A stretch of DNA of 64,000 bases from Akkermansiaceae bacterium (GCA_026421245.1 JAPKDJ010000013.1:1-64000), one strand, 5' to 3'; shown: positions 1-64,000, numbered from the stretch's first letter. Numbers and translations: made by a program. Notes: generated by a model not told the origin, from the letters alone.

Positions 1-21
1 CTCACAGTGGCATGCTTCGGA

Positions 22-1323
22 TCAGCTCAAGCTCACCATCCCAGTGCTGTCACCGATGCGGTTGCGCTTGACTCCCATCACCTTGGCCATCGACCTCCAG
101 AGATTGGCGATCGGCGTGCCTGCGGGTGACTTGAGATGGCGATCCGGTGTGATGGCGCCGCCGGCTCCTCCTGCGATCACGACCGGGAGGTCAGTGCAGA
201 TGTGCAGCGCGGCGTCGCTCAAGCCAGAGCCGAGCAGGAACATCGAGTTGTCTAACAAGGTGGTGCCGTCACCGTCTTCGACCGCATCCATCTTCGCTAC
301 GAGCCGGGAAAATTGCTCGACGTGGAAGCGGTCGAGGCGCTCGAGATCTTGCCGCACGTTCTCATTCCCTTGTCCGTGGGTCATGCCGTGATGTTGGATG
401 GGTTTGTCGAACAGGCCGTGCACCATCAGCGGCGTCCCCCAGCGTTCAGGCGAGCTCATGATGGAGGCGACTCGGGTGAGGTCGGTGCGCAGGGCGAGAA
501 TCATGAGGTCGCCCATCACTTGGATAAACTCGTCGCGCGCCATCGCCTGCCACGGCTTGGTCGGCGGGGCGAGCTCGAGCTTGTCGAATTCCGCCTGGCG
601 TTTGGTGACGCGTTCGATCTGGCGCTCGACGGTCCTGACGCTTTCCAAATATTCGTCGAGCTTTTCCTGATCGCCTCGGCCGAGTTCGCGGTCAAGGGAC
701 TTGGCGTCATTCAGGACGACGTCGAGAACGCTACGGTGCGCGGCGTGTTCTCTGACTGAGAACAGGCGGTCGAACACGCGCTGCGGGTCGCGCAGGGAGC
801 GGGCGACGTGGCCGTGGCCATACCACGAAATGTTGTCGAAGTAGACCGATTCTCTGTTGTCCTCGTACGGGTTGCAGCTGAGTTCGAGCGAGCGGAAAGC
901 GGTGTGTTTACCGGCCTCGGCGGCGATGATCTGATCGATGGTCGTCTTCAGCGGGTAGCCGGCGGGCGAGAGCTCGTCTGGTGCTGCGCTACTGAGCCAA
1001 CAGGCGCCGGCTTGCGCATGGCCGTCGGTGCCGGCGACTTTGATGCGGTCGAGATTGGTGAACAGCGTGCACTTCTCTCGCACGGGTGCTAGCGGCTTGA
1101 GAGTTGGGCTCAGAGTGTAACCTTTGCCTTCGTCCTGCGGGTGCCACGAGCGTTGGACGACGCCGTTGGGAATGTAGAAAAACGCGGTACGGATCGGTGG
1201 CTTCGCTGCCAATTTCGCAGCCTGCCCACGGCCGCCCATGATCTCAAGGAAGGGCAGTGTTAATGTCGCCCCGGCTCCGCGGAGGACGGAGCGGCGTGAT
1301 AGGTTTCTCGGTTTGGCCATCAT
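22..1323 (-). CDS. DUF1552 domain-containing protein with Tat leader
   Basis: ORF with N-terminal RRSVLRGAGATLTLPFLE twin-arginine leader; DUF1552-like body (FFYIPNGV, GHAQAG, LDNSMFLLGSGLSDA); 4-bp overlap with upstream DUF1592 gene. Confidence 0.88.
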   Translation of the reverse strand: MMAKPRNLSRRSVLRGAGATLTLPFLEIMGGRGQAAKLAAKPPIRTAFFYIPNGVVQRSWHPQDEGKGYTLSPTLKPLAPVREKCTLFTNLDRIKVAGTDGHAQAGACWLSSAAPDELSPAGYPLKTTIDQIIAAEAGKHTAFRSLELSCNPYEDNRESVYFDNISWYGHGHVARSLRDPQRVFDRLFSVREHAAHRSVLDVVLNDAKSLDRELGRGDQEKLDEYLESVRTVERQIERVTKRQAEFDKLELAPPTKPWQAMARDEFIQVMGDLMILALRTDLTRVASIMSSPERWGTPLMVHGLFDKPIQHHGMTHGQGNENVRQDLERLDRFHVEQFSRLVAKMDAVEDGDGTTLLDNSMFLLGSGLSDAALHICTDLPVVIAGGAGGAITPDRHLKSPAGTPIANLWRSMAKVMGVKRNRIGDSTGMVSLS

Positions 1324-3893
1324 TCAGATTCTAATGCGTTTGATCGGTGGAGGAAAGGGTAGCTTTTTGCGATTGCCCCGACAACGACCGAGAACTGCCC
1401 GCGCGCGTCGAGCACCTCGCGCAGGATGTCATCGACCGCCGGTTTGTCGGCTAGTTCGAGTTCGCGACCTAGCGCATACGATAACAGGTGCTCGCTGAAG
1501 GCGCGCATGAACCATTTGGGGTTGGCCAAAATTGCGTCCTTGAGCCCGACGGCGTCGTCGAATTTCTCCCGTCCGAAGAGCTGTCCGCTGGAGTCGATTG
1601 GTAGACCGGATGGGTATTTGTCGCGCCAGCGCCCGACGGCGTCGAAATTTTCCAAGGCGAAGCCGAGCGGGTCGATTTTCTGGTGACAGGCGACGCAGCT
1701 CTGGTTGACTTGGTGTGCGATGAGGCGCTGCCGCAAGGTCTGACCGGAAGCTTCGATTTTGGCATCGTCCACCTCGATCTCGGGAATGTTGTCGGGCGGC
1801 GGCGGCGGCGGCTTGTTAAAAATCACACCCGCGACCCAAGCACCGCGCGTGATGGGGGTGGTGCGCAGCGGCGAGGAGTTCATGGTCAAGGTGGCGGCAC
1901 AGGTGATGACGCCGCCCTCGCGACGGTTGTTCACTGGGACCCGTTGGTAGACCACGCCCATGGTGCTGAAACGATTGGGATTTGCTTTGCCTTTAAATGG
2001 AACACCTGGGGCATACCAAGATGACATGTCGCCTGTGCGGTAGGAGTAGTTCGAGTCTACCAGCAACATGATGGATCGGTCCTCGACCATGATGCTCTCG
2101 AACAGCAGCAGAGGTTCGACCATTGTCTGGAGACCGAGTTTCCATTGTTCACATCCGATGCGGGCGTAGTAGGGCTCAAAGCGTTCGAAGTCGGGCACGG
2201 CGGTGATCAATCGGTCGAGCCGCAGCCACTGGCGGGCAAAGTTTTCGGAGAGGGATTTCGACCGCCGGTCGAGCAGCATGCGCGCGACTTGCATGGAATA
2301 AATTTCTTGATCCGCGAGCGTGCCATCGCGCGCGGCGGCGAGCAGTTGTTCGTCCGGGATGCTACTCCAGAGGAAAAAAGAGAGGCGTCCCGCCAGCTCG
2401 TAGGGCGCGAGCGGTTTTGCCTCGTCCTGCTTTCGCTCAAGCAAATAGAGGAAGCGCGGGGAGGCTAAGATCGCAGCAACCGTGGTTTTCATGGCAGCGC
2501 TGAAGTCGCCGCGCTCCGCCTCGCGATCGAAGAGGCGCGCGTAGCGCTCGAGCGTTGCGGATTCGATGGGCTTGCGGAAGGCACGCTCGAGGAAGGGAGC
2601 GAGGCGTTCTCGTGCGGTCGCCGACCACTTGGCGCGATCGCCGCCCGCGCGGAAGAGCGTGCCCGTTCGCGCCGAGTATCTATCGAACTCTGGGCTCTCG
2701 ACGACCGAGCGAGAGAGATTAAGAAAGCTCTCCATCAGGATGGGCGAGAAACCGAGTTCGTCGCCGCGGTTGTTGAAGCCGTGTTCGGACTGCAGGTCGA
2801 TCGCGAACGGCACGACTCCGGTGAGGAGAGGCTGTTCGATCTGGTTTTTGCCGAGCGCGCGGTTGCCGAGATGGATCGAGTCGGGCAGGCTGCCAGACGC
2901 GGGATCGTAGTAGGCGCGATATGCCCGGATGGTCTTCTCAGGCAGCGGGTAGATGTCGCCCTTGAGCTGGAGTAGGTCGCGCACCGCGTTGTTGTACTCA
3001 TACCGGTTCATTCGCCTCATCACGATTGGTGGTAACGACTGTTCCTTCTGCAGGTGCTCGCCAAGGTAACCCGAAAACAGCGATGCTAGCTTGGAATATT
3101 CATTTTCATCGGGTTGCGTCTCGTCTTCCGGGGGCATCTCGCGAAATTCCAGCACGTCGTTCAACTGGCGTAGTAACTCGGGCTGAGCGAGAAAATCGTC
3201 TTTCGATTTCAGCCGCAACAGGTCGACTTTCCCTTTGATTTTTCCTTTCTCGCCATGGCAACGATAGCAATGCTCTGCTAGCAACGGTTGCAGGAATTCA
3301 AAGGTCGCGGTATGCAGCGCGGCCGGAGTGTCCACGGCTGGCAGAACCACTTGTTCAGGCTCTGGCGGCGGGTCGAGCTCCATTACTTTGAGATAGTCGA
3401 TTCCCAACAGGTAGCGATTGCGCTGGAAAGCTTTCGCTCTCGGATTCTTTCCAGTCAGCTCGCAACGCAGTTGCTGTTCGCCCGCCGCCAACTCCATCTC
3501 GCCCAGCTTGATCAGCTCCGTCGGTTCAACTTTGTGCCCGAACAGATCGACTCCCTTGCGCAGCTCCTTGCCGTTCACCCGAATCGTGAATACACCGTAG
3601 TCGATCGCCTTTGTCATCTTCAACGATAGCGAGTAACGCCCGCCACGCTTGACGCTGAATTGTGTCTCCATCGCATGACCAAGCTCGCCGTGCCACAGCA
3701 GATGCGCGTCGCCGCTCCACCCACCCCCGAAGACCCTCATGTCTTGGTTCCGCGCGTCTTTTCCGAACGGCAACCACTCGCCCTCGATGATTCCATCGCT
3801 CACCACTGCCGGCAACCGACCGCGCACGCTGTGGTAGTCGGCTCCCGCAGGAAACGCCATGGCTATCATACAGAGGAGGATCCGATGTTTCAC
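1320..3893 (-). CDS. DUF1592-family c-type cytochrome-like protein with N-terminal carbohydrate-binding-like region
   Basis: CYRCHG and CVACHQK haem motifs; DUF1587/1592/1588/1585-like blocks (RRMNRYEYNNAVRDLL, RLSFFLWSSIPDEQLL, DPLGFALENFDAVGRWR). GTG start at 3893 gives a signal peptide; the ORF extends to 3947. Confidence 0.86.
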   Translation of the reverse strand: MKHRILLCMIAMAFPAGADYHSVRGRLPAVVSDGIIEGEWLPFGKDARNQDMRVFGGGWSGDAHLLWHGELGHAMETQFSVKRGGRYSLSLKMTKAIDYGVFTIRVNGKELRKGVDLFGHKVEPTELIKLGEMELAAGEQQLRCELTGKNPRAKAFQRNRYLLGIDYLKVMELDPPPEPEQVVLPAVDTPAALHTATFEFLQPLLAEHCYRCHGEKGKIKGKVDLLRLKSKDDFLAQPELLRQLNDVLEFREMPPEDETQPDENEYSKLASLFSGYLGEHLQKEQSLPPIVMRRMNRYEYNNAVRDLLQLKGDIYPLPEKTIRAYRAYYDPASGSLPDSIHLGNRALGKNQIEQPLLTGVVPFAIDLQSEHGFNNRGDELGFSPILMESFLNLSRSVVESPEFDRYSARTGTLFRAGGDRAKWSATARERLAPFLERAFRKPIESATLERYARLFDREAERGDFSAAMKTTVAAILASPRFLYLLERKQDEAKPLAPYELAGRLSFFLWSSIPDEQLLAAARDGTLADQEIYSMQVARMLLDRRSKSLSENFARQWLRLDRLITAVPDFERFEPYYARIGCEQWKLGLQTMVEPLLLFESIMVEDRSIMLLVDSNYSYRTGDMSSWYAPGVPFKGKANPNRFSTMGVVYQRVPVNNRREGGVITCAATLTMNSSPLRTTPITRGAWVAGVIFNKPPPPPPDNIPEIEVDDAKIEASGQTLRQRLIAHQVNQSCVACHQKIDPLGFALENFDAVGRWRDKYPSGLPIDSSGQLFGREKFDDAVGLKDAILANPKWFMRAFSEHLLSYALGRELELADKPAVDDILREVLDARGQFSVVVGAIAKSYPFLHRSNALESE

Positions 3894-4001
3894 GCCAGTG
3901 ATTTTACCAGCGATCAGTTCATCGGTAAAGCTCGCTAAGAAGCTCAAGGCGAGCGTGTAGAGCCAATGAAAGATGAGACCGAAGCGGTGAGGGCGCTGAC
4001 T

Positions 4002-4092
4002 GCTAGGAATTTGCTTTTTGGGTGGACTGGCGGAAAGCGTCTTTGAAGGGGCCGGAGAGGGGGGCTTTCAAAGTGAAATCCTTGGTGTCAAT
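4002..4092 (-). pseudogene. C-terminal coding remnant (SQAIDTKDFTLKAPLSGPFKDAFRQSTQKANS*)
   Basis: Open frame between stops; resembles a second intergenic copy at about 5507-5575 at the peptide level. Confidence 0.4.
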
Positions 4093-4136
4093 AGCTTGGG
4101 ATCAGCGATTTGGTTTTCAAAGGTTGATCGCTTTAT

Positions 4137-5483
4137 TTAGATTTTCCAACCCTTGCGGAATGGAGGTTTAATGAAAGGTTCCGCTTCGGGGCAATTCTTG
4201 GCTGTCATGCTTCTAGCATCCCATTCGATCCGTTTGCCTGTGCGTAATGCGAGCGTTCCGACCAACAATCCTTCTGTGAGCGTCGCCGCGTAGCCGAAAT
4301 CGGATTGCGAGCGTGGTCCGCCCTTGCAGGCTGCGACCCATTCTGCGTGGTGTTCCCGCGTGCGGGGGAGGGTGATTGCAGGAGGCTGATAGTCGATGAA
4401 CTTCTTTTGAGGCAGGAGCAGGAACATATCAGTTTCATTGCTCCCTCCGTGCCAGGTGCGAGTGAAGAGTGTTCCTTTGCTGCCGATTATCAGAGAGCCG
4501 TTGCCTGGAATTGTCTCGCCATGAAATAACTCTGCTGGTGGAACATGTTTGCCATCGTAAAACATCAGTTTAACTGGAGGACGTTTGCCGCGAGCGGGAT
4601 AATCCATTTGAATAATACTCCACAACGGTGGGCAGTCTGCAGTCTTCTTGTCGGAATCGATCACTTCTGCGGAGGTTGGTAGCCCGAGTTCGAGCGCCCA
4701 AAATGCGGTGTCTAGATTATGTACCCCCATGTCGCCAATTGCGCCTGTGCCAAAGTCCCAACGGCCGCGCCATTTGAATGGCGCGTAAATCGGATTGTAG
4801 GGCCTATGAGGAGCCGGACCGAGCCAGAGGTCCCAATCCAATGCGTCGGGAATGGGTGGGGTTTCCTTGGGGCGATCAACACCTTGAGGCCACCAACCTG
4901 CTGGCCGATCGGTCCACACGTGAAGTTCTTTTACCTCTCCAATCGCTCCGGAGCGTATGATTTCCACCGCGCGACGGCTGCCTTCCATTGCATGTCCTTG
5001 CTGTCCCATTTGGGTCACTACCCCTGACTTCTTGGCTTCCTCCTTCATGCGGCGAACTTCGTAGATAGAATGAGCGAGAGGCTTTTCGCAATAGACGTGA
5101 AGGCCGCGTTGCATGGCGGCAATTGCAGCGCTCGCGTGGGTATGATCAGGCGTGCTGACAACGACTCCGTCCAATGATTTCTCCTTGTCCAACATGAGGC
5201 GGTAGTCGCGGTAACGTTTGGCGGCTGGATACTTCTCGTATGAGTTTTTTCCCATACGATCATCCACGTCAGCGAAAGCAACGATGTTTTCGGAGGTGAG
5301 TTCTCGGAGATTTGATTCTGCCCGCCCTCCCGCGCCAATAAAGGCAAGGTTGAGTTTACGGTTTGGATCGGAGCGTACCTCGGCGCGTGCGCTAGAGGTG
5401 ATGCCAATCCCGGTGAGCCCGGCGGTTATTAGAGCAGTGTCGCGCAGAAATTCGCGCCGTTTTTTTGTGTTGGAATGGTTCAT
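4137..5483 (-). CDS. Gfo/Idh/MocA family oxidoreductase with Tat-like leader
   Basis: LAFIGAGGRAESNL Rossmann motif, STPDHTHASAAIAAMQRGLHVYCEKPLAH signature, N-terminal KKRREFLRDTALITAGLTG. Confidence 0.92.
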   Translation of the reverse strand: MNHSNTKKRREFLRDTALITAGLTGIGITSSARAEVRSDPNRKLNLAFIGAGGRAESNLRELTSENIVAFADVDDRMGKNSYEKYPAAKRYRDYRLMLDKEKSLDGVVVSTPDHTHASAAIAAMQRGLHVYCEKPLAHSIYEVRRMKEEAKKSGVVTQMGQQGHAMEGSRRAVEIIRSGAIGEVKELHVWTDRPAGWWPQGVDRPKETPPIPDALDWDLWLGPAPHRPYNPIYAPFKWRGRWDFGTGAIGDMGVHNLDTAFWALELGLPTSAEVIDSDKKTADCPPLWSIIQMDYPARGKRPPVKLMFYDGKHVPPAELFHGETIPGNGSLIIGSKGTLFTRTWHGGSNETDMFLLLPQKKFIDYQPPAITLPRTREHHAEWVAACKGGPRSQSDFGYAATLTEGLLVGTLALRTGKRIEWDARSMTAKNCPEAEPFIKPPFRKGWKI

Positions 5484-5506
5484 TGAGTGAGGTGATGTGT
5501 TGCTGC

Positions 5507-5575
5507 TAGAAATTTTCTTTTTGGGTTGATCGCTTGAGGGCGTCCTTGAAGGGATCGGAGAGGGGAGAAAGCCCC
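5507..5575 (-). pseudogene. C-terminal coding remnant (GLSPLSDPFKDALKRSTQKENF*)
   Basis: Ungapped similarity to about 4004-4066; differences concentrate at synonymous or conservative codon positions. Confidence 0.4.
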
Positions 5576-6838
5576 CTATTGGTTCCGATAGGCTCCCATT
5601 GCGGGAGCGTCTGGATTCACTTCAGGGCCGAAGTAGCGGAGGAGGACAAGGGGCTCGGTGGCGCTGGTGTTTTTGAACGTAACCCCAGCTTTCGCGGCGC
5701 TTTCGGTGGCAAAAAATTCATCTTCCGAGAGTTCGTTGAAGCGGAGGAGCTTGGGGCAATTGAGCCGAAGTTTATTCGCATGTCCTTCCCCTTGCGTGAC
5801 AATGGCGGAGTAGGCTCCGTTGTCAGTAATGGTGACCTTGCTGTGTGGTTCGACGGTCAGTTCCTTGGCGGTGAAATACTGGAAGTCATCGACCTTGCCG
5901 TAGACGATCCACTTGTCACGGTAGCCCTCGCCCTTAGTGGCGGTGACCGGTTCAAGGTAGTGGTTGTCTTTAAAATTGGGGTCGAGGTTCTTTTCCCAAT
6001 CAAGTTGATCGATGATGAAATCAATGTCCTGATGCTTGTCCTCCGGCATGTCCTTCACCAGGAGCGACCAGGGGACTTCCCGACCTTCGACGAGATTTTG
6101 ATACATCCCAAAAACGTCGGATCCCCACTGTGGTTCGTAGGTGCAGAGTGATCCGGGAGCGTGGAGGATGCAGGGATCAATGAGCCACCCGGTGCCGGGT
6201 TGAAGTTTGTAGGCTTTGGAAAGTTCCAGGATCTTGTTGTCACCCTTTTGCCAGTTGGCAATGCAGTCATAGACCTGCTGGCGGGTGGTGCCGGGCTCCA
6301 GTCCCATGAAGGTGTAGGGGAAGTTGTTGCCCACGTTGTTGTGCTGGGGCGGGAAGTAATACGACTCGGGCTTCCCTTCCTGTCCGACCAAGGCCGCTTG
6401 ATCGGCACTCTGGTGCATGTGATGGGGAATGGGCCCCATGTTGTCGAAAAACTTCGAGTAAACCGGCCATTTCCCATACTTGTCCCAAATCGAGGATCCA
6501 ATAATATCGGCACCGCATTCGTTGATGGCATCCAAAAGGGTAAAGCGTTCTTTTCCAACGACGACATAGGAAAGTCCTTCGTCCTCAGCCCGACCTTCGT
6601 TTGCGGTGACGGTGGTCGATCCGAACCAACGTTCGTCGATCCCGCCCCGGTTTAGGCCGTAGGCATAGGTGTCATCGGGATGCAGCTTGATCCGAAGACC
6701 AGGTTGTAAAAAGGAACGTGGAACCCAAGTCGGAGAGAGGCGCAGAAGCCCTCCGGTGTCTTCAAGGTGCGCTTCAGTGGCTGCGCGAATGTCGGATGAG
6801 AGAGTGGAGAGTTGCCCGGTGGTTGTGGGAAGATTCAT
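5576..6838 (-). CDS. cupin / mannose-6-phosphate isomerase-like protein
   Basis: Long ORF with HHMHQSADQAAL metal-binding-like motif, LQPGTGWLIDPCILHAPGS and a C-terminal cupin-like segment. Confidence 0.55.
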   Translation of the reverse strand: MNLPTTTGQLSTLSSDIRAATEAHLEDTGGLLRLSPTWVPRSFLQPGLRIKLHPDDTYAYGLNRGGIDERWFGSTTVTANEGRAEDEGLSYVVVGKERFTLLDAINECGADIIGSSIWDKYGKWPVYSKFFDNMGPIPHHMHQSADQAALVGQEGKPESYYFPPQHNNVGNNFPYTFMGLEPGTTRQQVYDCIANWQKGDNKILELSKAYKLQPGTGWLIDPCILHAPGSLCTYEPQWGSDVFGMYQNLVEGREVPWSLLVKDMPEDKHQDIDFIIDQLDWEKNLDPNFKDNHYLEPVTATKGEGYRDKWIVYGKVDDFQYFTAKELTVEPHSKVTITDNGAYSAIVTQGEGHANKLRLNCPKLLRFNELSEDEFFATESAAKAGVTFKNTSATEPLVLLRYFGPEVNPDAPAMGAYRNQ

Positions 6839-6879
6839 TAGGTGTGACTTTAGTTCGATTCGTTTTTTCGAAAAGCTGA

Positions 6880-7382
6880 ATCTTGTAACATAGGGAAGCT
6901 ATGCTTCGTTTCGTTTCGTCCCACAATCTCCCCGCATAGTGATCGGTGATTCCGTGCAGGAAAGTTGATGCGGCAAAGGCGACCATGGTCACCGAAAGGA
7001 TAATATTCGACTCCAGCTTCTCGACAAACTCCCCAAGGATGACGAGAGTAAAGAAGGCCGTCGCGAGGCCGCCACGGGACTTACGACAAAGAGAGACAAG
7101 ATTCCGGCGACGAAACTGTTGCCGCCCGCTGCGTCGTCGGTGAAGTAGGTGACTGCGGACAGCGCTAGGGCGAAGATTGAGGTGTTTTCTGCCACGGCGA
7201 TTCCTTTGTCGACGGACCGCTTTGAGGCGAGGCCGCCGAGCGATCCGAGGAGAGCCCCAATTTCCCTGTGTCATTTCGTGATGAAAGCCGATGGCGGCGC
7301 TGGCGAGGAAGGTGAGGAGGGGGAAAGTGAGGCTGTCATTGAGCCCACTTTCGGCGATCAAGGTGTCCTTGATATGTCATCC
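6880..7382 (-). pseudogene. CPA1-type Na+/H+ antiporter remnant, frameshifted
   Basis: Split across frames: HIKDTLIAESGLNDSLTFPLLTFLASAAIGFHHE | GALLGSLGGLASKRSVDKGIAVAENTSIFALALSAVTYFTDDAAGGNSFVAGILSLFV | GLATAFFTLVILGEFVEKLESNIILSVTMVAFAASTFLHGITDHYAGRLWDE. Confidence 0.72.
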
Positions 7383-7390
7383 GGACCAGA

Positions 7391-7549
7391 ATGGTGACTG
7401 CGCAACGAATGTCTTACGATCCGGAGCCAAGCCCCGGAGAAATCACCGAGGCGGTTGGTCACGCGGTCGTCTACGATTTTTCGAAGCAGTTTAAGAAAGG
7501 CTTCGGGGTGAGTCCGTCACGTTATCGCAAGGAGGTTTGGAACCGGTGA
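7391..7549 (+). pseudogene. AraC/XylR-family regulator C-terminal remnant
   Basis: 52-aa ORF ...GEITEAVGHAVVYDFSKQFKKGFGVSPSRYRKEVWNR*, matching the second HTH of AraC proteins. Confidence 0.75.
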
Positions 7550-9730
7550 TCATTCTTGCTGTCCATAGACCGGAGCCTTCCAACCTTTGGGGGACGTTCC
7601 TTGGGGACGGACTCCGAAAGCGTCGGCTGGGATTGTCGTATCTTCCGACGATCTGAGAGGGAGGTTGTCGGGGAGGTGTTTCATGCGAATGTCCTTGAAT
7701 TGAATCTGCATGGCGGGGCCGTGGACCTGAAAACCGAAGATTCCTTCGAGCGAACGGCCTTTTTCATCGAGGTCGATAAGATCGGCGGTTGGGTGGCCAT
7801 CGATCCAGTGTTGATGATGGTTGCCGCGAACGAGGACGCGGTAGTCGTGCCATTCGTTGGGCTCAAACATTTTGACCGGCATCTCTCCGATGACCCATGA
7901 TTGGGCTTTTTCATCAACGATGACTTTTTGTCCGGCGTAGGCGAGGACGCAACGGCCACCTTCTTGGTAGAGCATGCCATTCATTTTTTCAGGGCGGGGC
8001 ATGACGTTACATTGGTAGCCGGTAGCGACGTCGAGGCTGGGAAGTATTTTACTGCGGTATTGGATTCCGCTGTTGGCGCGGTCGCTGTACTTCACTTTCA
8101 CCTGAAGCTCAAAGTTACGGATGGTAGAGCCATTCCAGGTGATGAAACGGTTTGTCTTGAGCGATCCATCGGTGACGCCGGTGAGGGCACCATCTTTGAC
8201 CGACCAGTATTTTGAATCGGCGGTCCAACCACTGAGGTTTTTACCATTGAAGAGGCGGACGAAGCCATCAGGTCCGGGGCGGACCGTGACAGCAGCGGAG
8301 GCTACAGGATGTGGAGGAGTGGAGGCGGTAAATTTTTGCTTGGGGGGATCGAGCGGGCCGCCGAGTTCCTTGACCCTAGTATCGGTGCGTTTTCGCATTT
8401 CGGCGAGCTTGGCTGAATGCTTGGGATCTACGGCAAGGTTGATGAGCTCATCGGGATCGTTCTTAAGGTCGTGAAGGAACTCGGTGTCGTGATCGATGTA
8501 GCGGACGTATTTATGAGTTGTGGTACGAATTCCCTCGTACGCCGGGATGCGATGTCTGACGGCGAAGTGCTCATGGAAGGTTTCTTCGCGCCAGTCCTTG
8601 GGAGTTTCTCCGTCGACGATAGGTTTCAGGCTGCGCCCGTCGTAGCGTTTTGGAGTCTCGATTCCGGCCCAGTCGAGGAAGGTGGCGGGAAGATCGATAT
8701 TGAGAGCGGAAGCGGTGGCGACTTTCCCTTGTTGGTTTTTGGGGACGCGTGGATCGGCAATGATAAGGGGGACTTGGATAGACTCTTCATAGTGGGACCA
8801 CTTGCCGGAAAGGCCCCGGTTTGCCATGTGGTAGCCGTTGTCGGCTGAGTAAACGACGATGGTGTTGTCGGCGAGGCCGGCTTCGGCGAGGGCCGTCAAG
8901 AAACGGCCGATGGCATTGTCGATGCCGGTGACCATGCGGTAGTAGGCACGCATGTTGGTTTGGTATTTTTCAGGAGTGTTCCAACGCCAGAAGTAACGTT
9001 CGCGGGTGATACTTGTTTGAAGGAAATCGGGGAGGGACTCAAAAATTTCGGGATCGGCGAGACGGGGCGCTCCGATGTAGGTGTCTTCGTAGAGGCCATT
9101 AGCCGACTGGGGCCAGGCGAAGTGGCCGATGCCCGGGCGGCGGTCACCATCTTCGGCGTGGCAGGCATTGAACCACATGTTGAGAGCGAAGGGTTTGCCC
9201 TTGGGTTGCGACTTCAGGAAATCGATGCCGCGATTAACGATGAGGTCGGTTTCGTGGCGCAGGGTGCCGTCAGGCATTTTTTTGAAGAAGGGATTGCGAC
9301 CGATGGCCTCGAACTCGTCGAAGTGAGCCTTTTGGTTGTAGGGCCTTTGGGCGCTGAAGTGCCATTTTCCGTAGTAGCCGGTGCGGTAGTTATTTTGGCG
9401 GAGAAGGTCGGAATAGAGAACCGATACGGATTCGGCAGTGGCCCGATCTCCCTTGCCGGGGTCACGATAGCTGCGTGCGGTGAGACCGGTGAGAATGGAG
9501 GTCCGACTGGCCCAGCAGATGGGGTGGCTGACGAAAGCTTGCTGGAAACGGGTGCCGCGTTTGGCGAGAGCGTCGATATTGGGAGATTTAACGACGGGGT
9601 TTCCGTAGCAGCCGAGAGTGCTAACCGTTTGGTCGTCAGTGAAGAAGAAGACGATGTTTGGCTGTTTAGCAGAGAGGGCCGTAACAGCCGAAAAGCAGAG
9701 GGAGAAAGATGTGAAAAAGAATCCGTTCAT
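7550..9730 (-). CDS. sulfatase fused to DUF1080 (3-keto-disaccharide hydrolase-like) domain
   Basis: PNIVFFFTDDQTVSTLGCYGNP; CWASRTSILTG (formylglycine-type Cys); C-terminal GFVRLFNGKNLSGWTADSKYWSVKDGALTG...IQYRSKILPS. Start set at the internal Met before the signal peptide. Confidence 0.9.
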   Translation of the reverse strand: MNGFFFTSFSLCFSAVTALSAKQPNIVFFFTDDQTVSTLGCYGNPVVKSPNIDALAKRGTRFQQAFVSHPICWASRTSILTGLTARSYRDPGKGDRATAESVSVLYSDLLRQNNYRTGYYGKWHFSAQRPYNQKAHFDEFEAIGRNPFFKKMPDGTLRHETDLIVNRGIDFLKSQPKGKPFALNMWFNACHAEDGDRRPGIGHFAWPQSANGLYEDTYIGAPRLADPEIFESLPDFLQTSITRERYFWRWNTPEKYQTNMRAYYRMVTGIDNAIGRFLTALAEAGLADNTIVVYSADNGYHMANRGLSGKWSHYEESIQVPLIIADPRVPKNQQGKVATASALNIDLPATFLDWAGIETPKRYDGRSLKPIVDGETPKDWREETFHEHFAVRHRIPAYEGIRTTTHKYVRYIDHDTEFLHDLKNDPDELINLAVDPKHSAKLAEMRKRTDTRVKELGGPLDPPKQKFTASTPPHPVASAAVTVRPGPDGFVRLFNGKNLSGWTADSKYWSVKDGALTGVTDGSLKTNRFITWNGSTIRNFELQVKVKYSDRANSGIQYRSKILPSLDVATGYQCNVMPRPEKMNGMLYQEGGRCVLAYAGQKVIVDEKAQSWVIGEMPVKMFEPNEWHDYRVLVRGNHHQHWIDGHPTADLIDLDEKGRSLEGIFGFQVHGPAMQIQFKDIRMKHLPDNLPLRSSEDTTIPADAFGVRPQGTSPKGWKAPVYGQQE

Positions 9731-10184
9731 GTGATTGGCGAAGACGCTATCGGATGCCGGTATTTTAGACGAAGATGAAATTTGAGATTTGCGCAAAAAA
9801 AGAGGCGCTTCGCTTGAGGTGGTTCTTTTGAAAACTCATGGAGTTCTGGCAGAAAATCATCGCCGCCGACCGGTCGCTCCGAGTCCGCTAAGAAGAACGA
9901 GGCAAAGCCCCAGAGCTGGGCGTTCGTCTGAGGGAACTTCGTTTCGAAGCCCCTTCCATCGCTCTCGACCGCAGGGACGATTCGGAAACTGATATCCGTT
10001 GGACGGCGGAGCCATCCGTTGGTCAATAAGTCCCATCTCCGCCTCCCTTGTGCCGAGCACCACGAGCAGCATGCTCGCGTCGGTAGCCGACACGCCGAGT
10101 TTTTGAACGATTTCGTCCAGTCTGCAGGACGTGCTGAGAATTACCGTCTTCTTGATTTTCATCGGGAGGGTGGAGAGGTAGGAT

Positions 10185-12560
10185 TTGCCTAACGTGGTTG
10201 ACATTCTGGATCGAATACGAAGTCGGTGGTCGCAAGGGACTCTTGCGCTTGCATTACTCGTGGGTTCAGTTGCGGGCGGCGGCGCCCGTGAGATTAACTT
10301 CGATACCACCATCAAACCGGTCCTTCAGGAACACTGTTTTAAATGTCACGGACCGAAGAAGCAGAAGGGGAAGTTGCGTCTCGACACTCTCTCGACCGAC
10401 TTGGTCCAGAATCAGGATGTGGCCGAAGCCTGGTATGCAGTGCGCGAGGCGTTGACACTTGGTGAGATGCCGCCTGAGGAGGAAACTGCCCTTAGCCGTG
10501 ATGAGCGTGAGACCCTTCTGAGCTGGTTGAATACGACGATTGATCGTGCCGCGAAGCTGAGGGGGGACAAGGGAGGGCGAGTGGTGGTGCGTCGGTTGAA
10601 CCGGGTGGAGTATCAGAACACGATGCGGGATCTGTTCGGCCTGGATATCGCCTACGCTGCTGATTTTCCACCGGATGGTGTTTCGCCGGATGGCATGTTC
10701 AATAATGGTCGTTCCTTGCGCATGATGGGGATCCAATTCGAGTACTATCTTAAGGCTGCTCGGAACGCTCTCGACCAGGTGATCTTAACGACGCCGGAGC
10801 CGGAAGTGTTTACTCATACTTTCGAGAAATCGACCGAGGGGAAATGGGTTAATAAGATCAAGCCATCCAATCGCCTTGGGCAGAAGCAGGAATTCCTGGT
10901 TCGAATCAAGAAGGATTACCCAGAAAACGGTGCGTTCCGGATAAAGGTCAAGGCGCATGCAGAGTTTCCTGAAGAACGTGGCGCGTTGCCACGGATGGAG
11001 GTCTTCGTAGGCTACCGACCTGACACGCTGGTTGATCGTGAGCTCCTTGCGGAACTGGACATCACGGCGGATGGGGTGCGGGAATACGAGTTCGTTGGCC
11101 GTATAGAGAACTTTCCTTTGCCTGTTCGTGGACAGGGAAAGTATCCGGGCCTCGTGATCTCAGTGGTTAATGCCAATCATGATGGCTCACCTCCCCTGGT
11201 GGTTGAATCACTGGAGTTCCAGGGACCTCTGTTCGATCGTTGGCCTCCCGCACAACATCGACGGATCCTTCATGACTCGGATCTTCGGCATTCGCATGAA
11301 GCAGACTATGCGCTGGAGGTCATCGAGCGGTTTCTGCCCAGGGCATGGCGGCGACCTGTGATGGACAGCGAGGTAGAGCGGTTTATCGATTTTTTCAAGA
11401 CTCAGCGTAGAGAGTCACCGACCTTCGAGGAAGCGATCAAAGAGACATTAGCGATGGCGTTGATCTCCCCCAGTTTCCTTTATCTCCTCGAGCCTGATTC
11501 GGATGAGCCCCGGCGATTGAACTCCTTTGAGCTGGCGTCGCGTCTATCCTATTTTTTATGGAGCACGATGCCGGACGAAGTGTTGATGACGTCCGTAAGA
11601 TCGGGCGTTCTGCAGGAGCCCGACGAACTGGCCAAACAGGTGAGCCGAATGATCGGTGACGATCGGTCTCGGCAGTTCGTGGAACAGTTCACCGCTCAAT
11701 GGTTGGATCTGGATGCCATTGATCGGCTGGTGATCGACAAGAAACTGTATCCTGATTTCAGGCCGGACTTGTCGCACGATATGCGGAGCGAGACAGAGGA
11801 GCTTTTCGCTCATATCCTACGGAACGATTTAAGCGCACGTCATTTCATTACCTCAGATTTTGTAATGCTCAATAACCGGTTGGCTCGTCATTACGGGATC
11901 GAAGGTGTTTATGGAGGTGAGTTCCGGCCTGTGGCGCTTTCAGGCGATCATGCATCGCGTCGAGGTGGGTTGTTGTCGCAGGCTTCCATTTTGATGGCAA
12001 ACTCGACGGGGCGGAATTCCAATCCGATCAAACGTGCTGTCTTTCTCCGGAAGCGCCTTTTGAACGATCCTCCCGCGCCTCCCCCTCCCAATGTTCCTGA
12101 GCTGAAGACTGCCGATCCCGATTTCGCGAGGTTGCCGATTCGTGAACAGCTCAAGGCGCATGTGAATGATTCGGCCTGTGCCGACTGTCATCGTGGGATT
12201 GATCCGTGGGGGCTAGCTCTGGAAGAGTTCGATGCGGTAGGGAAGTGGCGTGAAAAGATTGTATGGCCGGTTGGTGGGGGTAAGACGATCGAGTTGCCGG
12301 TTGATGCGAAGGCCACGCTTCCTGATGGGCGTGAGGTCGATGGTATCGCGCAATTGCGGGAATACTTATGGGAGCATCGGAGGGAAAAGTTTGCTCGCGC
12401 GCTGGTGTCGAAATTGCTAGTGTACTCACTTGGCCGGAGTCTGGAGTTTTCCGATGAGGCGGCCATCTCGGCCTTGACGGATGAGTTTGTGAAGAACGAG
12501 ATGCGAGTTGGGCAATTACTGCAAGCGATAGTCGCGACACCGATGTTTCAAAGCAAATGA
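10185..12560 (+). CDS. DUF1592-family c-type cytochrome-like protein (copy 2)
   Basis: EHCFKCHGPKKQKGKLRLD and CADCHRGIDPWGLALEEFDAVGKWR haem motifs; DUF1587/1592/1588/1585-like order. Confidence 0.9.
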   Translation: MPNVVDILDRIRSRWSQGTLALALLVGSVAGGGAREINFDTTIKPVLQEHCFKCHGPKKQKGKLRLDTLSTDLVQNQDVAEAWYAVREALTLGEMPPEEETALSRDERETLLSWLNTTIDRAAKLRGDKGGRVVVRRLNRVEYQNTMRDLFGLDIAYAADFPPDGVSPDGMFNNGRSLRMMGIQFEYYLKAARNALDQVILTTPEPEVFTHTFEKSTEGKWVNKIKPSNRLGQKQEFLVRIKKDYPENGAFRIKVKAHAEFPEERGALPRMEVFVGYRPDTLVDRELLAELDITADGVREYEFVGRIENFPLPVRGQGKYPGLVISVVNANHDGSPPLVVESLEFQGPLFDRWPPAQHRRILHDSDLRHSHEADYALEVIERFLPRAWRRPVMDSEVERFIDFFKTQRRESPTFEEAIKETLAMALISPSFLYLLEPDSDEPRRLNSFELASRLSYFLWSTMPDEVLMTSVRSGVLQEPDELAKQVSRMIGDDRSRQFVEQFTAQWLDLDAIDRLVIDKKLYPDFRPDLSHDMRSETEELFAHILRNDLSARHFITSDFVMLNNRLARHYGIEGVYGGEFRPVALSGDHASRRGGLLSQASILMANSTGRNSNPIKRAVFLRKRLLNDPPAPPPPNVPELKTADPDFARLPIREQLKAHVNDSACADCHRGIDPWGLALEEFDAVGKWREKIVWPVGGGKTIELPVDAKATLPDGREVDGIAQLREYLWEHRREKFARALVSKLLVYSLGRSLEFSDEAAISALTDEFVKNEMRVGQLLQAIVATPMFQSK

Positions 12561-13912
12561 ATATGGAATCAAAGAAACCATGGCGATTGAATCGCCGAAC
12601 TTTTTTGCGAGGTGCCGGTGCGGCTCTGGCTCTCCCTGCGTTGGAATGTATGGGGAGGATTGCTCCTGCCGCCGAACCTCGTCGCCTCGCAGCGATCTAT
12701 TTCCCCTTTGGGGTGTCGATGCCTCCCGCTGATAGCGGTAAGACCGAGTGGAGTTGGTTTCCCAAGGACGAAGGTGCGGGCTTTGAATTCACGAAGGCTC
12801 TGCAGCCACTTGAGCCGTTGCGTGAAGACCTGACAATCCTGGGGGGATTGTCTCATCCAGATGTTCGCCAGATTGATGGACACGATAGCGCTGATACCTT
12901 TCTGACCGGGTGCGACCTTTTGAAACGTAAGCTGCACAATGTCCATTCGATGGATCAAATCGCGGCGGATCATCTGGCTGAACAAACCCGTTTTGCATCG
13001 TTAGTGATGTCAACGGATGGTGGCGTTGGAGAGCCGACTCGATCGAGTACACTTTCCTACAACCGGCATGGTCGTCCTATCCCGGCGCTCAATCAGCCAC
13101 GACAGATATTCGAGCGTTTATTTGGGGGGGGTGATGATGCGACTGAGTTGGGGAGGCGTCGGTTACGGAGCGGGAGCAACATGCTGGATCTTGTTCTGGA
13201 CGATGCCCGTCGCGTGCGGGGGCGTCTTGGGCGTGAGGATCAGGATAAGTTTGATGAGTATCTTGATTCGATTCGAGATGTGGAGAAGCGGGTTGAGCGT
13301 TCCCAGGCTTGGGTCGATCTTCCCAAACCAGAAATTACGGACCAGGATCGAGAGCGTCTCAAACTCGAGTCGGATTCCGAAGTGCCCGAGGATTACATCG
13401 GGACGATGTATGAACTGATTTACCTGGCATTCCGAACCGACTCGACCCGAGTTGCAACCTATCAAATCGCGAGCATGGGAGACGCGACGACGTTGGCAGG
13501 GAAGTTCCCTCAGCTATTGGGTATGGGCAAAAACCTTCATTCACTTTGCCATGACTGGAACAAGCCCGAGGGGATTGAGCCGTTAGGCAAGTGGGATCAG
13601 TTCCTCGCGCGCAAGTTTGCCGGGTTCCTTCAAAAGATGCGTGATACCCCGGCGAACGCCGAAGGGACGACTAACCTTCTGGATCAAACCTCGATCATCT
13701 ACGGCAGCAGCAATAGCACGACCCATACGAACCGGAACTATCCGTTGGTGCTGGCGGGCGGTAAGGCGATGGGTTTCAAGCACGGCCACTACCGACGATT
13801 CGCTGAATCAGTTCCCCTCTCGAACCTTCACCTGACCATGCTGCGACAGGCTGGTATCCCTGTGGAGTCTTTCGCTGATAGTAACTCGATGTTGAGCGAG
13901 CTGTTGGGGTAA
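12557..13912 (+). CDS. DUF1552 domain-containing protein (copy 2)
   Basis: RRTFLRGAGAALALPALECM Tat leader; 4-bp ATGA overlap with upstream DUF1592 gene. Confidence 0.92.
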   Translation: MNMESKKPWRLNRRTFLRGAGAALALPALECMGRIAPAAEPRRLAAIYFPFGVSMPPADSGKTEWSWFPKDEGAGFEFTKALQPLEPLREDLTILGGLSHPDVRQIDGHDSADTFLTGCDLLKRKLHNVHSMDQIAADHLAEQTRFASLVMSTDGGVGEPTRSSTLSYNRHGRPIPALNQPRQIFERLFGGGDDATELGRRRLRSGSNMLDLVLDDARRVRGRLGREDQDKFDEYLDSIRDVEKRVERSQAWVDLPKPEITDQDRERLKLESDSEVPEDYIGTMYELIYLAFRTDSTRVATYQIASMGDATTLAGKFPQLLGMGKNLHSLCHDWNKPEGIEPLGKWDQFLARKFAGFLQKMRDTPANAEGTTNLLDQTSIIYGSSNSTTHTNRNYPLVLAGGKAMGFKHGHYRRFAESVPLSNLHLTMLRQAGIPVESFADSNSMLSELLG

Positions 13913-13936
13913 GCCCAAGCGCAGCTGCAATCGGTG

Positions 13937-14103
13937 CTAATTTCCTTCTCCCTGTTTCAATGGTTCGACATCGAGGTAGATGTCGCGCTTTGCCCCCCGA
14001 ATGCGATTGTTCCGGCGGTGGGGTTACCTCCAACCAAGGCGAGTGTCGCTGCTGAAGCTGATCCGGCTATGAGGGTGGTAGGGAAAATATGTAATTTTTT
14101 CAT
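13937..14103 (-). pseudogene. small secreted protein remnant, frame broken at a 6-G tract
   Basis: MKKLHIFPTTLIAGSASAATLALVGGNPTAGTIAFGG then, after one inserted G, AKRDIYLDVEPLKQGEGN*; tract is C6 at 13993-13998 on +. Confidence 0.4.
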
Positions 14104-14230
14104 GTTTATCTGCTGGGGATTTCCAGAAACGCTCAGAATGACATTGCGTGACAAGTGGGATTGGCAGCCAATGAAAAAGTTACACCGGATTGTAATAGGT
14201 TGATGAGGGGTGAAATGTGTCATCCCCTAC

Positions 14231-14749
14231 ATGAGCTGGTTTTTAGCAGGGATCGTGATTGTGTTGATCATGGTTGCGATTTTTTACAACGGGTTCATTT
14301 CTCGACGAAATGCGATGAGAAATGCATTTGCTTCGATCGATGTGCAGTTGAAGAAGCGGTGGAATTTGATTCCCAACCTGGTCGAGACGGTGAAGGGCTT
14401 TGCGACCCACGAACGGGAGGTATTGAACGGTGGTGGCGGCGAGGAGTGCTGAACCGGGTTCGAGGGAACAATTTGTAAGAGAGGGGGAAGTATCAGCGGG
14501 GGTCGGGCGGTTGTTGGCCGTGGCGGAAGACTATCCGGAATTAAAGTCGAGCGATCAGTTTTTGAATCTTCAGCGGAACCTTACTGAAGTGGAAAGCCAG
14601 ATCAGCGCTTCACGTCGGGCTTACAATGCGGCGGTGACGGAGTGGAGGCCTTTCCGGGAGTGATTTTTGCCCGGGTTTTTGATTTCAATCGAGCCGATTG
14701 GTTTGAGGTGAAGAGCGCTGAGCGTCAAAACGTGGAGGTGGACCTATGA
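14231..14749 (+). pseudogene. lemA: LemA family protein, frameshifted
   Basis: Three frames: MSWFLAGIVIVLIMVAIFYNGFISRRNAMRNAFASIDVQLKKRWNLIPNLVETVKGFATHEREVLN | VVAARSAEPG...VGRLLAVAEDYPELKSSDQFLNLQRNLTEVESQISASRRAYNAAVTEW | EAFPGVIFARVFDFNRADWFEVKSAERQNVEVDL*. Confidence 0.85.
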
Positions 14750-14940
14750 GTAAATGGGATGTCGAGCGTGCGCTGAGCCAGGTCGAACCGGAGGTGGATG
14801 CCCTGGAGCGTGTGCGTTTGGAGGTCTTAGAGTCGCGGGCTCAAGGTGCGAAGAAAATGGGGCTGGCAACCGGGGGGTGCGGATTATGGTCCGGAGTATC
14901 GCCGGAATCAATAAGTCTACTTCGTGCGGATTACGGATGA
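14746..14940 (+). pseudogene. N-terminal fragment, possibly DUF3137-like neighbour of lemA
   Basis: MSKWDVERALSQVEPEVDALERVRLEVLESRAQGAKKMGLATGGCG...; 4-bp ATGA overlap with lemA remnant; truncated. Confidence 0.4.
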
Positions 14941-14989
14941 CTGCGCATGTCTTGTGGCGGAAGAGGCACAGTGGAAAAGATCGTATTCT

Positions 14990-16531
14990 CTAATAACTCC
15001 GTCCCCAGATAGCGCGTCCCTTAGTGGCCTGGCCGGTGAGGAGGCAGTTTGCGTCAGGTTCGTCTTGCTGGTCGTTGGGTAGGCAACGGATCGTGATTTT
15101 AAGGCGCTTGGAGAGTTCCTCTTCTTCTTCCCTCGACCCGGCCCATGGAGTGATGAGCCAGCCGGGATTTTCGTTGGAGTCGTCCCAATGCTTTTCGAAC
15201 GCGGCAATGTCAGTGCATTCGTTGATGTTTTCATCACGGAAGGTGCGGGCACGCTCAAGGAGCGACTGATGGATATCATCGAGAATCTCAACAACCTCGC
15301 GGAGGAATTCTTCCTTTTCGATGAAGGATTTTTCGTTGGCAGCTTGATCGCGGCGTTGGAGACAAACTTTGCGTTCTTCGAGATCGCGCGGGCCGATTTC
15401 GATCCGGATGGGGACACCTTTCTTGACCCATTCCCACTTCTTGACACCGCCACCGAGATCCCGGGTGTCAACGTGGACTCGAAGGTTTTCGCGACCGTAT
15501 GATTGCTCGCGGAGCCGGACGGCAAGGGCCTGGCAGGCGTCAATGATAGCATTGCGCGAGTCTTCTTTCGGAGTGATGGGAACGATGACGATCTGCTGAG
15601 GCGCAACGCGGGGAGGAAGGACAAGGCCGTCGTCGTCAGAATGGGCCATGATGAGAGTTCCCACGAGACGGGTCGAAACACCCCACGAGGTGGTGTAAAC
15701 GTGTTGTTCCTTGTTGTCGCGATCGACGAAAGTAATATTCTGGGCCTTTGCGAAATTCTGTCCGAGGTAGTGAGAAGTTCCGGCTTGAATGGCTTTCTTA
15801 TCTTGCACCATCGCTTCGACGGTGAGGGTGGATTCGGCACCGGGGAATCGTTCGGTTTCAGTCTTTTCTCCCATGATGACGGGGATGGCAAGGAGGTCGC
15901 GGATCGCATCAGCGTAAAGTTGATGGATCAGGTGCGTTTCTTCGAGAGCTTCTTCCTTGGTCTCGTGCGCGGTATGACCTTCCTGCCAAAGGAACTCAGC
16001 GGTGCGGAGAAAGAGGCGGGGGCGCATCTCCCAGCGCATGACATTGGCCCACTGATTGATGAGGAGGGGAAGGTCACGGTAGGATTCGGTCCAACGTGAG
16101 AAGGCGGCTCCGATGATGGTTTCGGAAGTGGGGCGGATGACGTAGGGTTCGGTGAGTTTGCCGCGGGGAACCATCTTGGTTTTTCCGGTAGCTTCGTCTT
16201 TCTCAACTTCGAGGCGGTGATGGGTGACGACGGCGCATTCCGTGGCAAAGCCTTCAGCGTGCTCGGCTTCCTTTTCCAGATAGGAAAGGGGAATGAGAAG
16301 GGGGAAGTAGGCATTCTGGTGGCCGGTGGCCTTGAGGCGTCCATCAAGGTCACGTTGGATGGCTTCCCAAATGGCAAAGCCCCACGGCTTAATGACCATG
16401 CATCCCCTGGTTTCGGAATTTTCAGCAAGATCGGCCGCGCGGACAACTTGTTGATACCACTCGGGAAAATTCTCCGCGCGCGTGGGAGTGATTGCAGATT
16501 TTGGCTTCGCCATAACGGGCCGGAGGATCAA
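14990..16531 (-). CDS. proS: proline--tRNA ligase (short, ProS type 3-like)
   Basis: FPEWYQQVVRAADLAENSETRGCMVIKPWGFAIWE, RPTSETIIGAAFSRW, FLWQEGHTAHET, TSWGVSTRLVGTLIMAHSDDDGLVLPPRVAP. Confidence 0.96.
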   Translation of the reverse strand: MILRPVMAKPKSAITPTRAENFPEWYQQVVRAADLAENSETRGCMVIKPWGFAIWEAIQRDLDGRLKATGHQNAYFPLLIPLSYLEKEAEHAEGFATECAVVTHHRLEVEKDEATGKTKMVPRGKLTEPYVIRPTSETIIGAAFSRWTESYRDLPLLINQWANVMRWEMRPRLFLRTAEFLWQEGHTAHETKEEALEETHLIHQLYADAIRDLLAIPVIMGEKTETERFPGAESTLTVEAMVQDKKAIQAGTSHYLGQNFAKAQNITFVDRDNKEQHVYTTSWGVSTRLVGTLIMAHSDDDGLVLPPRVAPQQIVIVPITPKEDSRNAIIDACQALAVRLREQSYGRENLRVHVDTRDLGGGVKKWEWVKKGVPIRIEIGPRDLEERKVCLQRRDQAANEKSFIEKEEFLREVVEILDDIHQSLLERARTFRDENINECTDIAAFEKHWDDSNENPGWLITPWAGSREEEEELSKRLKITIRCLPNDQQDEPDANCLLTGQATKGRAIWGRSY

Positions 16532-16690
16532 TCAATCTTTCAGTTTGGCAAAGGAAAATCGAGTGAAGTCGTTGGATGAGATAGCCGTTGTTCCACTTAG
16601 CGATTCGCTTAGAGCTGTTGGCGGTTAGCGGCCGCAAGTTGCATAGTTAGCCTCAATACTGATGGCTAAAATAGAAAGGTCGGAATGTGG

Positions 16691-17395
16691 CTAGGGAAAG
16701 AGGATTGCACCGCAGTTGTCGCAGTGGGAGATGGCGCTGCCCGATTGAGCGAGGGCGTAGGTGGCGGGGGTGACCTGGACGTGGCAGGAGGTGCAGCTGC
16801 GTTGGTTCGTCACGTGGACGATGGCATTGCCTTCGCGTTTGTTAAAGAGGCGAGCGTAGGTGTCCATGAGATCTTCGTCGTTGATCTTGGCGACCTTGTC
16901 TTCCCGGTTGGTTTTGGATTCAGCGAGTTCGGATTTGCGCGCGGTGGCGCGAGATTCGAGCTCGGAAATTTCTTCGTCGACGAAGCCTTGGGTCTTGGCG
17001 AGGGCGATCTCGGCTTCGGTGATGTTGGCGCGGAGGCCGTCGGCGACCTCCATGAGCTCAAGTTCGCGGGTCTCGAGTTCGTCGACCTGTCCTTCGTAGC
17101 GTATCACTTCAACGCCGAGTTTGGTGTATTCCTCGTTTTTCTTGGTCTCGAACTGTTGGACCTTCAGGCGATCGATGGAATTGCGACGAGTGCCAATGTC
17201 GAGTTCAACATTCTTGATTGCGATTTCGTTCGTCTGATAATCCGACTTGGCGGTTGCCAGAGCCTGGGTGTCATTGGCGAGGCGTTCCTTGGCCGCTTCC
17301 TGGAGTAGGGGGATCCGAATGAGCTCCGCTTCAAGAGTTTCAATTCTCTGGTCGGTTTCCTGGAGGCCGAGCAACTGCTTCACATCATCGCGCAT
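16691..17395 (-). CDS. coiled-coil protein with C-terminal C4-type zinc ribbon
   Basis: Heptad-rich N-terminus and CTSCHVQVTPATYALAQSGSAISHCDNCGAILFP. Confidence 0.88.
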   Translation of the reverse strand: MRDDVKQLLGLQETDQRIETLEAELIRIPLLQEAAKERLANDTQALATAKSDYQTNEIAIKNVELDIGTRRNSIDRLKVQQFETKKNEEYTKLGVEVIRYEGQVDELETRELELMEVADGLRANITEAEIALAKTQGFVDEEISELESRATARKSELAESKTNREDKVAKINDEDLMDTYARLFNKREGNAIVHVTNQRSCTSCHVQVTPATYALAQSGSAISHCDNCGAILFP

Positions 17396-17590
17396 GGCAA
17401 AGAGGTAGCGCGTGGAGAGGGCGGGGGAAAGGGGAATTTCGGAAGACGATGGTTTAACGCCACTTCGGGGAGAGGAAGTCGGATCTGCTGGGGGTTTTTC
17501 TGTTGGGAAGGGGCGTCGAGCGGCCCATCGGGTAGTCGCTCAAGTCACTGAACTCCAAGAGGATTGTTATTCCTGAGTAAGAGAAACTAG

Positions 17591-18982
17591 CTAGCGCTTC
17601 TTTTTCCCCCGGCGTCGCTTGGTTTTTCTGCGAGCTGATTTTTTGGCGGCTTTCTTAGCGGCTTTTTTGGCAGTTTTCTTTTTTGGAGGAGCTTTTGTCG
17701 TGGGTGATTTTCCAGCGGCCTTTTTGGTCGGTGAAGTTTGTTTCCCTTTTTGTGGTTCTTCAGGGGGCGAAATCTTGGTTTTTTTTGTCTTGGTAAGCGG
17801 TTTCGGGAGAAGGGCAAAGGTGAGGCCCAAGGTCAGGACTGGAAGAAGGAGGAACCAGTGGGAAAGGGTGATTGAAATGTTGATGAGAACGATAACACCA
17901 AGGAGGAAGAACCAACTCTTGCGGGTTTGTAGGAGAAGAGTGAGGGCAATGAGGAAAGCAATTTCGATGAAAATACTCCAGCGCCGATAGGTTTTTAAGG
18001 AGGTGGGTTTTTGGCTGAGAGCGTGGGGGATGTGGGTGGAGAGGAGTTGGTCGAATTCCGACGAGTCTGGGGAGAGTAGGATTTTTGAGGAGGCGGTTTG
18101 GTCGGGAGTGGTCAGGATGAAAGAGGCGGATTGGGCGGCTTGTTTTCCCTTTGGGAAGATTGCCATTCCCTCATCGTTGATCTTGATGATGGAGCCAGAT
18201 TCACCCAAGCGGAGATACCCAGACGGCTCGATGATCACTTGCGATGGCTTCAACTGATGAGCTGCGATGAGCGAAGCTAGGTGGGTGGTCGGGAGAATGT
18301 TTTTTCCCCAACGTACCAGCATGGGGACTTTTCCCTCTTCTAACCATTTTTCCGAGAGAGGGCCCTTGATGGATGAGATGCCGAATAGGGGGGCGTTGAT
18401 CGAAGGGACAGGTGCGATTTTATCGATCTCGGGGAGCTTGAGAGGCGTGTTGATTTCGCGTGTGATGACGGAACTTTCGAGATGTGCGGGGAGGGGAGAT
18501 TTATCTTCGTTGAACTCAGCCTTGAGCCCAATGACAAGGTTTTGAGTTTGAGAGACTTCGTGTTCGAGGGCTCGAAGGGGGATTTCTTCAGCATCGGGCC
18601 ATGAAAGTGGAGAGGCAATGACGATGAGTCCTTTTTCTCCCTTGCTAATATGATTGAGAAAGTAGGCCCACTGGGTGGGTGTGAGGTCCTGACTCCCAAG
18701 GATATCGCGCGTTTCCTCATCAACGAGGTAGCTGGCGATCGAGCTGGGCTCATAAGAGCTCTCAAATTTCGCGGCAGTGATGATGAAACTTTCCGGATTC
18801 CTGGCGTCTGAAAAGATGGTGTCCGCTTGAAATCTTTCGGGATAGACGAAGAAACTATGCTCAAATTGGACGAACGGGCCGAGAAATGGCAGGGCAAACA
18901 GTGCTGCGATCCCCGAGAGAAGGGGAAGGATGAAAAGGAGCGTGGACCGCAGGAATCGCATTGCTACGGTGGGTTTTAACAA
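17591..18982 (-). CDS. membrane protein with Lys/Ala-rich, histone H1-like C-terminal tail
   Basis: N-terminal signal/TM, two TM segments near aa 350-400, tail KKKTAKKAAKKAAKKSARRKTKRRRGKKKR. Confidence 0.75.
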   Translation of the reverse strand: MLKPTVAMRFLRSTLLFILPLLSGIAALFALPFLGPFVQFEHSFFVYPERFQADTIFSDARNPESFIITAAKFESSYEPSSIASYLVDEETRDILGSQDLTPTQWAYFLNHISKGEKGLIVIASPLSWPDAEEIPLRALEHEVSQTQNLVIGLKAEFNEDKSPLPAHLESSVITREINTPLKLPEIDKIAPVPSINAPLFGISSIKGPLSEKWLEEGKVPMLVRWGKNILPTTHLASLIAAHQLKPSQVIIEPSGYLRLGESGSIIKINDEGMAIFPKGKQAAQSASFILTTPDQTASSKILLSPDSSEFDQLLSTHIPHALSQKPTSLKTYRRWSIFIEIAFLIALTLLLQTRKSWFFLLGVIVLINISITLSHWFLLLPVLTLGLTFALLPKPLTKTKKTKISPPEEPQKGKQTSPTKKAAGKSPTTKAPPKKKTAKKAAKKAAKKSARRKTKRRRGKKKR

Positions 18983-18993
18983 CGGGCGCGAGA

Positions 18994-19935
18994 TTAGTCG
19001 AGGACGGGGCCAAGGGCGTCTTCAAGCGGCGTGTCGTCGATCACTTCCTTGAGGAACGATACGGCGGCTGGGATGTGCGAGAGATACCACTCGTTGTCCT
19101 GATTGTGTCCGATGTTGGCAAAGGCACCGAGGACCTGCATGAGGCGTTGCGCAGCGCAGTCCTTGAGAATGGGCTCGATGGGCTCTTCTTCACAGACGTC
19201 CTCCCAGAGGTTGAGGAGCTTTTGACGATCCTCGGCGGAGTGGTTCATGTAGGGATCGTAGAGGAGGGAGGCGAGGTCGTATTCTTGACGCCCCATGCGG
19301 AGTCCCTGGAAGTCGATGATGTAGGCCTCGTCATCATGCAGCATGAGGTTCTGCGATTGGAAATCACGATGAACCATGTGGGGAGCGGTGGCCCCGAGGC
19401 GTTTGGCAAGGCCAAGAAGAAGAGGGTCAGCGCGGAGTTCGGAAGCGTCCTTGCCAAGGTGGGTTTCGATGAAATGCTCGAAGAAGTATTCCTGCTCCCA
19501 GCGGTAGAGAGGTTCGTCGAAAATGGGTTGGAGTTCTAAGTCCTTGGGCGGGCGGGTGTAGAGGAGTTTGTCGAGTTGTTCGAAAGCGGAACGGTAGTAG
19601 GGCTCGCGTTCCTCGAATGGGGCGTCCTTGAGCGTGAGGAGATCATCGTCGCCAAGATCTTCGATGAGGGCGACATGGCGGCGGACGTTGTCGTAGAGGA
19701 CGTCGGGGATATTAAGTCCGGCGCTTTTGAGAAACTCGGCGACGGGGAGAAAATTGGCATTATCCGAGCGCTCGAGGGTGTAGTGGATGCCGATGAAGCT
19801 GGGATGGTCGTCGGGTTGAATCCGGATGATGGTGCGACCGGAGGCTCCTTTTTGGATGGGCTCCATGAGGACACGGTGTGTCGGGGAGAGATGGAGGTGG
19901 GCTCGGACGGCAGTGAGCAGGGTATCAGCAGGCAT
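18994..19935 (-). CDS. phosphotransferase, AmgK-like sugar kinase
   Basis: VHRDFQSQNLMLHDDEAYIIDFQGLRMGRQEYDLASLLYDPY (APH catalytic motif); adjacent to MurU-like gene. Confidence 0.87.
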   Translation of the reverse strand: MPADTLLTAVRAHLHLSPTHRVLMEPIQKGASGRTIIRIQPDDHPSFIGIHYTLERSDNANFLPVAEFLKSAGLNIPDVLYDNVRRHVALIEDLGDDDLLTLKDAPFEEREPYYRSAFEQLDKLLYTRPPKDLELQPIFDEPLYRWEQEYFFEHFIETHLGKDASELRADPLLLGLAKRLGATAPHMVHRDFQSQNLMLHDDEAYIIDFQGLRMGRQEYDLASLLYDPYMNHSAEDRQKLLNLWEDVCEEEPIEPILKDCAAQRLMQVLGAFANIGHNQDNEWYLSHIPAAVSFLKEVIDDTPLEDALGPVLD

Positions 19936-19956
19936 CGGACGAAAGCGGAAGTTTTT

Positions 19957-20850
19957 TTAAAGGTCGGCGTCTTGGTGCGAGCCGGATACTGGGGAAGTGC
20001 TGTGAACGATGCAGTTTGTCAATTGCGCATCCCGCAAAACCTTCGTTCCGGGCCAGAGAATGGAGTTTGTGACTGAAGATCCTGCTTCGACGAGGCATCC
20101 TGGGCCCACCCAGGAATTTTCGACTTCGGCCTCCGAGGAGACATTGGCTTCGGGTGAAATTTCAGGAGTGATCGCGAAACTGGCTTTGAGGTAGGACTCC
20201 CGGGAGCCCAGATCGAGCCACTGCGGGCTGCCCTTGACGTGATAGGCTCCCAGTTCGCCGCGTTTGATGAGTTTGAGGAAGGTCGGGATGATGGAGATTT
20301 TTTCGTTGGAGGGGATGAGATCGAGGATTTCGGCGTCGATGACATAGATTCCGGTGAACTGGTGGGTACCGGTCTGGCCGTTAACCTTGCCACGGATATC
20401 GGTGATGCGGTGGCCTTTCATGGCGAGATGAAGGGCCGGGCCGTGGCCCTGAACGGCGAGGGTTGCGGTGTTGTTTGAGGCCATGTGGCCGGTGATGAGC
20501 CGGTCGATGGGGAGGTCGGTGATGATGTCACCATTGTAAATGAGGACGGGGTCGCCCTTGATCCAATCGGCAATATTTTTAATGCCGCCACCAGTTTCGA
20601 GGAGGTTCGGTTCGTGGAAGAACGTCAACTCGGCTCCGCGATAGGTTCCCTCAGGGAAAGCTTCCTGCCATGCTTCGTGGAGATGATGAGTGTTGATGGC
20701 GAAGTCGGTAATTCCGGCATCGAGGCAGTGGTCGAGGACGTGGGTGATGAGCGGGCGGTTGGCGAAGGGGATGAGGGGTTTGGGCAGGGTATTGGTGAGG
20801 GGCTGTAGGCGTGTGCCCAATCCAGCTCCGAGAAGAAATGCTTTCCGCAT
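19957..20850 (-). CDS. nucleotidyltransferase, MurU-like
   Basis: MRKAFLLGAGLGTRLQPLTNTLPKPLIPFANRPLI; left-handed beta-helix-like C-terminus. Confidence 0.9.
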   Translation of the reverse strand: MRKAFLLGAGLGTRLQPLTNTLPKPLIPFANRPLITHVLDHCLDAGITDFAINTHHLHEAWQEAFPEGTYRGAELTFFHEPNLLETGGGIKNIADWIKGDPVLIYNGDIITDLPIDRLITGHMASNNTATLAVQGHGPALHLAMKGHRITDIRGKVNGQTGTHQFTGIYVIDAEILDLIPSNEKISIIPTFLKLIKRGELGAYHVKGSPQWLDLGSRESYLKASFAITPEISPEANVSSEAEVENSWVGPGCLVEAGSSVTNSILWPGTKVLRDAQLTNCIVHSTSPVSGSHQDADL

Positions 20851-20924
20851 GGGTGAAGAATGATTTGATCATGGCGGCTTTGGAAGAAACAATTGTTCTT
20901 CCTCGTAAATCGGCCCACTCACTC

Positions 20925-23903
20925 ATGAAAAGATACATTGCTTCATTTCTTCTCGCCTCTCCCGTCATGGCTTTGCCGGAGGGTTATGAACTTACAAACT
21001 GGGCCGAGCCCTTTGATGTGGAGTATCCCACCGCGATCACGGCTGCGGCAGATGGGACAGTTTATGTCTCGGTTGATAAGAACGGGTCGCTCGGGAAGGA
21101 AAAGAATATGGGGAAAATCGTTTCGTGTCGGGATACCGATGGAGACGGAAAAGCGGACAAGTTTGTCGATTTTGTGCCCAATGTGGACAGCCCCCGGGGC
21201 GGTCATTTTGTGAGAGATACCCTGTATTTGATTCACCCTCCGTTTCTGAGTTCATTTCGGGATACGACGGGGGATGGGGTGGCTGACGAGCATAAGGTGC
21301 TTTTGGAAAACATTGGATTTGGTCTTCGTCATCCGCGCGGATCAGACCACACCACGAATGGTTGCCGGATGGGGATCGACGGTTGGTTATACATCGCGGT
21401 GGGGGATTTTGGGATGGAGGCAACCAAAGGAACCGATGGGAAGGTTGTCACTCTTCAAGGAGGAGGCGTTGCGAGGGTGCGGCCTGATGGGAGTGATCTA
21501 GAGGTTTACTCCTATCACACCCGGAACATTTGCGATGTCGCGATTAGTCCGACGATGGACCTCTTCACGCGCGACAACACGAACGACGGTAAAGGGTGGA
21601 ATATCCGGGTTCATCATCTTACCAACGGTTCCGAGCACGGGTATCCTAGGCTTTACAAAAACTTCACAGATGAAGCGGTGAAACCAATGCTCGATCTGGG
21701 TGGCGGGAGTGGAACGGGGGCGCTTTATCTTGCTGAGCCGGGGCATGAGGAAATGCTTCTGACCTGTGATTGGACCACGGGGAAAATCTATCTTGATACC
21801 CTGAAGCCGCAGGGCGCTGACTTTTCGCTCAAGGAAAGTGTGTTTCTTGATCTGACCCGCGCGATTGATATCGATGTCGATGGTTCATCGAATCTTTACG
21901 TGTGCGACTGGCGGGATGGACGGTTTAAGTTTGCAGGCAAGGGGAAGAAAGTGGGAATGGTGCAAAAGCTGACGAAGAAGGGCTTGGAAGTGGAGCCATT
22001 TCCCGATCTGACCAAGATGAAGCTGGCGGAGCTGGTTAATCAGTTAAAGAGCAAGTCAGGGGTTCGGAGGTTGGAAGCGCAGAGGGAGATTCTTACGCGT
22101 AATCAACGCGATGCGGTAATGCTGATCTATAAAATAGTGTTTGAACGACAAGTGTCGATTGAATCGCAGGCAGCATTAATGTTCACCCTTGCCCAGTTGG
22201 ATATGACAACTGCAGATTCGCTCATCGCATTGTCGAGCACCTACGATTCTCGTCAGCATATCAGCGAATTCGCCTTGCGAGCCGCCGGTGATCAGAAGAG
22301 GAGGGAACTCAGCCTGATGAGTTTAAAGGCTGTTTTGCAGGCCTTGAAATCTCCGAAACCACGTATCCAACTTCAAGCCATCGTAGCCCTCATGCGGATC
22401 AAGAACCCTGGAAAAGAGGCGACCAAAGCGATCGTGGAGACTGCTTCCAGTTCTGAGGATCGCCGTATCAAGAACACTGCGATTCGGTCTTTGGTTTCTA
22501 TTGGAGACACCGATCAACTTCTGGCTCATTCCGACAATCGCTTGGCACAGCTCGCATTGATGAGGCTGCACAAGCCAGAGGTCATTTCGGGAGTTGTTAC
22601 GAAACTCGAACAAAGCGAGGGGATCGAAAGACTTGGCTTGATTGAAGTCTTGGCTCGTCTCTTTCATCGTGAAGCCAAGTGGGACCTCAAGAGCTGGTGG
22701 GGGACTCGTCCCGATGATCGCGGCCCCTACTTTGCTCCCGAAACTTGGGAAGAAACCGAGCATATCAAGGCAGCTCTGGAAAGGAGCTTTGAAAAACTCA
22801 ACAAAGACGAGCAAGGACAGATGCTTGCGATTCTTGGGAAGAACCGGGTGCCTGTTTCGCAGTTGAAACTGGGTGACCAAGATCCTTTCTCGCTCGCACT
22901 CGTGACTCCAACTCCCGACCAAACTCAGATCAATATTTTGACCGGGGCGGGGAAGGATTCGAAACGACCCTGGGAAGAGCGGGTGAATGCCTATCGTGCT
23001 CTGGGTCGGCTCGAAGGGAAGACGGTTGCCAAACAAGTTCAGATCTTGGGTGCCTGGCTCGATCAAGGAGTCAAGAGATCAGATGTTGAACGTGAGCTCA
23101 ATGACTTCGTCAATCAGCCCGCTCTCATTCTCTCGACCAAGGAACTCCGTAAAATAGCGGCTAAGGGAAGTAAATCTGAAAGCCGCGTGGCGTGGAGAAC
23201 TCTACTGACGTTCACTCAAAGCCCGCTTATCAAGGAGAATCAAAAGACTCCGATCTTGAATATGGTGAAAAAGAATCCTCGTGAAGAGGGCCTATATCTA
23301 GCGCTCTCGGATCTCCTTTTGCCTGGTTTTGACGAGCAGATCGAAAACGCCATCAATAGTGATAATGACACGCTCATCGAATTAGCAAGGCGCACCAAAA
23401 AGATCATTGCAGAGGCCAAAGCCAGTGCCGGTAAAAAAGTCGCTGAATTGAAAGTAGAGGAACTCTCCAAGATCGCCATGGCAGCGAAAGGTGATGCTGT
23501 CATCGGTGAGAAGCTCTACATTCGGCAGGGCTGTATTGCCTGTCACGCAGTTGATCAAAAAGCAGTTCAAAAGGGGCCCTACCTTGGTTCCGCCGGAAGC
23601 AAGTTTACCAAAGACTATCTCATTCAATCGATTCTCGATCCCAATGCGGTGGTTGCACAGGGTTTTCAGACCGAGTTGGTTACGATGAAGGATAAGTCGG
23701 TCCACCTTGGTTTCGTAACGCGGGAGGAAGACGGGGTGGTCGATATCCGGAACATCGCGGGAATTGTGACCCAGCTCAAAGGAGGCGAGATCGTAAAGCG
23801 GGACCATCAGGATAATTCCATGATGCCTGCCGGGCTTGCTGGAACTCTGACGGTGGATGGATTCAATCATCTCATCGCCTACCTTTCTTCAATGAGGGAG
23901 TAG
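20925..23903 (+). CDS. PVC-type haem-binding protein: beta-propeller, HEAT-like region and C-terminal cytochrome c domain
   Basis: MKRYIASFLLASPVMALPEGYELTNWAEPFDVEYPTAITAAADGTVYVS; C-terminal GEKLYIRQGCIACHAVDQKAVQKGPYLG. Confidence 0.9.
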   Translation: MKRYIASFLLASPVMALPEGYELTNWAEPFDVEYPTAITAAADGTVYVSVDKNGSLGKEKNMGKIVSCRDTDGDGKADKFVDFVPNVDSPRGGHFVRDTLYLIHPPFLSSFRDTTGDGVADEHKVLLENIGFGLRHPRGSDHTTNGCRMGIDGWLYIAVGDFGMEATKGTDGKVVTLQGGGVARVRPDGSDLEVYSYHTRNICDVAISPTMDLFTRDNTNDGKGWNIRVHHLTNGSEHGYPRLYKNFTDEAVKPMLDLGGGSGTGALYLAEPGHEEMLLTCDWTTGKIYLDTLKPQGADFSLKESVFLDLTRAIDIDVDGSSNLYVCDWRDGRFKFAGKGKKVGMVQKLTKKGLEVEPFPDLTKMKLAELVNQLKSKSGVRRLEAQREILTRNQRDAVMLIYKIVFERQVSIESQAALMFTLAQLDMTTADSLIALSSTYDSRQHISEFALRAAGDQKRRELSLMSLKAVLQALKSPKPRIQLQAIVALMRIKNPGKEATKAIVETASSSEDRRIKNTAIRSLVSIGDTDQLLAHSDNRLAQLALMRLHKPEVISGVVTKLEQSEGIERLGLIEVLARLFHREAKWDLKSWWGTRPDDRGPYFAPETWEETEHIKAALERSFEKLNKDEQGQMLAILGKNRVPVSQLKLGDQDPFSLALVTPTPDQTQINILTGAGKDSKRPWEERVNAYRALGRLEGKTVAKQVQILGAWLDQGVKRSDVERELNDFVNQPALILSTKELRKIAAKGSKSESRVAWRTLLTFTQSPLIKENQKTPILNMVKKNPREEGLYLALSDLLLPGFDEQIENAINSDNDTLIELARRTKKIIAEAKASAGKKVAELKVEELSKIAMAAKGDAVIGEKLYIRQGCIACHAVDQKAVQKGPYLGSAGSKFTKDYLIQSILDPNAVVAQGFQTELVTMKDKSVHLGFVTREEDGVVDIRNIAGIVTQLKGGEIVKRDHQDNSMMPAGLAGTLTVDGFNHLIAYLSSMRE

Positions 23904-24281
23904 AGGCCCTTCTGTTGTTTGGTGTGGTGCTGGTAAAACAGCATGATGGAGTTTTTTTCAGCTCTTCTCTTCCTGATTTCTGCTCCGATCGCTCTGGCCA
24001 AAAAGCCACAATCGCGGTTTGGCTTGTTTTGAGGGTTTCTACCGGTTGTCCGGGATAAACGCTGAGAGTTAGAAACAAATCAAGGGTTTCTGTGTTTTCG
24101 AGGTTGAGGGCGACCACATCGTGGTGACCACGCGGTAAACTGGGAAAAGTGAAGGAGCTTTAGCACGAACTGCGGTCTTTTGGGGGGTGCCCAAGAATTA
24201 GGTCCCTTGTTTCAGCGAGCTTTCTTACTCTGGAAAGAAAATCACCCTTGCCCCTGCCTCATCTTTGCCGATATTTCGTCC

Positions 24282-25886
24282 ATGAGCGATGACGACAAAG
24301 GCGGCCCCAAGGGGCCGGGCTATCCGGATCCTGAAGAGTTCCGTAAGACCCTTGAGGGGATGTTTGGGAAAATGGGTAAGGGTGGATTTACCATTCCCGG
24401 GATGAGTGACAGTCCATTTGGGCAAGAAGCCGAGTCGGATGAGGTGGATGTCGTCGAGCCGGAGGTTGACGATATTTTTCAGTTCGACCTTCTGCCCAGG
24501 GATATCAAGGCGCACCTTGATCGTTTTGTGATCCGCCAGGATGAAGCGAAGAAAGCTCTCGCGATCGCGGTTTGTGATCATTACAACCACGTCAAAGCCC
24601 TGAAGTCCCACGATGAAGAAGGCGAGCGCCTCGAGTTACAAAAGCAGAACGTGATGGTAGTTGGGCCGACCGGAGTCGGGAAAACCTACCTCGTGAAACA
24701 TATTGCCGAACTGATCGGAGTGCCTTTTGTGAAGGCGGATGCGACCAAGTTTTCCGAAACAGGTTATGTGGGCGGGGACGTCGATGATTTGGTTCGGGAG
24801 TTGGTCTCCAAGGCCAATGGCGACGTTTCACTCGCTGAGTATGGGATCATCTATATTGATGAAGTTGACAAGTTGGCTTCAAGTGGTGGAGCGGGAATGA
24901 TCGGTCGGGATGTGAGCGGTCGCGGGGTGCAAACAACCTTGCTGAAGCTCATGGAAGAGACGGAAGTTCCACTCCGGAATCCCCAGGATATGCGGGGACA
25001 AATGATGGCGATGATGGACATGAAAAAAGGTGAAAGCCAAAAAGACTCCATCAATACGCGTCACATTTTATTCATCGTGAGTGGAGCCTTTTCGGGACTT
25101 GAAAAGATTGTTCGGAAGCGCAGCCAGGCAGCGCAGATTGGTTTTTCCGCCGAACAAGCCGAACCTGCGATGGATGGGGAACTTTTTAAACATGTGACCA
25201 CCCAGGACTACATTGACTTCGGATTTGAAGCCGAGTTCATTGGCCGGATTCCGGTCCGGGTCGTTTGCGAACATCTCGAAGCTCCTGATCTTGAGGCTAT
25301 TTTAAAATACTCGGAGGGGAGTTTGTTGCGTCAATACGAGCGTGAGTTCGAAGCGTATGGAATCGAAGTTAAGTTCATGGATTCCGGAATTAGACGTATC
25401 GCCGAGATGGCAGCTGGGGAGAAAACCGGTGCCCGTGGCCTCATGACGGTGGGGGAGAAGATTCTCCGTGACTTTAAGTATGAACTTCCCGGAACTTCGG
25501 TGACCGAGTTAACAGTCGATGATGATCTCATCGATAATCGCGAAAAACATCTCGAGGGCTACCGGGAGCTTGGTCAGGAACTCGTGGTTGAGAAAGCACG
25601 TCAGGAAGTCGATGCTTTTATCCGTGAGTTCAAGGACAAACACGGTGTCGTCATTAAGCTTTCAGATGATGCGGTTTCACGCCTGGTGAAAATGGCCGGC
25701 GAACAAGCACGGAGTGTCTTCCAAGTCGCCCGACAGCATTTCCGGGACTACCAGTTTGGGCTCAAGCTGATTCAGAAGAACACAGGGCAGGGGGAGTTTG
25801 TCCTGACCGACTCTTCAGTGGAAGATCCCGACAAGTTTCTCAGTGAACTCGTGGTCCAATCCTATCGAGACCAGAAGGACCGCTAG
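24282..25886 (+). CDS. ClpX-like AAA+ ATPase lacking an evident zinc-binding N-domain
   Basis: Walker A GPTGVGKTYLVKHI, Walker B IIYIDEVDKLA, GRDVSGRGVQTTLLKLMEETEVPL; MSDDDKGGP start chosen over the longer ORF. Confidence 0.85.
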   Translation: MSDDDKGGPKGPGYPDPEEFRKTLEGMFGKMGKGGFTIPGMSDSPFGQEAESDEVDVVEPEVDDIFQFDLLPRDIKAHLDRFVIRQDEAKKALAIAVCDHYNHVKALKSHDEEGERLELQKQNVMVVGPTGVGKTYLVKHIAELIGVPFVKADATKFSETGYVGGDVDDLVRELVSKANGDVSLAEYGIIYIDEVDKLASSGGAGMIGRDVSGRGVQTTLLKLMEETEVPLRNPQDMRGQMMAMMDMKKGESQKDSINTRHILFIVSGAFSGLEKIVRKRSQAAQIGFSAEQAEPAMDGELFKHVTTQDYIDFGFEAEFIGRIPVRVVCEHLEAPDLEAILKYSEGSLLRQYEREFEAYGIEVKFMDSGIRRIAEMAAGEKTGARGLMTVGEKILRDFKYELPGTSVTELTVDDDLIDNREKHLEGYRELGQELVVEKARQEVDAFIREFKDKHGVVIKLSDDAVSRLVKMAGEQARSVFQVARQHFRDYQFGLKLIQKNTGQGEFVLTDSSVEDPDKFLSELVVQSYRDQKDR

Positions 25887-26215
25887 AAGCGAATTGCGAT
25901 GCCACTCTGAAAGATCAGATCTGAGCTCTCTTTGTCCGAAGGGGGGCGACTGTTGTAGTAAGGCTTCATGCCGACGCGTCACGAAAGGTCGTCGGTCAGG
26001 TAGATGTCGAGTATGAGATGATTGCAACTCCCGAAAAGACTCAGCGATTCCTTGGTCGTGGTGTCGTGATATTCCGAATAATAGTAATCGGTCCCGTCGT
26101 GTGCCTCCCTGATGGAATCCCGGCAAGTTTCCAAGAAACGAAGAGGGTAGGTTAGGCTGTCGTTATTACCACTCGGGTAGCCCTGGTCTCCCGCTAAAGT
26201 GTGTTTCTCGCTGGG
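25883..26215 (-). pseudogene. outer-membrane beta-barrel-like protein C-terminal remnant
   Basis: EKHTLAGDQGYPSGNNDSLTYPLRFLETCRDSIREAHDGTDYYYSEYHDTTTKESLSLFGSCNHLILDIYLTDDLS*RVGMKPYYNSRPPSDKESSDLIFQSGIAIRF*, with an in-frame TGA and terminal Phe; stop overlaps the ClpX-like stop (CTAG). Confidence 0.55.
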
Positions 26216-26402
26216 CTCACCGATTCGCTGGCAAGGGCGCCCAGTGGCGGAAGATCAAAGTGAGGAATCAAGGTTTTTTTGCGAGCGAGAACTGCGATGT
26301 GAAATAATACTCGCCATGAGATCGGCAAGGGAGTTCATGAAAAAGCTTGGCAAGCGCAAGAGGCTATTCCTCTTCGGTGAAGTTGAGCTCAGAGTGCTGT
26401 TT

Positions 26403-27119
26403 TCAGGGAAGTTTCCAGGCGTCTCGTTTGGCTTTGTATTCGCTAACGGAAAGAAGCACGTAGACCGGCTGTTTGGTCGGATCGAGCCAAGCAACGAGTT
26501 TTATCAAATTTTCCTCGGACATGGTTGTGCATCCTGCCGTGGGTTTACTGCCCCCCCCCCGCCAGATATGAAAAAATACGGCCGATCCTGCATAGGGTTT
26601 GGCTTTTGGTGGAGGATTGTGAGCGATGAAAAGTTTAAGCGAGTGAGCGAAATCGTTTTGCTTCATCTGTTGCTTTTTCTCCCACGCCGTTTTCGGTTGG
26701 TGGGGGAGGATCCGATGTTGGTTGTAGTAGGGGGATTTTGAATCCTCGACCCAAAGATCACGAGGGGTGACTTTTCGATAAGGAAGCTTGGGATGCTTGT
26801 GAATGGCTGGGGCATCTCCCCAGGCGCCTCCAATGAAGAAAATTCCAGCCGGAGATTTGACATCACCTTCTTTTTTCAAAGTTGCTCCTTTTGGTGACGA
26901 ATGGATCCCGAGACCCCAGGCAGACCCTTTGCGCCCAAGACGAACTTTAATTGGGTCGCTCACTTTTTTCCACTGGGTCCCGTTTCGCTGATAGAGGTAA
27001 AGGTCAGCGTAAGAGCTATTCCAAGAGCTGGTGTAGGCAACGACCGCCTGTTTGCTAGTTGCGGGCACGCTCTGCCCAACCAGAGGAAGGATTGTGAGCA
27101 GAAAGACGAGGATTTTCAT
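26403..27119 (-). CDS. L,D-transpeptidase (YkuD-like) family protein
   Basis: Signal peptide; FFHIWRGGGSKPTAGCTTM catalytic His/Cys motif. Confidence 0.82.
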   Translation of the reverse strand: MKILVFLLTILPLVGQSVPATSKQAVVAYTSSWNSSYADLYLYQRNGTQWKKVSDPIKVRLGRKGSAWGLGIHSSPKGATLKKEGDVKSPAGIFFIGGAWGDAPAIHKHPKLPYRKVTPRDLWVEDSKSPYYNQHRILPHQPKTAWEKKQQMKQNDFAHSLKLFIAHNPPPKAKPYAGSAVFFHIWRGGGSKPTAGCTTMSEENLIKLVAWLDPTKQPVYVLLSVSEYKAKRDAWKLP

Positions 27120-27149
27120 GAGGAGAATTTAACCGATCCTCATCTGAAA

Positions 27150-27836
27150 TCAATTGCCGAAGAAGTTATCAAGATCGACTCCTTCATTCTCGACTGCATC
27201 GCCGTCATCGCGCCCGGTTGATTCGGGCAGAGTGTCGATAGGCTCGGTGACAACTTCGACTTCGCCCGATTCAAGAGCTCCGTCGAGATCGGCCCTAAGT
27301 TGGCCGATGATTTCCCCCCACCATTCATTGTCGGCGAGGAGATCTTCCTGATAGGCCTCTTGTTGCGTGAGATCGAGAAGCGGATAGAGGTCCGAAGCAA
27401 GATTTGACTCATCCGGGTTTCCGGCGACAAAGCCGTTGACGATGATCCCTTCCTGAAAGTCAGGATGATGGCTCACGAGCAAGGGGAAAACTTCTCGTCG
27501 TTGATTGGGAGTGAGTTGATAACGCTCCGTCATTTGCTGGAGTCGTTCACGGGTCTCCCGTTCGATTTGCTGCCCAACTTCATGGAGTGAGATGTCAGAG
27601 ACGGTCACCTCGTAAATGGTGGGATCCATTTTTTCGACGTTTCGGCTAGAGAGAGGAAGAGGGGTGGAGCGATCGATCCTTCGGGAGGATGTCGCCGTCG
27701 AACTGGGATCGGTCGTTGACTCGACAGAATTCGATTCAGCTCGTTTATTATCGTGTTCACGGAACGAGATGAAAAAGGCAAGTGTTCCCGATACGCAAAG
27801 AAGCGCAATGCCGAGAATAAACTGCGAACGGGTCAT
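27150..27836 (-). CDS. hypothetical protein with N-terminal TM helix
   Basis: Internal start MTRSQFILGIALLCVSGTLAFFISF; acidic C-terminus. Confidence 0.6.
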   Translation of the reverse strand: MTRSQFILGIALLCVSGTLAFFISFREHDNKRAESNSVESTTDPSSTATSSRRIDRSTPLPLSSRNVEKMDPTIYEVTVSDISLHEVGQQIERETRERLQQMTERYQLTPNQRREVFPLLVSHHPDFQEGIIVNGFVAGNPDESNLASDLYPLLDLTQQEAYQEDLLADNEWWGEIIGQLRADLDGALESGEVEVVTEPIDTLPESTGRDDGDAVENEGVDLDNFFGN

Positions 27837-27894
27837 AACTGGAAGAGAAGGGTAGTAGAAAAGAAGAGAGTAATGAAGGTCTAAATCCAAGGTC

Positions 27895-28131
27895 TCACGA
27901 CAGGGAATTTAAGCGAGGGCGAGGTTTGCGGCAAGTGAGGTTCATGAGTGCGCGGCGTCGTTGGTCTGGTAGGCTCTCTTTCACTCTGGGATCCTTTTTG
28001 AGAAGATTGAACGCGACACCACAAACCGTTTCCAGATTCTTCGCCGCGTTGGCTTTGTCGGTCTGATTATGATCTTTTCGGAAACCATCATGGCCAAACC
28101 GCCGGAGTAAAGATCGACTTCGCCAAGGCAT
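27895..28131 (-). pseudogene. ISAs1-type (IS4-like) transposase C-terminal remnant
   Basis: GHDGFRKDHNQTDKANAAKNLETVCGVAFNLLKKDPRVKESLPDQRRRALMNLTCRK resembles the EDxxRxRxxxAPENLAxLRHxALNLLK block. Confidence 0.65.
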
Positions 28132-28391
28132 CCTCGATCTTTCCGTGACAGCAGACGGCCAGAAAAAATCTGTGCCGTCTTATCGCTGTATGAGTAGACA
28201 AAAAAGGTAGTCGGAACCGTCGTGCCGAGAGACGCAAAAAGGCCAAAGAAAAGAGCGCCAAATCCTGCTTCAAAGGTTTGGTTCGAGATCGCTGGCGGCT
28301 CAGTTTTGAGAAACTCCACGATCTCCTGGCGATTCACATCGTAAGAGACAACCGAGCCCGCGAGTCGCCCGTAGAATCCGCGCTCAACTTC

Positions 28392-28535
28392 TTAAGCTGA
28401 CGTGAATCGGCGGGAGGCCTTGAATTGGTCGAGTTTTAGGAAGATTTTGGTGAAGGCTTCTTGGGCAAGATCGTCGGGGTCATTGCTCGGACGGACTTGT
28501 CGTCGGATGATTCCGTAGATCTGATCGTCGCTCAT
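28392..28535 (-). pseudogene. ECF sigma-70 factor N-terminal remnant
   Basis: MSDDQIYGIIRRQVRPSNDPDDLAQEAFTKIFLKLDQFKASRRFTSA*, sigma-70 region 2 motif then premature end. Confidence 0.7.
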
Positions 28536-28557
28536 GCAAGTCGCTCTTCTTTTTGGC

Positions 28558-29535
28558 CTACTTGAACTTGGTGCTCATCATCCATTCATACCAGGCATTC
28601 TCGAATGCCGCGTCGTCGGCGTAGCCATAGGTTTTGAGGAGAAGTTCCTGGGTTGGTTCTTGGCCGTCGCGAATCGCTTTGATGAACGACTGGTAGGTTT
28701 TGGCCCGCTCTTCGGTGCTCACAAGGAAGTAAGTGAGAGCAAACATGTAACCTGATTCGTTGGGTGAAAGAGTGATGACCTGCGCATTGATAGTTTTCAT
28801 CAGGCTGACGCGCTTTTCTTTTTTACAAAGCTTACGGAGAATTCGAGGCCAGGATTCCTCGGGTCCGAGGGTTCCTCCTTTGCGGGCGTCGACCTTGGCG
28901 TCCGGGTTGGCCCGGTAGTAAGCCTCGAAGTCGAGGTAGTAGATTGCGCAACGATCGAAAACCATGTGTTCTGCATAGTATCCCATTCCGGCGGTCATCC
29001 AGAAGGGGAGGTTCGCCTGTCGAGTTCGGCCTTTCATCAGAGCGGTTCCGAGGCGGTGAACGAGAATTTCCTTCTTGTCCTGTTCCTGACCTCCACCTGA
29101 GTTCATGGGGTCGGTTTTACAAATGACGAGGTAGCGGTTGTTCGGGTCGAGGTAGTTTCCGACTTTCTTGGTGATTTGAATGTGACCCGCAATCCAGTTG
29201 TATCTCTTGGCATCGGTCATGACACACCGATGGAAGGCATCGCCTGAATCAACGAGGTATGTAGTGAAGCGGAATTTGTCTTCTTTGCCGGCGTTCTGGC
29301 CGCTCGGGATCCGGAATTCGTTTTTCTCAAAGTCATCTTTGAGACCGGGAAGGATCTCGAAGAGAATTTCGTAAGTCTTTTCGCTAAACTTTCGGGCCGG
29401 ATCAGAACTGGTTCCACTGGTCCGGATCATGAAGTGATCGAGTTCCTTTTCGCGCCACTTCATATCGGGGAAGTGAGTGGTTTGGCCGTCGGCGACCCCA
29501 AAGGAAATGAAAGTAGCTGCAGCTAGAAAGAGCTT
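28558..29535 (-). CDS. gluzincin-like (DUF1570-like) secreted protein, HExxH position altered
   Basis: Signal peptide MKLFLAAATFISFGVADGQ; architecture LVHRLGTALM...LPFWMTAGMGYYAEHM resembles peptidase fold with HExxH and downstream E. Confidence 0.5.
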   Translation of the reverse strand, partial: KLFLAAATFISFGVADGQTTHFPDMKWREKELDHFMIRTSGTSSDPARKFSEKTYEILFEILPGLKDDFEKNEFRIPSGQNAGKEDKFRFTTYLVDSGDAFHRCVMTDAKRYNWIAGHIQITKKVGNYLDPNNRYLVICKTDPMNSGGGQEQDKKEILVHRLGTALMKGRTRQANLPFWMTAGMGYYAEHMVFDRCAIYYLDFEAYYRANPDAKVDARKGGTLGPEESWPRILRKLCKKEKRVSLMKTINAQVITLSPNESGYMFALTYFLVSTEERAKTYQSFIKAIRDGQEPTQELLLKTYGYADDAAFENAWYEWMMSTKFK

Positions 29536-29885
29536 CATTCGTCGAGGGTAGAACAGGAATGATGAGCTTGCAATCACAAGGGAGTCATGACGACGTGAGG
29601 CTTTTGGCAGTACGGAAGCCGAATTGCTAATATTGGGGGTGAATGAAAACCAACAAAACAGCCGTTATGATCAGAAGATCAAGGGAGTCCTGTCTGAATG
29701 ACTCGAGTCGCTCTTACCTGTGTTGAGTTTCTTGGCAGGGCGGGAATGATATTTGTAGCGTTTTTCCGCGAGGACAGGGCGGAGTTTTCTCAAATAGGTT
29801 GAGGTGTTCCGCTGGGAATATTTCTGCATCAAGCCCTTGATCTGTGAGGTGATCTCGGGCAAGAGTTTGCCAAAGCTGAGGCCGG

Positions 29886-31241
29886 TCACTCCTTCCCGGC
29901 CTTCCGCTCCTCACGGATACAATAGAGCCGCTCGGCGGTCCGGATCAGAAGGCGGTCACCCGCCATCGCGGGGCAGGCCATGCACATATCATCGTCCCCG
30001 AGACGGTTGGTCCCAAGCAGTTCAAACGTTTTGCCTGCCTTGCACACGAAGGTCGCGCCGTCTTCGTTCAGACAGAAGATCATCCCGTTGTAGGCCCATG
30101 GCGACACCGTGAATCCGGGACCGGGAGGGAGACGCTTTTTGTCATAGATTTCCTCTCCCGTTTTGGGGTCGAGCGAGGACATCCAGCCGCGGTCGAGAAG
30201 GACGTAGACCTGATCGCCGTAAAGCAGAGTAGTCGGGTTGTAGGGTGCCGCCTTCCAGTTACACCACTCGATAAATTCGCTGGAGGTCTCCTTCAGCTTC
30301 TTCAGCGAGATGTCGCCACTCGCGCCGGGCCGGATCGCGTAGAGCGGCTTTGTGAAATCCCCGACGTAGCCTGAGCTGACATAGAGAAGCCCTCCGTGCG
30401 CGTAGGGTGTCGCGATCGTGATGCTCGACATTCCCTTGAGCGACCATAGCTCCTTCCCGTCGAGATTGTAGGATCGCACCTTTCCGGTCCCAGCCGTGAC
30501 AATCTCGGTGCGCTTCGCGTTTTCCCAGATGAAGGGATTTGACCAGTTGCTCTTCTCGTCGCGATCGATTTTCCAGATCTCCTTCCCGGTCGCCTTGTCG
30601 AGCGCCATGATCCACGACGTTTCGTGGTTGTCATTTACGAGGTAAAGTCGTTTACCATGCAACACTGGGGAGGATGCGGTCCCCCATCCGAGGCGGGTCT
30701 TGCGCGGCGCGAAGCGCTTGCTCCACTTCAAGTTGCCATCAAGGTCGAAGGTGAAGATCCCGAGGTTCCCGAAACGGCAGTAGACCCGCTCCCCGTCGGT
30801 GACCGGAGTTTCGGAGGCGTAGCTATTTTTGAGGTGGATCGACGACTGCGGTTTCCCTTCGTGCACCTGCCGTTGCCATAGGACCTTTCCCGAATCGAGA
30901 TCGAGGCAGAAAACCTTCCACTGGTGCACGGTGTCGGGAAACCCCGGCCGCTCGCCGCCGAAGTAGAGCCCCTTCTGCGGGGTCTCCGATTCGCCGAGAT
31001 TAACGACAGTGGTCAGAAAGACCCGGTTGTTCCACACGATAGGCGACGACCAGCCACGTCCGGGAAGATCGGTCTTCCATTCCACGTTTTCGGTCGCTGA
31101 CCAGCGTGTGGGCAAACCCGCGTTGCTCCCGATCCCCCGTGCGTCCGCTCCGCGGAAGGAGGGCCATTGGTCCTGGGCTACAGCAGTGACGCTGAGAAGC
31201 ATTGAGATTGCGAGGAGGGTGAAAGTGGTTGTTCGTCTCAT
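29886..31241 (-). CDS. PQQ-binding-like beta-propeller repeat protein
   Basis: MRRTTTFTLLAISMLLSVTAVAQDQWPSFRGADARGIGSNAGLPTRWS; repeated LDxxTGKEIW blades. Confidence 0.92.
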   Translation of the reverse strand: MRRTTTFTLLAISMLLSVTAVAQDQWPSFRGADARGIGSNAGLPTRWSATENVEWKTDLPGRGWSSPIVWNNRVFLTTVVNLGESETPQKGLYFGGERPGFPDTVHQWKVFCLDLDSGKVLWQRQVHEGKPQSSIHLKNSYASETPVTDGERVYCRFGNLGIFTFDLDGNLKWSKRFAPRKTRLGWGTASSPVLHGKRLYLVNDNHETSWIMALDKATGKEIWKIDRDEKSNWSNPFIWENAKRTEIVTAGTGKVRSYNLDGKELWSLKGMSSITIATPYAHGGLLYVSSGYVGDFTKPLYAIRPGASGDISLKKLKETSSEFIEWCNWKAAPYNPTTLLYGDQVYVLLDRGWMSSLDPKTGEEIYDKKRLPPGPGFTVSPWAYNGMIFCLNEDGATFVCKAGKTFELLGTNRLGDDDMCMACPAMAGDRLLIRTAERLYCIREERKAGKE

Positions 31242-31479
31242 GGGTCCGTTAGAATGAGCAATACTGTATCGTAATTCGTCAATGCTGGGAATCTCCTTTC
31301 TCCGGCCCTGCCGCCATCGGGGGCTCGCGCCTAGGCAGCGAGGAGCGCCCGCGGTGACAAAATCGAAAAGAAGGGACCGCGTTAGGTCGCTGACAACTAT
31401 ACCTCGAGGCAGGGCACCGACCGAATCGAGGCACGAGTTCGGACACCGCCGGCCCACCACTCAGCACCCCGAAGAAGCT

Positions 31480-31805
31480 CCGCCCTTGCCTGTCGTAAGG
31501 AGCCTTTTAGTGGTGTATGAGAAAGAAGGGGTTCTCCGTGTCGCGACCTGACTTTAACCAATCCAGCGTAAGATCGGTGATCACGTCCGACGAGTGGACC
31601 TTCTTGCGAATACCGTTCTTTTCCATGGCTGGTTCCCGGGAGCGATGCTGACTTCCAGGTCGAGCACACCGTTCGTCTGCGGGTATTGCCCGGTGATGAT
31701 ACTGGCTCGGCTCGGGGTGCAGATCGAGTTGGGGTAGAAGACGCGCTTGAAGCGCATTCCTTTCTCCGCCAATTTGTCCAGGGTCGGAGTTGGACTCAGC
31801 TACTC
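31480..31805 (-). pseudogene. sulfatase remnant, internally deleted and frameshifted
   Basis: [47 protein letters not shown] | [45 protein letters not shown]. Confidence 0.85.
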
Positions 31806-32029
31806 CTTCGTCTTCATTTCAGTGTATGGAGAGCTGCTTATTTTGCACATTTTCATGGCTTGCGCGATGGGGGCGCCATTTATTCATTGGGAATGTCCCC
31901 GCTCTATCCAACCGGTTGCAGAGAATCGGGTGCTAGGAAGCATCACGCCTAGTTGCAATCAGGGAAACCGGCCCTTGTAACATTCTGAAATTCAGGCTAC
32001 CTCAAGATTGATAAATCCTAATATTCCAT

Positions 32030-32440
32030 ATGTTCAAACAATTCAAAGAATTCGCATTTAAAGGCAATCTCATCGATATGGCGGTAGGTATCATTATCGG
32101 TGGAGCGTTCGCAACTGTCGTGAAGTCACTGGTTGATAACGTCTTTATGCCAGTTCTCGGCAATCTTACTGGGGGCATTAATTTCGCCGACCAATACATC
32201 AACTTGAGCGATGAGAAGCCTGATTCTTTCGCGGCAGCCAAGGAAGCCGGACTTCCCGTGATTGGCTATGGCCAGTTTCTTCAGGATTTCATCTCCTTCG
32301 TGATTCTCGCCTTCGTCGTCTTCATTGTGATCAAGAAGGTGGTAGGCTCGATGCAAAAAGAAGGGGAAGCAAAGCCTGTTGATCCACCCAAGCAGGAAGT
32401 TCTTCTCGGGGAAATCCGTGACCTTCTCAAGAAAGGGTGA
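32030..32440 (+). CDS. mscL: large-conductance mechanosensitive channel MscL
   Basis: MFKQFKEFAFKGNLIDMAVGIIIGGAFATVVKSLVDNVFMPVLG. Confidence 0.98.
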   Translation: MFKQFKEFAFKGNLIDMAVGIIIGGAFATVVKSLVDNVFMPVLGNLTGGINFADQYINLSDEKPDSFAAAKEAGLPVIGYGQFLQDFISFVILAFVVFIVIKKVVGSMQKEGEAKPVDPPKQEVLLGEIRDLLKKG

Positions 32441-32529
32441 TTTTTCCCGGCAAACCCGGACCTTCAGACAAAAGTGGCTTTCTTGAAAAAGGGACCCGCC
32501 TGTTTGGTGATGGCATTTCTAGACCAAAA

Positions 32530-32557
32530 GAAGCCCGGCCAAAAATGACCGGGCTTC
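32530..32557. terminator. hairpin, likely shared terminator between convergent mscL and EF-hand gene
   Basis: Perfect 9-bp inverted repeat gaagcccgg...ccgggcttc with 10-nt loop; T4 tract on the minus-strand exit side. Confidence 0.7.
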
Positions 32558-32588
32558 CCATTTCGGTATCTATCGGGGGAATATAAGA

Positions 32589-33074
32589 TTAAAACTCACT
32601 TACAGTAGCTGGCTTCTTGCCCTTTTTGGGGCCGCCTTTGCCTTTGCCTTTACCTTTACCTTTACCTTCGGGAGCACCTTTTCCTCTTGCAGGGCGATCT
32701 CCGCGAGGAGGCATGGCCTTGCGCATTTCGGCGCGCTCTTCTTCGCTGAGTTTTCCGTCAGTGTTTTTGTCGAATTTCTTGATCATTTCAGCGCGACGGG
32801 CGGCGGAGGCGTCTTTACGCTCTTCGGCGCTAAGTTTTCCGTCTTTGTCCTTGTCGAATTTCTTAAGCATTTCGGCCTTGCGAGCTTCGCCGGCAACTTT
32901 GCGCTCTTCGGCGTTGAGTTTTCCGTCTTTGTCCTTGTCGAACTTTTCAAGTATTTCCTTGGGGACGGGACGTGCTCCACCGCGAGGGCTTTTTCCTTTT
33001 CCTTTGGGAGGTTCGGCATTTGCGATGGCACATGTGGCGAGGGCCACGATGACGGATGTCAGTTTCATTTTCAT
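32589..33074 (-). CDS. secreted EF-hand protein
   Basis: Signal peptide; loops DKDKDGKLNAEE, DKDKDGKLSAEE, DKNTDGKLSEEE; Gly/Lys-rich tail. Confidence 0.9.
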   Translation of the reverse strand: MKMKLTSVIVALATCAIANAEPPKGKGKSPRGGARPVPKEILEKFDKDKDGKLNAEERKVAGEARKAEMLKKFDKDKDGKLSAEERKDASAARRAEMIKKFDKNTDGKLSEEERAEMRKAMPPRGDRPARGKGAPEGKGKGKGKGKGGPKKGKKPATVSEF

Positions 33075-33206
33075 AGTTGTTTATTGAGTTATCGGGAATG
33101 GGGGCCCCCGGATTCGCACGATCTAACCGGACGATTCGAGAAAAGTTGCATTTTTTTTCGCGAATTGTCATTGCTCGTCGCTGGCCCTGTCCCAAAGATC
33201 CCTGAA

Positions 33207-34103
33207 ATGCCAGACGAGGCCAATAAATCTTCCAAAGCCGAGGTCTTCCGCTCCCGGTTGACGAGCACTCTGATTTTGTGGGCGATTGTGACCGCGGTCT
33301 TTGTGTCCCAGAACGCCTGGGCCTTTTTCGGGCTGGTGAGTTTTCTTACGATTGCAGGAGCGATTGAGTTTCGCGGATTATTTTCGAAATTTCCCGGCGA
33401 TGGTTGCCGGACCATTGGTTTGGTGGTCGGATTGGTGGTGGCTCTTCATACTGGGGTGGGTTTGATCTGCGGGTGTCTGGATCAAGGCGATTATCTTTGG
33501 GAGCTGGTGGGGCTTGTGGTGGTGGTATTGGCGGGATTTTGTTGGAGGTTTCGGAATGGGATCGAAGGGCGTCAAAGTGTCGATGCGGTTGGGGATAGTT
33601 TGTTGGCGTATGTCTATGTGCCGGTGCTCTTCGGGTGCTTTGTATTTCGTCTGATCTTCCTTCCTGACACGGGGGGGCAGGTGCCGGGAGCATGGTTGAT
33701 TCTTTTCATGATTGCGGTAGCGAAGTTTACTGACATGGGGGCTTACATCACGGGTTCACTCATCGGTAAAAACAAGATGGCACCCCATTTGAGTCCGGCG
33801 AAGACGTGGGAGGGATTCTTTGGAGCCTTGGTGTTTGCGCAACTGGCGGCCTGGAGTGTTTGGGCCTTATCAGGTGAGACGCTGGCATGGATTCCTCCGG
33901 TGCATTTAGGAGTGCTGGCATTGTTGATTAGCCTCGTCTCGGTGGCGGGGGATTTGGCGGAATCGATTTTGAAGAGAAGTTTGGAAGTGAAAGATTCTGG
34001 AAATCTTATGCCGGGAATTGGCGGAATTTTGGACCTGATCGATAGCCTTTGCTTCGCTGCTCCGGTGACTTATTTTTACCTTTTGGCGACTGGCTTGGTA
34101 TGA
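33207..34103 (+). CDS. cdsA: phosphatidate cytidylyltransferase
   Basis: Multi-TM; C-terminal signature LSLVSVAGDLAESILKRSLEVKDSGNLMPGIGGILDLIDSL. Confidence 0.95.
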   Translation: MPDEANKSSKAEVFRSRLTSTLILWAIVTAVFVSQNAWAFFGLVSFLTIAGAIEFRGLFSKFPGDGCRTIGLVVGLVVALHTGVGLICGCLDQGDYLWELVGLVVVVLAGFCWRFRNGIEGRQSVDAVGDSLLAYVYVPVLFGCFVFRLIFLPDTGGQVPGAWLILFMIAVAKFTDMGAYITGSLIGKNKMAPHLSPAKTWEGFFGALVFAQLAAWSVWALSGETLAWIPPVHLGVLALLISLVSVAGDLAESILKRSLEVKDSGNLMPGIGGILDLIDSLCFAAPVTYFYLLATGLV

Positions 34104-35254
34104 TGAAGAAGCGGGTCTTAATTTTGGGTTCGACGGGTTCGATTGGGACAAGTGCCTTGATCGTGGCGCGGCAAATTCCGGATCGCATGGAGATTGTTGG
34201 GTTGGCGGCGGGGAGGCGAGTGGAGGATCTGGAGGAACAAGCGAGAGAGTTTGGTGTGAATCATCTCTGTTTGGCTGACGAGTCGAGGTATGCTGAATTA
34301 AAAGGCGAGAGGCGGACGGTTTTTACGGGTGCAGAGGGACTGGTCGAAATTGTTGAGGCGACGAAACCAGACTTGGTGCTGGTGGCGATTGTGGGTGTGG
34401 AAGGCTTACGACCGACTTTGAAAGCAATCGAGCTGGGTTGTGATGTTGCGGTGGCGAGTAAGGAGATTTTGGTGATGGCGGGTGAAGTGGTGATGACTGC
34501 CGCTCGTGAAAAAGGAGTGAACATTTTGCCGGTGGACAGCGAGCACAACGCCATTTTCCAGTGTCTTGAAGGGCACAAGGGAGGATCGGACGAGGTGAGA
34601 CGGTTGATTGTGACAGCATCCGGCGGCCCGTTCCGGACGTGGCCGGTGGAGAAACTTTCGGAGGTGAAATTAGAGGACGCGCTGAAGCATCCGACTTGGG
34701 AGATGGGGCAGAAAATAACGATTGATTCGGCGTCTCTTTTCAACAAGGGGCTGGAGATGATCGAGGCGCGTTGGCTGTTCGACATTTCGATGTCGAAGAT
34801 CGAGGTTGTGGTACATCCGCAGAGCATCGTTCATTCGATGGTCGAGTTTATCGATGGAAGCGTGCTGGCACAGCTAAGCACGGCGGATATGTGTTTTCCA
34901 ATTCAGTATGCTGTGGTGTGGCCCGAGCGGTTAAAAAACGAGCTCAAGCCGTTGGATTTCCCCACGCTGGCAAAGCTCGAATTTGAGGCCCCGAGGGAAG
35001 CCGACTTCCCAGCACTTGGTTTGGCCCGCGAGGCGGGAGAACGGGGGGGGACATTGCCTGCGGTTTTGAATGCCGCGAACGAGGTGGCAAACGAAGCTTT
35101 TCGACGCCGGGCGCTTAGTTTTCCGGGGATCTGGGATGTGGTTGAGAAGACGATGAACCAAGTCGATCACGTCGATTCCCAAGATCTCGAGGTGGTTGTG
35201 AATGCCGATCTCGAGGCCCGGCGGGTGGCACGCGAGCTTACCAGGCTCGGATAA
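34100..35254 (+). CDS. dxr: 1-deoxy-D-xylulose-5-phosphate reductoisomerase
   Basis: KKRVLILGSTGSIGTSALIVAR, LPVDSEHNAIFQCL, TASGGPFR, HPTWEMGQKITIDSASLFNKGLEMIEARWLF. Confidence 0.98.
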   Translation: MMKKRVLILGSTGSIGTSALIVARQIPDRMEIVGLAAGRRVEDLEEQAREFGVNHLCLADESRYAELKGERRTVFTGAEGLVEIVEATKPDLVLVAIVGVEGLRPTLKAIELGCDVAVASKEILVMAGEVVMTAAREKGVNILPVDSEHNAIFQCLEGHKGGSDEVRRLIVTASGGPFRTWPVEKLSEVKLEDALKHPTWEMGQKITIDSASLFNKGLEMIEARWLFDISMSKIEVVVHPQSIVHSMVEFIDGSVLAQLSTADMCFPIQYAVVWPERLKNELKPLDFPTLAKLEFEAPREADFPALGLAREAGERGGTLPAVLNAANEVANEAFRRRALSFPGIWDVVEKTMNQVDHVDSQDLEVVVNADLEARRVARELTRLG

Positions 35255-36260
35255 TTTCGTGAATGAGAGCCGGGCCGCGATAGACGAAGCCGGTGTAGAT
35301 TTGGACGAGGGAGGCACCGGCTGCTTTTTTGGCTAGGGCGTCTTCTGCTGAGAAGATGCCTCCTGCTCCAATGATGGGGACGTCCTTGCCGAGTCCGGCG
35401 TGGAATTGGGCGATGACTTCGGTTGAGTGAGAGGTCAGGGGTGCTCCTGAAAGGCCGCCGGCTTCCTTGGCGCTGGGGTGGCCTTTGACGGCCTCGCGCT
35501 CGAGAGTGGTATTGGTTGCGATCACGAAGTCGAGGCCGCCATCGCGAAAGACTCTGGAGAGTCCGGTGATTTGCTTTTCCTCGAGGTCAGGTGCGACTTT
35601 GAGGGCAAAGGGGACGTAGCGACCGGTTTCCTTGTGAAGTTTGCTTTGGAGATTTTTGAGGGTCTTGAGAAGTTTTGCTGCTGAGCCCTCCGACTGGAGC
35701 TCGCGGAGGCCCGGGGTGTTGGGGGAAGAAAAGTTGGCAGTGATGTAATCGGCCCATGGGTAGGCTTTTTCAAAGGCGATGGCGTAGTCGTCGTTGGCCT
35801 CTTCATTGGGCGTGACTTTGTTTTTACCGATATTGACCCCGAGGATGCCTTTGAACGAAGTCGCGGAGCGGGCGTTGGCGAGTCCTTGGTCGATGCCGGG
35901 ATTGTTAAAGCCCATGCGGTTGATGAGGGCCTTATGTTGAGGGAGTCGGAAGAGGCGGGGGAATTCGTTTCCGTCCTGGGGTTTGGGAGTCAGGGTGCCC
36001 ACTTCGAGGTGTCCAAAACCGAGGCGGCCGAGGGCGTCGATGGTGTTGGCTTCCTTGTCGAGTCCAGCGGCGAGTCCAACGGGATTTGGGAAAGTGAGAC
36101 CAGCGAAAGTCACCGGCTTGGATTCCGGTTCGGTCGTCATCGATTTGAGAAGCCCGAGCTTTTCAGTGTGTCGGAGCCCGGCCATCGAGAGATGGTGGGC
36201 GCGTTCGGCCTCGAGGAGGAAGAGGATGGCGCGTGCGGCGGGGTAGAAGAGGTTAAGCAC
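35238..36260 (-). CDS. pyrD: dihydroorotate dehydrogenase (quinone)
   Basis: FPNPVGLAAGLDKEANTIDALGRLGFGHLEVGTLTPKPQDGN, ANFSSPNTPGLRELQ, IIGAGGIFSAEDALAKKAAGASLVQIYTGFVYRGP. Confidence 0.98.
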   Translation of the reverse strand: MLNLFYPAARAILFLLEAERAHHLSMAGLRHTEKLGLLKSMTTEPESKPVTFAGLTFPNPVGLAAGLDKEANTIDALGRLGFGHLEVGTLTPKPQDGNEFPRLFRLPQHKALINRMGFNNPGIDQGLANARSATSFKGILGVNIGKNKVTPNEEANDDYAIAFEKAYPWADYITANFSSPNTPGLRELQSEGSAAKLLKTLKNLQSKLHKETGRYVPFALKVAPDLEEKQITGLSRVFRDGGLDFVIATNTTLEREAVKGHPSAKEAGGLSGAPLTSHSTEVIAQFHAGLGKDVPIIGAGGIFSAEDALAKKAAGASLVQIYTGFVYRGPALIHEIIRAW

Positions 36261-36356
36261 GCGTGATATGTGCCGAACTTGGATCGATTAGGCAAGTTTA
36301 GCCGCTTGCAGATTTCTTTTTGTGGCGAGTTGCCTTTATTGGGAGCGAGAGGGTCA

Positions 36357-36983
36357 AGGTCATACGGACTTCCCGTAGCGGGGTGCCATCGGAAATGGTC
36401 TGAAGGAGGCGGGTGCGGCAGTCGGCGGCGCGGAGGACGTTGGAGTGGCGATGGGTGAGGGTGAGTGGCGAAGAGAGCGGGGACGGTGGCCGAGTCCGCC
36501 GATGTGTTCATCTAAGATGCGACATTTGAGGATAGTTCTTCCCGAGGTGTAGCGATTGGGAAAAGCGCGATGATATTTCTCAACATAGGTGTCACGATGC
36601 CAGCCGAGGTTGAGCATGAGGTCGATGTAACGAATCACTCAGCGGGTTGGGTTGTAATCTTGAGCGGCGGAGATCTAGTCGTAGAGGGCGCGGGCGAGCT
36701 TGAAATTGATGGTGTTTTCTCCGGCGTTGAGGTTTTGATGATAGTGGACATTGCGTTGTCCCCCAAATCCCGCCTGATCGCGGAGAATGCCGGACTTTTC
36801 GTTCACCGGAGTGAATTCGGAACGCCAAAGGATGCTATCGGGATGATGTGAAAGAGGAGCATGATAGATCGAGAACTCGGGATAGTCCTGATCGAGGGCC
36901 TCGCGATTGTAATGCCAGTGGACCGGCATCGCGAAGGCGTCGGCGATCAGCGAACCTTGGGAGGCGGCTTCATGAATTGTCAT
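36357..36983 (-). pseudogene. ADP-ribosylglycohydrolase family protein, two nonsense codons and two frameshifts
   Basis: MTIHEAASQGSLIADAFAMPVHWHYNREALDQDYPEFSIYHAPLSHHPDSILWRSEF...LARALYD*ISAAQDYNPTR*VIRYIDLMLNLGWHRDTYVEKYHRAFPNRY...DEHIGGL | ATVPALFAT | LTHRHSNVLRAADCRTRLLQTISDGTPLREV. Confidence 0.88.
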
Positions 36984-37036
36984 GGCCGACTGTCTTTGGA
37001 GACTGGGAATTGTCTTCGAAAAATTTGGGACCGAAA

Positions 37037-38368
37037 TCAAGCGGTGAGTTCGGTCATTTCACCGGTACTATCGACAAATTTCGAAGAAGGCATGCCGAGG
37101 CGATTCATCATAGTGACAAAGAGATTTGAGAGAGGGACGTCGGACTTAAAACGATGGTAGCCGCCATGGTTGAGACCGAGGCGATCACCTCCCGCCAGGA
37201 CGAGAGGATAGTTGGTGTTGTTATGGGTGGTGCTGTTGCTGCTGCCGTAAAGAACCATGGTGTGGTCGAGAAGGTTGCCTTCGTTTTCGCGGGTGTCTTG
37301 CAAGCGCTGGAGGAAATATGAGAGCTGCTCGGCCCGGAAGCGGTCCCATTTTCCGAGGGCTTCGGCTCCTCCGGGTTTGTTCCATCCGTGGGCGAGACTG
37401 TGCTGGCTTTTGCCAAAGCCGAGAAGGGAGGGGAATTTGGTTGCGACCGAGGTGGCTCCGTTCATGTTCCCCATCTGGTAGGTCAGGAATCGGGTTGAGT
37501 CGCTCTGAATAGCGAGGAACATAAGATCCAGCATGGTCTTAATGAGCTCGCCGGGAGTCTTGTCATCGGCATCAAGATGGAGACCGTTGGCATCGACTTT
37601 AGGCTTTGGGATATCGAGCCACTTTTCCGAGCGTTCCACCCGTTGTTCGATTTGACGAACGGACTGAAGATATTCGTCGAACTTTTCCTGGTCTTGTTTG
37701 CCGAGTTTACGGCGAACTGATTTTGAATGCTCGAGGACAAGATCGAGCATGTGGTCCGAGTTCTCGAGCTCCTGCTGTTGGGCCACGAGAGTCCGATCCT
37801 CATTTCCAAAGAGGCGGTTGAAGACGATGCGGGGATTGTGCAGGGCGGGGACCGGTTGGCCGCTCCGGCTGAAGGAAAGGGTGCTGGATCTGGTGGCTTC
37901 ACCAACGCCGCCATCGACCGAGAGGCTCAGTGATCGAAAACGGGTTTCGTTGCCAAGTTTGGCAGCAAGGAGCTGATCGAGAGAGACTGAGTTTCTCAGT
38001 TGTCCGCCTTTGAGTTGGGCCGCGGTAAGGAAGATGTCAGCGGTGTCGTGGCCGCCGATCTTGCGACCGTTCGGGTGTGAAAGCCCGCCCAGGACCGAGA
38101 CATGATTGCGAAGTGACTCGAGGCATTTGAGACTTTCGTTGAATTGAAAATCGCGCCCTTCGGCGTCGGGAAACCATTGCCATTTGGCTTCGTCATTCTT
38201 CCTTTTTGGAAGGCTGACGCCGTAGGGGAAGTAAATGGAGCAGAACCGCTTGGGGCGTGGAGACGTTTTGGTGTCAGCACGCATGCATTCGAGGAAAGGC
38301 AGGGCGAGGGATGCTCCGAATCCTTGTAGGATGGTGCGACGGGGAAGGTGCCAGGATTTTCGGCTCAT
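37037..38368 (-). CDS. DUF1552 domain-containing protein (copy 3)
   Basis: RRTILQGFGASLALPFLECM Tat leader; shares GGVGEATRSSTLSFSRSGQPVPAL-type blocks with copy 2. Confidence 0.92.
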   Translation of the reverse strand: MSRKSWHLPRRTILQGFGASLALPFLECMRADTKTSPRPKRFCSIYFPYGVSLPKRKNDEAKWQWFPDAEGRDFQFNESLKCLESLRNHVSVLGGLSHPNGRKIGGHDTADIFLTAAQLKGGQLRNSVSLDQLLAAKLGNETRFRSLSLSVDGGVGEATRSSTLSFSRSGQPVPALHNPRIVFNRLFGNEDRTLVAQQQELENSDHMLDLVLEHSKSVRRKLGKQDQEKFDEYLQSVRQIEQRVERSEKWLDIPKPKVDANGLHLDADDKTPGELIKTMLDLMFLAIQSDSTRFLTYQMGNMNGATSVATKFPSLLGFGKSQHSLAHGWNKPGGAEALGKWDRFRAEQLSYFLQRLQDTRENEGNLLDHTMVLYGSSNSTTHNNTNYPLVLAGGDRLGLNHGGYHRFKSDVPLSNLFVTMMNRLGMPSSKFVDSTGEMTELTA

Positions 38369-38371
38369 GAG

Positions 38372-40750
38372 CTATTTACTTTGGAATGATTCACTCGCCA
38401 CGACGAGATGAATCAGTTTTTTGATACGGTAGTGGTCGGTGACAAATTTCGCGGTGAGTTCTTCGATCGTTTTTTCGTCGGTTAACTCCAGTCTTCTTCC
38501 GAGAGCGTAGGTGAGAAGCTTGGAGGTGAAGGCCTTGGCGAATTGATCCTTTCGTTCCGAGATGAGATACTTTTTGAGGTCTTTGATTCCGGTGATGTCG
38601 CTTCCATCGGGCAGGGTCGATTCGGGCAGGACGGGGAGCCGGACCATGCCTTTGCCTTTTGTTTTTTTGCGAAGAATTTGGTCGCGCCAGAGCCCGTCGG
38701 CCCCAAAGTTTTCGAGTGGAATGCCCCAAGGGTCGATGCCGCGATGGCAGTCGTTGCATGAGACCTCCTTGCGGTGTTCGGCGAGTTGGTCGCGGACGGA
38801 AAGCTTTGCGAAGTCGGGATTGGTGGAATCGAGGTTGGGAACGTTGGGAGGCGGGTCGGAGGGGGGATCATTGAGAAGGCGCTCACGAATCCAGACCGCT
38901 CGCTTGACCGGATGCGAATCCTCACCGGTTGAGTTGCCAAGGAGAATACTTCCGTGGGTGAGGACTCCACCACGATGATCAGCGGGCTTCAATGAGACCC
39001 GTTCGAAGCCGCTGCCACGAGGTCCGCTGAGGCCGTAGTGTGTGGCGAGGGGCTCGTCCAACATCGTAAAGTCGGAATCTAGGATGTTGAGAACACTGAG
39101 GTTGTTGTGAAATATTTCGCCGAAGAAGTGAATCGTCTCCCCGCGCATTGACGTCTTTAGGGCTTCGTTAAACTTAGGGTAGGAGTTGGGATTGATGGCA
39201 ACCCGTTGCAGAGCTCCGACGTCCAACCACTGGTCGGCGAATTGCTCGACGAATTGCCATGAGCGCTGGTCGGCAATCATGCGGCCGACCTCCCGTCGGA
39301 GGATTTTAGGATCACTCAACTGTCCTGCCTGGGCGAGTTTGAAGAGTTGGGCGTCGGGCATTGAGCTCCAGAGGAAGTAGGAGAGTCTTGAGGCCAACTC
39401 CCAATCGCTGGTAGGCCTTTTTGAGGTGCCGGAGGGTTCGACGAGATAGAGAAAGTCGGGAGAGATAAGAACCATCGCGAGGGTCTCACGAATCGCATCT
39501 TCGAAAGATGCCATCTTGGCTCGGGTGGCTTTGAAGAAGCGGGAGTAGGGGGTTATTTCCTCCGCTATGACCGGACGCCGAAAGGCCTTGCTCATGAAGT
39601 GCCTCAGGATGGAGTCGGTGTAAGCGGCATCGTTGTTCTTTCGTTTCGAGGGAAAGAGAAGATCGGTGTGGTGTGAGGGGGGCCATTGGTCAAAGATGGG
39701 GCCGGCGAACTCCATCGATTCCACTTCGATCTGCGGGAAGGTGAGCGGGCCCTTTTTTTCCTTCTGTTTCTTGCCGTTTCCGCGCGCCTTGAGTGGTTTG
39801 TCCCGTCCTTCGGCATAGGCATTATCGAGCCAGATGAGCAAGCCGGGAAACTTGCTTTGGGTCTTGCTGGGCAGCGGGAAATTCTCGATCCGGCCACGGA
39901 ATTGAAAAACCTGCCAATCTTCGCTCGTGACATCGATGGGGTCGAAGAAGAGACGCGGAGCCTGGGTGTCGGCTCGATAGCCAATGGCTCCACGGAGTTG
40001 CGGGTAGCCACGCCCTTCGGCGAACTTTGCCCTGACTTTTGCCCGGATTAGGATCTCACCTTCCTCCGGATATTCTTTCAACTTGGCAATGAATTGCTGG
40101 TCTTTGTCGAGGATGTGGCTGCCACGATTTTTATCCTTCACCGTCTTTTCGAATTTTAATGAGAAGGTTTCAGGCTTGGGGCCACTGACAATTGCCTTTG
40201 CCAGGCCTTTTCGCGCGGCTTCGAGGTAATACTCCAACTGGAGATCCGACATTTGTAAAGTCGAGCCGTCGTTTCGAAACCCGTCTTCGGAGAGGGTTTC
40301 CGGAGGAAAGTTCTTTGAGTAATCCATTTCGATCCCAAGAAGATCGGTCATGGTGTTTTTGTATTCAATGCGGTTGAGGCGTCTGAGTATGACTCGCCCG
40401 CCGGTGTTTCTTTTCGCTTCCACCAGCGATTCAATTTCTCCGGTGATCCATCCGGTGAGGATCTTGAGTTCGTCGGGGGTCAGGGGATCCTCTTTCTCCG
40501 GCGGCATTTCGGCTAGGTTCAGGACGTCCTTGATGTCGTGCCATGTTTCAGCGGCAGCACGATCATTGAGGAGGTCTGTTGAAAGGAGATCGAGCCGGAA
40601 ATCTCCTTTTTGTTTCTTCTCGCCGTGGCATTTGAAACAGTGAGCTTCAAGAATGGGACGAACGTGGGTTTTGAAGTCGATTACTTCCTGACTCAGACCC
40701 GTTAGGATAAGGAACGGGAAGAGAAAAAGGCTAAAGCTTCGAAAGGACAT
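38372..40750 (-). CDS. DUF1592-family c-type cytochrome-like protein (copy 3)
   Basis: EAHCFKCHGEKKQKGDFRLD, CNDCHRGIDPWGIPLENFGADGLWRD. Confidence 0.9.
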   Translation of the reverse strand: MSFRSFSLFLFPFLILTGLSQEVIDFKTHVRPILEAHCFKCHGEKKQKGDFRLDLLSTDLLNDRAAAETWHDIKDVLNLAEMPPEKEDPLTPDELKILTGWITGEIESLVEAKRNTGGRVILRRLNRIEYKNTMTDLLGIEMDYSKNFPPETLSEDGFRNDGSTLQMSDLQLEYYLEAARKGLAKAIVSGPKPETFSLKFEKTVKDKNRGSHILDKDQQFIAKLKEYPEEGEILIRAKVRAKFAEGRGYPQLRGAIGYRADTQAPRLFFDPIDVTSEDWQVFQFRGRIENFPLPSKTQSKFPGLLIWLDNAYAEGRDKPLKARGNGKKQKEKKGPLTFPQIEVESMEFAGPIFDQWPPSHHTDLLFPSKRKNNDAAYTDSILRHFMSKAFRRPVIAEEITPYSRFFKATRAKMASFEDAIRETLAMVLISPDFLYLVEPSGTSKRPTSDWELASRLSYFLWSSMPDAQLFKLAQAGQLSDPKILRREVGRMIADQRSWQFVEQFADQWLDVGALQRVAINPNSYPKFNEALKTSMRGETIHFFGEIFHNNLSVLNILDSDFTMLDEPLATHYGLSGPRGSGFERVSLKPADHRGGVLTHGSILLGNSTGEDSHPVKRAVWIRERLLNDPPSDPPPNVPNLDSTNPDFAKLSVRDQLAEHRKEVSCNDCHRGIDPWGIPLENFGADGLWRDQILRKKTKGKGMVRLPVLPESTLPDGSDITGIKDLKKYLISERKDQFAKAFTSKLLTYALGRRLELTDEKTIEELTAKFVTDHYRIKKLIHLVVASESFQSK

Positions 40751-40810
40751 CTGTGCGCGTTCTCTTTCATACCAAGAAGTCATCTATCGTCTTTCAGCGC
40801 GGTGGGTGAC

Positions 40811-41893
40811 TCAAGCAAGTTCGGCGGCGATGGAGTCGACGAGGAGGGGGCCTTCACCGGTGAGGCGGAGGTGGGTTGGGGTCTTTTCGACGAGGTGGGA
40901 GATGGGGGCGAGGTTGGTTTCGGGGGTGATGTATTTGAGTGGCAGACCTTCGATAGTGCGGAGCTGGAGGGCGATACGTTCGAGCCGCCAGGCGTCGTCG
41001 TCGATGATTTCAATGTCATCTTGGGCGTGGCCGACGGAGTCGATGCGCTTGAGGTAGTCGACGGTGTCGCACACGTTTTGGTGTCGGGTGCGGTTGAGAG
41101 TTGAGACGGCGGAGGGGCCAAGGCCTAGATAGTCGTTGCCGATCCAGTATCCTTCGTTGTGGCGGGAGCGTTTTTCGGGGAGGGCGTAGTTGGAGGTTTC
41201 ATAATGTTCGTAACTGGAGGCGGTGAGGAAGTTTTCGGCGAGGGTGAACATTTTGGCGTTGAGATCGGGGTCGTCCTGGAAGTCGCCGGTTTGGAATTTT
41301 TTGAAGAAGGCAGTGTCTTCCTCGTAGGTGAGATTGTAGGCGGAGAGATGGTCGGGTTGGAGGGCGAGGGCCTGGGTGAGAGTATCGTCCCAGTCTAGGA
41401 GGGATTGGCCGGGGACGGAGAAGATGAGGTCGATGTTGACTTCAAGATCAGTGGCTTCGCGGAGGAGGTGGACGGAGGTGATGGCCTGCATGGGGGTATG
41501 CTCCCGGCCGAGGGTTTCGAGGTGCTTGCCGAGGAAGGATTGCACGCCGAGGGAGACGCGGGTGACGCCAAGGTCCTGATAGAGTTGGGCGGTGCGTGAG
41601 GTGAAGGTGGCGGGGTTTGCTTCGAGGGTGATTTCCTCGATGGTTGAGAAGTCGAAGATCTCGCGCAATCCATCGAAGAGTCGGCCGAGGTGGGTCGGAG
41701 AGAGCATGGACGGGGTGCCTCCGCCGAAGTAGATGGTTTTAAAAGGGGAGATGTTTTTTTGAGCGGTGAAGCGGGCCTCGGTGAGGAGGGCCTCGACGAA
41801 GGCTCCGAGGTCGGTTTTGCCGGGTGTGTGCTTGTAGAAAGAACAGTAGGGGCAGATCCGGTGGCAGAAAGGGATGTGGAGATAAAGATGCAC
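40811..41893 (-). CDS. hemW: radical SAM family haem chaperone HemW
   Basis: YLHIPFCHRICPYCSFYKH; IYFGGGTPSMLSPTHLGRL; VSLGVQSF. Confidence 0.94.
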   Translation of the reverse strand: MHLYLHIPFCHRICPYCSFYKHTPGKTDLGAFVEALLTEARFTAQKNISPFKTIYFGGGTPSMLSPTHLGRLFDGLREIFDFSTIEEITLEANPATFTSRTAQLYQDLGVTRVSLGVQSFLGKHLETLGREHTPMQAITSVHLLREATDLEVNIDLIFSVPGQSLLDWDDTLTQALALQPDHLSAYNLTYEEDTAFFKKFQTGDFQDDPDLNAKMFTLAENFLTASSYEHYETSNYALPEKRSRHNEGYWIGNDYLGLGPSAVSTLNRTRHQNVCDTVDYLKRIDSVGHAQDDIEIIDDDAWRLERIALQLRTIEGLPLKYITPETNLAPISHLVEKTPTHLRLTGEGPLLVDSIAAELA

Positions 41894-41898
41894 GGACT

Positions 41899-42879
41899 AT
41901 GAAAGAAGGTTCAAGGATGAAGGCTGAATTGGGAGGGGGGGAATTTGCAGTTGGTAGAGGGGGAGATTTGAGGGAAGACTGTGGAGTTGTGAAGAAGGGA
42001 GGTTTAAATACGAAGGTTTTGAAGGACGTTTCGCGTTCTTTTTATCTGAGTCTTCGGTTCTTACCGAAGGCGTTTCGGTCATCGACGAGTGTGGGGTATT
42101 TGTTGGCGAGGGCAAGCGACACGATTGCGGATGCGGGGGAGTTGGGTGTGGAGGAAAGGCGGGAGCTGTTGTCGCAGTTTGTGAAATTTGTGGAGACGGG
42201 GGAGGGATTTGAGATGCCTGTGGTGGCCGGGCTTCCGGAGGGCGAGAGGGTTTTGATGGAGCGGTTGGATGAGTGTGTAGAGGCTTTGGAGGAGTTGCCG
42301 GAGTGCCAGCAGGCGTCGGTGAGGAAGGTGGTGGGGATTATTACGGAAGGGCAGAAGTGGGATCTGGATCGTTTCGAAGACAAAGGCGTGGTCGGATTGC
42401 AATCGGATGAAGAACTACGCAAGTATACTTATCAGGTGGCGGGATGTGTGGGGGAGTTTTGGACGGAGATTGGCTTTGGGGTTGAGGGAGATTTTGCGCG
42501 AGCTTCTGAGAAGGAAATGATGGGATGGGGTCAGGCTTACGGGAGGAGTCTGCAGTTGATTAATATTCTACGAGATGTGCCGGAAGATCTGGAGAACGGG
42601 CGGTGTTACTTGCCGGGTGCGATTTCAAAAGAAGAGCTTCTGCGCGAGAGGCAGAGGTGGATCAAGGAGGCGCGGGAGGGATTGGATTTGGCGGATCGGT
42701 ATGCGGAAGCTTTGAGCGGGAAGCGGATGCGTTTTGGGACGGTGCTTCCGGCGATGATTGGGCGGGAGACTCTGGATCGACTTGAGCAATCGACTTGGGA
42801 CGAGTGGGAGGCGGGAGTGAAGGTTTCGCGTAAGGAGATTTACAGGATGATGGCGCAGGCGGTGAGGTTTGCGGTGTGA
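41899..42879 (+). CDS. squalene/phytoene synthase family protein
   Basis: KVLKDVSRSFYLSLRFLPKAFRSSTSVGYLLARASDTIADAG; GRSLQLINILRDVPEDLENGRCYLP. Confidence 0.93.
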   Translation: MKEGSRMKAELGGGEFAVGRGGDLREDCGVVKKGGLNTKVLKDVSRSFYLSLRFLPKAFRSSTSVGYLLARASDTIADAGELGVEERRELLSQFVKFVETGEGFEMPVVAGLPEGERVLMERLDECVEALEELPECQQASVRKVVGIITEGQKWDLDRFEDKGVVGLQSDEELRKYTYQVAGCVGEFWTEIGFGVEGDFARASEKEMMGWGQAYGRSLQLINILRDVPEDLENGRCYLPGAISKEELLRERQRWIKEAREGLDLADRYAEALSGKRMRFGTVLPAMIGRETLDRLEQSTWDEWEAGVKVSRKEIYRMMAQAVRFAV

Positions 42880-43008
42880 CAGCGGGCGGGCTTTAATCGG
42901 TGACCTCCGGAGTGGGGATATGTGATGCAAAGCCGAGGTCTGTGGTCATTGGGTGATGACACGAGACCCTCTGGGCTGCCTTAGCTCGCTCTTTTGGAGC
43001 TTGGAATA

Positions 43009-44157
43009 TCAGTCCGCGAGGAGTTCGCGGATGTGGGGGGTGTAAAGCTCGGGCTCAAGGAGGAAGGAATCGTGCCCTTTGGCGGAGTGGACGGTGATGT
43101 GCATGGTGTCCACGTCGGCGTCTTCGAGGTGTTTGACGAGTTCGGCTTGTTCTTCAGGATAGAAGCAGAAGTCGGAGTCGATGGAGAAGACGAGGAATTT
43201 GTGGCCGGCGGCCTGGCAGCGGGCGAAAAGGTCTTCGGGCGAGTCGGCATCTCCTTGGAAGATAGCGTTGTAGCGCGACCACATGTCAATGATGCGGAGA
43301 TAGGTGTTGGCGTCGAAACGCTCGGTGAATTTCTTCCCCTGATGGAGCATGTAGCTCTGGAAGGTGTCACGAATCTGATACCAGGAAAGCATTTCCTCCT
43401 CGTGCACGAGTTGGCGTCGGGCGCGGCGTTCGAAGGTGTCGAGATGGACAAAGGTCTTGTGCGAGATCATACGCGCGAGCGCGAGGCCAATGCGAGGGAA
43501 CTCGGAGTTGTAGTAGTCGCCGCCGTTGAAATGCTTGTCGTTTTCGATGGCGAGAATTTGCTCGAAGAGGATGAGGCGGTTGAGGACGGTGGTTTTGAAT
43601 CCACTGGCGATAGGGATGACCTTTCCGACGCGGTCAGGGTGTCGGGTGGCGAAGGTGAGGGTGCAGAGCCCACCGACAGAAGGGCCGATGGCGGAATGGA
43701 GTTTTGCGATGCCAAAGTGATCGAGGAGAGGGAGGTGGGCATCGACGATGTCAGCGACGTTGAGGTGGGGGAAGGTTGCTCCGAAGCGTTTTCCGGTTTC
43801 GGGATTGATGCTGGCCGGGCCGGAAGAGCCGTAGCAGCCGCCGAGGTAGTTGGCGCAGATGACGAAGAAGCGGTCGGTGTCGATTGCTTTGCCGGGGCCA
43901 ACCATTTCATTCCACCAGCCATCGTGGAGTTCCTCGGTCCAGTAGTCGGAACCCTCGGGGGACGAGGGATGGTGGCCGGAGACGTGATGGGTTCCGGAGA
44001 GAGCGTGGAAGATGAGGATGGCGTTGGATTGATCGTCGTTCAAGGTGCCCCATGTGGCGTAGGCGAGTTGAGCAGAGGGTATGCGGCAGCCTTCCCGGAG
44101 AGTGAGGTCGCCGAGGGGGAGGAGGGATGTTTGTGTTTCCGACACGGGAAGGAGCAA
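43009..44157 (-). CDS. metX: homoserine O-acetyltransferase family protein
   Basis: ATWGTLNDDQSNAILIFHALSGTHHVSG; GPGKAIDTDRFFVICANYLGGCYGSSGPASINPETGKRFGATFP. Confidence 0.88.
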   Translation of the reverse strand: MLLPVSETQTSLLPLGDLTLREGCRIPSAQLAYATWGTLNDDQSNAILIFHALSGTHHVSGHHPSSPEGSDYWTEELHDGWWNEMVGPGKAIDTDRFFVICANYLGGCYGSSGPASINPETGKRFGATFPHLNVADIVDAHLPLLDHFGIAKLHSAIGPSVGGLCTLTFATRHPDRVGKVIPIASGFKTTVLNRLILFEQILAIENDKHFNGGDYYNSEFPRIGLALARMISHKTFVHLDTFERRARRQLVHEEEMLSWYQIRDTFQSYMLHQGKKFTERFDANTYLRIIDMWSRYNAIFQGDADSPEDLFARCQAAGHKFLVFSIDSDFCFYPEEQAELVKHLEDADVDTMHITVHSAKGHDSFLLEPELYTPHIRELLAD

Positions 44158-44243
44158 ACTCTAAAATGGAGATTTTGAAACTCTAAACAAATGCGAAATT
44201 GCGAAATCGGGAATCGGAAAGAGGCTATGATGTGCGTGATGGC

Positions 44244-44330
44244 TTACGAAAGTATCACTTTGGTGACTGACCAGAGAGCCCAAAAAGTGAGAATGCCAAA
44301 GCAGAGAGTGAGGATTAGGGCCATGAACAT
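44244..44330 (-). CDS. possible 28-aa single-TM small protein (or remnant)
   Basis: MFMALILTLCFGILTFWALWSVTKVILS*; frame open further upstream (NDEPFYKLDTS). Confidence 0.3.
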   Translation of the reverse strand: MFMALILTLCFGILTFWALWSVTKVILS

Positions 44331-44685
44331 GGAGGTGTCTAACTTGTAGAAGGGTTCGTCATTTGAGGCGGATTGTGACCTTGTCGAAGACAAGGGAGAT
44401 CGTAAATATCGCAGAGAGGCCAAAGTCGAGCCAGAGGCCCCAGAAAATGATGGATTTGGTTTGCGGACTTACTGCCTCCGAGTAGGCGTGAGGGTTGGCC
44501 GTTTTAAGTTCCCACAGATGATCTCGCGCCGAGGGGTGGCTTATGTTTTTGAGAGCGAGACGTGCCTTCGATGTTTGGCCGCTCGGCAGCGGAGTCAGAT
44601 TTCGTAAGTTTCTTCTTCTTGTCCCATGGTGGTTGGTAAATGAGATTTGGATTCCATATCTTCGGATATCGGGCTTTCTTAAACC

Positions 44686-45156
44686 ATGATTGCTTTCAAG
44701 GAATGGGATGTTGTTTGTCAGGCGCTGGAGGAGGGAGGTCAGGCGCTGATTCTTCGGAAAGGGGGAATCCACGAGGGGCGAGAGGGGTTTTCATTTGCGC
44801 ACGAGGAGTTTGTTTTGTTTCCGACGCGTTTTCATGCGCAAGGGGACTATGTGAAGGTTCCTGACGTGGTTGCTAAGCCGGAGTGGGAAGTTGGGGAGGT
44901 GGTGGTGATCACCTCGAAAGTGAAGGTGACTAAGGCGTTGACTTTGACCGATTGGGAGGATGTGGCGGCCCTGAATGGACAGCATATTTGGACTGAGGAG
45001 ACGATTCGTGATCGTTTTTTCTGGGAAGGGAAGGGGATGGCTTCAGGGAGTATCCACGTGGCTTATGTGGAGGTAGAGAAGTTGGAGGAGCCGATCAAAT
45101 TTCCCTATTCCAAGAAATACGGAGGGTGCCGGAGTTGGGTGGAATTGGAGCTTTAA
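44686..45156 (+). CDS. DUF1802 family protein
   Basis: FKEWDVVCQALEEGGQALILRKGGIHEGREGFSFAHEEFVLFPTRFHAQ. Confidence 0.88.
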   Translation: MIAFKEWDVVCQALEEGGQALILRKGGIHEGREGFSFAHEEFVLFPTRFHAQGDYVKVPDVVAKPEWEVGEVVVITSKVKVTKALTLTDWEDVAALNGQHIWTEETIRDRFFWEGKGMASGSIHVAYVEVEKLEEPIKFPYSKKYGGCRSWVELEL

Positions 45157-45269
45157 GCACGGAGCTGCGGACGGCTCACGCAGAGACGCGAAGGCTCAGA
45201 CTAAAGTCGAAGCTCCGCGGGCTTGTTGTGCCCTGAGGGGAACTCTGGAGAGAGCCCTTCCCTGAAGGG

Positions 45270-46223
45270 TTAATCGTCGATGTTGAAGCCGGCTTCTTCG
45301 AGAGCAAGGGTGGCGGCACCGACCATGCCGGCTTCGTTGCCGAAGCGGGCTGGAAGGAGGCGGAGGTTTTCTTTGAATGCCGGGCTGAGTTGGGCACGGA
45401 GGTGTTTCTCGAGCGGATCAAAAAGCAGGGAGCCGGCTTTGGCGACGCCGCCGCCGATGATGATGGCTTCGGGATTGAGGAGCCAGCAGCAGTTCATGAG
45501 AGCGGTGGATAGTTTTTTGGCAACGCGATCCCAGATACTGAGGGCGATTTCGTCGCCCTTGAGAGCGAGGGCGGTGAGGTGGGCGGGCTCGCAATCGGAA
45601 CGCACCATTGTTTTTCCGGCATCGGCGTAGGCTTTGAGGGCCATGTCGGTGATTTGCTGGTTGCCGACGTAGTCCTCGAGAGAGCCACGATTGCCATAGG
45701 CTCCATCGGGCCCCTGATAATCGATGGACGTTTGACCGAGTTCTCCAGCGACGAAGTTGGCGCCCCGAACCATGCGATTGTCGATGACAATGCCGCCTCC
45801 CACTCCGGTGCCAAGGGTGAGTGCGACGAGGTGGCTCATACCACGGCCGGAACCGCGTTTCCACTCGGCGTAGGCCATGCAATTAGCGTCGTTTTCAACG
45901 GTGACGGGAAGGTTGGCGAGCTCGTTGAGCTCGCGTTTGAGGTAGATGCGCTGCCAGCCTTTGACGTTGGTGAGGTTATGCACCATTCCGGTGGGGAAAT
46001 CGACAAAGCCCGGCATGCCGACGCCGATGGCTTCGATCCGGGGGTGGCTAGAGCGAAGGTTTCTGACCGTATCGTGGATGCGCTCGATGAGCGGGCGTGC
46101 TTCCTCAAACTCCTGGGTATCGATCCGGGGGGCTTCTTCGATGAGATTGCCGCGATAAAGGACTCCGGTTTTCACCGAAGTTCCGCCGAAATCAATGCCA
46201 ATGGCCAGAGGGACGTCGCTCAT
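45270..46223 (-). CDS. ROK family protein (glucokinase-like)
   Basis: IGIDFGGTSVKTGV, LTLGTGVGGGIVIDNRMVRGANFVAGELGQ. Confidence 0.93.
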   Translation of the reverse strand: MSDVPLAIGIDFGGTSVKTGVLYRGNLIEEAPRIDTQEFEEARPLIERIHDTVRNLRSSHPRIEAIGVGMPGFVDFPTGMVHNLTNVKGWQRIYLKRELNELANLPVTVENDANCMAYAEWKRGSGRGMSHLVALTLGTGVGGGIVIDNRMVRGANFVAGELGQTSIDYQGPDGAYGNRGSLEDYVGNQQITDMALKAYADAGKTMVRSDCEPAHLTALALKGDEIALSIWDRVAKKLSTALMNCCWLLNPEAIIIGGGVAKAGSLLFDPLEKHLRAQLSPAFKENLRLLPARFGNEAGMVGAATLALEEAGFNIDD

Positions 46224-46268
46224 AAAGTTTTTGGAGGATAGGGGATGCGTTCGATCAGGAAACGAACT

Positions 46269-47006
46269 TTATTTTGAAATTTTGTGGTTGGCCCGTCCGA
46301 TGGCTTGAATTCCTTTCATCGTCAAGTCCTGGTCGAGGTGTTGAATGGCGTCGAGACCGTGGCTAATCAGGGCGGAGTCTCCTCCGGTGGCAATGATCGT
46401 AGGGTGGCCGCCGAGTTCGGAGCAGATTGCGTTCAGGATTTCGCGAATGAGTCCGCGATAGCCGATGACGGCCCCAACCTGCATCGCTTCTTCGGTGCTG
46501 CGACCGATTATGGAGGAGGGTTCTTCAAGCTGAATGGCGGGGAGGAGGGCGGTTTTGGTGTGAAGGTAATCGCGTAGCGAGGCGGTGCCAGGAGCGATGA
46601 CTCCGCCGAGATAGGCCCCGTTTTGGGAGATGACGTCGAAGGTGACGGCGGTTCCAAAGTCGATGACGATGGCCGGAGCGGAAAATTCAAGGAAGGCTGC
46701 GGAGGCGTTGGCGAGGCGGTCTGCTCCAATTTGGGCGGGTTTTGGGTAATCGATGGTGATCGGGAGGTTCGACAGATGGGAGACCTGATGAACGGGGATA
46801 TCGAGGAAGTCTTCCATTAGGGCTGCTGCCTTGGGAACGACGGAACAGAGAGTGGCGTGCGTAAACTTTTGACTGCTGAGTGCACGTGTCAGCGCCTTTT
46901 TCGATAGATCGGATGTGGGAACGGTCTCCCTCCATGCGGAAAGTTCGCTATCGTGATCGAGGGCGAACTTGGTCAGGGTGTTGGAATTGTCGATGAGGAG
47001 GTGCAC
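46269..47006 (-). CDS. coaX: type III pantothenate kinase
   Basis: LLIDNSNTLTKFAL, IGADRLANASAAF, VIDFGTAVTFDVIS, GGVIAPGTASLRDYLHTKTALLP. Confidence 0.93.
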   Translation of the reverse strand: MHLLIDNSNTLTKFALDHDSELSAWRETVPTSDLSKKALTRALSSQKFTHATLCSVVPKAAALMEDFLDIPVHQVSHLSNLPITIDYPKPAQIGADRLANASAAFLEFSAPAIVIDFGTAVTFDVISQNGAYLGGVIAPGTASLRDYLHTKTALLPAIQLEEPSSIIGRSTEEAMQVGAVIGYRGLIREILNAICSELGGHPTIIATGGDSALISHGLDAIQHLDQDLTMKGIQAIGRANHKISK

Positions 47007-47007
47007 T

Positions 47008-47385
47008 TTAGTCGACCTCCAGGATTTCTACCTCATAACCGTCGGGATCGGTGATGAAGGCCATTTTACGCTCGCCTGAGGTGAATTTTTCGCGCCATTC
47101 ACCAGGCCAAATCTCGATTCCCTGTTCTTCGAGGTCACTACAATATTTGATGATATTCAGGACGCCGACGCAGGTGTGCACAAGGTCTTCGGGGAATTCG
47201 ACCTTGTAGTCCGGGGAATAGGTGAGTTCGAGGAAGTGTTCGTTTCCGGGCAGGTTCATGAAGGCGAGTTCATTTCCTTCCGGGGATTTTTTTTTCTGGC
47301 CGAGTTTGAAGCCTACTTTTTCGTAGAATTCGATGGAGGCCGCGGGATCGGAGACGCGGATGCGGGTGTGGAGAAACTTGATCAT
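47008..47385 (-). CDS. VOC family (glyoxalase I-like) protein
   Basis: FLHTRIRVSDPAASIEFYEKVGFKLG...MAFITDPDGYEVEILE. Confidence 0.92.
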   Translation of the reverse strand: MIKFLHTRIRVSDPAASIEFYEKVGFKLGQKKKSPEGNELAFMNLPGNEHFLELTYSPDYKVEFPEDLVHTCVGVLNIIKYCSDLEEQGIEIWPGEWREKFTSGERKMAFITDPDGYEVEILEVD

Positions 47386-47467
47386 GGGAGGGAGTTTGGC
47401 GGGAAGTTGCTGGCGTGTGAAGTGTGGAGTTGCGGCGGGGGGTGGGAAGCGTTAGAGATCCCTCGTC

Positions 47468-49111
47468 TTGAAGTCTTTTAGTTGGACCCTTGCTCTGAGG
47501 TATTTGAATCCTCTGCGCACCTTTGTCTCTATTATCACGCTGATCTCTCTCGTGGGTGTCGCCCTGGGCGTGATGGTGCTTATTGTGGTGCTTTCCGTTC
47601 ACAACGGCTTTGAGAGGAATCTCAAGGACACTTTGCTGGGATTTTCTCCTCATATTTCGGTCTATTCGAATACGGGTGACGGCAGGATCTATGACTGGGC
47701 AGAGATGGAAGAGACTTTGGCCAAGGAACCCAGGGTGGTGAGTGCGTATGCTTTGGTCGAGGGATTCGTTTTGCTCGATTCCAAGTCGTGGCAGAAGCCG
47801 GTTTATTTTCGGGCGATCAATGTCGACAATGATGATCAACTCGAAGCCTTGGGCGAATTGCTTGATCCTGATTATCCGACGAGCAAGATTGATTTTAATT
47901 TTGAAGGAGATAAGAATGCGGTGATTTCCAAACAACTTGCGGAGGGGCTGGGCCTGGAACCAGGAGAGGAAATCCGAGTCATTGCGGCGAGTAATTTGGA
48001 TGCGGTGATGGCGGTCTACAATGTCCCGGGGGAAAGAGCCTGGGACCTTTATCCAGATGTTTTTGAGTCATTTCAAAGTGAGGTGAAACGACTCATTGAA
48101 AAGATTGACGGGGCGGAGAAGGCCCGGTCGGTGGAGATCTTGAAAGCTTATCGCAGCTTGGAAGCATTGGTTCCGGTTGAGGTCCAAACACCGACAGGAG
48201 GAATGATGACCGAGGGGAAGGAGATGCGTCCGGTTGAGCGCACGAAGATTTATGAAATCATGGATCTCTTGGCCGAAGTTGATCGAGAGGAAGGAGGTTT
48301 TGATTTTTTTGCGAAAGGTCGCCAGGAAGAGGTCTTGATGAAATTGAAGGAGATGCGGGAACTCGATTTGGAAAAGGCCGATAACGAAGGGTTCCGCCAA
48401 ATTGAAGAGTTTGTCGTTCCCCAAACACTATTGATTCAAGGTGTTTATGCAGATAGCAAGCGTTCGCAGGGACCGGGTTTTTTCATTCCTCTGACAATCG
48501 GAATGGAGTTGAAGGACTTACAGGGTGGGGTGGAATCGATCGGGCTTCGGATTGAGGATCCTTATCATGCCGAGGAGACAGCGAGGGCTTTGCAAGCGAA
48601 TCTTGGCGAGGAGTGGATTGTGCAGAGTTGGATGGTCACTCATGCGAGTCAGTTCCAATTGGTGAAGACGGAGAAGTTGATGATTAGTTTTACGCTTTCG
48701 TTTATTACGATACTCTCGGCCTTTAGTATTATGGCAGTGATGTATACGGTGACCGTGCAGAAGCGGCAGGAGATCGGGGTGATGAAGGCTCTTGGTGCAA
48801 GGCCTTCCCAGATTGTGAGAGTATTTCTTTATCAAGGAATCATTGTTGGGGTGGGTGGCGCCATACTGGGACTGGGATTGGGGCTTCTGGCGATTGAATA
48901 TCGCGAAGTGATCATGAAGTTAATCCGCAGCTTCGGGGTGGACCCGTTCCCGGCGGAATTCCATGGAATGAGTGAACTACCGGCTCGAGTTATGCCGGAC
49001 CAACTGCTGCTCATTTGTGCGATTGCAATTGTGCTTTGTTCGCTTGCTGCTCTGATTCCTGCGCTAGTCGCTGCTTTTAGGGATCCTGCAAAATCACTCC
49101 GTAATCTTTAA
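47468..49111 (+). CDS. FtsX-like/LolC-E-type ABC transporter permease
   Basis: ALRYLNPLRTFVSIITLISLVGVALGVMVLIVVLSVHNGFERNL; C-terminal VQKRQEIGVMKALGARPSQIVRVFLYQG. Confidence 0.9.
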   Translation: MKSFSWTLALRYLNPLRTFVSIITLISLVGVALGVMVLIVVLSVHNGFERNLKDTLLGFSPHISVYSNTGDGRIYDWAEMEETLAKEPRVVSAYALVEGFVLLDSKSWQKPVYFRAINVDNDDQLEALGELLDPDYPTSKIDFNFEGDKNAVISKQLAEGLGLEPGEEIRVIAASNLDAVMAVYNVPGERAWDLYPDVFESFQSEVKRLIEKIDGAEKARSVEILKAYRSLEALVPVEVQTPTGGMMTEGKEMRPVERTKIYEIMDLLAEVDREEGGFDFFAKGRQEEVLMKLKEMRELDLEKADNEGFRQIEEFVVPQTLLIQGVYADSKRSQGPGFFIPLTIGMELKDLQGGVESIGLRIEDPYHAEETARALQANLGEEWIVQSWMVTHASQFQLVKTEKLMISFTLSFITILSAFSIMAVMYTVTVQKRQEIGVMKALGARPSQIVRVFLYQGIIVGVGGAILGLGLGLLAIEYREVIMKLIRSFGVDPFPAEFHGMSELPARVMPDQLLLICAIAIVLCSLAALIPALVAAFRDPAKSLRNL

Positions 49112-49117
49112 TTTGTT

Positions 49118-49900
49118 ATGCTGCTTTGGATCATCCGGGACGGAGAAAAAACAGGTCCTTTCGAGGATTATGAAATTCGCGAAATGATTCGCGAAGGGAA
49201 AGTGGCTCGGGAAACCCGGGTTTGGCATGAAGGGGCCGATAAATGGATGTCGGCTTGTGACGTTGGAGTCTTGGCCGGGGAGTTTGTTAAGGAAGAGGTC
49301 GAACCTCCTCCAATTCCGATCGTGATTCCACCTTTTCAGGCCTGGCGAAGACTGGGGGCGAGGGTCTTTGATTTTCTTCTCTACCAGCTCATCTTGGTCA
49401 CTATTCTTCGAATCAGCGGGATACCCTTGAATTCCTCCCCAGCGGATGGTCCGTCCGCCTGGGATCTGATTGCGGTTCTGATCCCCGTGATCTTGATGGA
49501 AGCAGCATTGCTCAGTGCCTTTGGGTTCACGCCAGGAAAGTGGTTGATGGCCTTGCGGGTTGAAAATATTAAAGCGAATTTTTTACCAACCAGTCATGCC
49601 TTGATTCGTTCTTTGCGGGTCTGGGTGCTGGGAATGGGGATGATGCATCCAATATTGCTACTTCTTGGTCACGCCATCACCCTTTGGTTTGGCTTAAAGA
49701 AAGGGGCTCCGCTTTGGGATCTCCACAGTGGATTTCGAGTTGTAGGAAGTAAATTGAGTGGCCAGCGAATCGCTTGTTATTGGGGAGGTTTGGTCTTGGT
49801 TTTCGTCTTAATGACGGTCGTGATGTGGCCTGAGATTCAACCCATGTGGGAAGAGTCGATGCGTCAGGTTGAGGAAGATATGCGCCGTCGAGGGAAGTGA
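49118..49900 (+). CDS. GYF_2-like plus RDD family membrane protein
   Basis: LWIIRDGEKTGPFEDYEIREMIREGKVARETRVWHEGADKW then AWRRLGARVFDFLLYQLI. Confidence 0.85.
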   Translation: MLLWIIRDGEKTGPFEDYEIREMIREGKVARETRVWHEGADKWMSACDVGVLAGEFVKEEVEPPPIPIVIPPFQAWRRLGARVFDFLLYQLILVTILRISGIPLNSSPADGPSAWDLIAVLIPVILMEAALLSAFGFTPGKWLMALRVENIKANFLPTSHALIRSLRVWVLGMGMMHPILLLLGHAITLWFGLKKGAPLWDLHSGFRVVGSKLSGQRIACYWGGLVLVFVLMTVVMWPEIQPMWEESMRQVEEDMRRRGK

Positions 49901-49938
49901 TTCTTGCCCCGGGGCTGAGCATTTCGTAACACAGAGCC

Positions 49939-50502
49939 GTGCCCGGAATTGTTTACTTTGACCTCGAGACTCAGCGGAGTTTTGGCGACGTGGGAGGTTC
50001 GTCCCATAAGGATAAGATGGGAATGTCCGTGGGGGTGACTTATTCCACTGAGACGGGTCAGTATCACATTTTTGACGAAGAGAATATCGACGACCTCGTC
50101 GACCAATTGATCAAAGCTGACCTTGTGGTGGGCTACAATCATGTCCAGTTTGATTATCCAGTTTTACAAGCGTACACGATTTACGACCTAGCCAGTCAGA
50201 CGATTAATTGTGACATGATGCTCGATATTGAGGAGATTCTTGGCCATCGACTTAAACTCGATGCGGTGGCTCAAGCTTCCTTGAATGCCAGTAAGACAGC
50301 GGATGGTTTGGACGCGCTCAAGTGGTGGCAGCTCTACAAAAAAACCGGTGATATGGAGCATATGCTCAACATCGCCGAATACTGTTGTTACGACGTTAAA
50401 GTGACCAAGGAAGTTCACGAATACGGCTTGAAGCACGGGATCGTGAAATATGCTGACCGTAATGGCAACAAGCAGGAGGTTGTGGCTTCCTGGAAAAAGT
50501 AA
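49939..50502 (+). CDS. ribonuclease H-like (DEDD exonuclease-type) protein
   Basis: VYFDLETQRSFGDVGG; DLVVGYNHVQFDYPVLQ; AEYCCYDVKVTKEV. Confidence 0.8.
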   Translation: MPGIVYFDLETQRSFGDVGGSSHKDKMGMSVGVTYSTETGQYHIFDEENIDDLVDQLIKADLVVGYNHVQFDYPVLQAYTIYDLASQTINCDMMLDIEEILGHRLKLDAVAQASLNASKTADGLDALKWWQLYKKTGDMEHMLNIAEYCCYDVKVTKEVHEYGLKHGIVKYADRNGNKQEVVASWKK

Positions 50503-50515
50503 GTTGGCTTTTTGA

Positions 50516-51931
50516 TTAACCCAGCTTGGGCAGACTTGCCGCAGCGATGGCCTGGCCGTGGCGTTTGAGCTTTTCGTCTGGTGTGTTGAGGGATATTTTT
50601 TGGGCAAGTTCCGGGAACTCGTCGCGGAGAACCTCCTCTGCTTTTTCGATGATGATTTCGCCACCTTTTCCCGTCAGGACACGGCCGAGAAGAAGGAGGT
50701 TCCGGATGTCGTAAAAGCGGGCGAACTGAGGAATGGCATATCCGAGATAGCAACCGAGAGTACGATAAATGGCGGCGGCGCGGTCGTCTCCCGCTTCCAT
50801 CGCCTTCTGCACCTCAACGAGTTTTTCGGGTTTGCCAAGTGATAGGTCAATATCGAGTCCGGTCGGTTCGATGAGGCGCGAGACAGCCTGCTGGCTAAAG
50901 TAATTCACCGCACATCCAAAGTCACCGGACCACTCATCCTCTGCAGCGTTCTCCTGAAAGTCGATCGGGACGAAGGCGAGTTCTGAGATCCACGAGGTGA
51001 TGCTCGAAGCATCGTCGGCGTAACCCGCCGCGGTACTGGTGCCCATGGCGAGGCCGAGAACGCAGCCGTCGTTGAGCGACATGGCGCCAGCGAGTGCGGT
51101 GACATCGCCATCGTTAACGACACGCATGGGAACATTCCATTCTTTGGCCACTTCAAAGAAAATATTTTCGACGTGATCGGCAAAGAGCTCATCGGGAACT
51201 CCTCGGAAAAGAGAAGCCGCTCGTGCTTTGCTGTCGACATAAACTCCGGCCGCAGATCCTCCAATGGCGTCGACGGTGGGAAGGTGCTCGGCAGCGCGGC
51301 GAATACTATCAATGATCCCGTCACGGTGATAAGAGGGGTCGCTTTGGAAATAGGGATCCCATTCGACCTCGTCTGAAAAAACAACTTCGCCATCAATGAC
51401 AGCGGCGCACTTCCGGTCTGACCCTCCGAGGTCAAAACCGATGCGGTTTCCTTTTAAGCCAATCTCGGTGCTTTCTTCGCTCGGGAAGGAGGGATGAGGA
51501 AAGCCTTCAGAGGGACGGGATTCAATGACAAGGGTTTGACCAAAAAAGCGTTTGGAATAATCGGCATCAAACTCTCGCTTCCCTCCTTTACGATAGTGTT
51601 CAGCGAGGGCCGAGGAAAGAGCGGGGGAGTTTTCGAGAACAACCTTTGTTCCACCGCAGCTCCAGAGGAGAAACTTGATAACCCTTTCGATAAAACGAAA
51701 GTTCAGAGTCTGGGATGTTTCGTCGTCTGAACTGAGAATGGTTTCCCGATGAAGATATCCTGTTCCGTTGGGACGAATGACTGCAATACGGATCTCGCGG
51801 TCTCCCTCTGAGTTACACTTTTCGTGAAAAGATTGGGTCCAAATCGAGGCCGGAAGAAATCCGGGATCTAGTTCTGGCGGGTGTTTAAGCGAAGGTATAG
51901 CGAGGTCAGGCATTTTAGAATGAGAAGGCAA
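50516..51931 (-). CDS. ROK-like sugar kinase family protein with extended N-terminus
   Basis: NRIGFDLGGSDRKCAAVIDGEVVFSDEVEWDPYFQSDPSYHRDGI; VLGLAMGTSTAAGYAD. Confidence 0.75.
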   Translation of the reverse strand: MPSHSKMPDLAIPSLKHPPELDPGFLPASIWTQSFHEKCNSEGDREIRIAVIRPNGTGYLHRETILSSDDETSQTLNFRFIERVIKFLLWSCGGTKVVLENSPALSSALAEHYRKGGKREFDADYSKRFFGQTLVIESRPSEGFPHPSFPSEESTEIGLKGNRIGFDLGGSDRKCAAVIDGEVVFSDEVEWDPYFQSDPSYHRDGIIDSIRRAAEHLPTVDAIGGSAAGVYVDSKARAASLFRGVPDELFADHVENIFFEVAKEWNVPMRVVNDGDVTALAGAMSLNDGCVLGLAMGTSTAAGYADDASSITSWISELAFVPIDFQENAAEDEWSGDFGCAVNYFSQQAVSRLIEPTGLDIDLSLGKPEKLVEVQKAMEAGDDRAAAIYRTLGCYLGYAIPQFARFYDIRNLLLLGRVLTGKGGEIIIEKAEEVLRDEFPELAQKISLNTPDEKLKRHGQAIAAASLPKLG

Positions 51932-52458
51932 CGGGGGGGAGTTTCAATCTCTTGGGCCAAGAGGCAATCCAGTTTTTGAAAAAAATCGTTTTTCTGAGTT
52001 TTTAAGCGAAATCGATTGAGTTCTGTGGAGATTGATCGCGTTGGAGGAGCGTTGCGACTTTCGAGTAGGTCTTTTCTCGGCTGTGTGCAGCTCCCAATGC
52101 AGAGAGCAAGTGATCGAATCGCCAAGATGTATGACAGGAACGACTTGAGTGTTTTTAGTAAATGAAAGTCACTTTTCACCCTTCACCCACGAAAACAACG
52201 TTTCTCTATGCGATATGATGCCCTCACACTCCTGGTTTTTCCGCAAGCTTCCTCCCCCCCTTGTGAGAGACCTTCCTACTCATCGCTTAAAGTCAGATAA
52301 GAATTTCAGAGGCTGACTCTGGGTGCTGGAAAGAAGGCGACAGTTCGTATTGTTGCGAAGAACTAGCGAGGAGATTCTCTCGGCCTTGACGAGTTTGCCT
52401 TCCGTGCGATTCCCCGCAAAAACTAGCTTTTACAGAGCAGGGAGATAAGTTCGGGGAG

Positions 52459-53235
52459 ATGAGCCGTCTTACTCCAATCCTCCTGCTTTTTCTTTCATCC
52501 CTGCTTCCATTGGGAGCGGGCGAGCCTCTCCGCCTTGTTGCCTACAACATCAAGCATGGTCAGGGCATGGATGGGAAGATTGACCTGGAACGCATTGCCA
52601 AGGTCATTGCCCGGGAGAAGCCGGATATTGTGGCACTTCAGGAGGTTGATCAGAACTGCAAACGCAGCGGGTCGGTAGACCAGGCTGCCGTGCTCGGAAA
52701 ACTTCTGAAAATGGAGCACCGCTTTGGCAAGTTCATGGATTTTCAGGGAGGTGAGTATGGCATGGCCGTGCTTTCGCGGTTTCCGATTGAGGCGACCAAT
52801 GTCCACAAACTTCCACTCGGGGCCGAGCCGAGATGTGCTCTTGAGATTGTCGTGAAGTCACCGAATTGGCCGGGTAAGTTGTCCTTTGTGGGGATTCACA
52901 ACGACTGGACCAAAGAAGAGATTAGAGTGAAGCAGGTCTCAGCCTTGATGAAACTTTTGGAGAAAGAGAAATATCCTATGATTCTGGCAGGGGATTTTAA
53001 TGCTCAACCTAAAAGCGAATCTCTGAATTTGATCGAGAAGGAGGGATGGGAAATGCTGCGAAAGAAAAGGACCAACACCTGGTCATCAGTCGATCCAAAG
53101 GTCGAGATCGACTTTTTCTTCGCCAAGAAGTTTTCCCCTTACTCTTATGAAGACAAGGTCATTGATGAGCGAGTGGCGTCTGACCACCGTCCGATCGCGG
53201 TGGTGATTTTTCCTAAGGAAGAAAAGAAGGACTAA
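52459..53235 (+). CDS. secreted endonuclease/exonuclease/phosphatase family protein
   Basis: LRLVAYNIKHGQGMDGKIDLERIAKVIAREKPDIVALQEVDQN; LAGDFNAQP; ASDHRPIAVV. Confidence 0.94.
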   Translation: MSRLTPILLLFLSSLLPLGAGEPLRLVAYNIKHGQGMDGKIDLERIAKVIAREKPDIVALQEVDQNCKRSGSVDQAAVLGKLLKMEHRFGKFMDFQGGEYGMAVLSRFPIEATNVHKLPLGAEPRCALEIVVKSPNWPGKLSFVGIHNDWTKEEIRVKQVSALMKLLEKEKYPMILAGDFNAQPKSESLNLIEKEGWEMLRKKRTNTWSSVDPKVEIDFFFAKKFSPYSYEDKVIDERVASDHRPIAVVIFPKEEKKD

Positions 53236-54686
53236 GCGAGAATCGGTTTTACCACTTCGCCGTGCACATCAGTGAGGCGAAAGTGACGGCCCTGAAACTT
53301 GTAAGTTAGGGCGGTGTGATCGATTCCCAGAAGGTGCAGGATGGTGGCTTGAAGATCATGCACGTGGACTGCGTTCTCGTCGTATTTGTGTTTGTGCGGT
53401 GAGATCGGCGTGCCGGAGGCATCGACGATGTTGTAACCATAGTCGTCGGTCTTTCCGAAGGACATGCCGGGTTTGATTCCGCCACCAGCCATCCAGAGTG
53501 AGAAGCAGCGTGGATGGTGGTCGCGGCCGAATCCGCTGACCGAGATTTTCCCTTGTGAGTAGTTGGTGCGACCAAATTCTCCACCCCAGACGACGAGGGT
53601 GTCTTCGAGCATCCCGCGTTGTTTTAGGTCTTTCACGAGAGCCGCCGAGGCTTGATCGGTCTCTTGACATTGCTTTGTGATGCCACCCTTAAGACTACCG
53701 TGCTGATCCCAGCCCTGGTGATAAAGCTGAATGAATTTCACGCCTCGTTCGGCGAGTCGCCGAGCCATGAGGCAGTTGGCGGCAAAGGTTCCCGGCTTGC
53801 GGGCCTCTTTTCCATAGAGGTCGTAGGTGGACTTGGGCTCTTCTTTCAGGTCGGCGACCTCGGGCACGCTCGATTGCATGTTGAAAGCCATTTCGTATTG
53901 CTTGATCCGATCCTGGATGGCGGCATCGGGACTGAGGCTATGTTGATGTGAGTGAAGCTCGGCAAGACGGTCGAGCAACATGCGGCGGGATTTTTCAGAG
54001 ACCCCGTCGGGATTGGCGAGGTAGAGAACAGGATCTTTTCCGGAGCGGAATCGGACGCCTTGATATTCCGATGGGAGAAAGCCAGATCCCCAGAGTCGGG
54101 AGAGGAGGGGCTGGCCGCCTTTGTTCTTGGTGACGAGAACCACGAAAGAAGGGAGGTTGTTGTTGGACGTTCCGAGCCCGTATTGCAGCCAGGCTCCCAT
54201 CGAGGGCCGGCCGGCGAGTTGCGAGCCGGTTTGAAGATAGGTGACGCCGGGGCCGTGGTTGATGGCCTCGGTATACATGTTCTTCACGATGCAAAGATCG
54301 TCGGCGATCTTCGCGGTGTGTGGCAGAATCTCGGAAAACCACTGACCGGATTTTCCATATTGCGCGAACTTGAATGGGGAACCGGCAAGGGGAATCGATG
54401 ACTGGTTGCCGGACATCGTCGAGAGCCGTTGATCGCCGCGGACCTCGGCGGGAAGTTGCTCGCCATGCATTTTGTTCAGGAGAGGCTTTGGGTCGTGAAG
54501 ATCAAGTTGGGACGGGCCCCCGGATTGAAAAAGGAAGATGACTCTCTTGGCCTTCGCAGGAAGGGTGGGAGATCCCAGCATCGGAGCGTTTTCGGCTTGC
54601 AGCAGGTCGGCAAGTGCGAGCGATCCAAAACCGAGGGCAGAGTTGCGGAGGATGTCGCGTCGGGTGGGCATGGTGGCGGAATTCAT
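53232..54686 (-). CDS. DUF1501 domain-containing protein with Tat leader
   Basis: TRRDILRNSALGFGSLALADLL; FLFQSGGPSQLDLHDPKP; VVWGGEFGRTNYSQG; GRDHHPRCFSLWMAGGGIKPG. Confidence 0.95.
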   Translation of the reverse strand: MNSATMPTRRDILRNSALGFGSLALADLLQAENAPMLGSPTLPAKAKRVIFLFQSGGPSQLDLHDPKPLLNKMHGEQLPAEVRGDQRLSTMSGNQSSIPLAGSPFKFAQYGKSGQWFSEILPHTAKIADDLCIVKNMYTEAINHGPGVTYLQTGSQLAGRPSMGAWLQYGLGTSNNNLPSFVVLVTKNKGGQPLLSRLWGSGFLPSEYQGVRFRSGKDPVLYLANPDGVSEKSRRMLLDRLAELHSHQHSLSPDAAIQDRIKQYEMAFNMQSSVPEVADLKEEPKSTYDLYGKEARKPGTFAANCLMARRLAERGVKFIQLYHQGWDQHGSLKGGITKQCQETDQASAALVKDLKQRGMLEDTLVVWGGEFGRTNYSQGKISVSGFGRDHHPRCFSLWMAGGGIKPGMSFGKTDDYGYNIVDASGTPISPHKHKYDENAVHVHDLQATILHLLGIDHTALTYKFQGRHFRLTDVHGEVVKPILA

Positions 54687-54692
54687 GGCGTC

Positions 54693-57659
54693 TTACTGCT
54701 TGGTGTTGACCTCGTGGAGATTGAGGATGGCTTGTGCGAGAGTGGAAAGGGCGGCGAGTTCGGGAGTGAATTCTTTTGGTTTGGTGTGCCCCTGATTGAG
54801 GAAGGATTTGGCCTCCTCGGGATGAGCTTTGAAGTGTTCTAATTGCTCCTCGTAGATCTGAGAGAGGATCGTCATTTCGCTCTCATCGGGATTTCGGGAC
54901 GCAAAGCGAAGGGACATGTTCTTGATGGTTTCCTGCAGATTCCCTGGATGTTTTTGTGAGGCGGTCTCAGCGAGATGCCGGGCGGCTTCGATGAATTGCA
55001 CACCATTGAGAAGGACCAGAGCTTGAAGAGGGGTGGAAGTGGTTTCACGCTTGGCAGAGCAAACGTCTCGCTTCACCGCGTCAAAGGCCATCATGGCAGG
55101 AGATGGGCCAGTCCGTTTCCAATAAGTATAGAGGGATCGTCGGTAGAGCCCTTCGCCCAAGGTTGGCTTAGACGGCTTGAAGGACTCGGCCAAATCATAG
55201 GGATGAACAGAGGCTCCGCCGACTTTACGAACGAGCAAACCGGATGCCGCAAGAATTTGATCGCGGATCAGTTCGGCGGGGAGTCGGTATCTTGGACCGC
55301 GGGCAAGAAGTCTGTTCTCGGGGTCCTTCTCCAGTTCGATAGAATTGGCGAAGGAATCCTGCTGGTAGACTTTGGACGAAACGATTTCTTTGACGAGGGC
55401 CTTGGTGTCCCAGCCTGAGGCAATGAAGCGTGCTGAGAGCTCGTCAAGGAGTTCGCGATGCTCGGGGCGTTCCCCCTGGATGCCAAAATCTTCCGAGGTT
55501 CCGGTGAGGCCTCTTCCCAGAATGGATTGCCAGATGCGGTTGATGATCACCCGGGTGGTGAGAGGGTGATTCGGATGAGTGAGCCACTTGGCAAGGTCGA
55601 GGCGGTTGTTCCCTTTCATCCCAAAGTTGGGGAGAAATTCGGGGAAGGAGGCATCGACAGGTTTCCCCCGATTTTCATAGGCACCTCGATTGAGGATGTA
55701 GGCCTGTTTTGGTTTTTTCATCTCCTCCATGACCATGATTTCGGGAATGGATTCCTGAAGGCGGTTGTAAGCGGCACGTTGGACCTTGAGTTCGTTCAAC
55801 GCTGTCTGGTAGGAGGCATCCCTGACGGATTGCGTTTCTGCATCGAGAGGGGCTTCGGGAGCAGGGGTCGGGAGTTTGCTGATTTCGGTTGCGCTTAGCT
55901 CTCGGTCAAAAACGCGAAATTCATCAACCAATCCCTGCGTGAAACCACGGTCACGCATTCTCTCACCAAGGTGGATGTGGGGATTACCGCCGCCTTTAAT
56001 CGCGCGAGACAGGTTATCCCGGACGACTTCGGTCACGGTGGATTTTCCATCGATGGAAATCTGAAGTCCCGCAGCGGAGGATGAGCCGTCGTTGCTGACC
56101 GTGACGTGAATCCACTGGCCGGGTTTGACCGGCTCGGTGGTTTTGATGGAGATGGCATTACCTGGCCAAAAGTGAATGAGTGACCAGTGGAGGTGATTGT
56201 TGACGAGAAGCAGTTCATAGCCTCTCGAGGCGGCATCGTGCCATGCTCTGGATCGAGAAAAGACCACCGCGCGATCTTTTACGTCAGGAGTCTGCATCCA
56301 GAGAGAAACCGTAAACGGTTGTTCCCGGAAAAAGTCTCCGACCTTTGTTGTGACGGCATCGTCTCCTGTCAGCTTGATTGCTGATCCGATTTTGCCGGGA
56401 ACGGGTTTGTTGGCACCCTTGGCCTTTCCATCGTCGAAGGAGAGATGAAGGAGCTGATTGGAGAGAGGGTAAATTTTTGAGGCAGGATCAATGATCTCTT
56501 TGGGGAGACTGCCGGCGGTGTCTTCCACCTTCTTCTTAGCGGCTTGAATGGCGGCGATCTTCTCCTCCAACTTCTTTCGTTGGTCGTCGCTTGGCAGAGA
56601 GAGGGCGGGAGTCGGAGTCGCTTCAGCATTGAAGTAGGAATAGAGTCCCGATTCATCGATGTCGTCGAAGAAAGCGAAGAGTGAGTAATAGTCCTTGGTG
56701 GTCGTGGGATCGTATTTGTGATCGTGACAGCGCGAGCACTCCATGGTGAGCCCCAGGAAGGTCGTGCCAAAGGTATGGACGCGATCAGCGACGTATTCGA
56801 CCCGGAATTCCTCTGCTACCGATCCACCCTCGACCTTCTGTTGGTGGAGACGGGAGTAAGCCGTAGCGATGCGTGTTTCTTCAGTAGCGTCTGGCAAAAG
56901 ATCTCCTGCGATCTGTTCGTGAATGAAGCGGTCGAAGGGCTTGTTTGAGTTGAAGGAGTTGATGACGTAGTCGCGGTAAGGCCAGACTCGGCGATTTCGG
57001 TCTTGCTGGAATCCGTAGCTGTCGGCGTAGCGGGCGACATCAAGCCAAGGTGTCGCCATGTGTTCACCGTAGGCTGGAGAAGCGAGAAGTTCGTCAACGA
57101 ATGGCTCGAGGTTTTGCGGGTCAAAGTTTTTGACTTGCTCGAGAGTCGGAGGGAGACCGATCAAATCGAAGGTCAGGCGCCGGAGCAAGTGATGCGGTTT
57201 GGCCTGGGACTTTAGCTTGAGATCTTTCTTGGCAAGATTGGCTGAGACGATGTCGTCGATGGATTTTCCTGTTGGGGTGGGCAGGAGAGTAAAGGCCCAG
57301 TGTTCGGTGTATTCGGCGCCTTCCTTAATCCAGCGCTCGAGAAGCGCTTTTTGCTCTTGGGTGAGCTTTCTTTTCGAATCAGGGGGCGGCATGAGGTCGT
57401 CAGCATCCTTTGCGTGAATGCGTGCTATCATTTCCGATTTCTCAGGCTTGCCGGGAACAATGGCATCGGCATCGAGGGCAACTTCCCGAAGGTCGAGGCG
57501 CAGATCACCCTCACGATGGGCTGGGTCGCTCCCGTGGCAGTAGTAACAGTTTTCTGAGAGGATGGGTTGGATGTCCCGATCAAATGAGATCTCTTCTTCT
57601 CCCGAAGAATTGAGGGTGAGAAGGGCAAGGAGGGCTATGGGAAGAGAGGGGGCTGACAT
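54693..57659 (-). CDS. DUF1549/DUF1553 cytochrome-like protein with LamG-like insert
   Basis: [60 protein letters not shown]; LamG-like [26 protein letters not shown]. Confidence 0.94.
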
Positions 57660-57758
57660 GGTCGTTGTTGGCTTGAGATTCGTCTCGGGAAAATTTGTAT
57701 GACAAGGTGAGTCTGATTCTTTTCACCCTTGATTCAAACGCCGTTTTTCAAAAAAATC

Positions 57759-58259
57759 TTAACTTTCCTGGTTTAATTCATTCGATCCGTAAACGGTCTC
57801 GCCAACCCGGTCCCTTTCTCTCGACTCCGTAACCCGGGTGGCGAGACGGTCTTCGAAGCTCTCAATGATTTCAACGTTGGCCAATCGTTCCTCAAGTTCG
57901 GCGAGTTTACTCTGGAGAAGCTCGCTTTCCTTTTTGTGCTCACGATTCTCCGAGCACGCTTTGGCTTGTTTCCGCCATCCTCCAAAGATCCAAATTAAAC
58001 CGGTCGTGAGCAATCCGAGCCCAATCGTAGTGAGAACGATGCTCGTTGGGGCAGACGAGAACGCCAAAATTCCAGTCAGCAAGACCGTGGTGGCGCAGAT
58101 CATTCCGGTTGCGACGAGCTTGACGAGGGTTGTGGCAATGGGGCCTTCGAGGAGTCTGAATATACGATCGACGAACTTTTGTTTCACTTCTTTGCCCTTC
58201 TCGCGGTCGTCGCTTTTTTCCTTCCGGCCCTTCTTCCTTTTCCAATCGTCATTTTCCAT
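57759..58259 (-). CDS. hypothetical protein with two TM helices and C-terminal coiled coil
   Basis: LEGPIATTLVKLVATGMICATTVLLTGILAFSSAPTSIVLTTIGLGLLTTGLIWIF. Confidence 0.6.
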   Translation of the reverse strand: MENDDWKRKKGRKEKSDDREKGKEVKQKFVDRIFRLLEGPIATTLVKLVATGMICATTVLLTGILAFSSAPTSIVLTTIGLGLLTTGLIWIFGGWRKQAKACSENREHKKESELLQSKLAELEERLANVEIIESFEDRLATRVTESRERDRVGETVYGSNELNQES

Positions 58260-58354
58260 CTCACGATAGCATTGCAGAATCGAGAGCATGCGCAATCTGC
58301 GAGGGGCTCAAATTCTCACTTTATCCTCGAAAGTAGGGGGCTTTTCGGGGCGTA

Positions 58355-61300
58355 ATGGATGCTATGCCCAGTAATCTCCCCCCTGAGATCAAGTCCGGTC
58401 TTGTTTTGCTTCGCCGGCGCATCCGGCGCATTCAACTTTTTCGCGGGCTTTTGCGAACTGCGAGTGTTGTCCTGGTTGGCCTTCTGGTGATTGTTGCGTT
58501 GGATTATTTTCTGGCTCCTCTTCCGTCCTGGGCTCGCGCGGGGCTCTTTTTCGCTTGGTTGGCAGCGATTGCAGTCGCCTCTGTTTTTTTCATTTTACGC
58601 CCTTTATCAGGCAAGTTGCCTCTTGTTCGTCTCGCCCGTTGGTTGGAAGACCGCCATCCCGAGGTTCAGGAGCGAATTAGCACTGCGCTCGAACTTTCGG
58701 ATCATCCGGAAGGAATCTCTCCCGATCTTCTCGAGGAACTTTCAAAAGAAGCTGCCGCCGACATCAGCACGGTTGATCCGCGCGATGAGGTGAAGGGGAG
58801 AAGAATTCGGAGTTCCATGTGGCCCGCTGCCACCGCTCTGGTCGCACTGATTGCTCTGGTTACAGTCTGGCCTCGCGAAATGGGGCGCCTTTTAACACGC
58901 GCCGTTTCTCCTTTCTCCCAGCTTGGGAATGCCGGGGCCTTCAAATTTGAGATTAATCCGGGTGACGTTGAGCTTCTCGAAGGCGATGAACTGACCATCG
59001 ATCTGATCTACACCGGGCCCCTTGAGAAGCCGCTGGAGTTGGTCATTGAAAAAGACGGTGAAAGCCTCTCCGAGACCCTCGAACCAACATCGTCGGACGG
59101 TGACATTCACACATACGCCTACACCGTCCATTCCGCCGAATTGGGATTCAAATACTCGGCCCGGGTTGCGGGAAGCGAGAGCGATCGGTTTGATGTGAAA
59201 GTTTATCCTCTCCCGCGTCTCCTCGAATCAGTGGTGACCTTGCAATATCCTCCATACACCGAGTGGCCGGATCGAAGTATGTCACTGGGTGGGGGAGTTC
59301 AGGCGCTGGCCGGAACCGAAGTGACGGTAAAAGGGCGTTTTGATACTCCTGTGGAAAGTGGTGAGTTGCTTTTCGATACCAAAAAATTTGGCGAGGTGAC
59401 TTTGGAGCCGTCGGCAACCGGAACCACGATGACTTGGAGCGAGACTCTCAAGCCGCGGCTCGATGGCATCGCCAAGTTAAATATGAAGCACCGCCTCGGG
59501 CGCGTTCTTGAAGGGGCCCAATTCCAACTAACCGCCGTAGAGGATCCTGCTCCGGTGGTAAAGATTCTGACTCCGGTTCAGCGGGATTTTCGCGTGAAGC
59601 CAAACGAGCAGATCATTATTACCTACGATGTTCTAGAAAAGATTGATGTCGCTAAGGTTGAGATCGAACTTGAAGTAAATGGCAAGGCGGTTGAGCCAAT
59701 CAAGGAGCCTCTACCTGAACGCATCGATGGCGAAGATGGAAAGCTTTGGGAAGGAAAGGCCATGGTCTTTCTCGGAAGTGTAGTTTCGCAACACAAGGGG
59801 GCGCGCGAATTCCGGATGCGACTGGCTCTCAGCGACAACCGACCGGAAAGCCTCGAAGGCCCCGGAGTGGGTTACTCGGAGTGGCTGGAAATTAAGCTCG
59901 ATCAATATGCCGAATCGCTTGTTCGGCAGGAATTGAAAAAGCAAGACAGCGACCTTCAAAAGACGATCGAAAAGGCCGTTCAAGCTATCCACGAGGCCCG
60001 CGCTAAAATACAAGAGGCCAAGAACGAGCTTCATAAGGAAGAAATCCCCGAGGCGGCTGAGAAGAATCTCGCCAAGGCGCGAGAGAAGCTGAAGGAGGCT
60101 CAAAAGGATCTCTCGGAGCTGAGTGAACGGATGAAGCAAGGCTTACAGGAGCATCGGCGCGATAATGTTGAGGAAGCTGTCGCCAAGCTTCAAGAGGCAC
60201 AGAAATCTGTCGAAAACACTCCCCTTCAGGATACTCCTGAATCGCGGCAGGCTGAAGTTGACAATGCGCTTCGCGAAACTAGCGAGGCCATCGACGATCT
60301 CCAAAAGCTTCGGGATGAAGTTCAGAATGATCATCCCCAAATGGATGATCTGGCCAAGCTCCAGGAAATGGCCCAGAAGCAGGAGGAACTTGCAAAGAAG
60401 GCCCAGGAAGAGACCTCGCCCGAGCCCGATCAGGATTGGAAGAACAAGCAGCGCCAGATGCAGGAGGAGATCACTCAAAAGGTGAGAGAATCTCCTGAGG
60501 CCAAGGCTGCCGCAATGAAGTCGCAGAGTGAGCAGGCCATGGAACTTTCCAAAGAAGCCGAGGCTCTCAAGAAATCTCAAGAAGAGCTTTCCAAGCTCAG
60601 CGAGCAGGCCGTGCCCACCACGCCACAGATGAGCGAGGAGCAGCTTGAGAATGCTCTGGCGAAAGAGCAGCAGGATGCCGCGACGGAGGCCCGCGAGGAA
60701 CTGGCGGATGCTCGTCGCGACCAGGAGTCCCGCGCCGAAGATCTTCCCAAGGCTGTTGCCGAAGCCGAGAAGGCTGCGGACGAAGTGCGTCAGTCAAAAC
60801 CCGAAGAAGCCGCCGAGTCGGCAAAGAAGGCTGCTGAGGAGCTTGCCAAGGGTGCGGAGGACGCTCCTTCACAGCAGGCCCTCCAAAAGAAACAGGAGAA
60901 GTTGGCGGAAGCCTTCGAAGCTCTTGCGGAAGGAAAGACAGAAGAAGCTCAAACTGCTCTCGAAGAGATCCAAGACATGTTGAGTCCTCGTGAAATTGGA
61001 GCGGCTCTTGCTGAGGAACAAAAGGAAGCTCTTCAGGAGGCAAAGGAGGAATTGGCGGAAGCCCGGAAGGATCAGGAGGCCCGTGCCGAAGATCTCCCCG
61101 AAGCCGTTGCCGAGGCCCAGGAGGCCTTGAACGAGGCCCGCCAAAATAAGCCTGAAGCGGCTGCCGAAGCGGCCAAAAACGCGGCAGAGGAATTGGCAAA
61201 AGGGGCGGAGGAATCGTCCTCTCAAAAAGCTCTCCAAAAGAAGCAGGGAAAACTGGCTGAGGCCTTTGAAGCACTTGCGGAAGGAAAGATCGAAGAGGCT

Positions 61301-62734
61301 CAGGCGGCTCTTAAGGAAGTCCAGATGACTCCCGATTACGATGACGTGGCCAAGGCGCTTGCGGAGGCCCAACAGGATCTTGTCGAAGGAACGAAGGAAG
61401 AGTTGCAAGAGGCTCAGGAGGGTCAAGAGGCCCGAGCCGAAGATCTGCCGAAGGCGGTCGAGCAAGCTCAAGCAGCTTTGGATGAGGCAAAGCAAGCCGA
61501 TGCCAAAGGCGCTGCCGAAGCGGCGCAAAAGGCTGCCGAAGAATTGGCCAAAGGAGCGGGGGAATCTCCTTCTCAGGAAGCTTTGCAGAATCAACAAGAA
61601 GCACTCGCCGAAGCATTTGAAGCACTTGCCGAGGGCAACACCCAGGAAGCTCAGGCTACCTTGGAAAACATGCAGACGCAGAATTTGGGAGATGCTTTGG
61701 AACAAGCTCTTGCTCGCGAGCAGGAGGCTGTTGTTGAAGGCACGAGGGAGGAATTGGCGGAAGCCCGCGAAGGTCAGGAGGCTCGTGCCAATGACCTGCC
61801 CGAAGCACTTGCTCAAGCTGAAACTGCCCTCGAAGGAGCCCAGGAAGGAGACGTGAAAGCCGCTTCCGAAGCTGCCCAACAAGCTGCGCAGGAATTAGGC
61901 AAAGGTGCTGAAGCCTCTCCTTCCCAGGCGGCTCTCCAGGAGAAGCAGGAAGGCATCGCCGAAGCACTTCAGGATCTTGCTGAAGGTCGCGCCAGTGAGG
62001 CCCTCGCTGCTCTGGAAGAGATGCAGGCAGAACGAGGCGCCGAATTGGCCCAAGACATTCAAGCGATGGCTCCGGTCGAAGGGAATCCCATGAGGCAGGC
62101 TCAACAAGAAGCGTCTGCCGGAGCTCAGAAAGCGGCTCAGGCCTCACAAGCCCAGCAAGCAGGCCAGGCCCAGCAAGCAGCTCAGCAGCACCAACAGTCC
62201 GCCAGCAAGTTTGCCGAGGCCCAGCAGTCTTTGGAGAAGGCTTCCCAGCAACTCGCGAAACAAGCGGAAGCTGCGGCGTCCCAACCCGAAAACTCCCGTG
62301 TTGCTCCCGCCCCCGGTGATGCCATGGCTGAGGCACTCCAGCAAAGTGCCCAGGCCGCCAATGCCGGTGAATCACAAGAAGCCGCTGCAAGTTCCCAGGC
62401 TGCTGCCGAGGCCCTTCGACAAGCAGCCAATGAGGCGATGTCGAACATGAAGCAAGGTGGTAAGCCCGGCGAGGGAATGGCTCAGGCCAACGAGCCCGGG
62501 CAACCTGGGGAGGGAGCTCAACCCGGTGAGGAAACCAAAGAAGGAATGCGTCAGGACCAGGGTGATTTGGGTGTTCCCGTCGAACTGGCCAAGCTCGGTA
62601 TCAGTGCCTCCGATTGGGAGAAAATTCAGGCGACTCTTCAGACTGATGTCAGCGGATCACGTCGCGCGGTCATTCCCGAGGATTACCGCGGTTTGGTTAA
62701 AAAATACTTCGAGCAAGTCTCTAAAAAACAATGA
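58355..62734 (+). CDS. DUF4175-like membrane protein with extended coiled coil and four 117-aa repeats
   Basis: Two N-terminal TM helices, LARWLEDRHPEVQERISTALEL, a third TM, Ig-like region, very long Glu/Ala/Gln-rich coiled coil. Confidence 0.85.
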   Translation: MDAMPSNLPPEIKSGLVLLRRRIRRIQLFRGLLRTASVVLVGLLVIVALDYFLAPLPSWARAGLFFAWLAAIAVASVFFILRPLSGKLPLVRLARWLEDRHPEVQERISTALELSDHPEGISPDLLEELSKEAAADISTVDPRDEVKGRRIRSSMWPAATALVALIALVTVWPREMGRLLTRAVSPFSQLGNAGAFKFEINPGDVELLEGDELTIDLIYTGPLEKPLELVIEKDGESLSETLEPTSSDGDIHTYAYTVHSAELGFKYSARVAGSESDRFDVKVYPLPRLLESVVTLQYPPYTEWPDRSMSLGGGVQALAGTEVTVKGRFDTPVESGELLFDTKKFGEVTLEPSATGTTMTWSETLKPRLDGIAKLNMKHRLGRVLEGAQFQLTAVEDPAPVVKILTPVQRDFRVKPNEQIIITYDVLEKIDVAKVEIELEVNGKAVEPIKEPLPERIDGEDGKLWEGKAMVFLGSVVSQHKGAREFRMRLALSDNRPESLEGPGVGYSEWLEIKLDQYAESLVRQELKKQDSDLQKTIEKAVQAIHEARAKIQEAKNELHKEEIPEAAEKNLAKAREKLKEAQKDLSELSERMKQGLQEHRRDNVEEAVAKLQEAQKSVENTPLQDTPESRQAEVDNALRETSEAIDDLQKLRDEVQNDHPQMDDLAKLQEMAQKQEELAKKAQEETSPEPDQDWKNKQRQMQEEITQKVRESPEAKAAAMKSQSEQAMELSKEAEALKKSQEELSKLSEQAVPTTPQMSEEQLENALAKEQQDAATEAREELADARRDQESRAEDLPKAVAEAEKAADEVRQSKPEEAAESAKKAAEELAKGAEDAPSQQALQKKQEKLAEAFEALAEGKTEEAQTALEEIQDMLSPREIGAALAEEQKEALQEAKEELAEARKDQEARAEDLPEAVAEAQEALNEARQNKPEAAAEAAKNAAEELAKGAEESSSQKALQKKQGKLAEAFEALAEGKIEEAQAALKEVQMTPDYDDVAKALAEAQQDLVEGTKEELQEAQEGQEARAEDLPKAVEQAQAALDEAKQADAKGAAEAAQKAAEELAKGAGESPSQEALQNQQEALAEAFEALAEGNTQEAQATLENMQTQNLGDALEQALAREQEAVVEGTREELAEAREGQEARANDLPEALAQAETALEGAQEGDVKAASEAAQQAAQELGKGAEASPSQAALQEKQEGIAEALQDLAEGRASEALAALEEMQAERGAELAQDIQAMAPVEGNPMRQAQQEASAGAQKAAQASQAQQAGQAQQAAQQHQQSASKFAEAQQSLEKASQQLAKQAEAAASQPENSRVAPAPGDAMAEALQQSAQAANAGESQEAAASSQAAAEALRQAANEAMSNMKQGGKPGEGMAQANEPGQPGEGAQPGEETKEGMRQDQGDLGVPVELAKLGISASDWEKIQATLQTDVSGSRRAVIPEDYRGLVKKYFEQVSKKQ
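60650..62053 (+). repeat. four tandem 351-bp (117-aa) intragenic repeats
   Basis: Units start at 60650, 61001, 61352 and 61703; each has xALAxEQ...EEL...QEARAEDLP...AAEELAKGA...SQxALQxxQ..AEAFEALAEG...EAQ.AL; no length change. Confidence 0.93.
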
Positions 62735-63783
62735 AATATCTCTCCTCATTCCTTCTCTGTCTTTTCCTAGTATCGATCGGACAGGCTCAAGAGATCTCGC
62801 CAACCGTTTTTGCCAAGTGGAAGGAAAGGGTCGCTCCCTCGGTTGACCGAGGCCTTCAGTATCTTGCCCGAGTCCAGGAAAAAGACGGAAGCTATCCGGG
62901 AAGCTACGGCAACTCCTGTGGCATTCCTGCTCTAGCCGGAATGGCCTTTCTGTCACGGGGACATATGGCGACCGAAGGTCCGTATGCCAATCCGCTCAAT
63001 AAAATAATCGACTTCCTCATCACTCGCCAGAATCGCGAGGGCCTTTATACTGGGGGGCAGTATGGCAGCGGTCCCATGTATGGTCATAACATTGCGACCC
63101 TCTTTCTTTCGGAAGTTTCCGGCATGGTCGATCCCGATCGACAAAAGAAGATCAACGAAAGCCTGCCTCGGGCTCTCGCTCTCATTTTACGGGCCCAGTC
63201 GGTGAAGAAAAGCACTAGACATCAAGGCGGGTGGCGTTATCACCCGAACTCGAGGGATTCTGATACGTCCTGCAGCGGGTGGGCTCTCATGGCATTGCGC
63301 TCGGCCAAGCTCAACGGAGCGGATGTTCCTGATAAATCCATCGAAGAAGCCATCAAATATCTCTACGGAAATTTTTCCGAAAAGAACGGGCATTTCGGGT
63401 ACTCCAGTCCTCATAATCAAAAGCACTCGCTCACCGGAATGGGGCTCCTTTGCTTGGAGCTTTGTGGAGAGCACGGAAAGGCTTCCACGATCATCGCGGC
63501 CAACTACATCTTGCAAAATTTCCGAGCCCTCGAAGGAGCTCAGTTTGAGTTTTACGGGAATTATTACAACGCGCAGGCGATGTTCCAGATCGGAGGAAAA
63601 TATTGGGAAACATACGCCGATTGGATGTACGAGATTTATTTAAAAAAGCAGAAAGACGATGGCTCGTGGTATAGCCGTGAGGCGGGTCAAGTTTATGGGA
63701 CTGCCATGATGACTCTCGCCTTTACGGTTCCCTATCGTCAGCTTCCCATTTACCAGCGTGACGAGACGGTGGACGAAGAGTAG
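62731..63783 (+). CDS. secreted prenyltransferase/squalene oxidase repeat-containing protein
   Basis: VDRGLQYLARVQEKDGSYPGSYGNSCGIPALAGMAFLSRGH; QGGWRYHPNSRDSDTSCSGWALMALRSAKLNG; ATGA overlap with upstream gene. Confidence 0.9.
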   Translation: MKYLSSFLLCLFLVSIGQAQEISPTVFAKWKERVAPSVDRGLQYLARVQEKDGSYPGSYGNSCGIPALAGMAFLSRGHMATEGPYANPLNKIIDFLITRQNREGLYTGGQYGSGPMYGHNIATLFLSEVSGMVDPDRQKKINESLPRALALILRAQSVKKSTRHQGGWRYHPNSRDSDTSCSGWALMALRSAKLNGADVPDKSIEEAIKYLYGNFSEKNGHFGYSSPHNQKHSLTGMGLLCLELCGEHGKASTIIAANYILQNFRALEGAQFEFYGNYYNAQAMFQIGGKYWETYADWMYEIYLKKQKDDGSWYSREAGQVYGTAMMTLAFTVPYRQLPIYQRDETVDEE

Positions 63784-63792
63784 GCTCCATCA

Positions 63793-64000
63793 ATGTCCGA
63801 AATCGAGGAGCTCTACGAAGCGTTGGAAGAAGCCCGCGAGGCCGATCAGGTCGCGAGTGCTTGCGTGATCTATGAAGAGATTCTCACTCTCGAAGATGTT
63901 GAGAATGTTCTCTCAACTTTGCTCTATGCCACCGACCTGATTGACTTTGGTAACTTTGCCCAGGCGGAAGCGACCTTGCATCGGGTTTCTGAACTTTGCG
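63793..64000 (+). CDS. TPR-like protein, truncated by window end
   Basis: MSEIEELYEALEEAREADQVASACVIYEEILTLEDVENVLSTLLYATDLIDFGNFAQAEATLHRVSELC... Confidence 0.6.
   Translation, partial: MSEIEELYEALEEAREADQVASACVIYEEILTLEDVENVLSTLLYATDLIDFGNFAQAEATLHRVSELC

Follow-up and report, generated by a model that had tools for sequence, protein, structure and literature searches.

Tandem 117-residue units of variable number in a giant, apparently membrane-anchored protein of an Akkermansiaceae bacterium

Envelope proteins with repeat arrays whose unit number varies by intragenic recombination have been described as Periscope Proteins (SasG, Rib, and Sgo_0707); their repeats are near-identical, vary from strain to strain, and hold a functional domain out from the cell surface (PMC8201768, PMC9704523), and the threshold used in searching for them was set at long repeats (over 50 aa) with ≥80% identity (PMC8201768). 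Repeat number also varies in the helical stalks of trimeric autotransporter adhesins, which form trimeric parallel coiled coils (PMC9704523). The array reported here lies in a 64,000-nucleotide stretch of DNA from an Akkermansiaceae bacterium (GCA_026421245.1, JAPKDJ010000013.1:1-64000; referred to as the window), within a 1,459-aa open reading frame (positions 58355 to 62734, plus strand) that we call the giant protein. Like the Periscope Proteins, it presents a tandem domain array in an envelope protein, with a unit number that differs between relatives. However, its units are 50 to 68% identical (57 to 66% at the DNA level), below the 80% criterion, its variation was observed between species, and the protein is apparently anchored in the inner membrane, with no adhesin domain found; a Pfam search returned no known surface or anchor domain, and three N-terminal hydrophobic segments are present instead. 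As for the rod expected of a Periscope Protein, the window units were predicted to be helical only at a mean pLDDT of 60. We consider the Periscope Proteins the nearest described kind and the giant protein to work somewhat alike, without classing it as one of them. With the stalks of the trimeric autotransporter adhesins it shares helical repeats of variable number, but it lacks an autotransporter domain (Pfam) and its unit contains helix breakers.

Orthologues in more than 25 related genomes match most of the N-terminal 765 aa of the giant protein, for which an alternative in-frame ATG is present at 58364, 9 bases downstream of the first. A hydropathy scan predicted three transmembrane segments, at aa 38 to 56 (58466 to 58522; likewise found in the orthologues L050, L055, and L058), aa 63 to 81 (58541 to 58597), and aa 153 to 171 (58811 to 58867). 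Since these hydrophobic segments all stand at the N-terminus, the protein downstream of the third is likely periplasmic, a topology derived from the basic N-terminus. Two nonrepeated regions follow, a conserved one that is remote kin of DUF4175 paralogues (aa 172 to 539; 58868 to 59971) and one that is helical in a low-confidence model and directly precedes the array (aa 540 to 765; 59972 to 60649). Downstream of the array, an Ala/Gln-rich, indel-prone linker (62054 to 62569) leads to a C-terminal motif, GVPxELAKLGIS..DWEKI ... PEDYRGLVKKYFEQ (62570 to 62731), that is conserved at the ends of orthologues and of which a shorter form closes the distant, paralogue-like L061 to L063. A (P/E)xxYRxLxxxY(Y/F)-like motif can be seen at the ends of the orthologues (62570 to 62731 in the window) and of the DUF4175-related L061, L062, and L063; it is a possible docking site.

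The first-pass annotation had called the protein DUF4175-like, a label that we could not confirm. No significant domain of any kind was found in the giant protein in Pfam, DUF4175 included: PF13779 gave no match to the whole protein up to an E value of 1, its C-terminal piece reached 9.2 bits (cut-off, 27.3), the orthologues L050, L055, and L041 scored below the cut-off, and the 117-aa units had no match to PF13779 either. A paralogue in a sister genome (L063, on G026:C430) matches the N-terminal part of the giant protein (E = 3.1e-15); its own DUF4175 score, 30.4 bits, is over the cut-off. Homology to DUF4175 proteins is thus detectable through this paralogue, with the giant protein itself under the curated cut-off, and the kinship would appear to be remote. 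The division protein AdvA of Acinetobacter carries DUF4175 in its N-terminal part (PMC7481262), which we did not take as functional evidence for the giant protein.

Four units of 117 aa (351 bp) had been reported at 60650 to 62053, and these coordinates proved exact to the base, with all units in frame on the plus strand: unit A (60650 to 61000; aa 766, beginning NALAKEQQDA), unit C (61001 to 61351; aa 883, AALAEEQKEA), unit D (61352 to 61702; aa 1000, KALAEAQQDL), and unit E (61703 to 62053; aa 1117, QALAREQEAV). The DNA repeats, from near 60653, are spaced 351, 351, and 351 bp from start to start. Equally well founded was the claim of exact length despite divergence within the window, with pairwise protein identities of 68, 56, 50, 59, 53, and 56% over 117 ungapped positions and an alignment that is gap-free at the DNA level as well. 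Being rich in Ala (24 to 27%) and Glu (19 to 21%), the units might be suspected of a chance likeness between generic helices of that composition, with coincidental spacing. However, a self-alignment gave 400 summed identities between units, against 99.6 ± 8.7 after within-unit shuffling (maximum of 130 in 2,000 shuffles), the units are as similar in DNA as given above, and each was recovered by the unit profile with E values of 1e-48 to 1e-53. Furthermore, among offsets of 1 to 419 the strongest self-match was at 117 (9.8 SD over the mean), with 234 and 351 next in rank. Ala/Glu composition was accordingly ruled out as the cause of the repeat by the shuffle test and offset scan together, and a chance likeness can be regarded as negligibly probable. 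Across the window genome, the profile found the four units in the giant protein and none elsewhere, and the unit had no significant sequence match in Pfam, NCBIfam, or the PDB. A 337-aa open frame runs antisense to the array (60869 to 61882, minus strand) and likely results from the codons used for Ala, Glu, and Gln.

The first-pass annotation had also described the protein as a coiled coil and suggested a periplasmic rod or ruler. Position-averaged hydropathy does show a helical periodicity in the unit, in sub-segments, and no heptad or hendecad pattern ran unbroken from one end of the unit to the other. The unit is interrupted by Gly95 (98% conserved), Gly68 (67%), and Pro33, Pro51, and Pro73 (50 to 59%), and an AlphaFold model of two units, computed with rows from the window alone, placed helices at residues 2 to 48, 51 to 66, 75 to 93, and 97 to 109, with the next unit being similar (mean pLDDT, 60; pTM, 0.34). 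A single-sequence run of 701 aa gave a similar helix pattern (pLDDT, 59.8; pTM, 0.26). With low confidence, then, the unit is modeled as four helices with Gly or Pro at their boundaries, and a continuous rod is disfavored. Both models, for which the window sequence was the only input, were used for secondary structure alone, and since they are poor (pLDDT of about 60; pTM of 0.34 and 0.26), helix count and packing are provisional. For the same reason, a PDB fold search with the two-unit model was uninformative, its best hits being generic helical bundles and receptors (E = 0.69).

To follow the array among relatives, 58 genomes were searched with the N-terminal 765 aa, and 44 of them gave some match, paralogues included. 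From 32 genomes, 33 regions were taken, one of them the paralogue L063, two distant (L061 and L062), and one broken by a contig break or frameshift (L045). Unit counts, obtained with a profile built on the four window units, rest on draft assemblies for all genomes close to the window and on one genome per species. Five units were counted in L031, L033, L034, L036, and L037; four in L032, L035, L038, L039, and L040; two, the first of them incomplete, in L041, L043, and L044; and one in L042. One good and one weak match were present in each of L047 and L048, L049 and L050 had partial matches only, and in L046 no unit was matched by the profile. A census of the genus agreed with these counts (matches in 18 of 27 genomes), and in 241 genomes from the order, nothing beyond two partial matches turned up outside the genus, these belonging to two further genera of the same family. 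Overall, congeners have 0, 1, 2, 4, or 5 units, changing in whole-unit steps, and close relatives differ, as does the total length of the protein (about 1,030 to 1,577 aa). The comparison of orthologues thus bears out the earlier proposal of a variable unit number. Arrays with four or five units occur in one clade, and the type of the last unit, E, is the most widely shared in the genus and is retained where units are few. Because the first unit of the two-unit genomes aligns only partially, the order in which the array grew is uncertain. The orthologue without units still has both conserved ends, and so does the one-unit species.

Other repeats occupy the corresponding region elsewhere. A 122-aa repeat pair is present in the orthologues L056 and L058 (aa ~690 to 930), which belong to another family of the same order; these repeats lie at a similar site in the protein and, by eye, are unlike the 117-aa unit, so that the pair looks like a separate expansion. 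L057 additionally has a 45-aa triplet, and repeats of short period occur in L041, L043, L044, and L049. Such unrelated repeats suggest a spacer that, in many lineages, can accommodate expansion.

In a tree of 58 units, the units grouped for the most part by position (A, B, C, D, and E) rather than by species, with some deep branches being weak. The window array reads A, C, D, E, whereas that of the closest relative, L031, runs from A to E, indicating that unit B was either lost in the lineage of the window or gained in L031; since the L031 unit joins the other B units weakly (84/59), the direction is unproved. On the tree of the N-terminal region, unit number, as scored, changed at least nine times. 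How such changes come about can be seen in the second unit of L038: its first 156 nucleotides match L037 unit B (0.85 to 0.97) and the remainder matches L037 unit C (0.90 to 0.97), with the switch at about nucleotides 130 to 155, inside a near-identical stretch of about 20 nucleotides, and with the length still at 351 nucleotides. Read from its sequence, this unit is a clean in-register B/C fusion, from which it follows that unit number changes through in-register recombination, as had been supposed, in at least this one congener. The second unit of L039 is a B unit in which C-like bases are limited to roughly the final 20 nucleotides, a different and weaker junction. Assembly collapse is an unlikely source of the differences in unit number, since identical in-register bases between neighboring units do not exceed 29 in any of the genomes checked.

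The exact length of the units had been taken as a sign of selection on spacing, as in a periplasmic rod or ruler. As a ruler, the array would be a rigid rod in which unit length is selected and unit number sets a fixed distance, for instance from the inner membrane to the wall or outer membrane. The constancy itself is real, since the 117-aa length is kept in 10 of the 11 closest genomes, apart from one additional residue in first units; three predicted membrane segments lie ahead of the array, and the units are constrained. The four window units (A, C, D, and E), compared with those of L031, had a dN/dS of 0.04 to 0.07 and the N-terminal region one of 0.06, values to be read with a dS that is above 1 and saturated; purifying selection acts on the units about as it does on the remainder of the protein. 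However, the repeat-free N-terminal 600 aa had zero gap events in 8,784 substitutions, counted over all pairs of 11 congeners; such pairs are not independent, so this figure and the following ones are descriptive. On the same scale, there were 0.75 gap events per 100 substitutions in the segment before the array, 0.8 in orthologous first units, and 3.9 in the segment after the array; orthologous last units had none, at 22% divergence, and units compared within one protein had 0.8 per 100 substitutions. Since the N-terminal region shows the same lack of indels, exact unit length need not imply a ruler; any portion of this protein that is folded and constrained looks that way. Moreover, first units are 118 aa long in 9 of the 11 closest genomes (most other units being 117), distant units measure 114 or 120 aa, closely related species differ across the range of 0 to 5 units and total lengths noted above, the linker 3' of the array is prone to indels, and Gly and Pro breaks argue against an unbroken rod. 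An orthologue without repeats, which the first-pass annotation had itself named as counting against its reading, exists and retains both ends. We therefore hold a ruler to be quite unlikely; the array is real and varies between species, a spacer but probably not a precise molecular ruler.

A possible setting for such a spacer is provided by the neighboring genes. Directly adjoining the giant gene downstream is a 350-aa open reading frame with squalene/hopene-cyclase-like repeats (62731 to 63783, plus strand; PF13243, E = 2e-9), and a cyclase-like gene lies beside the giant gene on the same strand in 27 of the 33 fetched regions. In G032 and G041, which represent two related genera of families other than that of the window, the same-strand order is MoxR (AAA+, AAA_3), DUF58, BatA/VWA, a further large membrane protein, the giant gene, and the cyclase-like gene; the BatA/VWA product carries PA14 and CARDB domains, and the further membrane protein has weak VWA or MG2 matches only. 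Genes upstream in G051 look, by appearance, like DUF58 and BatA, with no MoxR gene directly adjoining. In the window genome, however, the giant and cyclase-like genes (contig C24 of G000) lie at another locus than the MoxR, DUF58, and BatA/VWA genes, which are together with the next gene on contig C85 (G000:C85:72704-79900; L087). A literature search found no paper connecting the giant protein with MoxR; because of the gene order in these relatives, we infer that it may be functionally linked to a MoxR/VWA module.

Our favored reading, to which we give a probability of about 0.55, is that the array is a helical spacer that tolerates changes of length, within a membrane-anchored protein partnering the MoxR/VWA module. 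A folded, α-helical module of 117 residues would have been tandemly duplicated inside an inner-membrane-anchored envelope protein, and in-register recombination between adjacent units alters their number, with fused units keeping the normal length. That length would be fixed because the unit is a compact helical bundle, with indels and out-of-register fusions being purged and no distance being measured. The array would extend a tolerant spacer between, on one side, the three-helix membrane anchor plus the extracytoplasmic domain and, on the other, the C-terminal motif, which probably docks a partner. For the MoxR-DUF58-BatA/VWA module, the giant protein would most likely provide a scaffold or client-contact arm anchored in the membrane, its reach or valency being loosely adjusted by array length.

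The tolerance just described could also mean that unit number has no function at all and that the array is a side effect of duplication and loss within the gene, in a spacer without a length requirement. Consistent with this are the intact ends of species with one unit or none and the unrelated expansions in L056, L058, L057, L041, L043, L044, and L049; on the other hand, unit dN/dS is low, orthologous last units are free of indels despite their 22% divergence, and up to five units have preserved their positional identity through considerable divergence. Low dN/dS and positional identity demonstrate constraint on the units themselves rather than any importance of their number, and we regard such neutral duplication as an unlikely yet still appreciable alternative to the length-tolerant spacer of a MoxR/VWA partner. 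A bolder version of the latter, that an undescribed 117-residue helical domain forms a recombination-tuned, length-adjustable arm on a MoxR/VWA-associated protein, periscope-like and facing the periplasm instead of the cell surface, seems rather doubtful to us. The array is lineage-restricted and recombining. Of an ordinary kind, it documents the changes of its units with unusual clarity: unit by unit, a helical domain array can be followed as it grows and shrinks in register, in a family that travels with MoxR/VWA clusters. Should array length be functional, the congeners with 0 to 5 units would constitute a natural test series.

Finally, elsewhere in the window (32733 to 32957), we observed an 84-bp tandem repeat, the reverse-strand consensus of which is EF-hand-like, with 28-aa units (KKFDKDKDGKLSAEER).
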